A stretch of DNA of 47,650 bases from positions 1 through 47,650 of the forward strand of contig PNOC01000025.1 in assembly GCA_013824615.1 (NCBI GenBank). Reading direction: 5' to 3'. The position numbers were made by a program, and so were the translations under genes. Shown here piece by piece: positions 1 to 47,650 of this stretch. The stretch is from Thermodesulfovibrio sp. Its GTDB lineage: Bacteria; Nitrospirota; Thermodesulfovibrionia; Thermodesulfovibrionales; UBA6898. Position 1 is the stretch's first letter. Each line of letters begins with the position of its first letter. Under the pieces are notes generated by a model. That model saw nothing but the letters and a program-made list of their open reading frames with translations. It was not told the origin of the DNA and searched no databases.

Positions 1-458
1 AGCTGATTGCATGGAATATCCTGGTCGCATACCGCTGAAACAAGACTGGCCCGCCGGTTTTTGACAGAGACCGAGTCGATTTTCTTTTTCTCTCTTATTG
101 TAAGAAGGGGCGCAAGCTCATACGGAGCCTGCGTGTCAGTCTGCAGTATTGTCAGCCCGGTCTCCTTCCTGTCTCTGAACGTAAAGTGAATGATACAGGC
201 CCTGAAAGGGGTATCCTGGGCATATATTTCAGCCGGGGGCCAGGCCAGATTAAGGGTTTCCGGGATGTAGGTCGGCAGATAGATCGTCTGCATGTGCAGT
301 ACCTTGCGTGCGGCCTCGACCGAACTGAACTTCTGCAGCCGGTTTTTCTGGAGGATCATAGGCAGCCAGTTCAGAAGGGCCAGGACAATGACCATCACAA
401 AGACAATGACGCCGAATGTCAGCAGCTGCCGCAGGCGGGGTTTTTTTTCTCCGGTCAT
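1..458 (-). CDS. Membrane-anchored hypothetical protein, partial (cut by window edge)
   Basis: Reading the minus strand from ATG at 458 gives at least 152 codons open to the window edge, so the C-terminus is missing. The N-terminus is cytoplasmic and basic (MTGEKKPRLRQ), followed by one hydrophobic segment at about residues 12-32. The rest is predicted to be extracytoplasmic, with a stretch around YLPTYIPETL that recalls the DUF4367-type fold seen in anti-sigma-like and sporulation proteins; that resemblance is weak. It starts 1 base after the stop of the upstream metallopeptidase gene, so the two are almost certainly co-transcribed and probably translationally coupled. Function unknown; a substrate or partner of the metallopeptidase is an inference from context only. 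Confidence 0.6.
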   Translation of the reverse strand, partial: MTGEKKPRLRQLLTFGVIVFVMVIVLALLNWLPMILQKNRLQKFSSVEAARKVLHMQTIYLPTYIPETLNLAWPPAEIYAQDTPFRACIIHFTFRDRKETGLTILQTDTQAPYELAPLLTIREKKKIDSVSVKNRRASLVSAVCDQDIPCNQ

Positions 459-459
459 A

Positions 460-1464
460 TCAAACCACCAGGTATCCTGCAGCTACTATGGTACCGGCAG
501 TCAGCAAAAAAGGGGTGAACCGAAAGGCCGGCCGGCCGGTATTCAGTTCCTGCTGAAGTTTTTCGATGCGCTCATCGAGCACCAGATTGTGGCTATGGCT
601 TTCAACCCGCTCCTTCATTTGAGTGAGGCTTCCCTCCTGTGCGTCCGGCTGCCCGGGTTCGGGATAATAGTAGAAGGCGGAAAGTGCCGATATGAGTGCG
701 TCCGGCTGTCCGGTAAGTGATACGGTGATCGCATCGCAGATAAACTCCTCGTCATGGACTATTCTCCTGAACTCAACAAGACTTACCGGATTATAGAACA
801 TCAGCATCCTCAAGAGATAGATGAGCGGTGTCTTCAGGCTGCTGCTTCTCATCATATGGACTATTTCATGGGTAAGGGCAGCCCGGAGCTGTGCGTCATC
901 GAGCGTCATGAGCAGGTGGTCGGATATGATGATCGTGTGTTTCCTGAAACCCTGGGTGAACAGGACGGGAAAGATCTCGTTGATAACCTGGAACAGGGGT
1001 CGCTCCATCTGCAGGGGCAGGCAGATATCCTCCAGCACAGCCTGCATCCGTGCATCGTACGCGTGGGTTTCCGGATAGGCGTCGGCCCCCTGGGAAGCCC
1101 GGCGGCCCTTGAAAATAGGAAAAATCTCCTGCATCACAAACAGCAGTGAGAAGGCAGTCAGCATTCCCAGAAACAGTACCGCCAAAGGGAAGATGCCTAT
1201 GACCTTCAGATCAAGCCACCGCTGGCTGTCGAACAACGCAGTGGTCAGCCTGAAATACCATGAGCCCCGGTCCGGGGAGATCATCTGGAAGGCCGGGAAC
1301 ATGATTATCGGCAGCCCCAGGGTGAGGATTCGATACCTGAATTTCGAGAGGTGATCGTCGATATCCCAGGCGTAAAAGGATACCTCGACCAGCATCAGGG
1401 CGATAAAGGCATGGAGAACCGATTGGGTGATGTATTCACCGGCAATTGTATGGATAAAGGTCAT
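460..1464 (-). CDS. M56-like integral membrane zinc metallopeptidase
   Basis: A 334-residue protein with hydrophobic segments near residues 13-33, 45-60, 88-112 and 316-334, and the metalloprotease motif HEIVH at 199-203. A second acidic cluster HDEEFICD at 237-244 supplies the likely third zinc ligand, in the arrangement known from the M56 (BlaR1-type) peptidases. The family usually cleaves membrane or regulatory proteins. No beta-lactam sensor domain is present and no BlaI-type repressor lies nearby, so a resistance role is not supported. A ribosome-binding site AAGGA sits 7 bases before the ATG. It lies 33 bases downstream of a hybrid histidine kinase gene and 1 base upstream of a membrane-protein gene; a signalling/proteolysis unit is plausible but inferred. 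Confidence 0.75.
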   Translation of the reverse strand: MTFIHTIAGEYITQSVLHAFIALMLVEVSFYAWDIDDHLSKFRYRILTLGLPIIMFPAFQMISPDRGSWYFRLTTALFDSQRWLDLKVIGIFPLAVLFLGMLTAFSLLFVMQEIFPIFKGRRASQGADAYPETHAYDARMQAVLEDICLPLQMERPLFQVINEIFPVLFTQGFRKHTIIISDHLLMTLDDAQLRAALTHEIVHMMRSSSLKTPLIYLLRMLMFYNPVSLVEFRRIVHDEEFICDAITVSLTGQPDALISALSAFYYYPEPGQPDAQEGSLTQMKERVESHSHNLVLDERIEKLQQELNTGRPAFRFTPFLLTAGTIVAAGYLVV

Positions 1465-1497
1465 CTGGCGGTCCTTTGTCCTATGTTCTGTGCAGTA

Positions 1498-3129
1498 TCA
1501 CGTATCCAGTACCTCTCGTATCCTGGTCAATAGTTCTTCGGGCGAAGCAGCCTTTGAGATGAAATTCAGTCCATGCTCTACGATCTTTTCGCTGTTTATA
1601 ATATCATCCGTGTAACCGCTCATAAAAAGAACCGCGGTCTCCGGTCTCTCCTGCATAATCTCCATGAACACTTCCCTCCCATCCTTCCTGGGCATCCTTA
1701 CATCGAGAAGAACAAGATCCACCACATCTTTCAGATTCCTGAACACCCTGATAGTGTCCTCACCATCGACGGCCTCGACGACCTTATATCCGGATAGTCT
1801 GAGCACCTCGGCCATGATTTTCCGCGCGGCGGTGTCATCTTCGGCCAGGAGGATAGTTTCCCCCCTTCCTGCAGCCGCGGACATACTGGAGTGGTTATCG
1901 CGCAAGGCAGCTGTTTCCACCAATGGTATATATATATTGAATGTCGTTCCCCTGGACGGAAAGGTATCGACATCAATATACCCGCCATGCTGTTTCACTA
2001 TTCCATACGTCACGGCAAGACCCAGTCCCGAACCCTTATCAAGTTCTTTCGTGGTAAAGAACGGCTCAAATATTTTCCCTTTGATCACGTCATCCATTCC
2101 TGAACCTGTGTCAGAGACCGTCAGCAGCACATAGGGTCCGGGAGTCCCGTCCCCGTGCATGTTTGTGAACGCCTTATCTACCTCAATAATGTCTGTTTGT
2201 ACCCCGAGAGTCCCTCCCTCAGGCATGGCGTCCCGCGCATTGGTGACAAGATTCAGCAGGATTTGACCAATCTGGCTTCGGTCAGCCATAATCGTCGGAT
2301 TTTTCTCTGTCAATACCATCTTCAGTTCTATATGTTCCCCAATAAGCTGAGACAACAGTCCTGACATGCTCCGAATAATCTCATTGAAACTCAACGGCTG
2401 CAGGGCCATGGTCTGCTTTCTGCCGAAGGCCAGCAGGCTCTGTGCGAGATTCGTTGCCCTGCCCACAGAAGAAAGGACCTGTTCGGTATATTTAATCACG
2501 GGACTGTTGCTGTCGAGTTTCTTCTGTATGATATGGATCGACCCTTTTATGGTTGTCAGTATGTTGCTGAAGTCATGGGCTATGCCGCCGGCCAGGAGTC
2601 CGACCGCCTCAAGCTTCTGGGACTGGCGCAGTTGATCATTCAGGGCTGACAGTTCCCTGGTGCGTTCTGCTATGATCTCCTCGAGGTGGTCGCGATATCT
2701 TTTCAGCTCTTCCTCTGCCTGTTTGCGCTCGGTTATGTCATTAAACAGGACGAGGAGTTTATCGGCGACAGGGACTCCGGAGATGATCATGGTCTTGACC
2801 GTACGGTCCTTGCAGGTCACCTGATATTCGCTGCCCTTAATTTCGGAGTTCTCGGCTAAAGCTTTTTCAACATGCCCCATCCAGGAGGAGATGACCTCCT
2901 GACGGTAATCCTCATCGGGATAGGCCAAGACCCACCACCGCGCCATATCCGGAATATCCTCAGGGGCGTAGCCGAAGGTCTCGCGGGCTTTCCTGTTGAT
3001 ATATTCGATCACCCCGTCGAGGCCAACGACGGCCACTGAGATTGGGGAGTATTCTATGAGCCTGCGGTACCTTTCCTCGCTGACCCTCAGAGCCTCGTCA
3101 GTATGGTTGTGGTTCCGTTTTTTTTTCAT
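1498..3129 (-). CDS. PAS-domain hybrid sensor histidine kinase with C-terminal receiver
   Basis: A 543-residue soluble protein. A PAS domain covers about 14-135 (ending [12 protein letters not shown]), a coiled-coil linker follows, then HisKA with the phospho-acceptor His185 in [11 protein letters not shown]. The HATPase_c domain shows an N box ([13 protein letters not shown], about 291-303), a G1 box DTGSGM, an F box FEPFF and a G2 box GSGLGLA. A receiver domain starts near 424 with acidic pocket EDD, phospho-acceptor Asp476 ([11 protein letters not shown]), Ser504 and Lys526; the usual KP is KA here. There is no membrane segment, so it senses a cytoplasmic signal or is coupled to a partner. 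No output domain exists, so it must pass phosphate on. GAGG lies just before the start. Probably the first gene of the minus-strand unit with the peptidase. Confidence 0.9.
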
Positions 3130-3301
3130 ATCGCCTCGGGTGGTTCATTGTACGTTATAGGCACTTGTATTATAAACATAATTCGGGATGCAAACTCCTG
3201 CCCTGTCAGTGCGGGAACGTATGATAAACCGGGAAAACGTTTGATACTATTTCTATTGCAGGACAGGGAGACTGCAAATGCAGGGTTTGATGCATATCTG
3301 C

Positions 3302-3307
3302 TATTAT
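3302..3307 (+). promoter_or_regulatory. Possible -10 box (TATTAT) directly before the SGNH hydrolase start
   Basis: TATTAT ends 8 bases before the preferred ATG at 3315. This puts a predicted transcription start at or next to the start codon, as seen before several other genes in this window. No good -35 hexamer is visible at 16-18 bases. Confidence 0.35.
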
Positions 3308-3314
3308 GGGATAT

Positions 3315-3830
3315 ATGTCAAAACTTCTTTTTATTGGTGATTCTCTGATCGAATTTTTTGATTGGGGGGCCAGGTTTCCGGAGCATCTTGTCCATAATCT
3401 CGGCATAGCAGGAGAAACAGTCGACGGGCTTGCCCGGCGTCTCGACCGGGTGCTGCGTGATCTGGATGCGGTTGACAGAGTTTTCATTATGTCAGGCATT
3501 AACAACCTTGCCATGGAAGACAGCGGTTTTATCGGGACCTACCGGGGGATCATCCGGTCATTTGCGGTCCGGTATCCCGCTGCCCGGATAACTGTCCAGA
3601 GCCTTCTGCCGGTGCTGTATCCCTTTATTTCGAATGAAGATATACAGCAGATGAACCTGAAACTGAAGTCCCTGGCGGCGGAAGAAGGCGTCGGTTATGT
3701 CAACCTCCATGACCATTTTCTTGACGACAACGGCAATCCCGATCCGTCCTGTCTGGTCGAAGACGGGGTGCATGTCAGCAATGAAGGCTACAGGATCTGG
3801 TCAGGTGAGATTGAGAAACTGCTGGGTTGA
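3315..3830 (+). CDS. SGNH/GDSL-family hydrolase
   Basis: A 171-residue protein with the SGNH blocks in order: GDSL with the nucleophile Ser10 near the N-terminus (LLFIGDSLIEFF), a glycine block near 30 (NLGIAGETV), an asparagine block near 61-64 (SGINN) and the Asp/His block DGVH near 150-153. The family hydrolyses esters, thioesters or carbohydrate O-acetyl groups; the substrate cannot be read from sequence. No signal peptide is visible, so it is probably cytoplasmic. An upstream in-frame ATG at 3306 would add three residues; I prefer 3315 because MSKLLFIGDS matches family starts and a TATTAT box ends 8 bases before it. It is divergent from the kinase gene and stands alone. Confidence 0.82.
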   Translation: MSKLLFIGDSLIEFFDWGARFPEHLVHNLGIAGETVDGLARRLDRVLRDLDAVDRVFIMSGINNLAMEDSGFIGTYRGIIRSFAVRYPAARITVQSLLPVLYPFISNEDIQQMNLKLKSLAAEEGVGYVNLHDHFLDDNGNPDPSCLVEDGVHVSNEGYRIWSGEIEKLLG

Positions 3831-3921
3831 GTGAAGAGTACCAGTGTTGCTGCAGACATAGCAACAGTCTTCTGACTTGCTGAATACTGTAGCGGTGACC
3901 TCATACAAGATGGAGGAATTG

Positions 3922-5019
3922 ATGGAAGGTCTGCATATGAAGGAGATAGCCGGGAAGAAGTATACATGCAGTTCCTGCGGCTCGCAGCTTTTACATAACG
4001 CTGCCCGGGGGATGCTCGTCTGCGAGTCCTGCGGCAGTTCCAGGGAGATTCCGAAGGATGAGGCCGCAACCGGCCCGCAGGAGTATGACCTTGAGGAGAC
4101 TTTACGGTCTGGCAAGTTCCATAGGGGCTGGGGTACCGAGCTTCGGCCTATAAAGTGCAGGACCTGCGGCGCAGTGAGCGAGATCAGTCTTACGGTGGCA
4201 GCAACGGAGTGCCCGTTCTGTGGGTCCACGCAGATCATCGAAGAGAAGCCGCCGGAGGATGTCATGACGCCCGAGACGGTCATCCCCTTTGCCATCGACA
4301 GGAACAAGGCACTGTCATCCTTCGGCACCTGGCTTGGCAGCGGGTTTGCCTCATACTTCAGACCTTCGAGGCTCAAAGGCAACTGGCGCATGGGAAAGAT
4401 CAGCGGTATGTATCTGCCCTTCTGGACGTTCGATGCCGATACCTATTCCACCTGGACCGCCATGGCCGGGTATTACTACGAAGTCGAGGAACGAGACAGT
4501 TCCGGCAAAATACATAGAGTCAGGCAGACCAGATGGGAGCCGGCTGACGGCAGCCACGCAGAATTCTACGACGATGAACTGGTCTTTGCATCCAGGGGGC
4601 TTGAGCGGTTGATGGTAGAACGCATATATCCCTTTGATATGACGAAACTGGTACCGTATAAACCTGAGTATATGGCCGGCTGGGGAGCCGAGCGTTACAC
4701 GGTTGGCTTGCAAGAGGGCTGGGAGACAGGCAAGGGCCTCATGTTCGACAGGATTGTAAGCGCCTGCGGAAGTGCAGTGCCTGGAGATACTCACCGGGAC
4801 CTTGATGTCAGGACGTCATGGAGAGACATGACCTTCAAGCATGTGCTGCTGCCGGTATGGGTTGCCAACTACGATTTCGGTGGAAAGGTATACCGCTTCC
4901 TCGTAAACGGCGAAAGCGGCAGGGTCCACGGCGAGGCGCCCATATCCTGGTACAAGGTGTCAGCCGCAGTCTTTGTTGTTCTCGTCATCGTCTTGATTAT
5001 TCTTCTGGTCTCGAAATAG
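3922..5019 (+). CDS. Double zinc-ribbon protein with C-terminal membrane anchor
   Basis: A 366-residue protein with two zinc ribbons made of CxxC pairs at about residues 16/19 with 34/37 and 79/82 with 97/100. A mixed, aromatic-rich domain of about 220 residues follows, and a single hydrophobic helix at about 345-366 ends the protein. This matches a widespread family annotated only as TFIIB-type zinc-ribbon or primosomal N-prime-like membrane proteins; no catalytic motif is known to me. GGAGG at 3912-3916 lies 5 bases before ATG 3922, which decides the start; ATG 3937 is a weaker alternative. It is convergent with the S74 gene. Function unknown; tail-anchoring with a cytoplasmic zinc-ribbon head is inferred. 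Confidence 0.7.
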   Translation: MEGLHMKEIAGKKYTCSSCGSQLLHNAARGMLVCESCGSSREIPKDEAATGPQEYDLEETLRSGKFHRGWGTELRPIKCRTCGAVSEISLTVAATECPFCGSTQIIEEKPPEDVMTPETVIPFAIDRNKALSSFGTWLGSGFASYFRPSRLKGNWRMGKISGMYLPFWTFDADTYSTWTAMAGYYYEVEERDSSGKIHRVRQTRWEPADGSHAEFYDDELVFASRGLERLMVERIYPFDMTKLVPYKPEYMAGWGAERYTVGLQEGWETGKGLMFDRIVSACGSAVPGDTHRDLDVRTSWRDMTFKHVLLPVWVANYDFGGKVYRFLVNGESGRVHGEAPISWYKVSAAVFVVLVIVLIILLVSK

Positions 5020-5056
5020 AAACGCGTGACCCTTGGTCAATTTTATTCTTTTTATC

Positions 5057-5090
5057 CCCCCCCGCTTGCGGCGGGGAGTCTTCATGACTC
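5057..5090. terminator. Two adjacent hairpins between convergent genes
   Basis: CCCCGC-TTGCG-GCGGGG (5060-5076) is followed at once by GAGTC-TTCAT-GACTC (5076-5090). They lie in the 106-bp gap between the stops of the zinc-ribbon gene (plus) and the S74 gene (minus). A bidirectional terminator is likely, although neither side has a long T run directly after the stem. Confidence 0.45.
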
Positions 5091-5125
5091 TAACAATCAG
5101 CATATTTCTATTCCTGTGCAACAAC

Positions 5126-7783
5126 TCACCTGGCAGCTTCCATTGCTGCCATGCGCCGGGTAAGCTCACTCAACGCAGCCCTGAGTTCCTTTATTTCTGC
5201 CTGCTGCTCCTTCACCGCTTCGATCAGGACCGGGATCAGGCTTGGGTAGCTGACGCCGAGATATCCGTTTGCAGGATCCATAATACTTACTGCTTCAGGC
5301 AGTACCTTCTGCACATCCTGCGCTATCACACCTACTTCAGTCTGATCAGGAGTCTCCTTCATGTTGAAGTAGACTCCGTTGATAGCTGCAACTTTGACCA
5401 GGGCATTTTCAACCGGCCTTATATTTTCCTTTAACCGCTCGTCAGAGAGGTCCGATATAGTGCCGGTATAGGCAAGATTACCTGAGAAGTAGCCGGCATA
5501 GTTCGTCGTTGCTCCTGATGCCGATGCGTAAATTCCATAAGCGGCTCCACCGTAGCTGGCTGTCGCATGGACGCCATAATTAAAAGAAGCAGTTGAATCA
5601 ATCGCCTCACCTCTAAAAGCAATGTTATACTGACCGCCCTCGGCGATACCGTACACCCCATAATTATAGGCTGCACTCGAATCAGCCGCCAAAGTAAGTG
5701 CACCATAATTGGTCTCCGCACCTGAAGCACTATTGTATGCGGCATAGTTTTTACTGCCTGCTGAGTGGGAGACATAGTTTGCTTCAAAATACCCTGCAAT
5801 ATCATTTCCCCCAGCCAGTACATTTAACTTTCTGCCCACATTAATTGTGGTGCCGATTGCAGTATTACCGCTAACCTGTGCAGTGCCCACCACATCGAGC
5901 TTCTCTGCCGGACTGAGCGTGCCGATGCCAACGCCGGTGCTTGTCGTTGTCAGGACGTCTGTTCCTCCTGCTCCAAGAATAACTTTTGGAAGGGTTCCTG
6001 CCGCGTGGATGCGGCTGATTCCGGCTCCTCCACCGCCTGTCGCAACACCTATCTTAAGGCGGTTCGTCGCATCGCCAATCTTGAGATCACCCTCGGTCGC
6101 TGCTACATCATACTCTCCACCCGTGATATGGAGCTTGTTTTCCGGAGTCGCCGTCCCAATGCCGACCCGGTTGTTCGTGGCGTCCACCTTGAAGGTACTG
6201 GTGTCAAAAGTGACATTGCCGATTGCGGTCAGTGCTGTAAATGTTCCGGTAGAGGCTGTGGTGTTGCCGATCTGCGTATTGTTAATGGAACCGCCGCTTA
6301 TCGTGAAATTACTTGATGAGGACGCACAGGTCAGCGTGCCGCTCGCAGCAATGTCAGTCACAAAACTTCCGGATGCACAGGCTGCAGGGTCGGTGTTCAG
6401 AGCCAGAGCCGCAGTCGCCGGACCACCGTTCGAGCCCGAGCCTGCCCTGAAACCCGGATAGAAATAATCAGTAGTTGCACCATCACCGATTCCTATGCTG
6501 TCATTTACCGGATCGTAACTCAGCACACCACTTGCCGTGCTTGGTGTGGTATTAAGATTTATGGTCGCTGACGAAGTTATCGAGCCACTGATTGTGCCGG
6601 TAACATCAAAATTGCCGTTAATCCTGACCAGGCGGGTATCAAACTCGCCGTATATGAGGGATGAAGCCAGATTCGCAGTATCTATATGGAGCCGGTTTGA
6701 ACCTGTTTCATTAGACCCGGCCTTGTTACCGATAAATACATTTCGGCTGCCGGCATTATTTATTCCTGCCTGATCTCCGATTATCACATTGTAATCTCCG
6801 ACAGCACCATCCCTTGCTGCCTCATGGCCAATGAGAACACTGTATTGTGAAGCTGAACTTGAATTGCCGGCACTATCACCTATAAAGACATTGCCCCGTC
6901 CGGTTAAATTAGTAAATCCGCTTGAGGTCCCGAGAAATACATTGCTGAAGCCGCTCGTATTATTTCTGCCTGAACTTTCACCCAGAAACGTGTTATTGGC
7001 ACCATCAAGGTTCGCCTCACCGGAAAGATACCCGACAAACGTATTATTCGATCCTGTATTGTTCATTCCTGCACTCGCACCCAGCAATGTCAGTCCTGCA
7101 CCTGCTGTGTTCAGCTTTCCCGAGTTGATGCCCAGAAAGGTATTGTTGTTTCCCGAGGTGTTTTCCATACCCGCATGAAATCCGGCAAAGGTATTGCCGC
7201 TTCCGGCGTCATTCTTATTGCCCGCAGATTCACCAAGGAAAGTATTGGCGCCTCCGGTTGTTATACTCCCTCCCGCATAGTAGCCAAGCGCAAGTGTATT
7301 TGATTGGCGGCTAAGAATCGTAAAAGAGTCAAGTGCGTAACTGTTACTTGCATTAATGGTGCCGAGTACGGAAAGATTGCCGGACATAGTGTCCCCGCCT
7401 GACTTGACATAGCTGCCGTTATGACCGTGATTGCCCGCCGCAACCTGCGTTGCGCCGGTGCCGATATCGGCGCTGATCGACCCTGCATTGATAAGAATAC
7501 CGGTCCCCTGGGTATAACTTACCCCCGTGCTGTCCTGGCCGCAACCCCAGGAAGTTCCCGACCATTTTATCACCCAGCCCTCAATACCACAGGAAGGAAG
7601 CTGTGAATAACCCACCGGCCCGCTGTAGGCAGTGCAGGAATCCGCTACATCCGCAAAGTCGACTGCACAGCCTGTTGAGTCGCATATAAGGTTCGTCAGA
7701 GCGAACGACGTACCTGACAGTATGAATATCCCCACCGCCACTAAAATAACCGACACCCCAAACCCACCCATTTTTCTTGTCAT
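5126..7783 (-). CDS. Secreted fibre-like protein with LG-x-x-AG repeats and C-terminal S74 chaperone domain
   Basis: An 885-residue protein. A Sec signal peptide occupies about 1-29 (hydrophobic core VSVILVAVGIFILSG). A stretch at about 115-145 resembles tail-fibre GDTMSGNLSV modules. About twelve copies of a 17-residue repeat of the type N-T-F-L-G-x-x-A/S-G-x-x-N lie at about 162-365, then a beta-rich shaft with repeated GIGT-x-x-P-x-x-KL motifs. The C-terminus (last ~107 residues) is a peptidase S74 intramolecular chaperone domain beginning SDERLKENIRP and ending in a coiled coil. Such domains trimerise fibres and usually cut themselves off. The closest architecture is trimeric adhesin/tail-fibre proteins. 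GGAGG 8 bases before ATG 7783 sets the start. No phage genes surround it, so a cell-surface adhesin is favoured. Confidence 0.85.
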   Translation of the reverse strand: MTRKMGGFGVSVILVAVGIFILSGTSFALTNLICDSTGCAVDFADVADSCTAYSGPVGYSQLPSCGIEGWVIKWSGTSWGCGQDSTGVSYTQGTGILINAGSISADIGTGATQVAAGNHGHNGSYVKSGGDTMSGNLSVLGTINASNSYALDSFTILSRQSNTLALGYYAGGSITTGGANTFLGESAGNKNDAGSGNTFAGFHAGMENTSGNNNTFLGINSGKLNTAGAGLTLLGASAGMNNTGSNNTFVGYLSGEANLDGANNTFLGESSGRNNTSGFSNVFLGTSSGFTNLTGRGNVFIGDSAGNSSSASQYSVLIGHEAARDGAVGDYNVIIGDQAGINNAGSRNVFIGNKAGSNETGSNRLHIDTANLASSLIYGEFDTRLVRINGNFDVTGTISGSITSSATINLNTTPSTASGVLSYDPVNDSIGIGDGATTDYFYPGFRAGSGSNGGPATAALALNTDPAACASGSFVTDIAASGTLTCASSSSNFTISGGSINNTQIGNTTASTGTFTALTAIGNVTFDTSTFKVDATNNRVGIGTATPENKLHITGGEYDVAATEGDLKIGDATNRLKIGVATGGGGAGISRIHAAGTLPKVILGAGGTDVLTTTSTGVGIGTLSPAEKLDVVGTAQVSGNTAIGTTINVGRKLNVLAGGNDIAGYFEANYVSHSAGSKNYAAYNSASGAETNYGALTLAADSSAAYNYGVYGIAEGGQYNIAFRGEAIDSTASFNYGVHATASYGGAAYGIYASASGATTNYAGYFSGNLAYTGTISDLSDERLKENIRPVENALVKVAAINGVYFNMKETPDQTEVGVIAQDVQKVLPEAVSIMDPANGYLGVSYPSLIPVLIEAVKEQQAEIKELRAALSELTRRMAAMEAAR

Positions 7784-7874
7784 GTCTTCTGCCTCCATTT
7801 ATTGAATGACATAATGATTACAGCAATATTCCATATACCACATTAGTGCCAGTGTATAAACTCCACTTTTTGAC

Positions 7875-7968
7875 CGTCATTCCCGAAGTTATTAATCGGG
7901 AATCCACTGTTTTTAAAGGTGCTGGATCCCTGGGTCAAGCCTGCCTGCCGGCAGGCCCGAGGATGACG
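7875..7968. repeat. Dispersed intergenic repeat with inverted ends (MITE-like)
   Basis: The 94-bp element begins CGTCATTCC and ends GGATGACG, which are near-perfect inverted ends. It contains the palindrome CCTGCCGGCAGG at 7944-7955. The pattern (GTCATTCCCG ... GGGAATCC ... GGATCC ... GGATGACG) is a type of short dispersed repeat I know from many environmental bacterial genomes. Only one full copy is in this window. Confidence 0.55.
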
Positions 7969-8001
7969 ATTTCTTGCTCTATACTCAGTATGCTGAAGCA
8001 A

Positions 8002-8034
8002 AGAAGGCCCGTACCGATGCGGTACGGGCCTTCT
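8002..8034. terminator. Perfect 14-bp hairpin, terminator-like
   Basis: AGAAGGCCCGTACC (8002-8015), loop GATGC, then its exact complement at 8021-8034. It lies between two divergently read genes, where no terminator is needed. Neither side has a clean T tract, although TTGCTT follows on the minus strand. It may insulate hypF from upstream reading or form part of the adjoining repeat element. Confidence 0.45.
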
Positions 8035-8160
8035 GATAATTCTGCCTGAGTTGATTGTAATTAGGTAGTTTATGTCTGCCCCGGGATTAATCAAAAACCT
8101 CCCTCAAATTCTAATGATTCAGGATACCTGCTGCACTTTTTTTTATCAAGAAAAATCAGC

Positions 8161-8188
8161 AGGACAAGTTGGGGCATTGCGGTATAAT
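8161..8188 (+). promoter_or_regulatory. Putative sigma-70-type promoter of the hyp genes
   Basis: A perfect -10 hexamer TATAAT at 8183-8188 has a weak -35 candidate AGGACA (4 of 6 matches) at 8161-8166, spacer 16. The predicted start near 8195 leaves a leader of about 19 bases before the GTG of hypF. Confidence 0.5.
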
Positions 8189-8213
8189 AAAGCACCATGC
8201 GCGGCGGGCTATT

Positions 8214-10559
8214 GTGGAGAGTCTGAGGATTTCGGTCAAGGGCATTGTCCAGGGCGTCGGCTTCAGGCCGTTTGTCTATAACCTGGCGACCGGCATGGGC
8301 CTCTCCGGATATGTTACAAATACGGCCGAAGGGGTCGAGATAGCGGTCGAGGGCCCGGTGTTGGGTGCTTTTGTCGACCGGCTTCGCAGTGAGGCTCCGC
8401 CTCTCGCCAGGATTCTAGCGGTGGACATATCTTTTGCAGAACCAGCGGGGTTCAGCAATTTTGAAATCAGAGAGAGCACCGGCGTTGGTCAGTTCACGCT
8501 TGTATCTCCCGATGTTGCGGTCTGTGATGATTGCAGAAAAGAGTTGTTCGATCCTGCCGATCGCAGATACCTCTATCCTTTTATCAACTGTACGAACTGC
8601 GGTCCGCGCTATTCGATAACCCGCTCTGTCCCTTATGATCGCCCGAATACAACCATGGCTGTTTTTTCGATGTGCGGGCGGTGCCTAGACGAATATCATG
8701 ACACCGGAGACCGGCGGTTTCATGCGCAGCCGAATGCCTGTCCCGACTGCGGGCCACGGGTCAGTCTCGCGAACTCTGAAGGGGTCGTTATTGATGCCGA
8801 CGTTCCGCTGCTCAGGACCGTTGATCTGCTGAAGCAGGGGAAGATCCTGGCGATCAGGGGGCTCGGCGGTTTCCATCTGGCATGCGACGCAGGGAACCGT
8901 GACGCGGTCGAAACACTGAGACTCCGCAAGCGCAGAAACAATAAACCCTTTGCCTTGATGGCGGCTGATATTGCAGCGATCCGGAAATTCTGTGAGGTGT
9001 CTGACGAAGAGGAGGCACTGCTATCTTCCTCATCCAGGCCGATCGTTCTCCTGAGAAAGAAAGGTGACTGTCGGCTCCCTGAACCGGTTTCTCCGAACAA
9101 CGCCTATGTCGGTTTCATGCTGCCGTATACGCCTCTTCATTATCTGTTATTCAATCGTACTGACTGCTGGCAAGCTGGCAGGCTGGCAGGCTGGCGGGCT
9201 TCGGGGATGGATTCCGCCAGTTTCGACGCTCTCGTCATGACGAGCGGCAACATTGCCGAAGAGCCGCTGGTGACAGACAATCAGGAGGCGCTTGAAAAGC
9301 TGGCAGGTCTGGCGGATGCCTTTCTTCTGCATGACCGGGATATCTTCATGCGGGTCGATGACTCGGTTGTCAGGGTCGGGAGACAGCAGGGCAGCGCGGC
9401 AACTGTGTTTATTCGCAGGTCACGCGGTTATGTGCCGGACCCTATTGTTCTGAAAGACGAAGGTCCCGAAGTCATGGGCTGCGGCGCTGACCTGAAGAAC
9501 ACCTTTGCGCTGACCAAGGGGAGTTATGCGGTGGTCAGTCAGCATATAGGAGACATGGAGAATTACGAGACCCTGAAATTTTATGAAGAGACCCTGCGGA
9601 ATCTGAAGGCTGTCTACCGTGCTGAGCCCGTGGCGCTTGCCCATGATCTGCATCCGGGTTATCTCTCGACGCGCTGGGCCCTGCAGCAGCCGCAGAAGCT
9701 CTACGGGATACAGCATCATTACGCACATATCGGTTCGGTTATGGCTGAAAGAGGTATAACTGAAAAAGTGCTCGGCATTGCCTTTGACGGCAATGGATAT
9801 GGGACCGACGGCAACCTTTGGGGCGGCGAGTTTCTGATTGCGGATGTCGCAGGGTTTAAAAGGGCAGGGCATCTCAGTTATCTGCCGCTGCCCGGCGGAG
9901 AGAGGGCGATCGCTGAACCGTGGCGGATAGCGGTCGGTCAGATCAGCAAGGCCGTCGGCAATGAAGTCTGGGACTATCTTGCAAAGACCGGGTTTGTGGG
10001 GAGATATGGTGAGGAGCAGCTCTCGGCCATTCTGAAGATTTCGGATAACAGAGCATTTTCACCACTGTCTTCCGGGGCCGGAAGGATCTTCGACGCAGTT
10101 GCGGCACTCATGGGAGTCTGCGACCGCAATACCTTTGAGGGTGAGACTGCCATCAGCCTTGAGGCCCTGGTGCTCGGCGGGAATGACGATACCTATCCGG
10201 TTGATATCGGCCTCAGGGAGATGCTGGAGATCGATTTCTGCATGACCTTCCTGGCGATCATGGACGATCTTGAACGCAAGACCGACCTGCGGCTCATTGC
10301 GACGAAGTTTCATAATACGGTTGCTGCAGCCATTCTGAACGTTGCGGTCAAACTCTCCTCGATTACCAATATCAACAAGGCAGTCCTGAGCGGCGGAGTA
10401 TTCCAGAACAGCTATCTCCTCGGCAGGGTGCTGGAGGGGCTTGCAGCAGAGAAGATTGTGGCCTATACCAATGAACTGGTCCCCTGTAATGACGCTGGCA
10501 TATCCCTGGGCCAGGCATATATAATTAGAGAGCGTATGAAGGCCGGGATTGAGCAATGA
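8214..10559 (+). CDS. hypF: Carbamoyltransferase HypF, [NiFe]-hydrogenase maturation
   Basis: A 781-residue protein that makes the cyanide ligand precursor of the NiFe site: it activates carbamoyl phosphate and carbamoylates HypE. Domains in order: acylphosphatase (VKGIVQGVGFRPFVYNLA, about 6-23), two HypF-type zinc fingers (CDDC, CTNCGPRYS, CGRC, CPDCGP, about 105-185), YrdC-like (about 195-390, GLGGFHLACDA) and the Kae1-like C-terminal half (HHYAHIGSV; FDGNGYGTDG). The family length is about 750-780. The GTG start at 8214 aligns with family N-termini; TTG 8169 is an alternative but would precede the predicted transcription start. An unusual short insertion near residues 318-335 is encoded by an 8-bp tandem repeat. 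It overlaps hypD by ATGA. Confidence 0.95.
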   Translation: MESLRISVKGIVQGVGFRPFVYNLATGMGLSGYVTNTAEGVEIAVEGPVLGAFVDRLRSEAPPLARILAVDISFAEPAGFSNFEIRESTGVGQFTLVSPDVAVCDDCRKELFDPADRRYLYPFINCTNCGPRYSITRSVPYDRPNTTMAVFSMCGRCLDEYHDTGDRRFHAQPNACPDCGPRVSLANSEGVVIDADVPLLRTVDLLKQGKILAIRGLGGFHLACDAGNRDAVETLRLRKRRNNKPFALMAADIAAIRKFCEVSDEEEALLSSSSRPIVLLRKKGDCRLPEPVSPNNAYVGFMLPYTPLHYLLFNRTDCWQAGRLAGWRASGMDSASFDALVMTSGNIAEEPLVTDNQEALEKLAGLADAFLLHDRDIFMRVDDSVVRVGRQQGSAATVFIRRSRGYVPDPIVLKDEGPEVMGCGADLKNTFALTKGSYAVVSQHIGDMENYETLKFYEETLRNLKAVYRAEPVALAHDLHPGYLSTRWALQQPQKLYGIQHHYAHIGSVMAERGITEKVLGIAFDGNGYGTDGNLWGGEFLIADVAGFKRAGHLSYLPLPGGERAIAEPWRIAVGQISKAVGNEVWDYLAKTGFVGRYGEEQLSAILKISDNRAFSPLSSGAGRIFDAVAALMGVCDRNTFEGETAISLEALVLGGNDDTYPVDIGLREMLEIDFCMTFLAIMDDLERKTDLRLIATKFHNTVAAAILNVAVKLSSITNINKAVLSGGVFQNSYLLGRVLEGLAAEKIVAYTNELVPCNDAGISLGQAYIIRERMKAGIEQ
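9167..9198 (+). repeat. Four tandem 8-bp units inside hypF
   Basis: CTGGCAAG, CTGGCAGG, CTGGCAGG and CTGGCGGG follow each other directly. Because 8 is not a multiple of 3, loss or gain of one unit would shift the hypF frame. The encoded residues (WQAGRLAGWRA) sit between two conserved YrdC-domain segments, MLPYTPLHYLL and ALVMTSGNIAEEP. Confidence 0.85.
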
Positions 10560-11632
10560 GCGATATAGCAGATAAAATCAGAGAACTGATGCAGCAGATA
10601 AACAGGCCAATAAGGCTGATGGAGGTCTGCGGTACGCATACGGTTGCGATCTTCAGGCACGGCATCCGGAACCTTCTGCCCGACAGTATCTCCCTGTTGA
10701 GCGGACCTGGCTGCCCTGTATGCGTCACCGCGATCAGGGACGTTGACACGGCAATAGCCATTGCCCAGGCTGAGGGCGTTATACTCACAACCTTCGGTGA
10801 TATGATGCGGGTACCCGGAGACAAAAAATCGCTTTTTGACGCAAAAGCGGAAGGGGCGGATATAAGGATCGTCTATTCCCCGCTCGATGCGCTGAAGATT
10901 GCAGAAGACCATCCCCATAAAAAAATTGTTTTTTTTGCAACCGGCTTTGAGACTACCTCCCCCTCGGTTGCCGGTACCGTGCTTGAGGCGGAACGCAGGG
11001 GCATTCTCAATTTTTATATCTATTCCGTGCATAAGACCGTGCCGCCGGCACTGAAGGCCCTGCTCGACTCGGGTGAGGTGAAGGTCGACGGGTTTATTCT
11101 GCCGGGGCATGTCAGCACGGTGATCGGCAGCAAGCCCTATGAATTCCTTGCAGCCGGCTATGGAAAGCCGTCAGTCATTACCGGCTTTGACGGGCCGGAT
11201 ATTCTTGCCGGAATTCAGATGCTCCTGACCCAGATAGAAGCGGGCAGGGCAGAAGTCGGGATTCAGTATTCACGGGTCGTGAAGCCTGAAGGCAACCCGC
11301 GTGCTGTTTCGATCCTGAACGATTTATTTGAACCTGAAGACGCTGATTGGCGGGGGCTGGGCCTCCTTCCGGGAACCGGCCTGAAACTCCGCGAAAAATA
11401 CCGGCTGCGCGAGATTCGGAATATCCTCAAACTCGAAGTTCCCGTCGGCAAAGAGCCCGCGGCCTGCTCCTGCGGTGAGATCCTGAAGGGGATAAAAATG
11501 CCGCATGAATGTGCTTTGTTCGGAAAGGCCTGCACCCCTGAGAAGCCGGTAGGAGCCTGCATGGTCAGTTCTGAGGGGAGCTGCTCGGCCTACTATAAAT
11601 ACAAGGCAGTTTTCGGGCATGCACCTGAATAG
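10556..11632 (+). CDS. hypD: Hydrogenase maturation iron-sulphur protein HypD
   Basis: A 358-residue protein that, with HypC, assembles the Fe(CN)2CO unit of [NiFe]-hydrogenases. It has the conserved N-terminal MEVCGTHT motif, the GPGCPVCVT motif around residue 60, and GFETTSP. A C-terminal cysteine cluster (ACSCGEIL, CALFGKAC, GACMVSSEGSC) binds the [4Fe-4S] centre. The length is typical. The start overlaps the hypF stop (ATGA), showing translational coupling. hypE follows after 45 bases. No hypC gene fits between or beside these genes, although HypC is HypD's obligate partner. Confidence 0.96.
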   Translation: MSDIADKIRELMQQINRPIRLMEVCGTHTVAIFRHGIRNLLPDSISLLSGPGCPVCVTAIRDVDTAIAIAQAEGVILTTFGDMMRVPGDKKSLFDAKAEGADIRIVYSPLDALKIAEDHPHKKIVFFATGFETTSPSVAGTVLEAERRGILNFYIYSVHKTVPPALKALLDSGEVKVDGFILPGHVSTVIGSKPYEFLAAGYGKPSVITGFDGPDILAGIQMLLTQIEAGRAEVGIQYSRVVKPEGNPRAVSILNDLFEPEDADWRGLGLLPGTGLKLREKYRLREIRNILKLEVPVGKEPAACSCGEILKGIKMPHECALFGKACTPEKPVGACMVSSEGSCSAYYKYKAVFGHAPE

Positions 11633-11677
11633 GTCGTTTAAGTCGTATAGGGCATATAGAGGACTGCTGGAGGTTAT

Positions 11678-12676
11678 ATGGAACTGATCCATCTCGGGCA
11701 CGGAAGCGGCGGCAGGATGATGCACCAGCTGGTCAGGGAGTATATTGCCCCGGCCTTTGCTATGACCTCGCTTAACGACTCTGCTCTTCTGGGAGACATG
11801 CCTCCGGGCAGGATTGCGGTCACGACCGATTCTTATGTGATTTCACCAATTTTTTTTCCGGGCGGCGACATCGGTCTTCTTTCTGTATGCGGGACGGTTA
11901 ACGACCTTGCGGTGTCAGGGGCGCGCCCTCTGTATCTGACGGCGGGTTTTATTATTGAGGAAGGCTTTCCCCTGTCTGACCTGAAAAAGATACTCGGCTC
12001 CATGAGTGCTGCGGCAGACAGGATTGGCGTAAAGATCATCGCCGGTGATACCAAGGTGGTCGACCGGGGAAAGGCTGATCGCATTTTTATCAACACTGCT
12101 GGTATCGGGGTTGTGGAGGACGGGGTAGACATCTCTCCGCTGAACATAAGACCCGGAGACAGGGTCATCCTCAGCGGTCCGGTCGGCAGGCATGGAATAT
12201 CCGTGATGGCCGAACGCAACGGCATCAGTTTTGATCCACCGGTGCTGAGCGATGTCTGGCCTCTGAACAGGTTGACTCAACGCATGCTGGCAACAACAAA
12301 GAGCATACGGGTGATGAGGGATCCTACCCGCGGCGGAGTGGCGACGACTCTGAAGGAGCTGGCAAATGATTCGGGGCTCTGCATTACGATTCAGGAAGAT
12401 CAGGTGGAAGTGCCGGGGGGTGTGAGGGGGGCCTGCGATCTGCTCGGACTTGACCCTCTCTATATAGCTAATGAGGGCATTCTGATAGCGATTGTGGAGA
12501 GGGATAAGGCCGACGCCCTGGTGGAAGAGATGCGCAGGGATGAGGCCGGCAGATCAGCTGTTATTATCGGCGAAGTTACTGAGGCTCCTGCCAGGACCGT
12601 TCTCTTGAAAACCGCTCTGGGCGGGATTAGAATAGTGGATATGCTGGCCGGTGACCAGTTGCCGAGAATATGTTAG
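11678..12676 (+). CDS. hypE: Hydrogenase maturation protein HypE
   Basis: A 332-residue protein of the PurM/AIRS-like fold that dehydrates the carbamoyl group received from HypF to a thiocyanate on its C-terminal cysteine. The N-terminal motif HGSGGRMMHQLV, the NDSALL loop, the ATP-site GDTKVVDRG and the universally conserved C-terminal PRIC with the terminal acceptor cysteine are all present, so it should be active. GGAGG lies 7 bases before the ATG. Its end overlaps the start of the next gene (12670) by 7 bases. Confidence 0.96.
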   Translation: MELIHLGHGSGGRMMHQLVREYIAPAFAMTSLNDSALLGDMPPGRIAVTTDSYVISPIFFPGGDIGLLSVCGTVNDLAVSGARPLYLTAGFIIEEGFPLSDLKKILGSMSAAADRIGVKIIAGDTKVVDRGKADRIFINTAGIGVVEDGVDISPLNIRPGDRVILSGPVGRHGISVMAERNGISFDPPVLSDVWPLNRLTQRMLATTKSIRVMRDPTRGGVATTLKELANDSGLCITIQEDQVEVPGGVRGACDLLGLDPLYIANEGILIAIVERDKADALVEEMRRDEAGRSAVIIGEVTEAPARTVLLKTALGGIRIVDMLAGDQLPRIC

Positions 12677-13581
12677 GAATAACAGGCAGGGCAGTTGGAA
12701 TTTTGCTCGGGCTGCCGTTACTGCTACTTTTGTGTGCCGGATGTTCAAAGCCGGTGGCGACGGTCAACGGCATTGCCGTAGATAAGAGGACCTTTGAGGT
12801 CCTGGTCAGGGAGAGGACCGAAGAGGCGGGGCATGTCGTAACCGGGCCTGAACTGAAGAAGCTGAAAGAGGGGGTGCTTCAGGCATTGATCACCGAGGCG
12901 CTGATGCTTGAAGATGCGGCAGCACAGGGAATCGCTGTTACGGACGAAGAGGCTGCCAGGGAAGTAGAGGAGATCAGAAAAAGCATGGGAGAGGCTGCCT
13001 TCAGTAAGGCGCTCAAGGACAAGGGCATTCCTGTTGATATATTCAGAAAACGGACCAGGGAAAAACTGCTGATAGCACGTTTTACCGAAAGCCTGCTGAG
13101 CAAAGAGAAGGTGAGTGACGAGGAGGTGAGGCGCTATTATGCCGACAGCCCACGGCCTTTTCTGAAACCGACCAAGGTGCTGATGAATATGATTGAATTC
13201 GGGGATGAGGCTGCTGCCAGGGCCATCATGAGTGACATGCGGGCGCAGAAAGCGGATTTTGATGCTGTGGCAAAGAAACTTGCTGATGAGCAGAAAATAA
13301 ACGTAAGCGGCTATGGCTGGGTGAATCCTGATCTGTTTTCACCCGGTCTTTCGCAGGCAGTACGCAATATGAGAAACGGTCAGCATGGAGGGCCCTACAA
13401 GGGAAAAGATAAATACTATCTCGTGAAGGTCATGGATCGGGAAAAGGATACCATTTCTTCGTTTGATGAGGTGAAAGACAGCATCAGGGGCACACTGCTG
13501 GAGGAGAAGAGGCAGATGACCTTTGCCCACTGGATTTCCAGAAAGCGCAGTCAGGCGAAGATTGAGGTCCATCTTAACTAG
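12670..13581 (+). CDS. PpiC/SurA-type peptidyl-prolyl isomerase lipoprotein
   Basis: A 303-residue protein with a lipoprotein signal (LLLLLCAGC, lipid-attachment cysteine near residue 25), then a SurA-N-like helical chaperone domain (about 30-150) and a parvulin domain (about 160-275). The parvulin part is divergent but keeps the family outline, including GYGWVNPDLFSPGLSQAV. It probably folds exported proteins at the periplasmic face of a membrane. Its start overlaps hypE by 7 bases, so it is read with the hyp operon. A link to hydrogenase export is possible but unproven; co-transcription may be chance. Confidence 0.8.
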   Translation: MLGITGRAVGILLGLPLLLLLCAGCSKPVATVNGIAVDKRTFEVLVRERTEEAGHVVTGPELKKLKEGVLQALITEALMLEDAAAQGIAVTDEEAAREVEEIRKSMGEAAFSKALKDKGIPVDIFRKRTREKLLIARFTESLLSKEKVSDEEVRRYYADSPRPFLKPTKVLMNMIEFGDEAAARAIMSDMRAQKADFDAVAKKLADEQKINVSGYGWVNPDLFSPGLSQAVRNMRNGQHGGPYKGKDKYYLVKVMDREKDTISSFDEVKDSIRGTLLEEKRQMTFAHWISRKRSQAKIEVHLN

Positions 13582-13596
13582 GCCAATGGAGGGTGC

Positions 13597-14034
13597 ATGA
13601 CATATCAAGGGGAGAAGGTAGTCTGCCGTTTTACTGACGGCCGTATCCTTAAGGGATATCTTCTGGACTTTAATCCGGAGATGCCCGAGGTAACAGTCAG
13701 GGAGGAGCCGGACGGAGACAGTTTTGCTGTCAGTATGGATGACCTGAAGGCTGTTTTTTTTGTCAGGACCTTTGAAGGGGTCGACGGCTATCGGGAGAAG
13801 AAGACCTACGGGACAACCCCGGTGAAGGGCAACAGGGTCTTCATTAAATTTAATGACGGTGAGTCGCTCATCGGGTTTCTCGAAGGCGAGTTCCCCTGGA
13901 AAAGGGGTTTTTTTCTGTCGCGCAAAGAGATGTCCCAGCAGGGATTTTTTCTACTCCCTGTTGACGAAGAGGCGAATAATGTGAAGGTCTTCGTGGTTGC
14001 GGCAGCCGTGAATGACGTGACCGTCGTGCCGTAA
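13597..14034 (+). CDS. Conserved hypothetical beta-rich protein (DUF6982-like)
   Basis: A 145-residue cytoplasmic protein. Two similar halves each begin with a pattern like V-x-C/I-x-F-x-D-G-x-x-L-x-G (VCRFTDGRILKGYL; VFIKFNDGESLIGFL), separated by the motif KAVFFVRTFEG, so it is probably a duplicated small barrel. I associate the FFVR-FEG motif with DUF6982-type proteins but cannot confirm this here. GGAGG is 4 bases before the ATG, and the gene follows the PpiC gene by 15 bases, so it is probably the last gene of the hyp transcript. Function unknown. Confidence 0.65.
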   Translation: MTYQGEKVVCRFTDGRILKGYLLDFNPEMPEVTVREEPDGDSFAVSMDDLKAVFFVRTFEGVDGYREKKTYGTTPVKGNRVFIKFNDGESLIGFLEGEFPWKRGFFLSRKEMSQQGFFLLPVDEEANNVKVFVVAAAVNDVTVVP

Positions 14035-14061
14035 ACAGTAGGCTATAAACAAAAATAAGAA

Positions 14062-14182
14062 GGGTTTGTAAAAAGCTCTGGAGGCAAGGCGCGCGAGAAA
14101 TGAGGAATGAGGCGTACTTACTGGTACGTCGCAGTGACGAATTTTGAAGCGCAACGCGGCATGCGGACTTTTTGTGAAGCCG
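14062..14182. repeat. Dispersed intergenic repeat with imperfect inverted ends
   Basis: The 121-bp stretch between the hypothetical gene and pdxJ starts GGGTTTGTAAAAAG and ends CTTTTTGTGAAGCCG, which are imperfect inverted ends. The interior holds GCGTAC-TTACTG-GTACGT and GC-rich arms. It resembles a common non-coding repeat of environmental Nitrospirota and Desulfobacterota genomes. No full second copy is in the window. Confidence 0.5.
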
Positions 14183-14204
14183 TCACAGAAGACAGGAGAG
14201 AAAG

Positions 14205-14924
14205 ATGATTCTTGGAGTGAACATAGACCATGTAGCAACGCTTCGCCAGGCGCGTATGGGGGTGGAACCCGATCCGGTTATGGCCACGACGCTTGCCATG
14301 CTGGGCGGGGCAGACGGGATAACGCTGCATTTGCGGGAAGACCGGCGGCATGTCAATGACCGGGACCTTGAAATGCTGAGGAATTTTGTAACGGTTGAAC
14401 TGAATCTCGAAATGGCGGCAACCGATGAGATGGTGCGGATCGCCTCAAAAAGGCTTCCGGACATGGTGACCCTGGTGCCGGAGAAGAGAAAGGAATTGAC
14501 GACCGAGGGCGGACTTGATGTGCGTATGAACATGAAAGCCGTGAAAAAGGCGGTGAAGGTGCTCCATGACAAAGGTATCCGGGTCAGTCTTTTCATCAAC
14601 CCGGAGGCTGCTGATATCGAGGCCTCCAGAGAGAGCGGCGCTGATATGGTAGAAATACATACCGGCTGCTATGCAAATGAAAAGGGTGCGAAACAGCAGA
14701 AGGAACTCGGCCGCGTTGTGCGCGCCGTCGATAAATCGGTTGAACTGGGCCTGCTCGCCAATGCCGGGCATGGACTGAACTATACCAATGTCTCCGCCAT
14801 AGCAGAAATAGCCGGAATTCGTGGGCTTTATATCGGTCACAGCATCATAGCCCGGGCCGTGCTTGTCGGCCTGGAGCGTGCGGTCAGGGAGATGAAGGAA
14901 CTCATTGATAGAGGGACCAGGTGA
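14205..14924 (+). CDS. pdxJ: Pyridoxine 5'-phosphate synthase
   Basis: A 239-residue TIM-barrel enzyme that condenses 1-deoxy-D-xylulose 5-phosphate with 3-amino-2-oxopropyl phosphate in the last step of the DXP-dependent vitamin B6 pathway. Hallmarks are the N-terminal LGVNIDHVATLRQAR, GADGITLHLREDRRH, the phosphate-binding NAGHGLNYTN near 192-201 and GLYIGHSIIARA near the end. Length is standard. GGAGA lies 5 bases before the ATG. The stop overlaps the GTG of acpS, so the pair is coupled, as in many bacteria. Confidence 0.97.
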   Translation: MILGVNIDHVATLRQARMGVEPDPVMATTLAMLGGADGITLHLREDRRHVNDRDLEMLRNFVTVELNLEMAATDEMVRIASKRLPDMVTLVPEKRKELTTEGGLDVRMNMKAVKKAVKVLHDKGIRVSLFINPEAADIEASRESGADMVEIHTGCYANEKGAKQQKELGRVVRAVDKSVELGLLANAGHGLNYTNVSAIAEIAGIRGLYIGHSIIARAVLVGLERAVREMKELIDRGTR

Positions 14925-15292
14925 TCTTCGGCATTGGTACGGATATTGTTCGTACGGAGAGGTTGAAGGCTGCTGTCGAGAAGTGGGGCGACCGGTTTCT
15001 CAAGCGCGTCTATACTGATGGCGAGATAGCATACTCTTACAAGAAGTCCAACCCGTTTCTTTCACTCGCTGCCAGGTTTGCTGCCAAGGAGGCTTTGATC
15101 AAGGCGATCGGCAAAAGGACGCCGGTGGCGATGACTGATATCGAAATCGTCAACAACGAGCATGGCGGCCCGTCGATAAGTCCCAAGGGCAAGCTCAGCA
15201 TCTATTTTGATCAGCAGAAGATCCAACAGACACACGTCAGCCTCAGCCACGAAAACGACTATAGCATTGCCTTTGTGGTGGTGGAAAAATAG
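14921..15292 (+). CDS. acpS: Holo-[acyl-carrier-protein] synthase
   Basis: A 123-residue enzyme that transfers 4'-phosphopantetheine from CoA to acyl carrier protein. The magnesium-binding motif IGTDIV with Asp8 and the second motif FAAKEALIKAIG with its Glu near 57 are intact. The start is GTG at 14921, overlapping the pdxJ stop (GTGA). Length is typical for the family. Confidence 0.95.
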   Translation: MIFGIGTDIVRTERLKAAVEKWGDRFLKRVYTDGEIAYSYKKSNPFLSLAARFAAKEALIKAIGKRTPVAMTDIEIVNNEHGGPSISPKGKLSIYFDQQKIQQTHVSLSHENDYSIAFVVVEK

Positions 15293-15433
15293 CAGTCCAG
15301 CCTGTAAGCTGGCAAGCAAATAGTCCTTGTCTTTAGCCTGTATAACGTATTGGAGAAGCGAAAAGTGGCTCCAGCAGCGAATGATGGGACAGGAAACCCG
15401 CAATACAAATCGTGACCGAAAAGAGGGGAAAGA

Positions 15434-15456
15434 GTCGGTTACAGAATGCAACCGAC
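15434..15456. other. Hairpin in the acpS-vapB gap
   Basis: GTCGGTT (15434-15440) and AACCGAC (15450-15456) form a perfect 7-bp stem with a 9-base loop. The T tail needed for a standard terminator is absent. The rest of the 253-bp gap has no open frame I can support, apart from the vapBC promoter at its end. Confidence 0.4.
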
Positions 15457-15488
15457 AGGAAATGAAAGCGGCCGGCAGTATAAAACTC

Positions 15489-15517
15489 TTGCAACTCGGC
15501 AGTAATTAGTCTATATT
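15489..15517 (+). promoter_or_regulatory. vapBC promoter
   Basis: TTGCAA (15489-15494), a 17-base spacer and TATATT (15512-15517) match a sigma-70-type promoter well. The -10 box lies within the operator-like inverted repeat, which fits autorepression. Confidence 0.65.
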
Positions 15518-15530
15518 AATAGTATAGACT
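15508..15530. promoter_or_regulatory. Operator-like inverted repeat before vapB
   Basis: AGTCTATA (15508-15515) and TATAGACT (15523-15530) are perfect inverted half-sites with a 7-base spacer. They overlap the -10 box and end 15 bases before the vapB ATG. AbrB-type VapB antitoxins, alone or with VapC, commonly bind such palindromes. Confidence 0.7.
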
Positions 15531-15545
15531 GTATGGAGGTGTGTT

Positions 15546-15773
15546 ATGAAGACCGCAAAACTGTTTCAGAACGGCCAAAGTCAGGCAGTCCGCCTGCCCA
15601 AGGAATTCCGCTTTGAGGACGATCATGTGTTCGTGAAGAAATCGGGAAACGTGGTCATGCTGATTCCGGCAAAGGACTCCTGGGATACCCTGATCCGAAG
15701 CCTCGATAAATTTTCCGACGATTTCATGGCAGAGAGAAAGCAGCCGAAAATGCAAAAGCGGGAAGACTTCTGA
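15546..15773 (+). CDS. vapB: VapB-type antitoxin (AbrB/SpoVT fold)
   Basis: A 75-residue protein with an N-terminal swapped-hairpin DNA-binding domain (AKLFQNGQSQAVRLPKEFRF, residues 4-23) typical of VapB/VagC antitoxins. A C-terminal tail that should occupy the VapC active site follows. It neutralises the toxin and represses the operon. GGAGG is 6 bases before the ATG. The stop and the vapC start share a base (TGATG), so the two are tightly coupled. Confidence 0.92.
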   Translation: MKTAKLFQNGQSQAVRLPKEFRFEDDHVFVKKSGNVVMLIPAKDSWDTLIRSLDKFSDDFMAERKQPKMQKREDF

Positions 15774-16174
15774 TGAAGTACCTGCTGGATACGAATATCT
15801 GCATATACCTCATCAAACAAAAACCACAAAAAGTGCTTAAACATTTCCAGTCCCATGCCATCGGCGATATCGGCATTTCTTCCATCACTCTTGCCGAGCT
15901 TCGATACGGTGTATCCAAAAGCCTGCATGTCGAGAAAAACCGTCAGGCCCTCGAAGAGTTTGTTCTGCCCCTCGAAATCGCCGACTTCGATGAAAGGGCG
16001 GCCGGGGAATACGGCATCGTCAGGGCCGAACTTGAAAAAGCGGGGAAGCCTATCGGCGCCATGGATATGCTGATCGGAGCACATGCCCTCGCACTCGGTG
16101 TGACTCTCGTCACCAATAATATAAAAGAGTTCAAGCAGATTAAGAGCCTGAAAATCGTTGATTGGAGCGTTTAA
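15773..16174 (+). CDS. vapC: VapC-type PIN-domain ribonuclease toxin
   Basis: A 133-residue PIN domain with the acidic active-site residues in place: Asp6 in LLDTNICIYLI, Glu near 43 in TLAELRYG, Asp near 98 in GAMDMLIGAHA and the TNN motif near 116-118. Family members cleave initiator tRNA, other tRNAs or rRNA; the target here is unknown. All acidic residues are intact, so the toxin should be active. Confidence 0.93.
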   Translation: MKYLLDTNICIYLIKQKPQKVLKHFQSHAIGDIGISSITLAELRYGVSKSLHVEKNRQALEEFVLPLEIADFDERAAGEYGIVRAELEKAGKPIGAMDMLIGAHALALGVTLVTNNIKEFKQIKSLKIVDWSV

Positions 16175-16487
16175 CATCAACACGCCCTCACACATTAAAC
16201 TTGACGAGCGCAACCACGTCGAAAAGCCTCTGCTCGATCAGCTTGTAGGTCTTGGCTGGGAAATCCTCGATCTCGACAGTAAGCAGCTCCCAGGCGACAG
16301 CCATCGTCAGAGCTTCACCGAGGTGGTCGTGCTGCCGGTCCTGCGCGGGCAGCTTAAGGTCATCAATGACATCGAGCCGAACCATACGCCCAGATTCTGG
16401 AACATCGTCCGCACTCAGACGCCAACGATGGAAAAAGCAAAGCTTTGGCTAAAGGATCATGGACAACTGCTGGAGCAGGTGATATGA
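16158..16487 (+). pseudogene. Remnant of a type I restriction R subunit (hsdR)
   Basis: An open frame of 109 codons begins at a TTG within vapC. From about residue 12 it matches the very conserved HsdR N-terminus (DERNHVEKPLLDQL, DSKQLPGDSHRQSF, TEVVVLPVLRGQLK). A functional HsdR has some 900-1100 residues including helicase motors; here only about 60 recognisable residues remain, followed by about 40 that I cannot assign (HTPRFWNIVRTQTP). No hsdM or hsdS is near. It is a decayed fragment left by deletion. Whether the chimeric ORF is translated is unknown. Confidence 0.72.
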
Positions 16488-16503
16488 GTGTTTCCACTCG
16501 GAG

Positions 16504-16534
16504 CACTGAACCATCGTGCGGCGGTTCAGTGTTT
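16504..16534. terminator. Rho-independent terminator-like hairpin
   Basis: CACTGAACC (16504-16512) and GGTTCAGTG (16523-16531) form a perfect 9-bp stem, followed by TTT. It lies between the plus-strand vapBC/hsdR remnant and the convergent minus-strand CNB/rhodanese gene. Confidence 0.6.
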
Positions 16535-16553
16535 CATAGGGAATCAGGACACG

Positions 16554-17672
16554 TTACTGCTGCGGCATATGGATGCCGTCAGAGGCGGTAACCAGGGGGC
16601 CTGGCCAGCCGCTGACGCCGCCGCGCAGGCATTGGGCGCTGAACCCGCGGTTCTTCAGGAGAAACGCTGCTACCATGCCGCGCGAGTCGTTGAGGCAATA
16701 GGTAATATATTTTTTTGTCTTGTCAAACTCCTTGCATTGCTCGCGGAGTATTTCTACCGGAATATTCAAGGCCCCATAGATATGCTCTTCTTCATATTCA
16801 GCCGGTATTCTCGCGTCAATAACCACATACTCCTTCAGGTAGGTATCAACCGAAATATCCTCAGGGAATATGTTTTCCAGATAGGATGATTTCACAATCT
16901 GGTTAAAATCCTTTTTGTTCAGTGTCAGGACTTCTGTCTCGGTTATGGCCTGGCAGGTGGCATTACGCGGATCGTCCCGTATAAGGGCCTCTTCCCCAAA
17001 GGCCTCTCCGTCCCGCAACTCCGCAATCTGGATATTTCCCTCCCCGTCTTTCTGCTTTTTCAGGACCGCGACGCTGCCCGATTTTATAATATAATAATTG
17101 TCGCCTTTTTCCCCCTGCACGATGATATTTTCTCCGGGCATATAGGTCCTGGAATCCATCCTTTCGATGAGGGCACACATTTTCCCCGGATCCAGCAGTT
17201 GAAACGGCTGAAGGGTCTTGATCTTATTTAACTGGGTATAGTCCTCCGCCCGTCTGAGAAGTTTTTCCCTGAAGGTGGTTTCGCTCAGGATGACATTCTC
17301 GAACTCTTTTTTCGACAGGCTGTAAAGTGTTGCATCGGTTATTGCATGAACTGAGCTTGACCTGACAGAACAGGTCAGCAAGGCCATATCGCCAAAGCCT
17401 TGTCCATTGCCGATCACCGAAAGCCGCGCATTCAGACCCGCTTTTGTTCTGGTTGTAACCTCAAGCTGGCCTTCTTTGACGAAGTAAAAGGCATCACCGA
17501 CCGTGCCCTCCTCCACGATGACGCTCCCGGCAGGATAGCTCACGACCTGAATGTTTTCCGAAAGGGTGGCTAGTGCGTTATCCGACAGACTTGAAAAATA
17601 AGTATACGTCCTAAGGTCAACAGGCTGTGGCATCATTCTTTCCCCCCCCGTGCTTTCGCGTATCTCTTGCAT
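16554..17672 (-). CDS. Double cyclic-nucleotide-binding domain protein with C-terminal rhodanese domain
   Basis: About 372 residues. Two cNMP-binding-like domains lie at roughly 20-130 and 150-265. The second keeps the phosphate-binding cassette pattern (FGEEALIRDDPRNA); the first is divergent (FGDMALLTCSVRSSS). A rhodanese domain fills about 265-360 with the active-site loop YCLNDSRG, whose Cys near 326 could carry a persulphide, and the GGVSGWPGP ending. No DNA-binding or membrane region is present. Such fusions are thought to couple ligand sensing to sulphur transfer, but the ligand and target are unknown. I chose the ATG with GGAG 6 bases upstream (17672); starts at 17729 or 17636 are possible. 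It is a single minus-strand gene. Confidence 0.82.
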   Translation of the reverse strand: MQEIRESTGGERMMPQPVDLRTYTYFSSLSDNALATLSENIQVVSYPAGSVIVEEGTVGDAFYFVKEGQLEVTTRTKAGLNARLSVIGNGQGFGDMALLTCSVRSSSVHAITDATLYSLSKKEFENVILSETTFREKLLRRAEDYTQLNKIKTLQPFQLLDPGKMCALIERMDSRTYMPGENIIVQGEKGDNYYIIKSGSVAVLKKQKDGEGNIQIAELRDGEAFGEEALIRDDPRNATCQAITETEVLTLNKKDFNQIVKSSYLENIFPEDISVDTYLKEYVVIDARIPAEYEEEHIYGALNIPVEILREQCKEFDKTKKYITYCLNDSRGMVAAFLLKNRGFSAQCLRGGVSGWPGPLVTASDGIHMPQQ

Positions 17673-17833
17673 GGCGGTCTCCAACCCATAGAGATGCTGA
17701 ACCTCCGCCCTTGGACAATTAAAACACATCGATAAGCAGATTTCAATATGAATTGTTGGTTAAGAACCTGTCTTGTAACTGTAGCTTCATGAGTGTGTGA
17801 TGTCCTGATCACGGTAAGGCGGCTATAATTTGA

Positions 17834-17839
17834 TATAAT
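17834..17839 (+). promoter_or_regulatory. -10 box (TATAAT) upstream of nnr
   Basis: A perfect TATAAT, with a second one at 17824-17829, precedes the nnr gene; the predicted start is near 17846. There is no clear -35 hexamer. The bases after it (AAAGTACTATGCGC) resemble those after the TATAAT before hypF (AAAGCACCATGCGC). Confidence 0.45.
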
Positions 17840-17904
17840 AAAGTACTATGCGCATGGCGCATGCAGGAAAATTTCGCCACAGGCCGAAGGCCGGGGATAC
17901 AGAG

Positions 17905-19437
17905 ATGATGAAGGCAGTCACCGCAGAGGAAATGAGGGCAATCGATAAAAGTACGATCGAGGGCTATGGGATTCCCGGACAGGTCCTGATGGAGCGGGCT
18001 GGTTGTTGCGTTGCCGCAAGAGTTAAAGAGCTTTTTGGCCAGCGGAAGGTGATTGTCCTGGCTGGTGGCGGCAACAACGGAGGCGATGGGCTTGTTGCCG
18101 CGAGGCAGCTTTTCAATGATGGCTGGAAGGTCATGATCTTACTGATTGCAAAAGAGAGCAAGCTCAGCCCTGACTGTCTTTTTCAGTATCGCGCCGTAAA
18201 AAAACTTGGAATAGCAATTGAATTCCGGAGCCGGATCGAACCAAAGGACCTGCATGGTGCTTTGCTTATCGATGCCTTATTCGGCACTGGTTTAAGCAAG
18301 ACAGTGACAGGGCCGGTTGCGGAGATGATCCGCCTTATCAACAGGACCGATGTGCCGGTAATCTCTGTAGACATACCCTCGGGGATATCTGCTGACGACG
18401 GACGTATTTTGGGCGAGGCTGTAAAGGCCGATGTCACCATCACTTTTGGGCTTCCGAAGATTGGCCACTACCTTTATCCTGGCGCTGAATATGCCGGCAG
18501 ACTCTTTGTCGAAGACATCGGATTTCCGCGTGAACTCACCAATTCTGACAGGATCAAGGCCGAGGTCGTTGTCCGTCAGGACACTGCGCTGCTGGTTCCT
18601 GAGCGTCCGGTCTTTTCGCATAAGGGCGATTATGGCCATGTACTCATTCTGGCGGGATCCCGAGGCAAGACGGGCGCGGCGATTATGGCAGCCAGGGCCT
18701 GCATGCGGGCCGGGGCCGGGATGGTGACGCTCGGCGTACCTGAGAGTATTGCTGCCAGTCTGCAGTCTGTGGTTGTCGAGGAGATGCTGCTGCCGCTTCC
18801 TGATGATGGGAGTGGCGTGTTCTCTGAAGACGCACTCGCAAAGGTCCTGTCCTTTATTGCAGGGAGGGTGGATGTCTGCGCCATAGGCCCGGGTATCAGG
18901 GTTACCCCTGGCACTCGAAGCCTTGTGTCAGGCTTGATCAGCGTTTCCACGGTACCTCTGGTGGCTGATGCAGATGCGATCAACGCGCTGCAGGGAAATA
19001 TGTCGGTGCTGAAGACGGCAAAGTCTCCGGTCATACTCACGCCGCATATTGGTGAGATGTCCCGTCTTATTGAAGTGAAAAGGACAGAGCTGTTGACAGA
19101 CCTGGTTGGGGCTGCGCGGAGATTTTCGAGCGAGTCCGGTACCTACCTTGTGCTTAAGGGTGCCCCTACGCTTATTGCCTCACCCGAGGATAATATTTTT
19201 ATCAACACCACCGGGAATCCGGGCATGGCAACTGCGGGCGCCGGGGATGTCCTGACCGGTATGATTGCCGGCCTTCTCGGGCAGAACATGAATCCGCTCG
19301 ATGCTGCTCTGCTTGGGGTTTATCTCCATGGGCTTGCCGGAGATATCGCAGCTGCTGACAGGGGCATGCATTCGCTGATCGCGGGAGATATCATTGCCTC
19401 GGTCCCTGCCGCCTTTCTGGCGCTTGGCCGGGCGTGA
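17905..19437 (+). CDS. nnr: Bifunctional NAD(P)HX epimerase / ADP-dependent NAD(P)HX dehydratase
   Basis: About 510 residues. The N-terminal half is the YjeF_N epimerase (VTAEEMRAIDKSTIE at the start; GGGNNGGDGLVAAR near 55-68). The C-terminal half is the ribokinase-like dehydratase with its ATP-dehydratase signature GAGDVLTGMIAGLLGQ. Together they repair hydrated NADH and NADPH. The family N-terminus aligns with ATG 17905. A longer in-frame ATG at 17848 would add 19 non-conserved residues; it sits 9 bases after a TATAAT box, so a leaderless longer form cannot be excluded. The stop overlaps the next gene (GTGA). Confidence 0.93.
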   Translation: MMKAVTAEEMRAIDKSTIEGYGIPGQVLMERAGCCVAARVKELFGQRKVIVLAGGGNNGGDGLVAARQLFNDGWKVMILLIAKESKLSPDCLFQYRAVKKLGIAIEFRSRIEPKDLHGALLIDALFGTGLSKTVTGPVAEMIRLINRTDVPVISVDIPSGISADDGRILGEAVKADVTITFGLPKIGHYLYPGAEYAGRLFVEDIGFPRELTNSDRIKAEVVVRQDTALLVPERPVFSHKGDYGHVLILAGSRGKTGAAIMAARACMRAGAGMVTLGVPESIAASLQSVVVEEMLLPLPDDGSGVFSEDALAKVLSFIAGRVDVCAIGPGIRVTPGTRSLVSGLISVSTVPLVADADAINALQGNMSVLKTAKSPVILTPHIGEMSRLIEVKRTELLTDLVGAARRFSSESGTYLVLKGAPTLIASPEDNIFINTTGNPGMATAGAGDVLTGMIAGLLGQNMNPLDAALLGVYLHGLAGDIAAADRGMHSLIAGDIIASVPAAFLALGRA

Positions 19438-20135
19438 AGAGGTTTCTGTTTCCTGAGAATATCCGCAGCCATAGCGGGCAGGTAACTGCTTTTTTTACCG
19501 GGAAAGATCCTGGTTCTGATCTTGGGGAGATTGCCGGCATCCTCCGGCAGGATGCGCAGCAGATTTATCTGCCGATCCAGAAGCATACGGATACGGTTAT
19601 GATTTTGGATACAGACCTTAGCCCAAAGATTGCGGATGCAGTCGTTACGATCAGAAAAAATATTCTGATCGGCGTCCGGGTTGCAGACTGCGTCCCCATT
19701 CTTCTGTATGATCCCTGCCGCAGGGTAATCGGTGCGGTTCATGCCGGTTGGCGCGGTACTGCGGCCGGTATCCTCAAGAACACGCTCAGGACTTTTACGG
19801 AAAGGTTCAGCTGTAATTCCATGGATATTCAGATGGCAATAGGGCCAAGCATAAAAAGCTGCTGCTATGAGGTCGACCCTGACGTTGCCTCTGCGGTTGC
19901 GAAGGCATCGGACCCTGATGATCATATGCAGGTACATTTCATCCGGAAGAAGGGTGCGAAATACCATGTCGATCTTCCGCTGGCGAATAAGGACCAGGCC
20001 CTCGCCGAAGGCATCAGAGAAGAGAATATCTGGATAACAGAGGACTGCACCTTCTGCCACCCTGAAAAATACTGCTCCTTTCGCTATGCCAAAGGCACAG
20101 CCTGCCGGCAGGGTGGGTTCATCGGGATGCTATAA
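19434..20135 (+). CDS. pgeF: PgeF/YfiH-type multicopper-like purine nucleoside phosphorylase/oxidase family protein
   Basis: A 233-residue protein of the CNF1/YfiH fold. The zinc-binding active-site residues are visible: His in QKHTDTV near 50, Cys in VADCVPILLYD near 85 and His in VHAGWRGT near 103. Family members are annotated as polyphenol oxidase (laccase), purine nucleoside phosphorylase (FAMIN-like) or as PgeF, which edits UDP-MurNAc-peptides carrying L-Ser; sequence alone does not separate these. Start GTG 19434 overlaps the nnr stop. An rluA-type gene follows after 9 bases. Confidence 0.85.
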   Translation: MKRFLFPENIRSHSGQVTAFFTGKDPGSDLGEIAGILRQDAQQIYLPIQKHTDTVMILDTDLSPKIADAVVTIRKNILIGVRVADCVPILLYDPCRRVIGAVHAGWRGTAAGILKNTLRTFTERFSCNSMDIQMAIGPSIKSCCYEVDPDVASAVAKASDPDDHMQVHFIRKKGAKYHVDLPLANKDQALAEGIREENIWITEDCTFCHPEKYCSFRYAKGTACRQGGFIGML

Positions 20136-20136
20136 T
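20131..20136 (+). promoter_or_regulatory. Possible -10 box (TATAAT) right before the RluA-type gene
   Basis: TATAAT overlaps the last codons and stop of the upstream gene and ends 9 bases before ATG 20145. If active, it would give an almost leaderless message from inside the operon. No convincing -35 hexamer is present. Confidence 0.35.
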
Positions 20137-20144
20137 GGGATGCG

Positions 20145-20870
20145 ATGACAATGACTAAAAAAGCACGTCCGGCCGGAAGACACCTTCCGAAGGACTTCAG
20201 CATATTGCACGAAGACGAGGATCTCCTGGTAGTGATAAAGCCGGCGGGTCTTCTCACTATGGGGACGGAACGGGACAAGACACATACCGCCTATGCCATG
20301 CTGACTGATTATGTGCGCAAGGGTTATGCAAAATCTTCAAAGCGGGTCTTTATTGTCCACCGCCTGGACCGTGACACCTCCGGAGTACTGGTTTTTGCGA
20401 AGACTCTGCAGGCCAAGACAAAGCTGCAGGGCCAATGGGAGGAGACAGAGAAGAAGTACCTTGCCGTGGTCCATGGCAGGTGCAAGAATAAAGAGGGTAT
20501 GATCAGCACGTATCTGGCTGAGAATGCGGCCCATGTCGTTTATTCGACTCCCAACCCGGCAAAGGGAAAACTGGCCAGAACAGCATATAGGGTCCTCAGG
20601 GAGACCAGCGAGTATTCTCTCCTGGAGATCGACCTCTTGACCGGCAGGAAGCATCAGATACGCGTTCATCTTGCCGAAATCGGCCATCCGGTTGTCGGGG
20701 ACGAGAAATACGGAGCAGGGAGAAAAGTCGGCAAACGGCTGGCGCTTCACGCCCGGGCGCTCTCTTTCACGCACCCTGTCAACAACAGGAGGCTCTTTTT
20801 TGAGACCGAAGTGCCTGAATATTTCAGTAAACTGCTTGGCGCCAGTACCAGGAGCGCTGATAAATCATGA
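20145..20870 (+). CDS. RluA-family RNA pseudouridine synthase
   Basis: A 241-residue enzyme with the catalytic motif HRLDRDTSGVLVFAK, whose second Asp is the nucleophile, near residues 68-82, and the LLTGRKHQIRVHLAEIGHPV motif near 164-183. It isomerises uridines in rRNA or tRNA. There is no S4 domain, so it is closer to the short RluA/RluC-like forms; the exact target cannot be stated. Starts at 20145 or the next ATG (20151) are possible. It is followed at 18 bases by the short cvfB-like gene. Confidence 0.93.
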   Translation: MTMTKKARPAGRHLPKDFSILHEDEDLLVVIKPAGLLTMGTERDKTHTAYAMLTDYVRKGYAKSSKRVFIVHRLDRDTSGVLVFAKTLQAKTKLQGQWEETEKKYLAVVHGRCKNKEGMISTYLAENAAHVVYSTPNPAKGKLARTAYRVLRETSEYSLLEIDLLTGRKHQIRVHLAEIGHPVVGDEKYGAGRKVGKRLALHARALSFTHPVNNRRLFFETEVPEYFSKLLGASTRSADKS

Positions 20871-20888
20871 AAAAAAGAGGAGACGGCT

Positions 20889-21341
20889 TTGGACAAGTTT
20901 ATTGAGAAGCGGGAGGTAGAATTTGAGGAGGGCCAGGGGGTGGAGCTGCTGATCTGTGAGCGCACCGAGATCGGTTATAAGACCGTTATAAACGATGCCC
21001 GCCTGGGTATGCTGTATAAGAACGAGGTCTTTCAGACGCTCAGGAAGGGGCAGGTCATCCCCGGTTTCATCAAGAAGGTGCGGGAAGACGGCAAGATAGA
21101 TGTATGCCTCCACAAGCCCGGCCCTGAGAAGGTCGATGCCATGTCGGAAAAGATCCTTGAGATACTTACGGCACGGGGCGGGTCAATTAATGTTTCTGAC
21201 AACAGTTCTCCTGAAGTGATCTACCGGCTCTTCGGGGTGAGCAAGAAGACCTACAAAAAAGCGATCGGCGCTCTCTACAAAAAGAGGCTCATTGTCATTG
21301 AGGATGATTCCATAAAACTCAGCGTGGAAAAAGAGACGTAA
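20889..21341 (+). CDS. Short CvfB-like S1/winged-helix RNA-binding protein
   Basis: A 150-residue protein matching only the C-terminal half of CvfB/YitL: one S1-type barrel (VELLICERTEIGYKTVIND; GFIKKVREDGKIDVCL) and the winged helix (IYRLFGVSKKTYKKAIGALY). CvfB proteins usually have about 280 residues with further S1 domains ahead. The missing part is not upstream, where the pseudouridine synthase gene ends 18 bases away. AGGAG lies 6 bases before the TTG start, so the short form appears genuine. It probably binds RNA and may act in translation or RNA turnover; that is family inference. Confidence 0.75.
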   Translation: MDKFIEKREVEFEEGQGVELLICERTEIGYKTVINDARLGMLYKNEVFQTLRKGQVIPGFIKKVREDGKIDVCLHKPGPEKVDAMSEKILEILTARGGSINVSDNSSPEVIYRLFGVSKKTYKKAIGALYKKRLIVIEDDSIKLSVEKET

Positions 21342-21347
21342 AGCTTT

Positions 21348-21385
21348 CGAACAACCCGGCTCATAGCATAAAGCCGGGTTGTTCG
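21348..21385. terminator. Strong 14-bp hairpin between convergent genes
   Basis: CGAACAACCCGGCT (21348-21361) pairs exactly with 21372-21385 around a 10-base loop. It is placed 7 bases after the stop of the cvfB-like gene and 15 bases beyond the stop of the minus-strand hydrolase. A bidirectional terminator is likely even though no long T run follows. Confidence 0.65.
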
Positions 21386-21399
21386 ATAAGCAGTAAATG

Positions 21400-22215
21400 C
21401 TATTTCTTAAAAATCATCTCCAGAAACTTCTTCAGTTCAGCCCATGACTTCTTATCCGCCTCGGCGTTATAGCCCAGGGGTAAATTAAACTTTTTTGCAT
21501 ACATATCTGCGTCAGGGTTGGTGAAGCTGTGGACGGCTCCGGGATACGAAATGAAATTCAGGTCTGCTCCGGCTGCCTTCATTTCCTGCCTGAAGGCGGC
21601 AATCTGCTCCGCGGTAACGAATTTGTCATCCTCTCCATGGAGCACGAGTACCTTTGCCTTGACTGCTCCGGGCAGGGCAGGTTTTACTGCTGCAAAGCTT
21701 CCATGAAAACTGGCCACTCCTTTAAGGTCAGCGCCCTGGCGGGCCATATTCAGGACAATGCCGCCGCCGAAGCAGTAGCCGATAGCAGCGATTTTTGCAG
21801 GGTCAACCGGGCGCTGTTTTTTCAGGAAATCCATTGCCGCCCCAAAACGCTTCTGGGCAGTATCGAAGTTTTTCATCAATTCGGAGGAAAACTTGCCGGC
21901 ATCCTCGGGGTGATTTGCCTGCCTGCCGTCGCCATACATGTCGACAGCAAGGGCGACATACCCCATCTCTGCAAGCATCCTGGCCCGTTTGCGGGCGTAT
22001 TCATTATGCCCCCACCATTCGTGGACAATCAGTACCCCCGGTCGTTTTACCCTGAGTTCAGTGTCATAGGCAAGATATCCCTTCATCACAACGCCGTCTG
22101 AGCTGTACTCCACCGCTTTTTGCCTGATCTTTGCATCTGCCGGTGAAACTCCTGCCAAAAGGAAAATCGTGCAGATAACGGCCAGAGCTGAAATTGACAG
22201 TAATGCTTTCTTCAT
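21400..22215 (-). CDS. Secreted dienelactone hydrolase family protein
   Basis: A 271-residue alpha/beta hydrolase. A Sec signal peptide (about 1-28, ending SPADA) indicates periplasmic export. The nucleophile is the Cys of GYCFGGG near residue 145; the acid is in HGEDDKF near 197 and the histidine in GAVHSF near 230. Dienelactone hydrolases open lactone rings in chloroaromatic breakdown, but most relatives act on unknown esters. GGAGG 5 bases before ATG 22215 sets the start. It stands alone, 122 bases from the upstream DUF512 gene. Confidence 0.9.
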   Translation of the reverse strand: MKKALLSISALAVICTIFLLAGVSPADAKIRQKAVEYSSDGVVMKGYLAYDTELRVKRPGVLIVHEWWGHNEYARKRARMLAEMGYVALAVDMYGDGRQANHPEDAGKFSSELMKNFDTAQKRFGAAMDFLKKQRPVDPAKIAAIGYCFGGGIVLNMARQGADLKGVASFHGSFAAVKPALPGAVKAKVLVLHGEDDKFVTAEQIAAFRQEMKAAGADLNFISYPGAVHSFTNPDADMYAKKFNLPLGYNAEADKKSWAELKKFLEMIFKK

Positions 22216-22337
22216 CGGAACCTCCTGATTATTTCTCTGCCGGGACATGTACCGCAGGCCTTTCCCCGACTATGAGTACAGTATAGAAAAAATTGTGATG
22301 ATGCGCAATGGTGGACAGTTGAGGCAGCCGAATTACC

Positions 22338-23636
22338 CTACGGGTTTCCGCTTATTGCAGCCAGAAGCCCTTCGGGGGTCGCCTCGATTCGGACCACCTT
22401 CAGCCCGGTTGCCTCTGCAATATCTTTCAGGGTTACCTCATCAAGAAATATGTCCTGATCCTCTTTTAACGCGGTATCGGGAATCAGGAGTGTGTCATAA
22501 CCGTCCGAGTGGTCATGGAGTGTCCGGATAATGTCCCGTCCGGTCAGTAGTCCGGTGACCGTCACCGAGGTCCCGAAGAAGTTATTGTCAACGGGCATAA
22601 CCTCTATCAGCAGCCCTGCTTTTTCCTTCAGCCTGTCGATGAACTTTTTCAGATACGGATAAAAAGAGACCCCGGTTACCGCAAGGTACTTTCCTGCTGC
22701 TTCCAGTTCTGCAGGGATTTTGACCTTCTTTGCCTGGCTGAGAAAGAGCGGTACCATGCCGACGCCGTTTTCGATCTGGGGGAGTGTCCCGTAATCTCTC
22801 AAAGGCGGGAAGGTCTGGCCTGCCTTGATAAACATTTCATCTGAGCAGAAGACGACCGGGTCTCCGTGCCTTTTCATAAAGCGTTTCTGAAATGCGAGCA
22901 CTGTCTCAATCGCTCTTGCCGCATCATCTCTGGTGACTGGCGCGAGTTGCTGGCGCCGGTGCATGGTCAGTCCGACGGGGACCACCGCAATAGAGGTGAC
23001 GTAAGGGAAAAACCGGTAGAGGTCCCGTATCGTGTTGTGGAGCTCTTTACCGTCATTGTATCCCGGGCAGAGGACGATCTGTGTATGCATCCTGATCTTG
23101 TGTGCGGCAAAGTATTCAAGCTCCTTCAGGATATCGCAGCCCTGCGGCGTCCCGAGCATCCTGTTCCTGAGCTCTGAATTTGTCGTATGAACAGAAAGAT
23201 AGAGCGGACTCAGCCGCTGTTCGATAATCCTCTTTTTTTCGCTTGCCTCTATGTTCGAGAGGGTCATGTAGTTGCCGTAGAGAAAAGAGAGGCGGTAATC
23301 CTCATCCTTGAGATAGAGGGTTTTTCTGAGGCCCTTTGGCAGCTGTTTCACAAAGCAGAAGATACAGTTATTTTTGCAGGTCTTTACTTTGAACGGCCTG
23401 ATCGTAATGCCGAGATCTTCGTCCTCAGGCGCCGGGATATGGGCGTCCTGTCTCTCTCCGTTACGGTCAAAGCTGAGGTCAATGGCATCGTATCCCTTGT
23501 GGAACATCAGGTCGATGGCATCCTTGAGCTTATGGCCGTTGACCTCAAGCAGGTGGTCCCCCGGCTTCAGTCCCGCGCGGTCTGCAGGACTGCCGGGCAG
23601 GACTTCTTCTATTTCTATCCCTTTTTTAGCTGCCAT
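22338..23636 (-). CDS. DUF512 protein: PDZ domain plus radical-SAM-like iron-sulphur domain
   Basis: A 432-residue protein. An N-terminal PDZ domain (EVLPGSPADRAGLKPGDHLL, about 11-30, extending to ~70) is followed by a cysteine motif CKNNCIFCFVKQLPKG near 86-101, in the CxxxCxxC spacing of radical SAM enzymes. The DUF512 C-terminal domain follows. The family is widespread in anaerobes and often described as NifB-related Fe-S oxidoreductase; its reaction is unknown. It is the last gene of a long minus-strand unit and its start overlaps the pgsA end by 11 bases. Confidence 0.88.
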   Translation of the reverse strand: MAAKKGIEIEEVLPGSPADRAGLKPGDHLLEVNGHKLKDAIDLMFHKGYDAIDLSFDRNGERQDAHIPAPEDEDLGITIRPFKVKTCKNNCIFCFVKQLPKGLRKTLYLKDEDYRLSFLYGNYMTLSNIEASEKKRIIEQRLSPLYLSVHTTNSELRNRMLGTPQGCDILKELEYFAAHKIRMHTQIVLCPGYNDGKELHNTIRDLYRFFPYVTSIAVVPVGLTMHRRQQLAPVTRDDAARAIETVLAFQKRFMKRHGDPVVFCSDEMFIKAGQTFPPLRDYGTLPQIENGVGMVPLFLSQAKKVKIPAELEAAGKYLAVTGVSFYPYLKKFIDRLKEKAGLLIEVMPVDNNFFGTSVTVTGLLTGRDIIRTLHDHSDGYDTLLIPDTALKEDQDIFLDEVTLKDIAEATGLKVVRIEATPEGLLAAISGNP

Positions 23637-24165
23637 GCGTGAGTTTCAATCCTTTATAGATATACTGGATTCCCGAGACCGCAGTCAGAGCGGCGGTGAG
23701 GCCCACCAGAAAATCAGGGACCGGCGGGACGGATGCCACGGAGATGCTCAGGAGCACATAGGCCAGCAGGATGAGCTGTGATGCAATGGCAGCCTTGCCG
23801 AGCAGGACCGGTTCCACTTTTGACTTGTTGTAAATAAGCGTCAGGAGGAGCCAGCCGATGACCACGATCAGGTCCCTGCTGATGACGGTGATGGTCAGCC
23901 ATTTCGGGACCCAGCCATAGACAGAAAAAAGGATGAACGATGTGACGAGAAGAAATTTGTCCGCCAGAGGGTCCAGAAAAGTTCCCAGTTCTGTCTTTTG
24001 ATTGGTGAGTCTCGCGAGCAGCCCGTCCAGCAGGTCGGTGACCGAGGCCAGGATAAAGAGATAGAGCGCAAGCCTGTTTTCCCCGTAGATTATCGCGGTC
24101 ACAAAGCCCGGAATGATAATGATCCGCATTACCGTAAGGGTATTCGGGATATTGATGACGCTCAC
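23626..24165 (-). CDS. pgsA: CDP-diacylglycerol--glycerol-3-phosphate 3-phosphatidyltransferase
   Basis: A 179-residue integral membrane enzyme that makes phosphatidylglycerol phosphate. The CDP-alcohol phosphotransferase signature D-G-x2-A-R-x8-G-x3-D-x3-D is complete (DGLLARLTNQKTELGTFLDP). N-terminal NIPNTLTVMRI is also typical, and about five hydrophobic segments are visible. It sits 31 bases after the TPR gene and overlaps the DUF512 gene. The next residues after the signature (LADK) also fit PgsA. Confidence 0.93.
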   Translation of the reverse strand: MSVINIPNTLTVMRIIIIPGFVTAIIYGENRLALYLFILASVTDLLDGLLARLTNQKTELGTFLDPLADKFLLVTSFILFSVYGWVPKWLTITVISRDLIVVIGWLLLTLIYNKSKVEPVLLGKAAIASQLILLAYVLLSISVASVPPVPDFLVGLTAALTAVSGIQYIYKGLKLTHGS

Positions 24166-24196
24166 CGGCTATGTCCTTCAGTTGTACACAGACCCA

Positions 24197-25267
24197 TCAG
24201 GGAATGTTGAACGGCGGCTCAGTGAAGACGAGCTTCAGTCCGAGTTTTTGGTAACAGCCGCTCTTTATCTTCCCGGCCAGGTAGGACTGCAGCAGTTCTG
24301 CATGACACCGCTCGACGCTGAACCCGTAACGCCGGGCGTCGACCACGGCTTCATCAGCAAGCTTCACGGCAGCCTTCTTTTTCCCTTCGAGCAGGGAGAC
24401 TTCGGCCATGCCAAGACGCGCATAGATTATGCCCCGCGGGTCTTTGGTCTGTTTGAAGAACCCCTCCGCCTGTTTGAAGTACGCCTTTGCTTCAGCAAAG
24501 TTTCCGAGCATCTTGTGCGTGGTCCCCATACTCCAGACCGTATAGGCATAACTGACGCGATCGCCGATTTTATTGTAGATGGTTGATGCCCGGTTGAAGC
24601 AGTCCAGGGCCTTCTTATAGTCTCCGAGCATCCGGTAGGCGTTGCCGGTCCCGCAATAGGAATAGGCCACGCCGAAGCGGTCCTTAAGGGCAGTGAAAAG
24701 TTTATTGGCACCCTGGTAATACTTCAGCGATTCCCTGAACAGGCCGGCAATACGATGTGTGCCGCCCAGACCACAGAGGCAGTAGCCTGTTGAGGGTTTT
24801 GATTTGAGTTCCCTGAAAAGCAGGAGAGCTTCATGGTAGGTGCTGATTGCAGCAGGGATATCACCCTTGATCCTGAGTGTCCCGGCAATGGCCCAGAGTG
24901 CAAACGCTGCCGCAGGCACGTCGTTCTGTTTCATATAAAAGCTGAGGGCCTTTTTAGCTACCGTCATCGCGTTTTTCCAGTCGCCCCGGCCCCGGAACGT
25001 GAGACTGATATTGATCCGGGCGTCTGCCATGGAGACGGGGTCTTTCAGTTGCTGCGCAGTCTCCACGGCGTTAAGGTAATGCTCCAGGGCAAGATCAAAA
25101 TCTCCGGTCATCCGGGAAACATCCCCGATTGCCATCTGGCAGTCGAGCACGCCCTGCAGGTCTTCTTTCGATTCGAACCCCTTTAAAGCCTTCTGGAACA
25201 GCTCCCGCGACTTTACATACTGGCTCTTTTTTCTCAGGTCTTCTGCCCTGGAGAATATTTTATGCAT
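24197..25267 (-). CDS. Tetratricopeptide-repeat protein
   Basis: A 356-residue protein made almost wholly of about eight TPR units spaced by about 40 residues (for example GDFDLALEHYLNAVE, GDYKKALDCFNRA, GNFAEAKAYFKQAE). No signal peptide, membrane helix or enzymatic domain is seen, so it is probably a cytoplasmic scaffold. It overlaps the rpe stop by 8 bases. The partner is unknown; being between rpe and pgsA tells little. Confidence 0.85.
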   Translation of the reverse strand: MHKIFSRAEDLRKKSQYVKSRELFQKALKGFESKEDLQGVLDCQMAIGDVSRMTGDFDLALEHYLNAVETAQQLKDPVSMADARINISLTFRGRGDWKNAMTVAKKALSFYMKQNDVPAAAFALWAIAGTLRIKGDIPAAISTYHEALLLFRELKSKPSTGYCLCGLGGTHRIAGLFRESLKYYQGANKLFTALKDRFGVAYSYCGTGNAYRMLGDYKKALDCFNRASTIYNKIGDRVSYAYTVWSMGTTHKMLGNFAEAKAYFKQAEGFFKQTKDPRGIIYARLGMAEVSLLEGKKKAAVKLADEAVVDARRYGFSVERCHAELLQSYLAGKIKSGCYQKLGLKLVFTEPPFNIP

Positions 25268-25919
25268 GGTCCAGCGCCCTCCTTATCTTTTCCATAGTGG
25301 CCTTGTAGTCTCCTGATCTGAAGAAGGCGGAACCCATAACCAGAATCCCTGCCCCTGCGTCTGCCACTTCTCTGGCGTTTTCAGGTTTCACCCCTCCGTC
25401 CACCTCTATCTCGACCGACAGACCCCGGGAGGAAATAAGCTCCCGAAGCTGCCGAATTTTTACCAGGGCGTGCGGGATAAACTCCTGGCCGCCAAAACCC
25501 GGGTTGACCGACATGATCAGTACCATATCCAGGTCATGGATGATGTCTTCCAGCATATGGACCGGGGTTGCCGGATTGAGCGAGACGCCTGCCTTTACTC
25601 CTTTTTCTTTTATACTCTGGATTGAACGATGGAGATGAGTCGCCGCCTCCAGATGGACGGTCAGGATATCGGAGCCGGCACTGATGAAGTCAGGCAGATA
25701 CCGGTCAGGGTCCGTGATCATCAGGTGGACATCGAGCGGAAGTTTCGTCACTTTCCTGAGCGCTTCGACGACCGCGGGGCCGATCGTTATATTCGGAACA
25801 AAGCGGCCATCCATGACATCGATATGGAGCATATGCGCTCCGGCAGCTTCCGCAGCCTTTACCTCCTCACCCAGTCTCGAAAAGTCAGCCGAAAGTATTG
25901 ATGGGGATATCCTGATCAT
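25260..25919 (-). CDS. rpe: Ribulose-phosphate 3-epimerase
   Basis: A 219-residue TIM barrel interconverting ribulose 5-phosphate and xylulose 5-phosphate. Visible family motifs are ISPSILSADFSRLGEEV, HIDVMDGRFVPNITIG with the metal-site His and Asp, DVHLMITDP, MSVNPGFGGQEF and EVDGGVKPENA. The start overlaps the PASTA gene stop (ATGA) and its end overlaps the TPR gene. Length is typical. Confidence 0.97.
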   Translation of the reverse strand: MIRISPSILSADFSRLGEEVKAAEAAGAHMLHIDVMDGRFVPNITIGPAVVEALRKVTKLPLDVHLMITDPDRYLPDFISAGSDILTVHLEAATHLHRSIQSIKEKGVKAGVSLNPATPVHMLEDIIHDLDMVLIMSVNPGFGGQEFIPHALVKIRQLRELISSRGLSVEIEVDGGVKPENAREVADAGAGILVMGSAFFRSGDYKATMEKIRRALDHA

Positions 25920-26623
25920 GGTGTGTTCACCTCTTTCATATCAAAATATATTGTTTCGCCGCTCCTGATGGCTGTGCCCGGCTTTGGTTTCTGGCCCGCA
26001 ATTATGGTGCCCTGGCCTTTTGTTTCGATGAGCAGTCCCATTTTTTTTGCAAGCTCTTTTGCGTCGTCGAGCGGTTTATTCACAAAGTCGGGGCAGGTAT
26101 AGTTCATTTCATACGGACCCGCGCTGACCAGGACGGTTATTGTGCCGGACAGATTTTCATCTGGCTCAGGCCTCTGGGCCACAATGCGGCCCTTCTCAAC
26201 CGAATCGGCATGGACGGTGATCACCTTTCCGATGCGCAGCCCCTTCTGTATCAGGATAGATTCTGCGTCGGCAAGCATTTCCCCGACCAGAACAGGCACG
26301 GAGAGGACCTTTGGACCTTTGCTGACGAAAACCTTGATGGCCCGGCGTTCTTTTACTTTGTTACCTGCCGGCACGTCCTGCCTGACGATTTTGCCGGTCT
26401 GGACTACAGAGTCATAGTCTTCACCCTCGATCTTCAGATAAAGGCCGGCCTTTGTCAGGGCCTCGTTTGCCTCGACAAGGGACATGTTCGCCAGCGATGG
26501 CACATCGACCGTACGACTGAAGCTCAATATGTTGAAGGTTATATAGCCAAAGACCAGCCCCAGGACGATAAAGGCAGCGAGGGCAAGCGGTATCCGGATG
26601 AAGCTGCTCAGTCTCTTCTGCAT
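25916..26623 (-). CDS. Membrane-anchored PASTA-domain protein
   Basis: A 235-residue protein with a short cytoplasmic N-terminus, one membrane helix at about 10-32 and three PASTA domains at about 38-105, 106-172 and 173-235. PASTA domains bind peptidoglycan muropeptides or beta-lactams in PknB-type kinases and PBPs; here no kinase or transpeptidase is attached. The rsmB-PASTA-rpe order is known from several bacteria. It overlaps rsmB by 16 bases and rpe by 4. A role in envelope sensing is inference. Confidence 0.88.
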   Translation of the reverse strand: MQKRLSSFIRIPLALAAFIVLGLVFGYITFNILSFSRTVDVPSLANMSLVEANEALTKAGLYLKIEGEDYDSVVQTGKIVRQDVPAGNKVKERRAIKVFVSKGPKVLSVPVLVGEMLADAESILIQKGLRIGKVITVHADSVEKGRIVAQRPEPDENLSGTITVLVSAGPYEMNYTCPDFVNKPLDDAKELAKKMGLLIETKGQGTIIAGQKPKPGTAIRSGETIYFDMKEVNTP

Positions 26624-27954
26624 AGGGTGACCCCGAAAAAGCCGTCCATGTTATGTCTGTGCGGAAATGTTCTCAATATGCCCCCTGAGATAAACTCCTT
26701 TAAAAGAGGTGCGTCCGCATCTATAATACGAAATTCACGGTCCGTCTTCAAGAACTCCTCGATGACCTGTTCGCCTTCCTCAGGTTCGGTGGAACAGACA
26801 GCATATACCATTGTTCCTTCTTTTTTCAGAAAACGTGAGACGGTCTTCAGCAGCTGCAGCTGCTTTTCCCTGAACAGAAGCAGGTCTGCGGCTTTGTGCC
26901 GGTATTTTACGTCAGGGTTTCTGCGGATTACCCCGGTGGCCGAGCAGGGCGCATCCAGGAGTATCCGGTCGAAGGGTATCTGGTCAAAAGTCCGGCGTTC
27001 ACCCGGTTCGGTGACGTCAGCGTTTATAACTTTTACACTCGTCAGCCCCAGGGTGCTGATATTTTCCCTGAGGTGCGCCAGACGTTTGGGGTCTTTTTCA
27101 ACGGCTATAATCTCTCCCCTGTCTCCCATCATCTGGGCAATATGGGTAGTTTTGCCTCCCGGGGCTGCGCAGGCGTCGAGCACCCGTTCCCCCGGCTGCG
27201 GATTGAGCAGCAGCGGGATCAGCTGAGAGGCTTCGTCCTGGACCGAAAAAAGGCCGCGGGCAAAGGAGAGGTCGTCATAGGCGACCTGCCCGTCCACGGT
27301 GATTCCCTCGGGCGCATAGCGGGTGGGAGAGACCGGCATTCCCTCCTGCCGGCACTGTTCAAGCAATGCCCCGCGCGTTGTCCTGAGCGTGTTGGTCCTG
27401 AGCGTGAAGGGCGGCCTCATATTATTTGCTGCTGCAAGGAGCCTGGCCTCATCTTCGCCAAACCGTTTTATCCAGTGCCGGACCAGCCAGCGCGGATGAG
27501 AGGTGTTGAGGGCTATTTCAGACGCCGGCGAGTCCTGTTTTTCGGGTTTCAGCGGCAGAGCAAACTGATCCTTCTGCCTGATAATGTTCCGCAGGACTGC
27601 ATTGACAAGCGACGGCTGGGCACTACGGTCCTTCTGCCCGAAACATTTTTCAACCTCGACTGCTTCGTTCACGACTGCGCGCTCGGGGACCCTCATGAAG
27701 TAGAGCTGGTAGATTGCGGTCCTCAGATTATTCACGGTCCGGGTGTCCAGGCTGTCCGGTTTTTTCAGGAAATGACCGAGTATCCAGTCCAGCGTATCAC
27801 GGTATCTCAGGACGCCGTAGACGATCTCCATTAAAAAGGCACGGTCTCGCCTGTCAAGGGACGGGGAAATTGTTTCTATGGCAGGCTTCGGCCGGATATC
27901 TCCGCTGAATATGCGGACGAGGGCCTCGGTTGCCTGGAGACGTACACCCGGCAT
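26608..27954 (-). CDS. rsmB: 16S rRNA m5C967 methyltransferase
   Basis: A 448-residue protein. An NusB-like RNA-binding domain fills about 1-140 (DRRDRAFLMEIVYGVLRYRD), and a SAM-dependent methyltransferase occupies about 230-445. The SAM site VLDACAAPGGKTTHIAQM, the motif IV cysteine in LDAPCSATG and the nucleophile region VYAVCSTEPEEGE are intact. It modifies C967 of 16S rRNA. It starts 6 bases after the upstream gene and overlaps the PASTA gene. Confidence 0.95.
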   Translation of the reverse strand: MPGVRLQATEALVRIFSGDIRPKPAIETISPSLDRRDRAFLMEIVYGVLRYRDTLDWILGHFLKKPDSLDTRTVNNLRTAIYQLYFMRVPERAVVNEAVEVEKCFGQKDRSAQPSLVNAVLRNIIRQKDQFALPLKPEKQDSPASEIALNTSHPRWLVRHWIKRFGEDEARLLAAANNMRPPFTLRTNTLRTTRGALLEQCRQEGMPVSPTRYAPEGITVDGQVAYDDLSFARGLFSVQDEASQLIPLLLNPQPGERVLDACAAPGGKTTHIAQMMGDRGEIIAVEKDPKRLAHLRENISTLGLTSVKVINADVTEPGERRTFDQIPFDRILLDAPCSATGVIRRNPDVKYRHKAADLLLFREKQLQLLKTVSRFLKKEGTMVYAVCSTEPEEGEQVIEEFLKTDREFRIIDADAPLLKEFISGGILRTFPHRHNMDGFFGVTLCRRD

Positions 27955-27960
27955 GTGTGG

Positions 27961-29091
27961 TTAACGCTCATCCTTTTTGACCGCAGAGATCTTCAGGGTC
28001 CCGTTCTCGCGGACAAAGGTGGATGCAAGCCGCGAGGTGATTTTGCTGCTGCCGCCGCCTTTTACCGGTTTCAGTTCAATATCCCAGACGATCACAGCAT
28101 CTGCGCCAGCCCCCTGCGGCTGAAGGTCTTCCACCCGGTACCTGAGCGACAGGTAGTCAAACTGTTTCCACTGTTCGAGGATGCTTTCCCTTTTGCCCTT
28201 CAGTTCGCGGTAGTCAGCTGCGTACCGCGATTCCCAGAGCTTCAGGTCCTTGGTGATATTGGCAGTCCGGATATCTTCCAGCAGCCGGCGGATGTCCTCT
28301 TCGCTGACCGCGGGAACTGCAGCCACGGGCGCTGGCGTTGCTGCCGCGGGACGCTCTGTCAGCAAGGGCTGACTGTGGGAGGCAATAAACCAGGAAAGCA
28401 GGAGTGTGCAGACGATGCCGGTGATGCCGAGCGCGATCATCCGGACCATCCGCTTGGTTCTGAAATATGACCGCGGCAATTTCCCCCTGATAATGTCGAG
28501 CAGCACGGTTTTAATCTGCAACTCTGATGTTATCATCCGGTAGTAGCGGCCGGTCTGGAAAAAACGTTCGGAAAAAGAAGGCCTGGTAAGCCCCCTGACG
28601 ATTTCTTCCAGGTTTTTTATGTCCGATGCTATGTTTTTTTCGAGGTTCTCCAGTATCATTTCAATCCGGGCTGTTTTTGTCAGGATAGACTCGATCTCTT
28701 TTTCCTCCCTGCCGGTCTGGCTGATATATTCGGCATTGACCATCCCGTTCTGTTTATCGTGGAGCTGTTCAAGAAGTTTTTCCTTGCGGATAAGTCGGTT
28801 CCGGAGCTGGTCGAGTTCCAGCAGCAGCGTGAAAAGAAACTGGTTTTCGATATCGGCCTTGAGGCTGTCGATCTTTATATCTTCTATCCTGTCGCTGCTG
28901 ATCAAAGAACCCTTGCCCTCTTCGGGCTTGCGGCCGGGCATTTCTTCTCCGTCTGCCGGCAGCACTGACGGGTTTCCGGTGGTTTCTACCGGCTCGAGCA
29001 TGGCAGAACATTCTTCGCAGTGCGTAGCGTCAAACGGGAAGTCCTTCCCACACTTGGGGCACTGCATTTTGAAATTTGCGGTCTCGTCCAT
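27961..29091 (-). CDS. Zinc-ribbon, coiled-coil, single-pass membrane protein with NTF2-like C-terminus
   Basis: A 376-residue protein of unknown function. It begins with a zinc ribbon (CPKCGKDF at 11-18, CEEC at 25-28), followed by a long charged helical region (about 70-175), one membrane helix near 219-238 and a proline/alanine linker. The C-terminal ~115 residues (SEEDIRRLLEDIRTANITKD ... LKISAV) look like an NTF2/SnoaL-type domain, often found as an extracytoplasmic sensor or binding domain. It follows a lipoprotein gene by 14 bases and precedes rsmB by 6. The pair with the lipoprotein gene may be a functional unit in the envelope. Confidence 0.72.
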   Translation of the reverse strand: MDETANFKMQCPKCGKDFPFDATHCEECSAMLEPVETTGNPSVLPADGEEMPGRKPEEGKGSLISSDRIEDIKIDSLKADIENQFLFTLLLELDQLRNRLIRKEKLLEQLHDKQNGMVNAEYISQTGREEKEIESILTKTARIEMILENLEKNIASDIKNLEEIVRGLTRPSFSERFFQTGRYYRMITSELQIKTVLLDIIRGKLPRSYFRTKRMVRMIALGITGIVCTLLLSWFIASHSQPLLTERPAAATPAPVAAVPAVSEEDIRRLLEDIRTANITKDLKLWESRYAADYRELKGKRESILEQWKQFDYLSLRYRVEDLQPQGAGADAVIVWDIELKPVKGGGSSKITSRLASTFVRENGTLKISAVKKDER

Positions 29092-29105
29092 GGATTACAT
29101 AAGGG

Positions 29106-29837
29106 TTACATCGGACTGATGGTATCGGGCGGCCGGACTGACTTCGGTTTCCTGGTTTTTCTGTCGCTTTTGGGTGGATCGGCCCTGGGAATCACCACGG
29201 GCTGCGGCTCGATCACCACCGGTTTTGGTTCTTCCTTCGGTTGAAGAATCACCGGCACTGGTGCCTGTTTCTTTCTCTTTCCTGCATGCTCGAGGACCGG
29301 GGCAAGCATTGCGGCCAGAGCGGCCTTTTTTGCCTCGTGCTCAATCTGTCCGTCTTTCGGCGACAGATCAACCGCCTGCCAGAACAATACCCTCCCGTCG
29401 GTGAGGGAGATTAACTGGATGACCAGTTCCGCTGCCTCGTCTTTCGGGAGTATCATGCCATTCAGGAGAGCATCGGCAGGCAGTCCTTTGCCTGCCCTGG
29501 CCAGTATGCTGCCGCGTTCCTGAGATTTAAGCGAGGCAAAGTCCGGGAGCTGTCCTTTTATGATCGGGTCGACCAGATCCGGCGGCAGGACCTTTATTCT
29601 TTTTGACGCAAAAAGCACTTCATAGGAAACTTCTTTCCAGTTCTGCCGGTCTTCGTAAAAGGCCGGTATGGCAATGACATGGACCTCTTCAAGCAGTTCC
29701 TTTCCTGCAACCGGTATACTGTTTTTTACGGCGCCGGCCTTCATGCCCGGTGTGACGCACGAGAAAACAGCAGAAATGATCACGAGAAAAAAGACGCAAT
29801 ACAGCAACGGTCTTATGGATGGTCTTTGCGTATACAT
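29106..29837 (-). CDS. Putative lipoprotein, unknown function
   Basis: A 243-residue protein with a lipoprotein signal (hydrophobic core LLYCVFFLVIISAVFSC, Cys27). A mixed domain (about 45-180) includes LPADALLNGMIL and LISLTDGRVLFWQAVDL, the sort of pattern found in outer-membrane assembly lipoproteins that measure sub-cellular activity, but no family is certain. The last ~50 residues are rich in Pro and Lys and probably disordered. It is the first gene of the long minus-strand unit, divergent from the chemoreceptor. Confidence 0.65.
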   Translation of the reverse strand: MYTQRPSIRPLLYCVFFLVIISAVFSCVTPGMKAGAVKNSIPVAGKELLEEVHVIAIPAFYEDRQNWKEVSYEVLFASKRIKVLPPDLVDPIIKGQLPDFASLKSQERGSILARAGKGLPADALLNGMILPKDEAAELVIQLISLTDGRVLFWQAVDLSPKDGQIEHEAKKAALAAMLAPVLEHAGKRKKQAPVPVILQPKEEPKPVVIEPQPVVIPRADPPKSDRKTRKPKSVRPPDTISPM

Positions 29838-29966
29838 TGTTTATCACTCAATAATGCCATTGTTTCGGATAAAATGCAACTGCACGAACCGGGTATGGGA
29901 CGGGGCTGCCACCTGTAATCACCATGGTCTTTTCTGTACGTCCGGCTGGATGCATGCACCGTATAT

Positions 29967-29994
29967 TAAAGTAATGGGTTTTTCCTGCCGACTA
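29967..29994 (+). promoter_or_regulatory. Sigma-28 (FliA)-type promoter of the chemoreceptor gene
   Basis: TAAAGTAA (29967-29974), a 12-base spacer and GCCGACTA (29987-29994) resemble the flagellar consensus TAAAGTTT-N11-GCCGATAA, with four mismatching bases over both boxes. The predicted transcript would have a leader of about 45 bases ending in the ribosome-binding site before ATG 30046. Confidence 0.6.
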
Positions 29995-30045
29995 TGAATA
30001 TTACGTTGTATACATCATTTTATTTAATACATAGAGGTAACAGGC

Positions 30046-32001
30046 ATGCTGAACACGAAAAATATATCCATTCGATGGAAAACCGCTGTACCGATAATCA
30101 TTGCGGTGTCTTTTGGGGTGTTGCTGACCATTATTGTAACCGGTTTTAAGACCAGGAGCATCGTACTTGACGAAATCCGGCATTCCTCTCTGGAGAGGAT
30201 GCGGGATACGGTGCTGAACTCTCTGACGACCATGATGCTGGCAGGCGATTATACAAAGGCAAAGGGTGAATTTCTTGAGCAGATGAAGAAAACCTCGGAT
30301 GTCAGGGTGATAAGGGCTGAAAACGTGGATAAAGATTTTGGAGCACCCCGTCACGACGACCATCAGCATCCTGTGGATGCGATCGAAAAAGAGGTCATCG
30401 AAAAGGGCGTGGAAAAAATTATTCTTGAGGGCGATTTTATTCGCGGTGTCTTCCCGTATATCGCCAAAAAGGATTTCATGGGCAAAGACTGTCTTTCCTG
30501 TCATAAGGTCAAAGAAGGAGATGTTCTGGGGGCTATCAGCATTAAAGTTTCGATGAAAGAATCCTTCGGGAGAATCAAGGGGTTGCAGTATCTTTATGTT
30601 CTGCTGGGCATGCTCGGCATCGTGGCCGTGACTCTGCTGGTCCTGAGCGTGGTCAGGGTTACCCATATGCCTCTTATAAACCTCATTGAAGACCTCAAGG
30701 ATGTGACCCACAAACATACTGAACTTGTTTTATCCTATGCGGGCGAGGATGAGGTTGCAAGAGTCGCCCAGAATGTGTCAAGGACCATACAGTATTTCAA
30801 TGATATGATAAACCGGATTATGATCAATACCAGCAAAATATTACCGGTGGTCGATATCCTGAAGACCATGGTTGACAAGACTGCCTCCGGGGCAAAGAAG
30901 CAGTCTGCCCAGGCAACAGAGATAGCCACGGCATCTGAAGAGATGAGCAATACCATTACCGATATCGCGAAAAATGCCTCTTCGGTTTCCGAGACCACAG
31001 CACAGGCCCGGGACGCTGCTTCCCAGGGAAAGACCATGGCATCCGGTGCCGTGGCTACGGTCAACCGTGTCCATGCCTCAACGGTCGAGTTGACCGATGT
31101 TGTCGACCGCCTTAACAGCCGCGTCGGAGAAATTGGGGACATTGTAACGGTCATAAAAGATATTGCCGACCAGACAAACCTGCTGGCGCTGAATGCTGCG
31201 ATTGAAGCAGCGCGGGCGGGGGAACAGGGCCGGGGTTTTGCCGTGGTCGCCGACGAGGTGAGAAAACTTGCAGAAAGGACGATAAAGGCGACCTCCGAGA
31301 TTTCGCTGAAAATCGGAGCAGTGCAGGCAGAGTCAGAGCAGACGATGAAGTCCATGGGAGAGGCTTCGGCAGAGGTTACCCAGGCCACGAGAGATATCAG
31401 CAATGTGGGCGGTTCGCTCGACAGCATTGTGGTCGCCGTTCAAAGGGTTCAGGACCAGATAACCCAGATCGCTGCCTCTGTGGATCAGCAATCGGCCACC
31501 TCTGAAGAAGTATCGCGGAATATCAGCGCCACCTCCGAGATAGCCCGGGAGATCGAAAGCCTGTCGAGCACGGTACAGGGAGAAGTCGCAAAGCTTGCGA
31601 CGTTTGCCGATGAGATGAGGACGACCACCGCAGGCATTAAGACCAAAGGCGGCGCCATCGTGATGCTGGAACTGGCCAAAAATGATCATCATGGTTTTGT
31701 CAGCAAAATTGAAGCCTGCCTGAAGGGAGAAATCAGCCTGGACCCGGCACAACTGCCTGATCACCACGGCTGCAGGTTCGGTAAGTGGTACTATAAAGAG
31801 GGGATTGATATATGCGGCAGCGCTGCAGGGTTCAGGCAGGTGGAGCCGCCGCATGAGAAGATTCATCAACTGGCGAAGGAGGCTGTAGCAGCCTACAATG
31901 CAGGCAGAAAGGACAAGGCAGCAGAGCTCCTGGCTCAGATGCACCCTATCTCACGGCAGATCGTGAACCTGCTGGATGAGACGAAGAAAGACTGCTCGTA
32001 G
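30046..32001 (+). CDS. Methyl-accepting chemotaxis protein with periplasmic haem-c motif and C-terminal CZB domain
   Basis: A 651-residue chemoreceptor. One membrane helix spans about 13-33; the sensor region runs about 34-182 and contains a single haem c motif CLSCH (149-153) and a His-rich patch HDDHQH; the second helix is about 183-204. A HAMP-like linker and the coiled-coil signalling domain follow, with hairpin tip [20 protein letters not shown] and methylation-type helices. The C-terminus (about 545-640) is a CZB zinc-binding domain: [14 protein letters not shown] and PHEKIH supply the 3-His/1-Cys pattern. It probably senses redox or gas ligands outside and zinc or oxidants (HOCl-like) inside. 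GAGGT precedes the ATG. The gene seems monocistronic. Confidence 0.92.
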
Positions 32002-32060
32002 CGTTGCCGATATACAGTCCGTTGTTGCTGGTGCCGAAGCCCCGTGCTGCCTGAGGACTT

Positions 32061-32088
32061 TTTACGGAATGGTCAAATGTTTTATAAT
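32061..32088 (+). promoter_or_regulatory. def promoter, leaderless arrangement
   Basis: TTTACG (32061-32066; 4 of 6 matches), spacer 16, TATAAT (32083-32088). The A of the def ATG is at 32094, 6 bases after the -10 box, so transcription would begin at the start codon. No ribosome-binding site is seen between them. Confidence 0.55.
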
Positions 32089-32093
32089 GAAGT

Positions 32094-32603
32094 ATGGCTC
32101 TTTTAGATATTAAGAAGTATCCGGCGCGGGTGCTCAAACAGAAGGCAGTGCCCGTAGAGAAGATTGACGATGAGCTCCAGCAGCTTATCGATGATATGAT
32201 CGAGACGATGTATGCAGCCCCGGGAGTGGGTCTTGCGGCTCCCCAGGTGGGTATTTCGAAGCGGCTTGCGGTGATCGATATCAGCATGCGTGAAGAGACC
32301 GTTCCGCTTTTGGTCCTGATAAACCCGGTCATCCTCAGCCAGGAGGGGGAGATTGAATTCGAAGAGGGTTGCCTGAGTGTTCCTGATTATACAGCCAAGG
32401 TGAAGCGGGCGGAGAGTCTGGTCATCTCCGCGCTCGACCGGTCAGGGCAGCAGGTCGAGATCGAAACCGGCGGACTTCTCTCCATTGCGGTCCAGCACGA
32501 GCTTGATCACCTCGACGGGATCCTTTTCATCGACCGTCTCAGCCCGATCAGACGGGAATTTTTCAAGAAAAAGTACAAGAAAAAACAGAAGACCGAAGAC
32601 TGA
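32094..32603 (+). CDS. def: Peptide deformylase
   Basis: A 169-residue iron/zinc hydrolase removing the N-formyl group from nascent proteins. All three motifs are intact: GVGLAAPQVG, EEGCLSVPD with the metal Cys, and QHELDHLDG with the two metal His and the catalytic Glu. It lies 5 bases before fmt, the enzyme that adds the formyl group to initiator tRNA, as is usual. Confidence 0.97.
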   Translation: MALLDIKKYPARVLKQKAVPVEKIDDELQQLIDDMIETMYAAPGVGLAAPQVGISKRLAVIDISMREETVPLLVLINPVILSQEGEIEFEEGCLSVPDYTAKVKRAESLVISALDRSGQQVEIETGGLLSIAVQHELDHLDGILFIDRLSPIRREFFKKKYKKKQKTED

Positions 32604-32608
32604 GCCTT

Positions 32609-33541
32609 ATGCGCATAATCTTCTTCGGAACCCCTGCCTTTGCCGTCCCGTCGCTAAGAATACTGCTTGAGGAAGACAGGGAGGTAGCTGCAGTCGTTAC
32701 CCAGCCTGACCGGCTCAAAGGGAGAGGTCATATTCTTGCTGCCCCCCCGGTAAAAGATTTTGCCCTGGCGCTGGGGATTCCCGTGCTGCAACCCGACAGG
32801 ATCAGGTCTGATGAATTTCTACAGGAACTTCGTTTCCTTCAGCCTGACGTGATCGTGGTTGTTGCTTATGGCAGGATCCTTCCGGCAGGTATTCTGGGGC
32901 TTCCCCCTCTGGGGTGCATCAATGTCCACGGATCCCTTCTGCCGAAGTACCGGGGCGCAGCGCCGATTCAGTGGTCACTTATCAACGGCGACCCCAAAAC
33001 CGGCATTACCACGATGCTGATGAATCAGGGCCTCGACACCGGGGACATACTGCTTCAGGAAGAGACCATAATCAGTGATGAGGACACAACGCAATCATTA
33101 AGCATCAGGCTCTCTGAGATCGGCGCTACCCTTCTGATGACGACTCTGGATGGCATAAGCGCCGGCGCGGTCAGCCCTGTCCCGCAGAATGGCGAACCGA
33201 GCTTTGCCCCGCCGCTCAGCAAAGAAGACGGCAAAGTAGACTGGAGCTGGTCTGCCCGCAGGATATTTAATCTGATCCGGGGAACGTTTCCCTGGCCGGG
33301 AGCCTACGGTTTCCTGAACGGGGAGCGGATTTCGATACTCCGGTCTTCGGTCTCAGTTGAAGAGGGCAGTGGAGAGTCCGGGACGATTTCTGTTCCTGGT
33401 GACGGCCGTCTCCTGGTGCAGACCGGCAACGGGCTGTTGTCGCTTGAAGAACTGAAGCCCGAGGGCCGGAAGGCCATGGCGTCTTCTGATTTTGTCAACG
33501 GCAGACGCCTCAGGGACGGGATGTGTTTCGATGCCGTATAA
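32609..33541 (+). CDS. fmt: Methionyl-tRNA formyltransferase
   Basis: A 310-residue enzyme. The N-terminal MRIIFFGTPAFAVPSL, the catalytic N-H-D region (INVHGSLLPKYRGAAP) and the tRNA-binding C-terminal domain are visible. It formylates Met-tRNAfMet with 10-formyl-tetrahydrofolate. It overlaps the DUF116 gene by 11 bases. Confidence 0.97.
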   Translation: MRIIFFGTPAFAVPSLRILLEEDREVAAVVTQPDRLKGRGHILAAPPVKDFALALGIPVLQPDRIRSDEFLQELRFLQPDVIVVVAYGRILPAGILGLPPLGCINVHGSLLPKYRGAAPIQWSLINGDPKTGITTMLMNQGLDTGDILLQEETIISDEDTTQSLSIRLSEIGATLLMTTLDGISAGAVSPVPQNGEPSFAPPLSKEDGKVDWSWSARRIFNLIRGTFPWPGAYGFLNGERISILRSSVSVEEGSGESGTISVPGDGRLLVQTGNGLLSLEELKPEGRKAMASSDFVNGRRLRDGMCFDAV

Positions 33542-34055
33542 CCTGATAAGGGGTCTGGTCCTTAAGGTCTTCTATCCGCTCCTTATGCTGCTCAGCGCCT
33601 TTATGAAGGGCCGGAAGGAGCCTTTCCAGAGGCTTGTTATAAGACTGAACAATCGCCTGGTAAGGAAAAGCAGGTATGGCACCAATAAAATACTGCTTCT
33701 GCTGCCGCACTGCATTCAGGTCAACGATTGTCAGATCAGGCTCACCCATAACATCTTAAACTGCAAGCGGTGCGGGCGATGCGAGGTGAAGGACCTTATC
33801 GGCATTGCGGAGGAGTACCAGCTGACCCTCTTTGTTGCTACCGGCGGGACCCTGGCCCGGAAGATCGTGATGGAGGCTCGACCCGAGGCTATCGTTGCGG
33901 TTGCGTGCGAGCGGGACCTCTCCAGCGGGGTCGTTGATACTTTTCCGATGCCGGTCCTCGGCATTCCGAATGAGCGTCCTAACGGTCCCTGCCTCAACAC
34001 CAGGGTGGATCTTGAAAAGGTGAAGGAAGCCATAGAGTTTTTTGTCCGGGTCTGA
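33531..34055 (+). CDS. DUF116 protein
   Basis: A 174-residue protein with an N-terminal hydrophobic stretch (about 5-23) and a cysteine set: LPHCIQVNDC, then NCKRCGRCEV near 75-84. The C-terminal part contains GPCLNTRVDL. It is the DUF116 family, often next to fmt in anaerobes; the cysteines suggest metal or Fe-S binding, but no activity is established. The ATG at 33531, inside fmt, gives the family start (MPYNLIRGLVLKVF). Confidence 0.88.
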   Translation: MPYNLIRGLVLKVFYPLLMLLSAFMKGRKEPFQRLVIRLNNRLVRKSRYGTNKILLLLPHCIQVNDCQIRLTHNILNCKRCGRCEVKDLIGIAEEYQLTLFVATGGTLARKIVMEARPEAIVAVACERDLSSGVVDTFPMPVLGIPNERPNGPCLNTRVDLEKVKEAIEFFVRV

Positions 34056-34058
34056 ACA

Positions 34059-34085
34059 GGGGAGAGTCCCCCCGTTATTCTTTCG
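34059..34085 (+). terminator. Weak terminator-like hairpin after DUF116
   Basis: GGGGA-GAG-TCCCC (34059-34071) is followed by CCCGTTATTCTTT, a loosely T-rich tail. The stem is short, so termination would be partial. Confidence 0.3.
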
Positions 34086-34095
34086 ATGACAGGCC

Positions 34096-34125
34096 TTGAC
34101 AGCTTTAAGGCTTCGGAATTATTAT
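34096..34125 (+). promoter_or_regulatory. Promoter of the BamD-like gene, leaderless arrangement
   Basis: Perfect -35 TTGACA (34096-34101), spacer 18, TATTAT (34120-34125). The ATG begins at 34134, 9 bases after the -10 box, and no ribosome-binding site lies between (AAAAAGTT only). This is the best-supported leaderless start in the window. Confidence 0.65.
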
Positions 34126-34133
34126 AAAAAGTT

Positions 34134-34817
34134 ATGCAGAAATCCCTGGTACGGTCTATATTTCCCCTGATACTGCCGGTTGTCCTGGCGCTGGTTCTTT
34201 CGTCCTGCGCTGCGACTGCCCAAAAACAGGAGGTGGTGGAGCCGGCCCGCCCTGCTTCGGCCATGTCTCAGCAGGAGCAGGACAAAAAGGCGCTTGAGAT
34301 TTTTGAACAGATAACAGAAGTTTTTGCCGAGTCTGACAGAAAATCGGCCCTGCCGAAGGCTGAGGCGCTTTACCTGAGAATTATCAGGGAGTACCCTGAT
34401 GCGGCACTGGGTCAGGAGTCCTACTGGCGGCTCATTCTCATCTGCATCCGTGACTATACCCCACCCCAGTTTGAAAAGGCAGAGGCGTATCACCATGAGT
34501 TTGTTAAGAAATATGCTCAATCCCCGTTGAGGCGTGAAATCGAAGACTCGCTTGCCAAGTCTTATTATGCCAACGGCAAATGGGAGAAAATCATTACTTT
34601 TTATACCCCGTCCATCAGGCGTTATATTGAAACCGGCAAGCTCGAGCGGCCGCACGATATCTTTTATTATGCCGAGGCAAAGATGAACCTGGGTGACCTG
34701 GGTGAAGCCGAAAAAGGCTACAAGATCATTCTTTCCCTTTTTCCGAAATCCCGGGAGGGGACCATGTCAACCCAGCGGCTTGAGCAACTGGCCAAGAAAA
34801 AAAGCAGCACAAAATAA
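34134..34817 (+). CDS. BamD/YbgF-like TPR lipoprotein
   Basis: A 227-residue protein with lipobox LVLSSC (Cys24 or so), then TPR-like helical repeats, including ALYLRIIREYPDA, AEAYHHEFVKKYAQSP and AEKGYKIILSLFPKS, the spacing found in BamD and CpoB relatives. It would sit in the periplasmic leaflet of the outer membrane. True BamD has five TPRs in about 240 residues; here four are plausible, so the BamD label is not certain. It is upstream of yebC by 44 bases. Confidence 0.7.
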   Translation: MQKSLVRSIFPLILPVVLALVLSSCAATAQKQEVVEPARPASAMSQQEQDKKALEIFEQITEVFAESDRKSALPKAEALYLRIIREYPDAALGQESYWRLILICIRDYTPPQFEKAEAYHHEFVKKYAQSPLRREIEDSLAKSYYANGKWEKIITFYTPSIRRYIETGKLERPHDIFYYAEAKMNLGDLGEAEKGYKIILSLFPKSREGTMSTQRLEQLAKKKSSTK

Positions 34818-34861
34818 AATACAGCTGAAGGTATTAATTAATACGTACGGGAGGTTATTAG

Positions 34862-35617
34862 GTGTCCGGACATTCCAAGTGGTCGCAGATCAAGCATAAA
34901 AAGGGCAATACAGACGCAAAGCGGGGCAAGATATTCACCAAGATAGTCAAGGAGATTTCTATTGCAACACGGCTCGGCGGTGGAGACCCGGGAGGAAATC
35001 CCCGGCTAAGGTCTGCCATAGAGAGTGCCAAGGAAGTGAACATGCCCCATGACAACATCAAGAAGGCGATCATGAAGGGGACCGGTGAACTTCCTGGCGT
35101 TACCTACGAGGAATCTGTGTATGAGGGCTATGGCCCTGCCGGCGTGGCGATCATCATGGAGATTATGACGGATAACAAGAACCGGACACTGCCGGAGATA
35201 CGTTTTATCCTTTCGAAAAACAGCGGGAACCTCGGGGAGACCGGCTGTGTTTCCTGGATGTTTGACAAGAAGGGGTATATCCTGGTCGACAAGACCGCTG
35301 CGGCCGAGGACACGGTGATGACGGTGGCGCTGGATGCAGGCGCTGAAGATATGAAGAACGATCCGCAGGAAGAGAATTACGAGATTATAACCCTTCCCGA
35401 GGAGATGCCTGCGGTCAGGGAGGCGCTGGTCAAGGCGTCGGTTCCGGTGGCCTCGGCAGAAGTGACCATGCTGCCGAAGAATTACGTGGTCCTCGATGAA
35501 AAGGGTGCTGAGCAGATGCTCCGGCTGATGGACGCGCTGGAAGAGCATGACGACATCCAGAATGTCTATGCAAATTTTGATATTCCGGATGATGTTGCGG
35601 AAAAACTTGGAAAATAG
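34862..35617 (+). CDS. yebC: YebC/PmpR-family transcription/translation regulator
   Basis: A 251-residue protein with the family start [14 protein letters not shown] (GTG start), the motif ARxGGGDP-like [14 protein letters not shown] and [10 protein letters not shown] near the end. Some members regulate transcription; others have been linked to translation of proline-rich stretches. GGAGG lies 7 bases before the GTG. Often placed beside ruvC; ruvC is not here. Confidence 0.95.
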
Positions 35618-35629
35618 CAGTATCGGTTT

Positions 35630-36253
35630 ATGATGAAGGGATCGACGGTCAGCGCCACTTTTAAGCGGAAGTTCATCGCAGGACTTTTCGTATCGATTCC
35701 GGCGATTATTACGGTGCTGGTGATCGGCAAGTTCTTTGCCTTTGTCGACAGCCTGCTCGAACCGTTCTATTTCCAGATACTCGGATATCATACACCGGGG
35801 CTCGGTTTTGTCTCGGCCATAGTCCTGATTTTTATTGTCGGCATAATATCAACAAATGTCTTCGGCAAGAAGATAATCACGATGTTTGAGAACGTCTTTC
35901 TGAAACTGCCGGTCTTTAAAGGGTTCTATACCGCAGTCAAGCAGCTGGTGGATGCCTTTTCACCTGAGAGTAAAAATGCTTCTTTCAAAAAATTTGTGAT
36001 TATCGAATATCCCCGTGCAGGTATGTATGCCTTCGGTTTTCTGACCAAGGAGAGTACCGTGATTGAGGGCAGTGCCCAGGAGACCGTCCTGCACGCGGTC
36101 TACGTACCGACGAACAACCTGTACCTGGGAGAGATCGTGCTGGTCTGCGACAAGGATCTTTTCTATACTGATATCGCGATTGACGAGGGGATCAAGATAA
36201 TTTTATCCGGAGGCATTGCAGCGCCGAACAGGATCGGGGAGGCCCACGAATGA
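35630..36253 (+). CDS. DUF502 membrane protein
   Basis: A 207-residue protein with two hydrophobic helices (about 15-40 and 55-78), typical family motifs GLFVSIPAIITVLVIG, LPVFKGFYTAVKQLVDAF and VYVPTNNLYLG. DUF502 proteins are uncharacterised in bacteria. The stop overlaps the ATG of glmU, so the two genes are coupled. Confidence 0.9.
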   Translation: MMKGSTVSATFKRKFIAGLFVSIPAIITVLVIGKFFAFVDSLLEPFYFQILGYHTPGLGFVSAIVLIFIVGIISTNVFGKKIITMFENVFLKLPVFKGFYTAVKQLVDAFSPESKNASFKKFVIIEYPRAGMYAFGFLTKESTVIEGSAQETVLHAVYVPTNNLYLGEIVLVCDKDLFYTDIAIDEGIKIILSGGIAAPNRIGEAHE

Positions 36254-37635
36254 AAATTGCGGCGGTTATCCTTGCTGCGGGTGAGGGCAAGAGGATGAAG
36301 TCCCCGCTGCCCAAGGTCCTGCACCGCGTCTGCGGCGAGACGATGCTGGGGGCGGTTATTGCTGCTGCCAGGCGCGTTCGTCCTGAGAAGATTGTGGTGG
36401 TGGCAGGCAAACACCTCGAGCGGATCCGGGAGGCTGTGGGGACTCAGGGTATTTCCTTTGCGCTGCAGGCAGAGCCCCTGGGGACGGGCCATGCGGTGAT
36501 GGCCGCGCTACCGGACCTGGCGGGTTTTCGCGGTGATCTGCTCGTGATGAACGGGGACACTCCGCTGGTCAGACCTGAGACGCTCAGGAGTCTTCTGCAG
36601 ACCCACCGGAGGAAGAAGAACGACCTGACCGTACTTTCGTTCATGGCAGAGAACCCTGAGGCCTATGGCAGGGTGGTGAGGGACAGAACCGGGCAGGCAG
36701 CAGCGATTGTCGAGGAAAAAGATGCCGACGCTGAGCAGAAGAAGATTGCCGAGGTGAACAGTGGCGTTTATGTTTTCGGTGCTGCGGCCCTCAGTCTGCT
36801 GGAGGCGATTCCGGTGAATCCGCTGACAAAAGAATACTATTTGACAGATCTGGTCTCTCTGGCCGGGCAGCAGGGTCTGCGGGCCGATGCCTGCTGTATG
36901 GGGGAGGAAGCTGAGTTCATGGGCGTCAATACACGGCAGGAACTCATCCGGGCTGAAGGACTCATGAGAAAGAGTATTATTGCCGGACTGATTGCAAAGG
37001 GGGTCGGGTTTATTGACCCCGGGGCGGTCTATATCGACCAACAGGTAAGCGTCGGAGCGGACACCCTTGTTTATCCCAACGTCTGCCTGGAAGGTTCGAC
37101 AACCATCGGCCCCGGGACGGTCATCTATCCGAATGTGAGGATAAGGGACAGCAGGCTCGGAAAGAAAGTCATAATCAGGGACTCTACGGTTGTGGAGGGC
37201 TCCGAGATAAGCGACGCTGCGGTCGTTGGGCCCTTTGCCCATATCAGGCCGGGTTCTGCAGTAGGCCGTGAGGCCAGGATCGGCAACTTTGTCGAGCTGA
37301 AAAAGACCGTGGTAGGGAGGGGAAGCAAGGCCTCGCACCTGAGCTATCTCGGGGATGCAAATATCGGCAAAGGCGTTAATATCGGAGCCGGTACGATCAC
37401 CTGCAACTATGACGGGGTGAAGAAGCATCTGACTGTTATTGAAGACGGGGTCTTTATCGGGAGTGATTCACAGCTCGTTGCCCCGGTCAGGATAGGGAAG
37501 GGTGCCTATGTTGGTGCGGGTTCGACCATAACAAAAGATGTGCCGAGGGAAGCCCTGGCAGTAAGCCGGGTTGCACAGCAGCATATATCGGGCTGGGCAA
37601 AAAAGAGAAAGCAGAAACAAAACAGGGGGAATTGA
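36250..37635 (+). CDS. glmU: Bifunctional GlcNAc-1-phosphate uridyltransferase / GlcN-1-phosphate acetyltransferase
   Basis: A 461-residue enzyme making UDP-GlcNAc. The N-terminal pyrophosphorylase has LAAGEGKRMKSPLPKVLH, AEPLGTGHAV and MNGDTPLV. The C-terminal left-handed beta-helix (about 250-450) ends with the acetyl-CoA region (CNYDGVKKH, VGAGSTITKDV). GAGG lies 7 bases before the ATG. glmS follows after 41 bases, placing the pathway together. Confidence 0.97.
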   Translation: MKIAAVILAAGEGKRMKSPLPKVLHRVCGETMLGAVIAAARRVRPEKIVVVAGKHLERIREAVGTQGISFALQAEPLGTGHAVMAALPDLAGFRGDLLVMNGDTPLVRPETLRSLLQTHRRKKNDLTVLSFMAENPEAYGRVVRDRTGQAAAIVEEKDADAEQKKIAEVNSGVYVFGAAALSLLEAIPVNPLTKEYYLTDLVSLAGQQGLRADACCMGEEAEFMGVNTRQELIRAEGLMRKSIIAGLIAKGVGFIDPGAVYIDQQVSVGADTLVYPNVCLEGSTTIGPGTVIYPNVRIRDSRLGKKVIIRDSTVVEGSEISDAAVVGPFAHIRPGSAVGREARIGNFVELKKTVVGRGSKASHLSYLGDANIGKGVNIGAGTITCNYDGVKKHLTVIEDGVFIGSDSQLVAPVRIGKGAYVGAGSTITKDVPREALAVSRVAQQHISGWAKKRKQKQNRGN

Positions 37636-37676
37636 TTTTCTCCTGAGCCGGGAAAGGGGACAGGTTACATAAACAT

Positions 37677-39503
37677 ATGTGCGGGATTATAGGGTATACA
37701 GGGAAAAAAAATGCGGTGACGGTCATTTTGGAGGGGCTGAAGCGGCTTGAATACCGGGGCTACGACTCTGCGGGGGTGGCGTATTTCTCGGACAACGGGA
37801 TAGACGTCAGGCGGTGCAAGGGTAAAATCAGAGACCTGGCGTCGATTGTTGAGGCTGAGAAACTCTCTGCATCGACTGCCATAGGCCATACGCGATGGGC
37901 AACGCACGGGAAGCCGTCCGAAGAAAATGCGCATCCTCACCGCTCAGGCGGGATCGTTATTGTCCACAACGGTATTATTGAGAACTATCTGGGCCTGAAG
38001 CAGAAGTTGCTGGACAAAGGATACACGTTCAGCTCGGAAACCGATACAGAAGTCCTCTGTCATCTGATTAAGGATTATGCCGACAGCATGCCGACTGAAG
38101 AGGCTGTCAGAGAGGCACTGAAAGAGGTCAAGGGCGCCTACGCGCTGGCCGTGATCAATGAAAAAGAGCCGGGCAAGGTGATCGGCGTCAGGAAGGACAG
38201 CCCGCTGGTGGTCGGCCTGGGTGAAGGAGAATACTTTATTGCCTCTGATGTTCCTGCCTTTCTGAGCTACTCCCGTGACGTTATATTCCTCGATGAGGGT
38301 GAGATGGTCGTCCTGACGGCTGACGGGGTCGCTGTCTCGACACTTGACGGGTCACCGGTCGAGAAAGAGGTCGTCTCGATCACCTGGAGTCCCTCGATGG
38401 CAGAGAAGGGCGGTTACCGTCACTTTATGCTGAAGGAGATTTTTGAGCAGCCCCGCGCAGTGGGTGACACGATAAGGGGCCGCTTCTCTGTTGAAACCGG
38501 CGAGATCAATATCGAAGAATTCGGCCTTTCCCGCGAGATGCTGCTGCCGGTCAGGAAAATATTCATTGTTGCCTGCGGGACGTCCTGGCATGCGGCGCTT
38601 TCTGCCAAATATATGATTGAGGATCTGGCCCGTATTCCTGTCGAGGTCGATATAGCCTCTGAATTCCGGTATCGCCGGCCGCTGGTCAGCAAAGAGAATC
38701 TGATGGTTGTTATCACCCAGTCCGGAGAGACCGCTGATACGCTGGCGGCCCAGCGGGAGGCAAAACGGCTGGGGGCCCGTGTCCTGAGCATCTGCAATGT
38801 GGTCGGGAGTACGTCTGCCCGGGAGGCGGATGCTGTCTTTTACACCTATTCCGGACCTGAGATCGGGGTGGCCTCTACCAAGGCCTTTCTTACACAGTAT
38901 GTTGCGGTCTATCTTCTTGCCATAGCTTTTGGACAGTTGAAGGGGGAGGTTGACAGCCGGCGCTCACAGTCCCTTCTGCAGGACCTCCTGATGCTTCCCG
39001 GAAAGATTGAGACCGTTCTTTCGGTGGATGACGCGGTAAAAGAAATTGCCCGGGAATTCAGCAAGGCCCGGGGTTTTATCTATCTCGGCAGGGGAATAAA
39101 CTTTCCGATGGCGCTCGAAGGCGCACTGAAGCTGAAGGAGATATCCTATATCCATGCCGAGGGTTACGCGGCAGGAGAGATGAAGCATGGGCCTATCGCC
39201 CTGATCGATGAGGACCTGCCGGTGGTGATCCTGGTGGCTAAAGACAGTCTCTATGAGAAGATGCTGACCAGCATTCAGGAGGTGAAGAGCCGGGGGGGCA
39301 AGGTTATCACCGTGGCCTCCTGTCTCTGTGATGCTGTTTGTGACATCTCGAAGAGCTGTGTCCTGGTCCCTGACACAAACCCGTACCTTCTGCCGGTATT
39401 GCTCGCCGTGCCGCTGCAACTCCTGGCGTATCACATCGGCGTGCTGCGGGGCTGCGACGTGGACCAGCCCAGAAATCTGGCCAAAAGTGTTACGGTTGAA
39501 TGA
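37677..39503 (+). CDS. glmS: Glutamine--fructose-6-phosphate aminotransferase (isomerising)
   Basis: A 608-residue enzyme for the first step of hexosamine synthesis. The N-terminal nucleophile Cys2 (MCGIIGYTG), GRLEYRGYDSAG-like RLEYRGYDSAGV, and HTRWATHGKPSEENAHPH form the glutaminase. Two SIS domains (about 285-420, 455-595) contain CGTSWHAAL and the C-terminal DQPRNLAKSVTVE. No glmS ribozyme-like sequence is visible in the short gap upstream. Confidence 0.97.
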   Translation: MCGIIGYTGKKNAVTVILEGLKRLEYRGYDSAGVAYFSDNGIDVRRCKGKIRDLASIVEAEKLSASTAIGHTRWATHGKPSEENAHPHRSGGIVIVHNGIIENYLGLKQKLLDKGYTFSSETDTEVLCHLIKDYADSMPTEEAVREALKEVKGAYALAVINEKEPGKVIGVRKDSPLVVGLGEGEYFIASDVPAFLSYSRDVIFLDEGEMVVLTADGVAVSTLDGSPVEKEVVSITWSPSMAEKGGYRHFMLKEIFEQPRAVGDTIRGRFSVETGEINIEEFGLSREMLLPVRKIFIVACGTSWHAALSAKYMIEDLARIPVEVDIASEFRYRRPLVSKENLMVVITQSGETADTLAAQREAKRLGARVLSICNVVGSTSAREADAVFYTYSGPEIGVASTKAFLTQYVAVYLLAIAFGQLKGEVDSRRSQSLLQDLLMLPGKIETVLSVDDAVKEIAREFSKARGFIYLGRGINFPMALEGALKLKEISYIHAEGYAAGEMKHGPIALIDEDLPVVILVAKDSLYEKMLTSIQEVKSRGGKVITVASCLCDAVCDISKSCVLVPDTNPYLLPVLLAVPLQLLAYHIGVLRGCDVDQPRNLAKSVTVE

Positions 39504-39587
39504 CCGCAGAACAGGCTGTCCGCTGGATTTCACCGGCGGCTATCTGTTAATCTATATACACACGAACAACCACGGAGCAAAAAACTG

Positions 39588-41699
39588 ATGTCTAAAGAAG
39601 GGTTAATGCAGGATCTCAATCCCCAGCAGAAAGAAGCCTTACAGCACATCAATGGTCCCCTGTTAGTACTTGCTGGAGCAGGCAGCGGAAAAACAAAGGT
39701 AATTACCCACAAGTTTGCCTATCTGGTCAAGACCCACAAAGCACCGCTCGATTCTGTTTTTGCGGTAACCTTTACAAATAAGGCCGCTGAAGAGATGAAA
39801 GAACGCATCACGGACCTGCTCCATAATGATATCCGCAGCGCCTGGATCGGCACACTGCATTCCCAGTGCGGGAAGATACTCAGGAAGGAGATCAAGCATC
39901 TCGGATACTCTCCGGATTTCTCGATATACGACGAGGACGACCGGTGCAACCTGATACGGCATATCCTGAAAGATTTCAAGATCTATGAAGCCTTGTACAA
40001 AGGGGTTTCCTCCAGGATAAACTTCCTCAAGGCATCTCTCGTGGGGCCTGATCAGTTTCTGACAGCCGGGGACGGGTTCGGGTTTGATGAGAAACTGGCC
40101 AAGGTCTATATACGGTACCAGGATGAGCTGCAGCGGTCCAACGCGCTTGATTTTGATGATCTGATCATGCTGACCGTAAAGCTTTTCCAGGAGCATCCCA
40201 AGGTGCTGAAGAAATACCAGCAGCTCTTTGCCCATATCCTGGTCGATGAGTTCCAGGACCTGAATTTTTCCCAGTACCAGCTGGTTAAGCTCATGGCAAA
40301 ACAGCATAAGAATATCTGCGCTGTCGGCGATGACGATCAGAGCATTTACCGCTTCCGTGGGGCCGATGTCCAGCATATCCTTAATTTCGAGAAGGATTTC
40401 CCCGGGACCCGCGTCGTCCGGCTTGAACAGAACTACCGCTCCACGCAGAACATCCTGGATGCCTCGCATGCCGTGATTTCGAAAAACGCCAACAGGAACG
40501 AAAAGAAGCTCTGGACCGACAAGGGGCCGGGCGAAAAGGTGCATTTCTGCTGGCTGAACAACGAGGAAGAAGAAGCCAGGCATATAGCCAAGATCATCAG
40601 AGAGCTTTACCTCAAGGGGGCCTTTGCCTATGAGGATGTCGGCATACTCTACCGGGTGAACCTCCAGTCCCGGGCTGTGGAGGACGCTCTGCGCGACGCC
40701 GGACTTCCCTACAAGGTGATAGGAGGCATAAGCTTTTATCAGCGCAAAGAGATCAAGGACCTGATTGCCTATGCCCGGCTTGTTTTCAATCATGGCGATA
40801 ATGTGAGCCTGCGGCGCATCATTAACTGCCCGCCGCGCGGCATTGGTTCTGCAACCCTGACCAAAATCGAGAGTGAGGCCAAGAAGAAGTCTGCCTGCCT
40901 CTTTGACAGCCTCAAAGCCTGCATAAAGAGCAGCGGGATAGTTTCTGCCACGCGGGAGAAACTGGAAGGCTTTGTGACCCTGATCGAACAGCTTGCCTCC
41001 GGCGAAGGCGGCAATGCCTCTGATATTCTGAGGGCCATTGCCGAGCAGACCGGGCTGAAGGAGTCGCTGGATGATGATCGCAAACAGAATCTCCACGAGC
41101 TGATCGCTTCGGCAGAAGGCAGGGAGATGAGAGATTTTCTGGATAAGGTGTCCCTGCTGACGAACATGAATGAAACGGAGACCGGCGATTACATATCGCT
41201 GATGACACTCCACAATGCCAAAGGCCTTGAGTTCCCGGTCGTTTTCGTTACCGGTATTGAGGAGGGGGTGCTGCCGTATTTCAAAGCCATGGGCAAGGAG
41301 GATGAGATTGCCGAGGAGCGGAGACTGTTATACGTAGGCATGACCCGGGCGAGGGAAATGCTGCTTCTTTCCGGGGCGAAGAAGAGGCGCCTGTACTCAC
41401 GGGTGCAGGAGCAGGAACCCTCCCGGTTCTTGAAGAACCTGCCGCGGGACTATTGCCACTGGATTGAGAAAGTGACCGACCATCAGCCGATCAGATGCAA
41501 CAGGGACAACAAGAAAGTTGAAGTTGTTAAAGTCAAACCTTTGTTTGCCTCCGGCTGCAGGGTCAAGCACCCGGTCTGGGGCATCGGCGTCATCCGTGAC
41601 TGCTACGGTGACGGAGAGGACCAGAAGGTGATGGTAAACTTCCCGAATATAGGGCTGAAGCGGCTTTCTCTGAAACTCGCCAACCTTACCAAGATATAG
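39588..41699 (+). CDS. pcrA: UvrD/PcrA-type superfamily 1 DNA helicase
   Basis: A 703-residue 3'-5' helicase. The Q motif LNPQQKEAL, Walker A GAGSGKT, motif Ia TFTNKAAEEMKERI, motif II VDEFQDLN, motif III GDDDQSIYRFRGAD, motif IV LEQNYRST, motif V TLHNAKGLEFPVVFVTG and motif VI YVGMTRARE are all present. The C-terminal PcrA-type tail (GCRVKHPVWGIGVI) usually contacts RNA polymerase. It functions in repair and replication-fork processing. ATG 39588 or 39606 could start it; the latter has an AAGGG nearby. rep and pcrA cannot be fully told apart here. Confidence 0.93.
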   Translation: MSKEGLMQDLNPQQKEALQHINGPLLVLAGAGSGKTKVITHKFAYLVKTHKAPLDSVFAVTFTNKAAEEMKERITDLLHNDIRSAWIGTLHSQCGKILRKEIKHLGYSPDFSIYDEDDRCNLIRHILKDFKIYEALYKGVSSRINFLKASLVGPDQFLTAGDGFGFDEKLAKVYIRYQDELQRSNALDFDDLIMLTVKLFQEHPKVLKKYQQLFAHILVDEFQDLNFSQYQLVKLMAKQHKNICAVGDDDQSIYRFRGADVQHILNFEKDFPGTRVVRLEQNYRSTQNILDASHAVISKNANRNEKKLWTDKGPGEKVHFCWLNNEEEEARHIAKIIRELYLKGAFAYEDVGILYRVNLQSRAVEDALRDAGLPYKVIGGISFYQRKEIKDLIAYARLVFNHGDNVSLRRIINCPPRGIGSATLTKIESEAKKKSACLFDSLKACIKSSGIVSATREKLEGFVTLIEQLASGEGGNASDILRAIAEQTGLKESLDDDRKQNLHELIASAEGREMRDFLDKVSLLTNMNETETGDYISLMTLHNAKGLEFPVVFVTGIEEGVLPYFKAMGKEDEIAEERRLLYVGMTRAREMLLLSGAKKRRLYSRVQEQEPSRFLKNLPRDYCHWIEKVTDHQPIRCNRDNKKVEVVKVKPLFASGCRVKHPVWGIGVIRDCYGDGEDQKVMVNFPNIGLKRLSLKLANLTKI

Positions 41700-41721
41700 G
41701 TCCCGGCTCTAAGGAAATTAC

Positions 41722-42000
41722 ATGAAGATATCGATTGATCAGATAGCGCAGCTCGCACGTCTTTCGTTGACCGGGGAAGAGAAGGATACTTTCGGCCGGC
41801 AGCTCGACAGCATCCTGAGTTATATGGATACCCTCAACGGGCTCGATACGGCGAATGTGGAGCCGACCTCCCATGTTATTTCGATCAGCAACGTGGTGAG
41901 AGATGACATCCCCGCCGGGTCGCTGCCGCGGGAAGAGGCTCTCATGAACGCTCCGGACGGTACTGTTGAGTTCTATCGCGTGCCGAAGATAATCGAATGA
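41722..42000 (+). CDS. gatC: Aspartyl/glutamyl-tRNA amidotransferase subunit C
   Basis: A 92-residue protein with the family pattern IDQIAQLARLSLTGEE, LDSILSYMDTLNGLDT and a C-terminal YRVPKIIE. It is a stabilising subunit of GatCAB. AAGGA lies 7 bases before the ATG. gatA and gatB are not in the window; the next gene is panD, an unusual neighbour. Confidence 0.93.
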   Translation: MKISIDQIAQLARLSLTGEEKDTFGRQLDSILSYMDTLNGLDTANVEPTSHVISISNVVRDDIPAGSLPREEALMNAPDGTVEFYRVPKIIE

Positions 42001-42046
42001 AGATTGACGGCTTTGTAAAACCTGTCTTACACGTTCTGGGGGTATC

Positions 42047-42394
42047 ATGCTGAGGTGCATGCTGAGGACCAAGCTCCATATGGCAACGGTGACTGAATCG
42101 AACCTTGCCTATGAAGGAAGTATTACGATCGATGCGGCGCTTCTCAAGGAGGCGGGTATCCTGCCGTATGAGCAGGTGATGATCAGCAATATGAACAACG
42201 GTGAGCGCTTTGAAACCTATGTGATACCGGGCAGGAATAATTCTGGCGAGATCTGCCTGAATGGTCCTACGGCGCGCAAAGGGGCTGTCGGCGACAAGGT
42301 GATCATATTCTGCTACAGTTATTTGGAAGACAGCAAGGCAAAGGCCCTCAAGCCGAAAATCATCAAACTCAACGAACAGAATAAGATAAAATAG
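42047..42394 (+). CDS. panD: Aspartate 1-decarboxylase
   Basis: A 115-residue pyruvoyl enzyme making beta-alanine for pantothenate/CoA. The self-cleavage site is YEGSITID (Gly-Ser at about 24-25); the N-terminal MLRTKLHMATVTE pattern and the GDKVIIFCYSYLED segment are characteristic. GGGGG is upstream of the ATG. Confidence 0.96.
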   Translation: MLRCMLRTKLHMATVTESNLAYEGSITIDAALLKEAGILPYEQVMISNMNNGERFETYVIPGRNNSGEICLNGPTARKGAVGDKVIIFCYSYLEDSKAKALKPKIIKLNEQNKIK

Positions 42395-42468
42395 TTCTTC
42401 AAAGACCCCTGAAGTCTTTCAATCCGGCCTGTAGTTTATTCCATCCCTAAGAAAAGGTTCATTTCGGG

Positions 42469-42474
42469 TAAAAT
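42469..42474 (+). promoter_or_regulatory. Possible -10 box (TAAAAT) directly before marC
   Basis: TAAAAT ends 8 bases before ATG 42482, and there is no ribosome-binding site in between (ATATCCA). No good -35 hexamer is seen. Confidence 0.35.
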
Positions 42475-42481
42475 ATATCCA

Positions 42482-43117
42482 ATGATCGAATGGACCGTAT
42501 ACATAAAAATATTTACAACTCTTCTGGCCATCGTAAACCCTCTCGGGGTGGTTCCCATTTTTGTCAGTATGACCGACGGCATGGCCGGTGGCGAAAGACG
42601 GCATATAGCCAGGACGACAAGTATCGCGGTTGCAGTTGTACTGGTTTTCTCAGCCCTGCTCGGCAAACCCCTGCTCGATTTTTTCGGGGTGAGCATTGCG
42701 TCCTTTAAGGTTGGAGGCGGCATTCTGTTGCTGCTGATGGCCATCGCCATGATGCAGGCCAAGCACAAACAGAGCAATCAGACTCCTGAAGAGGCCGAGG
42801 AGGCGGTGGAGAAAGAAAGTATTGCCGTGGTCCCGATCGCCATGCCGCTCCTGGCAGGGCCCGGGGCCATTTCAACCGTTATAATATACGCGGATCAATC
42901 GCTGCAGCCTCTGCATATCGGACTGATCATAACCAGCTGCCTGCTGATCTCTCTGCTCACCTGGGCGGCACTGAATGTTGCAAACCCTCTCAGTCGGATG
43001 CTCAGCAAGACCGGTATCAATATCGCGACCCGGCTTATGGGACTGCTGCTGGCAGCTATTGCTGTGGAGTTTATAAGCGGAGGTCTGCTCCAGCTCCTCC
43101 CGGGGCTTGCGAAATAG
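42482..43117 (+). CDS. MarC family integral membrane protein
   Basis: A 211-residue protein with six hydrophobic segments and the MarC/UPF0056 pattern NPLGVVPIFVSMT near 19-31 and PLLAGPGAISTVI near 122-134. The family was once thought to give multiple-antibiotic resistance, but that was not upheld; function unknown. It is the last gene of the plus-strand housekeeping block. Confidence 0.9.
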   Translation: MIEWTVYIKIFTTLLAIVNPLGVVPIFVSMTDGMAGGERRHIARTTSIAVAVVLVFSALLGKPLLDFFGVSIASFKVGGGILLLLMAIAMMQAKHKQSNQTPEEAEEAVEKESIAVVPIAMPLLAGPGAISTVIIYADQSLQPLHIGLIITSCLLISLLTWAALNVANPLSRMLSKTGINIATRLMGLLLAAIAVEFISGGLLQLLPGLAK

Positions 43118-43517
43118 ATTGTCTGCTGCGTTTTTCGGACGATCCCCGTTGCGCCTCGGCAGGGGGCGCATCGGCTTAGCCCCGAAACACAAGCCAAGAT
43201 GAATCTGCAATTAACGCGAGTTTAACTTCTGGATATCTGAGAAGTACCGTTCCTAATCTGCAAAATAGAGTGGACTCGGCCGGCGAGAATTACTCCCTAT
43301 ACTTGAGATTTATCTGGCATTAGCTGAAAGTTCATAGCACCGACTAATCCTTACGGTGGGCATTGTTGCGATAGTGAAGATTTACGATAGAAGTCCGCGA
43401 TTACGAAATGGCTGAGCCGCGAGATTTTCGCGGCTGACTCGACCCGCGGGTTGGAATCACTGTGTCTGGTTTCTCGCTGTGCTACCCGACCTACAAAAGT
43501 TTCACTGACCGACATAT
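43118..43517. other. 400-bp gap between marC and nadR
   Basis: No coding region can be supported. A perfect 8-bp hairpin (AGCCGCGA, loop GATTT, TCGCGGCT, 43415-43435) lies about 80 bases after the nadR stop on the minus strand and could end that transcript, though it lacks a T tail. A GC-rich patch at 43151-43176 (GTTGCGCCTC near AGGGGGCGC) loosely resembles an integron recombination-site end, but is not convincing. Confidence 0.4.
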
Positions 43518-44504
43518 CTAAGGATGGGGTGCTTCCAAAATCTCATCAATATATCGTACGGCTAGTGAAATACGGGCGGAAAATTCACCAGTTACAAGAA
43601 CCCATTGACGATTCTTTTCTGTTAATGCAGCAATAAATCTTTTATGCATCCAATGTCTGATATGCTCTCCGTCTCGCAGACCATCTTGCACAAAAGGTAT
43701 TTCGTCCCCTGTCAAAACATACAAATCGTAGCGACGGTTATTTGCAATAGTTTCTACTTCAATACTTCGATTGTTGAGGTAGCGTTCATGCCAAATGGAT
43801 GTGGCAAATGGGTCAGTATCGCAGATCAAGACCTTGTTTGCTGATCGCGCAGCATGATCCTCTCTGCGTCCCTGTTCCTTAGCAATCGCAACGAACTCTT
43901 CAGAAACCCAGACATCCGTGATGTTGCCATCCTTCCACTTCTCAACACAATATTCCCGGCCATACTCTGGGACCCAGTTTGTCTGATAGTGCTCTGCAAG
44001 CTTTTGGGCAAGAGTCGTTTTCCCCGTTGATTCTGCGCCGACAATACACACTCTTTTTACATAGAACGCGCGTATACACGGAGTAACCCATTTAAGGTAT
44101 TCGAGGGGATTATTGCGTAACATTGTGCCGGAACAGGGATAAGTTAACCGGTGCCTGTCTAGCATTACATGTTTTGCTCCCATAGCACGCGCATAGCCTT
44201 CGCCGTAATCTTCTGAAGTGAAAACGGCATCGGGTGCAGACCCCAATAATTGAACCGTGTATGCTGCCCATCCCGGCGTGTCGTCATCTGCCAAAATATC
44301 TTCTACTGCCAGCACCTTTACTTCGGGGTGAACCTCGCGGATACAGGCAACACGAATATCAATAGGGACGGATTGTTCCGGCTTCCAGCAAACAAGTACG
44401 AAGAGAATCTCGCATTGAGCAGACGCCGTTTCTATTAAAAAATGGTGTCCCCGATGGGGCGGATAAAATTTACCGACTACAACGCCTGTGCGAAACAGTT
44501 TCAT
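43518..44504 (-). CDS. nadR: NadR-type nicotinamide-nucleotide adenylyltransferase / ribosylnicotinamide kinase
   Basis: A 328-residue bifunctional enzyme. The N-terminal nucleotidyltransferase has GKFYPPHRGHHFLI with the HxGH motif near 17-20. The kinase domain begins near 150 with Walker A GAESTGKTTLAQ and contains CDTDPFAT. It converts nicotinamide riboside to NMN and then to NAD. The HTH repressor domain of enterobacterial NadR is absent, so it should not regulate transcription. The start shares a base with the pnuC stop (TAATG). Codon use is more AT-rich than in the housekeeping blocks, in line with horizontal acquisition. Confidence 0.93.
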   Translation of the reverse strand: MKLFRTGVVVGKFYPPHRGHHFLIETASAQCEILFVLVCWKPEQSVPIDIRVACIREVHPEVKVLAVEDILADDDTPGWAAYTVQLLGSAPDAVFTSEDYGEGYARAMGAKHVMLDRHRLTYPCSGTMLRNNPLEYLKWVTPCIRAFYVKRVCIVGAESTGKTTLAQKLAEHYQTNWVPEYGREYCVEKWKDGNITDVWVSEEFVAIAKEQGRREDHAARSANKVLICDTDPFATSIWHERYLNNRSIEVETIANNRRYDLYVLTGDEIPFVQDGLRDGEHIRHWMHKRFIAALTEKNRQWVLVTGEFSARISLAVRYIDEILEAPHP

Positions 44505-45166
44505 TACAGTAAGATCTCTTTTGGGGATTGGTTTTCAGATTTACGCCATGACGTATACCCGACGACACATAACCCGATGAAAAGTGCGTACAGTATGGCG
44601 GTGAGATAGAGCTCTTTTTGAACATAGAGTCCAACATAGATCAGATCGGCAGTTATCCAGACGAACCAGTTTTCCATGCGCTTGTAATTGAGAAGGTATT
44701 GGGCGATCAGACTAAGTGCCGTTGTCAAGGCATCAAGAAAAGGAGCCGAGTCGTTGATCTTTATGAAATACTCACGCATGCCTGCGGTGGCGACAGCACC
44801 AATAACGAATAATATCAGTATTTCCCGTGCCGACGTATGATTGACGTGTAATTCTGTTCGGTTTGTTCCACCGTGAAGCCATTGCCACCATCCAATGAGT
44901 CCTAGTAAAATATAAACAACCTGCAACGCCATGTCGCCATATAGTCGAGATGACAAGAACAGCACAATAAAAAAGATATTGTTTGCAATGCCAACAGGGA
45001 AGTTCCAGATGTTTTGTTCAACAACGAACAGGACGCATATAGCACCGGTAATAAATCCAAAAACTTCTGTTGGGTTGATCGGTATCCAGTTCTCTAAGGA
45101 TGCCGACAACAGAATAATTGATACTAACGCCAGGATTGTCCAGGCCCACTTATGAACTATTTTCAT
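44504..45166 (-). CDS. pnuC: Nicotinamide riboside transporter PnuC
   Basis: A 220-residue membrane protein with about seven hydrophobic segments and PnuC patterns: IPINPTEVFGFITGAICVLF near 30-49, NIWNFPVGIANN and GWWQWL. It brings in nicotinamide riboside, which nadR then phosphorylates and adenylylates. I placed the start at ATG 45166 (AAAGG 4 bases upstream), dropping 29 non-conserved residues of a longer frame. The upstream bases are the end of the attC-like element. Confidence 0.92.
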   Translation of the reverse strand: MKIVHKWAWTILALVSIILLSASLENWIPINPTEVFGFITGAICVLFVVEQNIWNFPVGIANNIFFIVLFLSSRLYGDMALQVVYILLGLIGWWQWLHGGTNRTELHVNHTSAREILILFVIGAVATAGMREYFIKINDSAPFLDALTTALSLIAQYLLNYKRMENWFVWITADLIYVGLYVQKELYLTAILYALFIGLCVVGYTSWRKSENQSPKEILL

Positions 45167-45178
45167 TGTACCTTTATG

Positions 45179-45322
45179 GTTAACGCCGCCGTGAGGGGCG
45201 CAGTTTTCAGCGACCCTCTCGACGGCGTGCTTGGGACCATTGAGTCGATGCACCCTGCTTCGCCCGACCGGGCTGCTTGCCTACCAATGACCCCTATGGT
45301 TCTCAATGTTGCGCTGTTAGAA
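45179..45322 (-). other. attC-like structured intergenic element
   Basis: Between the small membrane-protein gene and pnuC. On the minus strand it opens with TTCTAAC, in which the TAA is the stop codon of the upstream gene, and ends GGCGTTAACC followed by the pnuC leader. These ends match integron core sites RYYYAAC and GTTRRRY at 6 of 7 positions each. Inside are a 17-nt arm pair (45185-45201 with 45210-45226, 14 of 17 paired) and CATTGAG/CTCAATG (45238-45244, 45302-45308). The end next to pnuC resembles Vibrio VCR ends in pattern. Length (144 bp) is at the upper limit of attC sites, and the strongest pairing is local, not end to end. Confidence 0.4.
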
Positions 45323-45700
45323 CATCGTTCGCCATTTTAATGCTAGCCACCACACAAGCGCAATCGTGGCACAAGCGAAGAAGGCCAAGCGTATAAATCG
45401 ACGCAATATAAGCGGCTCATCATGACGTATTTCTTCAATAGTATGAAGCAGACCGACTACAACAAATATCGATAAGAAGCTAAGTGAAAGCACTGGATAC
45501 TCTGCAAATAACTTTTCGGTCCAGTTGTTAAGACTGCCAGCGTATCGGAATCTTGTCCCGAGATAGATTCCAAGACAAATAAGCCCAATTGCTCCGCTTA
45601 GGAAATCGAGCACAGTTAGCTTATTCTTTTTATCGCTTTGATCATTTTTCATATTATGATGGTGGTACAACCAGATATTATGCGATTCACGCTCGCGCAT
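45317..45700 (-). CDS. Small hypothetical membrane protein
   Basis: A 127-residue protein with three hydrophobic segments (about residues 30-47, 67-87 and 104-122). A HEDE-like polar loop (HTIEEIRHDEPLILRRFIR) sits between the last two. I recognise no family. Alternative start at 45652 would shorten it by 16 residues; neither start has a good ribosome-binding site. Its TAA stop lies inside the attC-like core, a layout typical of integron gene cassettes. AT-rich like pnuC-nadR. Confidence 0.55.
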   Translation of the reverse strand: MRERESHNIWLYHHHNMKNDQSDKKNKLTVLDFLSGAIGLICLGIYLGTRFRYAGSLNNWTEKLFAEYPVLSLSFLSIFVVVGLLHTIEEIRHDEPLILRRFIRLAFFACATIALVWWLALKWRTMF

Positions 45701-46042
45701 GTATCCGATAACACCGGAAATCCGATGTTAGTCCCCTAGAGTTAATACGGAACCCTCCAGACAATTTATCGGAATCTGCGAGTTAGTCATTATAAGATAG
45801 AATTTCCCCATAACTGATTACCGATGATAATTTACATTATTTTCACCTTTTTGAAAAGTGTGGTAGGAGGAAGCAGTTGTTGTCTGGCCATCCTTCTCTG
45901 CAAAATGGAAACTTTCTCTACCCGTACTTAATCTTCACATATTTGCCAACTCCACCCTACTCTTCACTGTGGACATTCCGACACAGTAATAATTATTGTT
46001 TCTAATCCTCACGTTCAAGGGGCTTTTCAATCTGTGGTGTAT
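45701..46042. other. 342-bp non-coding gap between the membrane-protein gene and the insertion sequence
   Basis: No gene is supported. Just before the membrane-protein start, a hairpin at 45709-45730 (TAACACCGG, loop AAAT, CCGATGTTA; one mismatch on this strand, a wobble on the other) may affect its translation. The rest is AT-rich with no clear promoter. Confidence 0.4.
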
Positions 46043-46060
46043 ATGTCGTAATTTCCAGGT
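46043..46060 (+). repeat. Left 18-bp direct repeat flanking the insertion sequence
   Basis: ATGTCGTAATTTCCAGGT here is identical to 47379-47396, in the same orientation, at the other side of the element. It is most likely a target-site duplication. Confidence 0.8.
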
Positions 46061-47378
46061 TGTTGTCAACAAATAGAGTTGTCCGGTTTGGTAGCACATA
46101 AACTGTCCGGCCTGTAAGCGCTGAGTATTAAGCTGCTTTCTTGGTGGCGGCGGCCTCCTTTCCCTTAGAATTAAAGGAGACGAGCTTTCTGTGACCATGG
46201 AATATGGCCAAGGTGCCGTTTGGATAGCGATGGACCCGCACCTTCACTTTGACATAGTGATAGCGATATTGATCCTTAGGGATCTGAAGGACCAGGCCAT
46301 CGAATCTAACGCAGTTGTCATTGCCGACCGTTCTTTCATACTGTTCGCAGAGGATATCTTCAATAGGTGCTCCGGCCCAAGGGACAAACATGCTGACTGA
46401 CTCCGCCGGGGGAACTGCAAACTCATTTTTATAGGCAGGGAGGTAGACGTCGCGGATATACCTATTGGCTGGAGCCATCTCCGTGATGCCGGCCAGGGCA
46501 AGTTCCTTGACCAGTCTATCTTGATGGGTACGAAAGACTCTTTCAGAGCGCCCACGCGCTTCAGGAGAGTAAGCAGGAATCATCTCAATGCCCAACTGTC
46601 TCATAGCACGCCCAAACTGGGTTAGATTCCCCTTGTCCACCTTTCCACCGGCCTCAGGGGTATTCCAGTAGTGGCTGCCGCGATCTGTGTACAATGATGC
46701 AAATAATCCATGCCGGTCGATAACCTCCTGGACCCCCTGGAAACTGCTGCGAGTCCCTTCCTCATCGACAAAGAACATCGAGTAATGCTCACTGGTGGCA
46801 TCATCCATAGTTACAATCAGATCCCATAGCTTTCCTGGCACCCACTCATGTGTGGAACCGTCCTGATGTAGCATCATGCCAATATACGGAGCCCGTGGCC
46901 GTTTTTTCCTATGAGCTCCCTTTGTAGTGGCCTTAGGCACAAGCCCCTTGCCCTGAAGGGTCTTCTTTACCCATGTGTAGCTCCTGAGGCCTCCGTCACG
47001 CCGGTACCAACTGTAAAAGTGTTTAGCATTAAAGCCCTGATACCGGTGATTGTATAAATCCGCCAGGGCTATGACCTCATCTACCGGTGCACTTCGGTGT
47101 GATACCTGCCCTAAGCGCTGGTCCACCAGTCCCTCCATTCCCTGTTCTTCATATCTAACCAGATAACGCCGATAGGTCCGATCGCATACTCCAAGTAGCC
47201 TTGCAGCCTCCTGCTGAGTCAATCGTCCCTTCTGGCATCCCTCATATGCTTCCTCAAATCTCATCTTCCGTACCTCCTGTAGTAGTACTGTCCTCTTCAT
47301 GAATGGCGCCTCCGTGCCATTCAATCTTACCCGGACAGTTTATGTGCTACAGATACGGACAGTTTATGTGTTCTCTAC
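46061..47378 (-). mobile_element. IS1202/ISNCY-like insertion sequence, about 1.32 kb
   Basis: The element holds one transposase gene on the minus strand. Its inner inverted repeats are a perfect 20-bp pair (46091-46110 and 47331-47350, GTAGCACATAAACTGTCCGG and its complement). A second, degenerate copy of the same unit lies outside each one (46068-46086 and 47356-47372), so each end probably has two transposase-binding sites. An 18-bp perfect direct repeat flanks it. Long duplications of 15-29 bp are known for parts of the IS1202 family, which fits. Ends and transposase are intact, suggesting a recent and possibly active insertion. Confidence 0.82.
46128..47300 (-). CDS. Transposase, IS1202/ISNCY type (DDE)
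   Basis: About 390 residues. An N-terminal helix-turn-helix (GRLTQQEAARLLGVCDRTYR, about 26-45) is followed by the RNase-H-like catalytic core with the likely triad Asp in MLHQDGSTHEW, Asp in LYTDRGSHYW and Glu in AYSPEARGRSERV. A basic C-terminus (ATKKAA) ends it. No frameshift or stop is seen. ATG 47300 has GGAGG 8 bases upstream; ATG 47264 also has GGAGG 8 bases upstream, so either could be the start. Confidence 0.88.
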   Translation of the reverse strand: MKRTVLLQEVRKMRFEEAYEGCQKGRLTQQEAARLLGVCDRTYRRYLVRYEEQGMEGLVDQRLGQVSHRSAPVDEVIALADLYNHRYQGFNAKHFYSWYRRDGGLRSYTWVKKTLQGKGLVPKATTKGAHRKKRPRAPYIGMMLHQDGSTHEWVPGKLWDLIVTMDDATSEHYSMFFVDEEGTRSSFQGVQEVIDRHGLFASLYTDRGSHYWNTPEAGGKVDKGNLTQFGRAMRQLGIEMIPAYSPEARGRSERVFRTHQDRLVKELALAGITEMAPANRYIRDVYLPAYKNEFAVPPAESVSMFVPWAGAPIEDILCEQYERTVGNDNCVRFDGLVLQIPKDQYRYHYVKVKVRVHRYPNGTLAIFHGHRKLVSFNSKGKEAAATKKAA

Positions 47379-47396
47379 ATGTCGTAATTTCCAGGT
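47379..47396 (+). repeat. Right 18-bp direct repeat flanking the insertion sequence
   Basis: Identical to 46043-46060. It lies 6 bases outside the outer end unit on this side, compared with 7 on the left. Confidence 0.8.
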
Positions 47397-47519
47397 AAGT
47401 GTTCGTGAACTGTTTTTGGTAAAATACTCATGATATACCGATCCCGTTACAAGTCCATATTACCATGATATGCGGGAAAGGGGAATCCCGTGTATTGTTT
47501 ATTATCATAAAGTTACGTC

Positions 47520-47548
47520 TTGTCACAAAGCCCAGGGTATGCTATTAT
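47520..47548 (+). promoter_or_regulatory. Sigma-70-type promoter near the window end
   Basis: TTGTCA (47520-47525), spacer 17, TATTAT (47543-47548). The predicted start near 47555 falls directly at an ATG (47556) that opens a 12-codon frame ending at 47594; the next ATG, at 47613, is open to the window edge. Confidence 0.6.
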
Positions 47549-47612
47549 CATGGCCATGGGGACGCAAACACCGAATCCGCATATTAATTGTTAAGGCGTC
47601 AATAATAACGGC

Positions 47613-47650
47613 ATGAATATATTAAAGAACAAATTGGTCTGGGGCGTAGC
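47613..47650 (+). CDS. Possible gene start, partial
   Basis: ATG 47613 opens a frame (MNILKNKLVWGVA) that runs to the window edge. It follows a good promoter by about 58 bases but no ribosome-binding site is near. The basic start followed by hydrophobic residues could be an exported-protein N-terminus. Too short to name. Confidence 0.35.
   Translation, partial: MNILKNKLVWGV

Follow-up and report, generated by a model that had tools for sequence, protein, structure and literature searches.

The chemoreceptors GSU0935 and GSU0582 of Geobacter sulfurreducens (structures 3b42 and 3b47) have a haem-c sensor between two transmembrane (TM) segments, followed by an MCP signalling domain. The haem of GSU0935 is attached through Cys140 and Cys143 and is liganded by His144 and, in one state, also by Met60; in both proteins oxidation releases the Met, and NO or CO can take its place (PMC8396549). 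Across haem-c sensors of this layout, ligation switches with redox state and NO is bound (PMC8396549; PMC12889525). CZB domains sense HOCl or zinc in TlpD (PMC6715182), DgcZ (PMC8262984) and McpA (PMC13370339). Membrane-bound CZB receptors have already been catalogued, and Cache and globin domains are among the sensor domains found beside CZB (PMC8262984). Haem-c Cache sensors and CZB have each been proposed as redox sensors, and are discussed separately in the literature that we found. CZB is not mentioned in the main text of the sCache_heme study (PMC12889525) or, for GSU0935 and GSU0582, in the review (PMC8396549). Haem-c Cache chemoreceptors and membrane-bound CZB receptors are thus both known, and a pairing of the two was not found named in the literature searched, from which most subscription papers are missing; this is weak evidence that the pairing is new.

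Such a pairing is predicted for the product of a gene of Thermodesulfovibrio sp., located in a window of 47,650 nucleotides (the whole stretch analysed, contig PNOC01000025.1). The gene occupies positions 30046..32001 of the forward strand, exactly the coordinates given in an earlier note on this DNA, and its features listed below lie on the same strand. It encodes 651 residues from an ATG at 30046; a probable ribosome-binding site, AGAGGT, precedes it at 30033..30038. The product is a membrane chemoreceptor with the order TM1, periplasmic sensor, TM2, HAMP-like linker, MCP and CZB. TM1 (about residues 13-35, 30082..30150) and TM2 (about residues 182-203, 30589..30654) are hydrophobic stretches in the translation, the former conserved among homologues, and they flank a Cache-like sensor (about residues 36-181, 30151..30588). 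The linker (about residues 204-255, 30655..30810) is assigned by position, as Pfam finds HAMP here in the paralogues L002 and L003; the Pfam search gave no scored HAMP match in the 651-residue receptor itself. The MCP signalling domain (residues 316-499, 30991..31542) scores above the Pfam cut-off for PF00015 (E 8.4e-47) and includes the conserved hairpin-tip motif. The gene stands apart from the many other MCP genes of its genome, with an unrelated gene on one side and def-fmt on the other. This def/fmt neighbourhood was not found at the relatives' loci examined, where no conserved neighbour gene hints at a signal.

The haem-c attachment motif CLSCH lies at residues 149-153 (30490..30504), where the earlier note had placed it, and His153 is its predicted proximal ligand. 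In an alignment of 46 homologues from relatives, the sole invariant positions are M64, P137, C149, C152 and H153. A wider alignment of sensor homologues retains M64, P137 and the whole CxxCH in 63 of 63 sequences, with F76, E114, V117, Y138, G158 and G162 nearly invariant; conservation of this extent indicates that the motif is not due to chance. One further homologue outside that count (L200, G122:C77:58941-59396) reads CLGSCH (CxxxCH) at the motif while retaining the invariant Met, and may have a variant haem-c attachment site. A His-rich patch, HDDHQH (residues 103-108, 30352..30369), does exist as the earlier note observed (H103, H106 and H108), but it occurs only here and, partly, in a few relatives. 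We rejected it as a source of the haem axial ligand because it is not conserved among the 46 homologues.

The candidate for the distal ligand is instead Met64 (30235..30237). In an AlphaFold2 model of residues 34-184, made as a monomer and without template (pLDDT 84.3), this residue falls close to the end of helix alpha1 (residues 35-66). On a 46-sequence profile, M64 aligns with position 26 of the 3b42 chain; if C106 of that chain is taken as Cys140, this position is Met60 of GSU0935. The 3b42 stretch scores 13.8 bits against this profile. Of 1000 shuffled versions with the CxxCH end left in place, 2 score at least as high, and one sensor homologue gives a weak phmmer alignment to 3b42 (E 0.55) over most of its length. 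The register is therefore supported but not overwhelming as an alignment. The spacing from the Met to the first Cys is 83 in most homologues, 85 in the receptor and 80 in GSU0935. As predicted by analogy with GSU0935, ligation by His153 on the proximal side and Met64 on the distal side is likely, and it is very probable that the outer domain carries a covalent haem c.

The fold of the sensor points in the same direction. Foldseek against the PDB returns two GSU0935 chains (3b42) as its two top matches (E 2.2e-5, probability 1.00) and Tll0287 (5b82) at rank 5. TM-scores to 3b42, however, are only 0.39-0.47. The domain-swapped dimer form of 3b42 would lower such scores, but the match is one of fold and not a superposition of the pocket. 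VIA-align gives a Z of 9.4 to Tll0287 and higher values to Cache domains that bind no haem, WalK among them, a pattern that suggests a general Cache fold; the model also matches CitA and DcuS. The earlier note had proposed to model residues 34-182 and see whether the CxxCH and an axial His make up a haem pocket. The nearest fold is indeed GSU0935, but the axial candidate that emerges is Met64, not a His of the patch. Its view of the domain as a haem-c sensor akin to the Geobacter chemoreceptors is supported by the conservation of CxxCH and by this match, although sequence identity to GSU0935 and GSU0582 is low (18-19%). The receptor shares with these two the order TM, sensor, TM and MCP and a CxxCH situated late in the periplasmic domain. 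A profile search of the PDB with the 46 sensors gave no significant match, nor did searches with single sequences; the relation emerged from the fold search and from the profile alignment to GSU0935.

The expectation that Pfam would recognize the sensor as DUF3365 did not hold, since PF11845 (DUF3365/Tll0287-like) scores 12.7-19.5 bits, below the cut-off of 24.1. A profile of 21 canonical DUF3365 domains does align with the sensor profile (probability 95.7, E 9e-9) over 58 columns of the C-terminal half. The sCache_heme domains of this family share with the receptor a Cache fold and a CxxCH before the last strand (PMC12889525). However, canonical DUF3365 domains have about 20 extra residues between the CxxCH and the last strand that are missing here, and their candidate distal ligand is Cys rather than Met. 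We therefore file the sensor as a probable relative of the GSU0935 type and not as a PF11845 member, with kinship to DUF3365 supported over the 58 columns only.

The C-terminal CZB domain extends over residues 535-651 (31648..31998), with a Pfam core at 548-614. PF13682 scores 56.7 bits (E 3.1e-15; cut-off 29.4) and is detected in all 24 members tested, each of which has the four predicted zinc ligands: His548 (31687..31689), Cys576 (31771..31773), also a predicted redox-reactive position, and the HxxxH pair His603 and His607 (31852..31866). These align with the CZB sequence of DgcZ, at positions that we take to be its zinc ligands His22, Cys52, His79 and His83. The domain is thus complete, as was first noticed from the translation. 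Its model (pLDDT 95.7) matches the DgcZ CZB structure 3t9o with a Foldseek probability of 1.00 and a TM-score of 0.65, at an E of 0.16 that is typical of many helical bundles. Cys52 of DgcZ is a zinc ligand (PMC8262984). The CZB fold and its three His and one Cys are shared with Helicobacter pylori TlpD, Salmonella McpA and DgcZ. TlpD is cytoplasmic (PMC6715182), McpA has a similar architecture (PMC13370339) and DgcZ is a diguanylate cyclase, whereas the receptor described here is membrane-bound. The paralogue L002, in the same genome, has an MCP-CZB half 54-56% identical to that of the receptor, but combines it through HAMP with an ordinary Cache sensor (sCache_2/dCache_2) that has no CxxCH.

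We consider it fairly probable that the protein joins a periplasmic redox or NO haem sensor and a cytoplasmic zinc or oxidant sensor to one output. Outside the membrane, the Cache-fold domain would hold one haem c via Cys149 and Cys152, with His153 proximal and Met64 distal, the latter near the end of an alpha1 helix that is continuous with TM1. If the haem is oxidised or binds NO (or CO), Met64 would be freed, and alpha1 and the TM helices might then shift; the HAMP-like linker could carry this movement on to the CheA/CheW array. On the cytoplasmic side, the CZB domain would hold zinc via H548, C576, H603 and H607, and loss of the zinc upon depletion or exposure to HOCl or other oxidants may change the bundle beside the same signalling helices. 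One receptor could in this way steer the cell by redox or NO state outside and by zinc or oxidant state inside. Haem binding, ligation, Met switching and zinc binding are properties that we infer from characterised relatives; that both modules are signalling inputs, and that these are integrated, would be a step of inference beyond this. Redox or NO is a reasonably probable outer input, whereas for CZB as a real second input the case is evenly balanced.

An alternative to the second input is that stimuli truly enter through the haem domain alone, with the C-terminal CZB region there to stabilise the receptor or to place it at the pole. Truncation of H. pylori TlpD by its last 45 residues abolishes both polar localisation and function (PMC13001251), and among relatives of the receptor CZB has been lost several times while the haem sensor persists. 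Yet a placement tag would hardly need four zinc ligands kept in 24 of 24 sequences, HOCl or zinc sensing is known for CZB domains in TlpD, DgcZ and McpA (PMC6715182, PMC8262984, PMC13370339), and three relatives without the haem domain retain CZB. We regard this explanation as unlikely. Considerably less credible is the idea that the CxxCH arises by chance or is a structural Cys pair, bound in a disulfide or to zinc, within an ordinary Cache domain. The sub-threshold PF11845 score would fit such a pair, as would the haem-free Cache domains that make up most of the close PDB folds by Z-score, but the complete motif and an invariant Met in 63 of 63 sequences, a haem-c MCP as the top Foldseek match and cytochrome c maturation genes in the genome all argue against it.

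The nature of the outer signal is a separate matter. The haem-c domain could be a sensor of NO rather than of redox potential, signalling through a five- or six-coordinate nitrosyl form with the Met off. The signalling sCache_heme protein of P. azotoformans binds NO tightly and does not bind O2 (PMC12889525), and the host genome contains a homologue of NrfA-type nitrite reductase. Data on GSU0582 and GSU0935, however, favour redox-driven release of the Met, with distinct potential ranges (PMC8396549), and no cd1 nitrite reductase was found in the host genome. Sensing of NO in place of redox potential is therefore a tentative proposal, and the two inputs are compatible, not exclusive.

The remainder of the host genome (3.6 Mb, estimated complete) suits the proposed receptor. 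The earlier note had named a lack of cytochrome c maturation genes as a finding that would refute its reading; genes for CcsA-type cytochrome assembly proteins and ResB are present. Flagellin, a dozen CheW-domain matches and CheW/CheA matches were also found, so that the organism could both attach haem c and perform chemotaxis. Four proteins in this genome have canonical DUF3365 domains. Contig C6 of the genome (G000, 41760-43127 and 45737-46237) encodes an NrfA-type cytochrome and, less than 3 kb away, a histidine kinase whose haem domain is a canonical DUF3365; it is conceivable that the two form a pair responsive to nitrite or NO. Another gene of this genome (L021, G000:C23:15002-15526, minus strand) encodes a CheW-CZB fusion, which suggests that CZB may have more than one way into the array.

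The combination of haem sensor and CZB is not peculiar to this protein and recurs across the order, an observation as direct as those of the receptor's sequence, domains, conservation and fold similarity. Nitrospirota supplied 75 distinct sensors of the same type, of which 25 are in proteins that also carry CZB and 46 in complete ORFs without it, the other 4 being cut. The pair occurs in 14 of the 101 genomes searched first (the host and its relatives). Those 14 represent six families, and the order as a whole has the pair in no fewer than six. Two of the proteins (L047 and L048) have CZB domains with all four zinc ligands, though outside the strict HxxC pattern. The sensor is present at an E of 1e-20 or better in 41 of 395 Nitrospirota genomes. 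When a closer subset of the sensor alignment was used to scan a collection, every matching record that names a group named Nitrospirota, including a Thermodesulfovibrionales MAG and the magnetotactic Candidatus Magnetobacterium and Magnetominusculus.

A sensor tree, rooted at its midpoint and with L048 as a long branch, requires about five changes in the presence of CZB. Within a clade of 50 rows, CZB is found in the early branches and is absent from nested groups, one of which comprises 20 receptors, including those of Magnetobacterium and Magnetominusculus. The tree reads most simply as CZB being ancestral to this main clade, with one early gain and several losses. Three proteins of one further family (L052, L053 and L054) can be aligned over their full length apart from a clean deletion that removes almost the entire periplasmic haem domain, and keep an MCP-CZB portion of about 42-44% identity. 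Relatives that lack CZB or the haem domain indicate that the modules are real and separable and that haem-only, zinc-only and double versions exist in nature; with many relatives lacking CZB and three lacking the haem domain, neither is essential to the chassis. It is possible, though we would put it tentatively, that the receptor compares oxidant state across the inner membrane, with a His/Met haem c that reads redox or NO outside and a zinc-thiolate CZB that reads zinc or oxidants inside, and that Nitrospirota keep an old comparator that some lineages have pared to either module. The double receptor and its natural single-module relatives provide a ready set for studying how an array balances redox signals from outside against those from inside, and redox-guided motility matters in Nitrospirota, for example in the magnetotactic members.

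Sensors of the same type also precede outputs other than MCP in seven homologues (L079, L080, L081, L082, L083, L084 and L051), the first of which ends in GGDEF. These seven, whose output is not MCP/CZB, were excluded from a second tree because they form long branches. A search of plasmids yielded a sole relative, a distant one from Aeromonas caviae (L170:2459-3313), in which a TM segment, a CxxCH sensor of this type with the Met conserved and HAMP are followed by no output domain; its 4.9-Mb record is labelled a plasmid but is probably a chromosome. Adjoining one of the haem receptors without CZB is another chemoreceptor gene (L102:952-2829), whose product has a CZB-like domain in the N-terminal half, which appears to be periplasmic.
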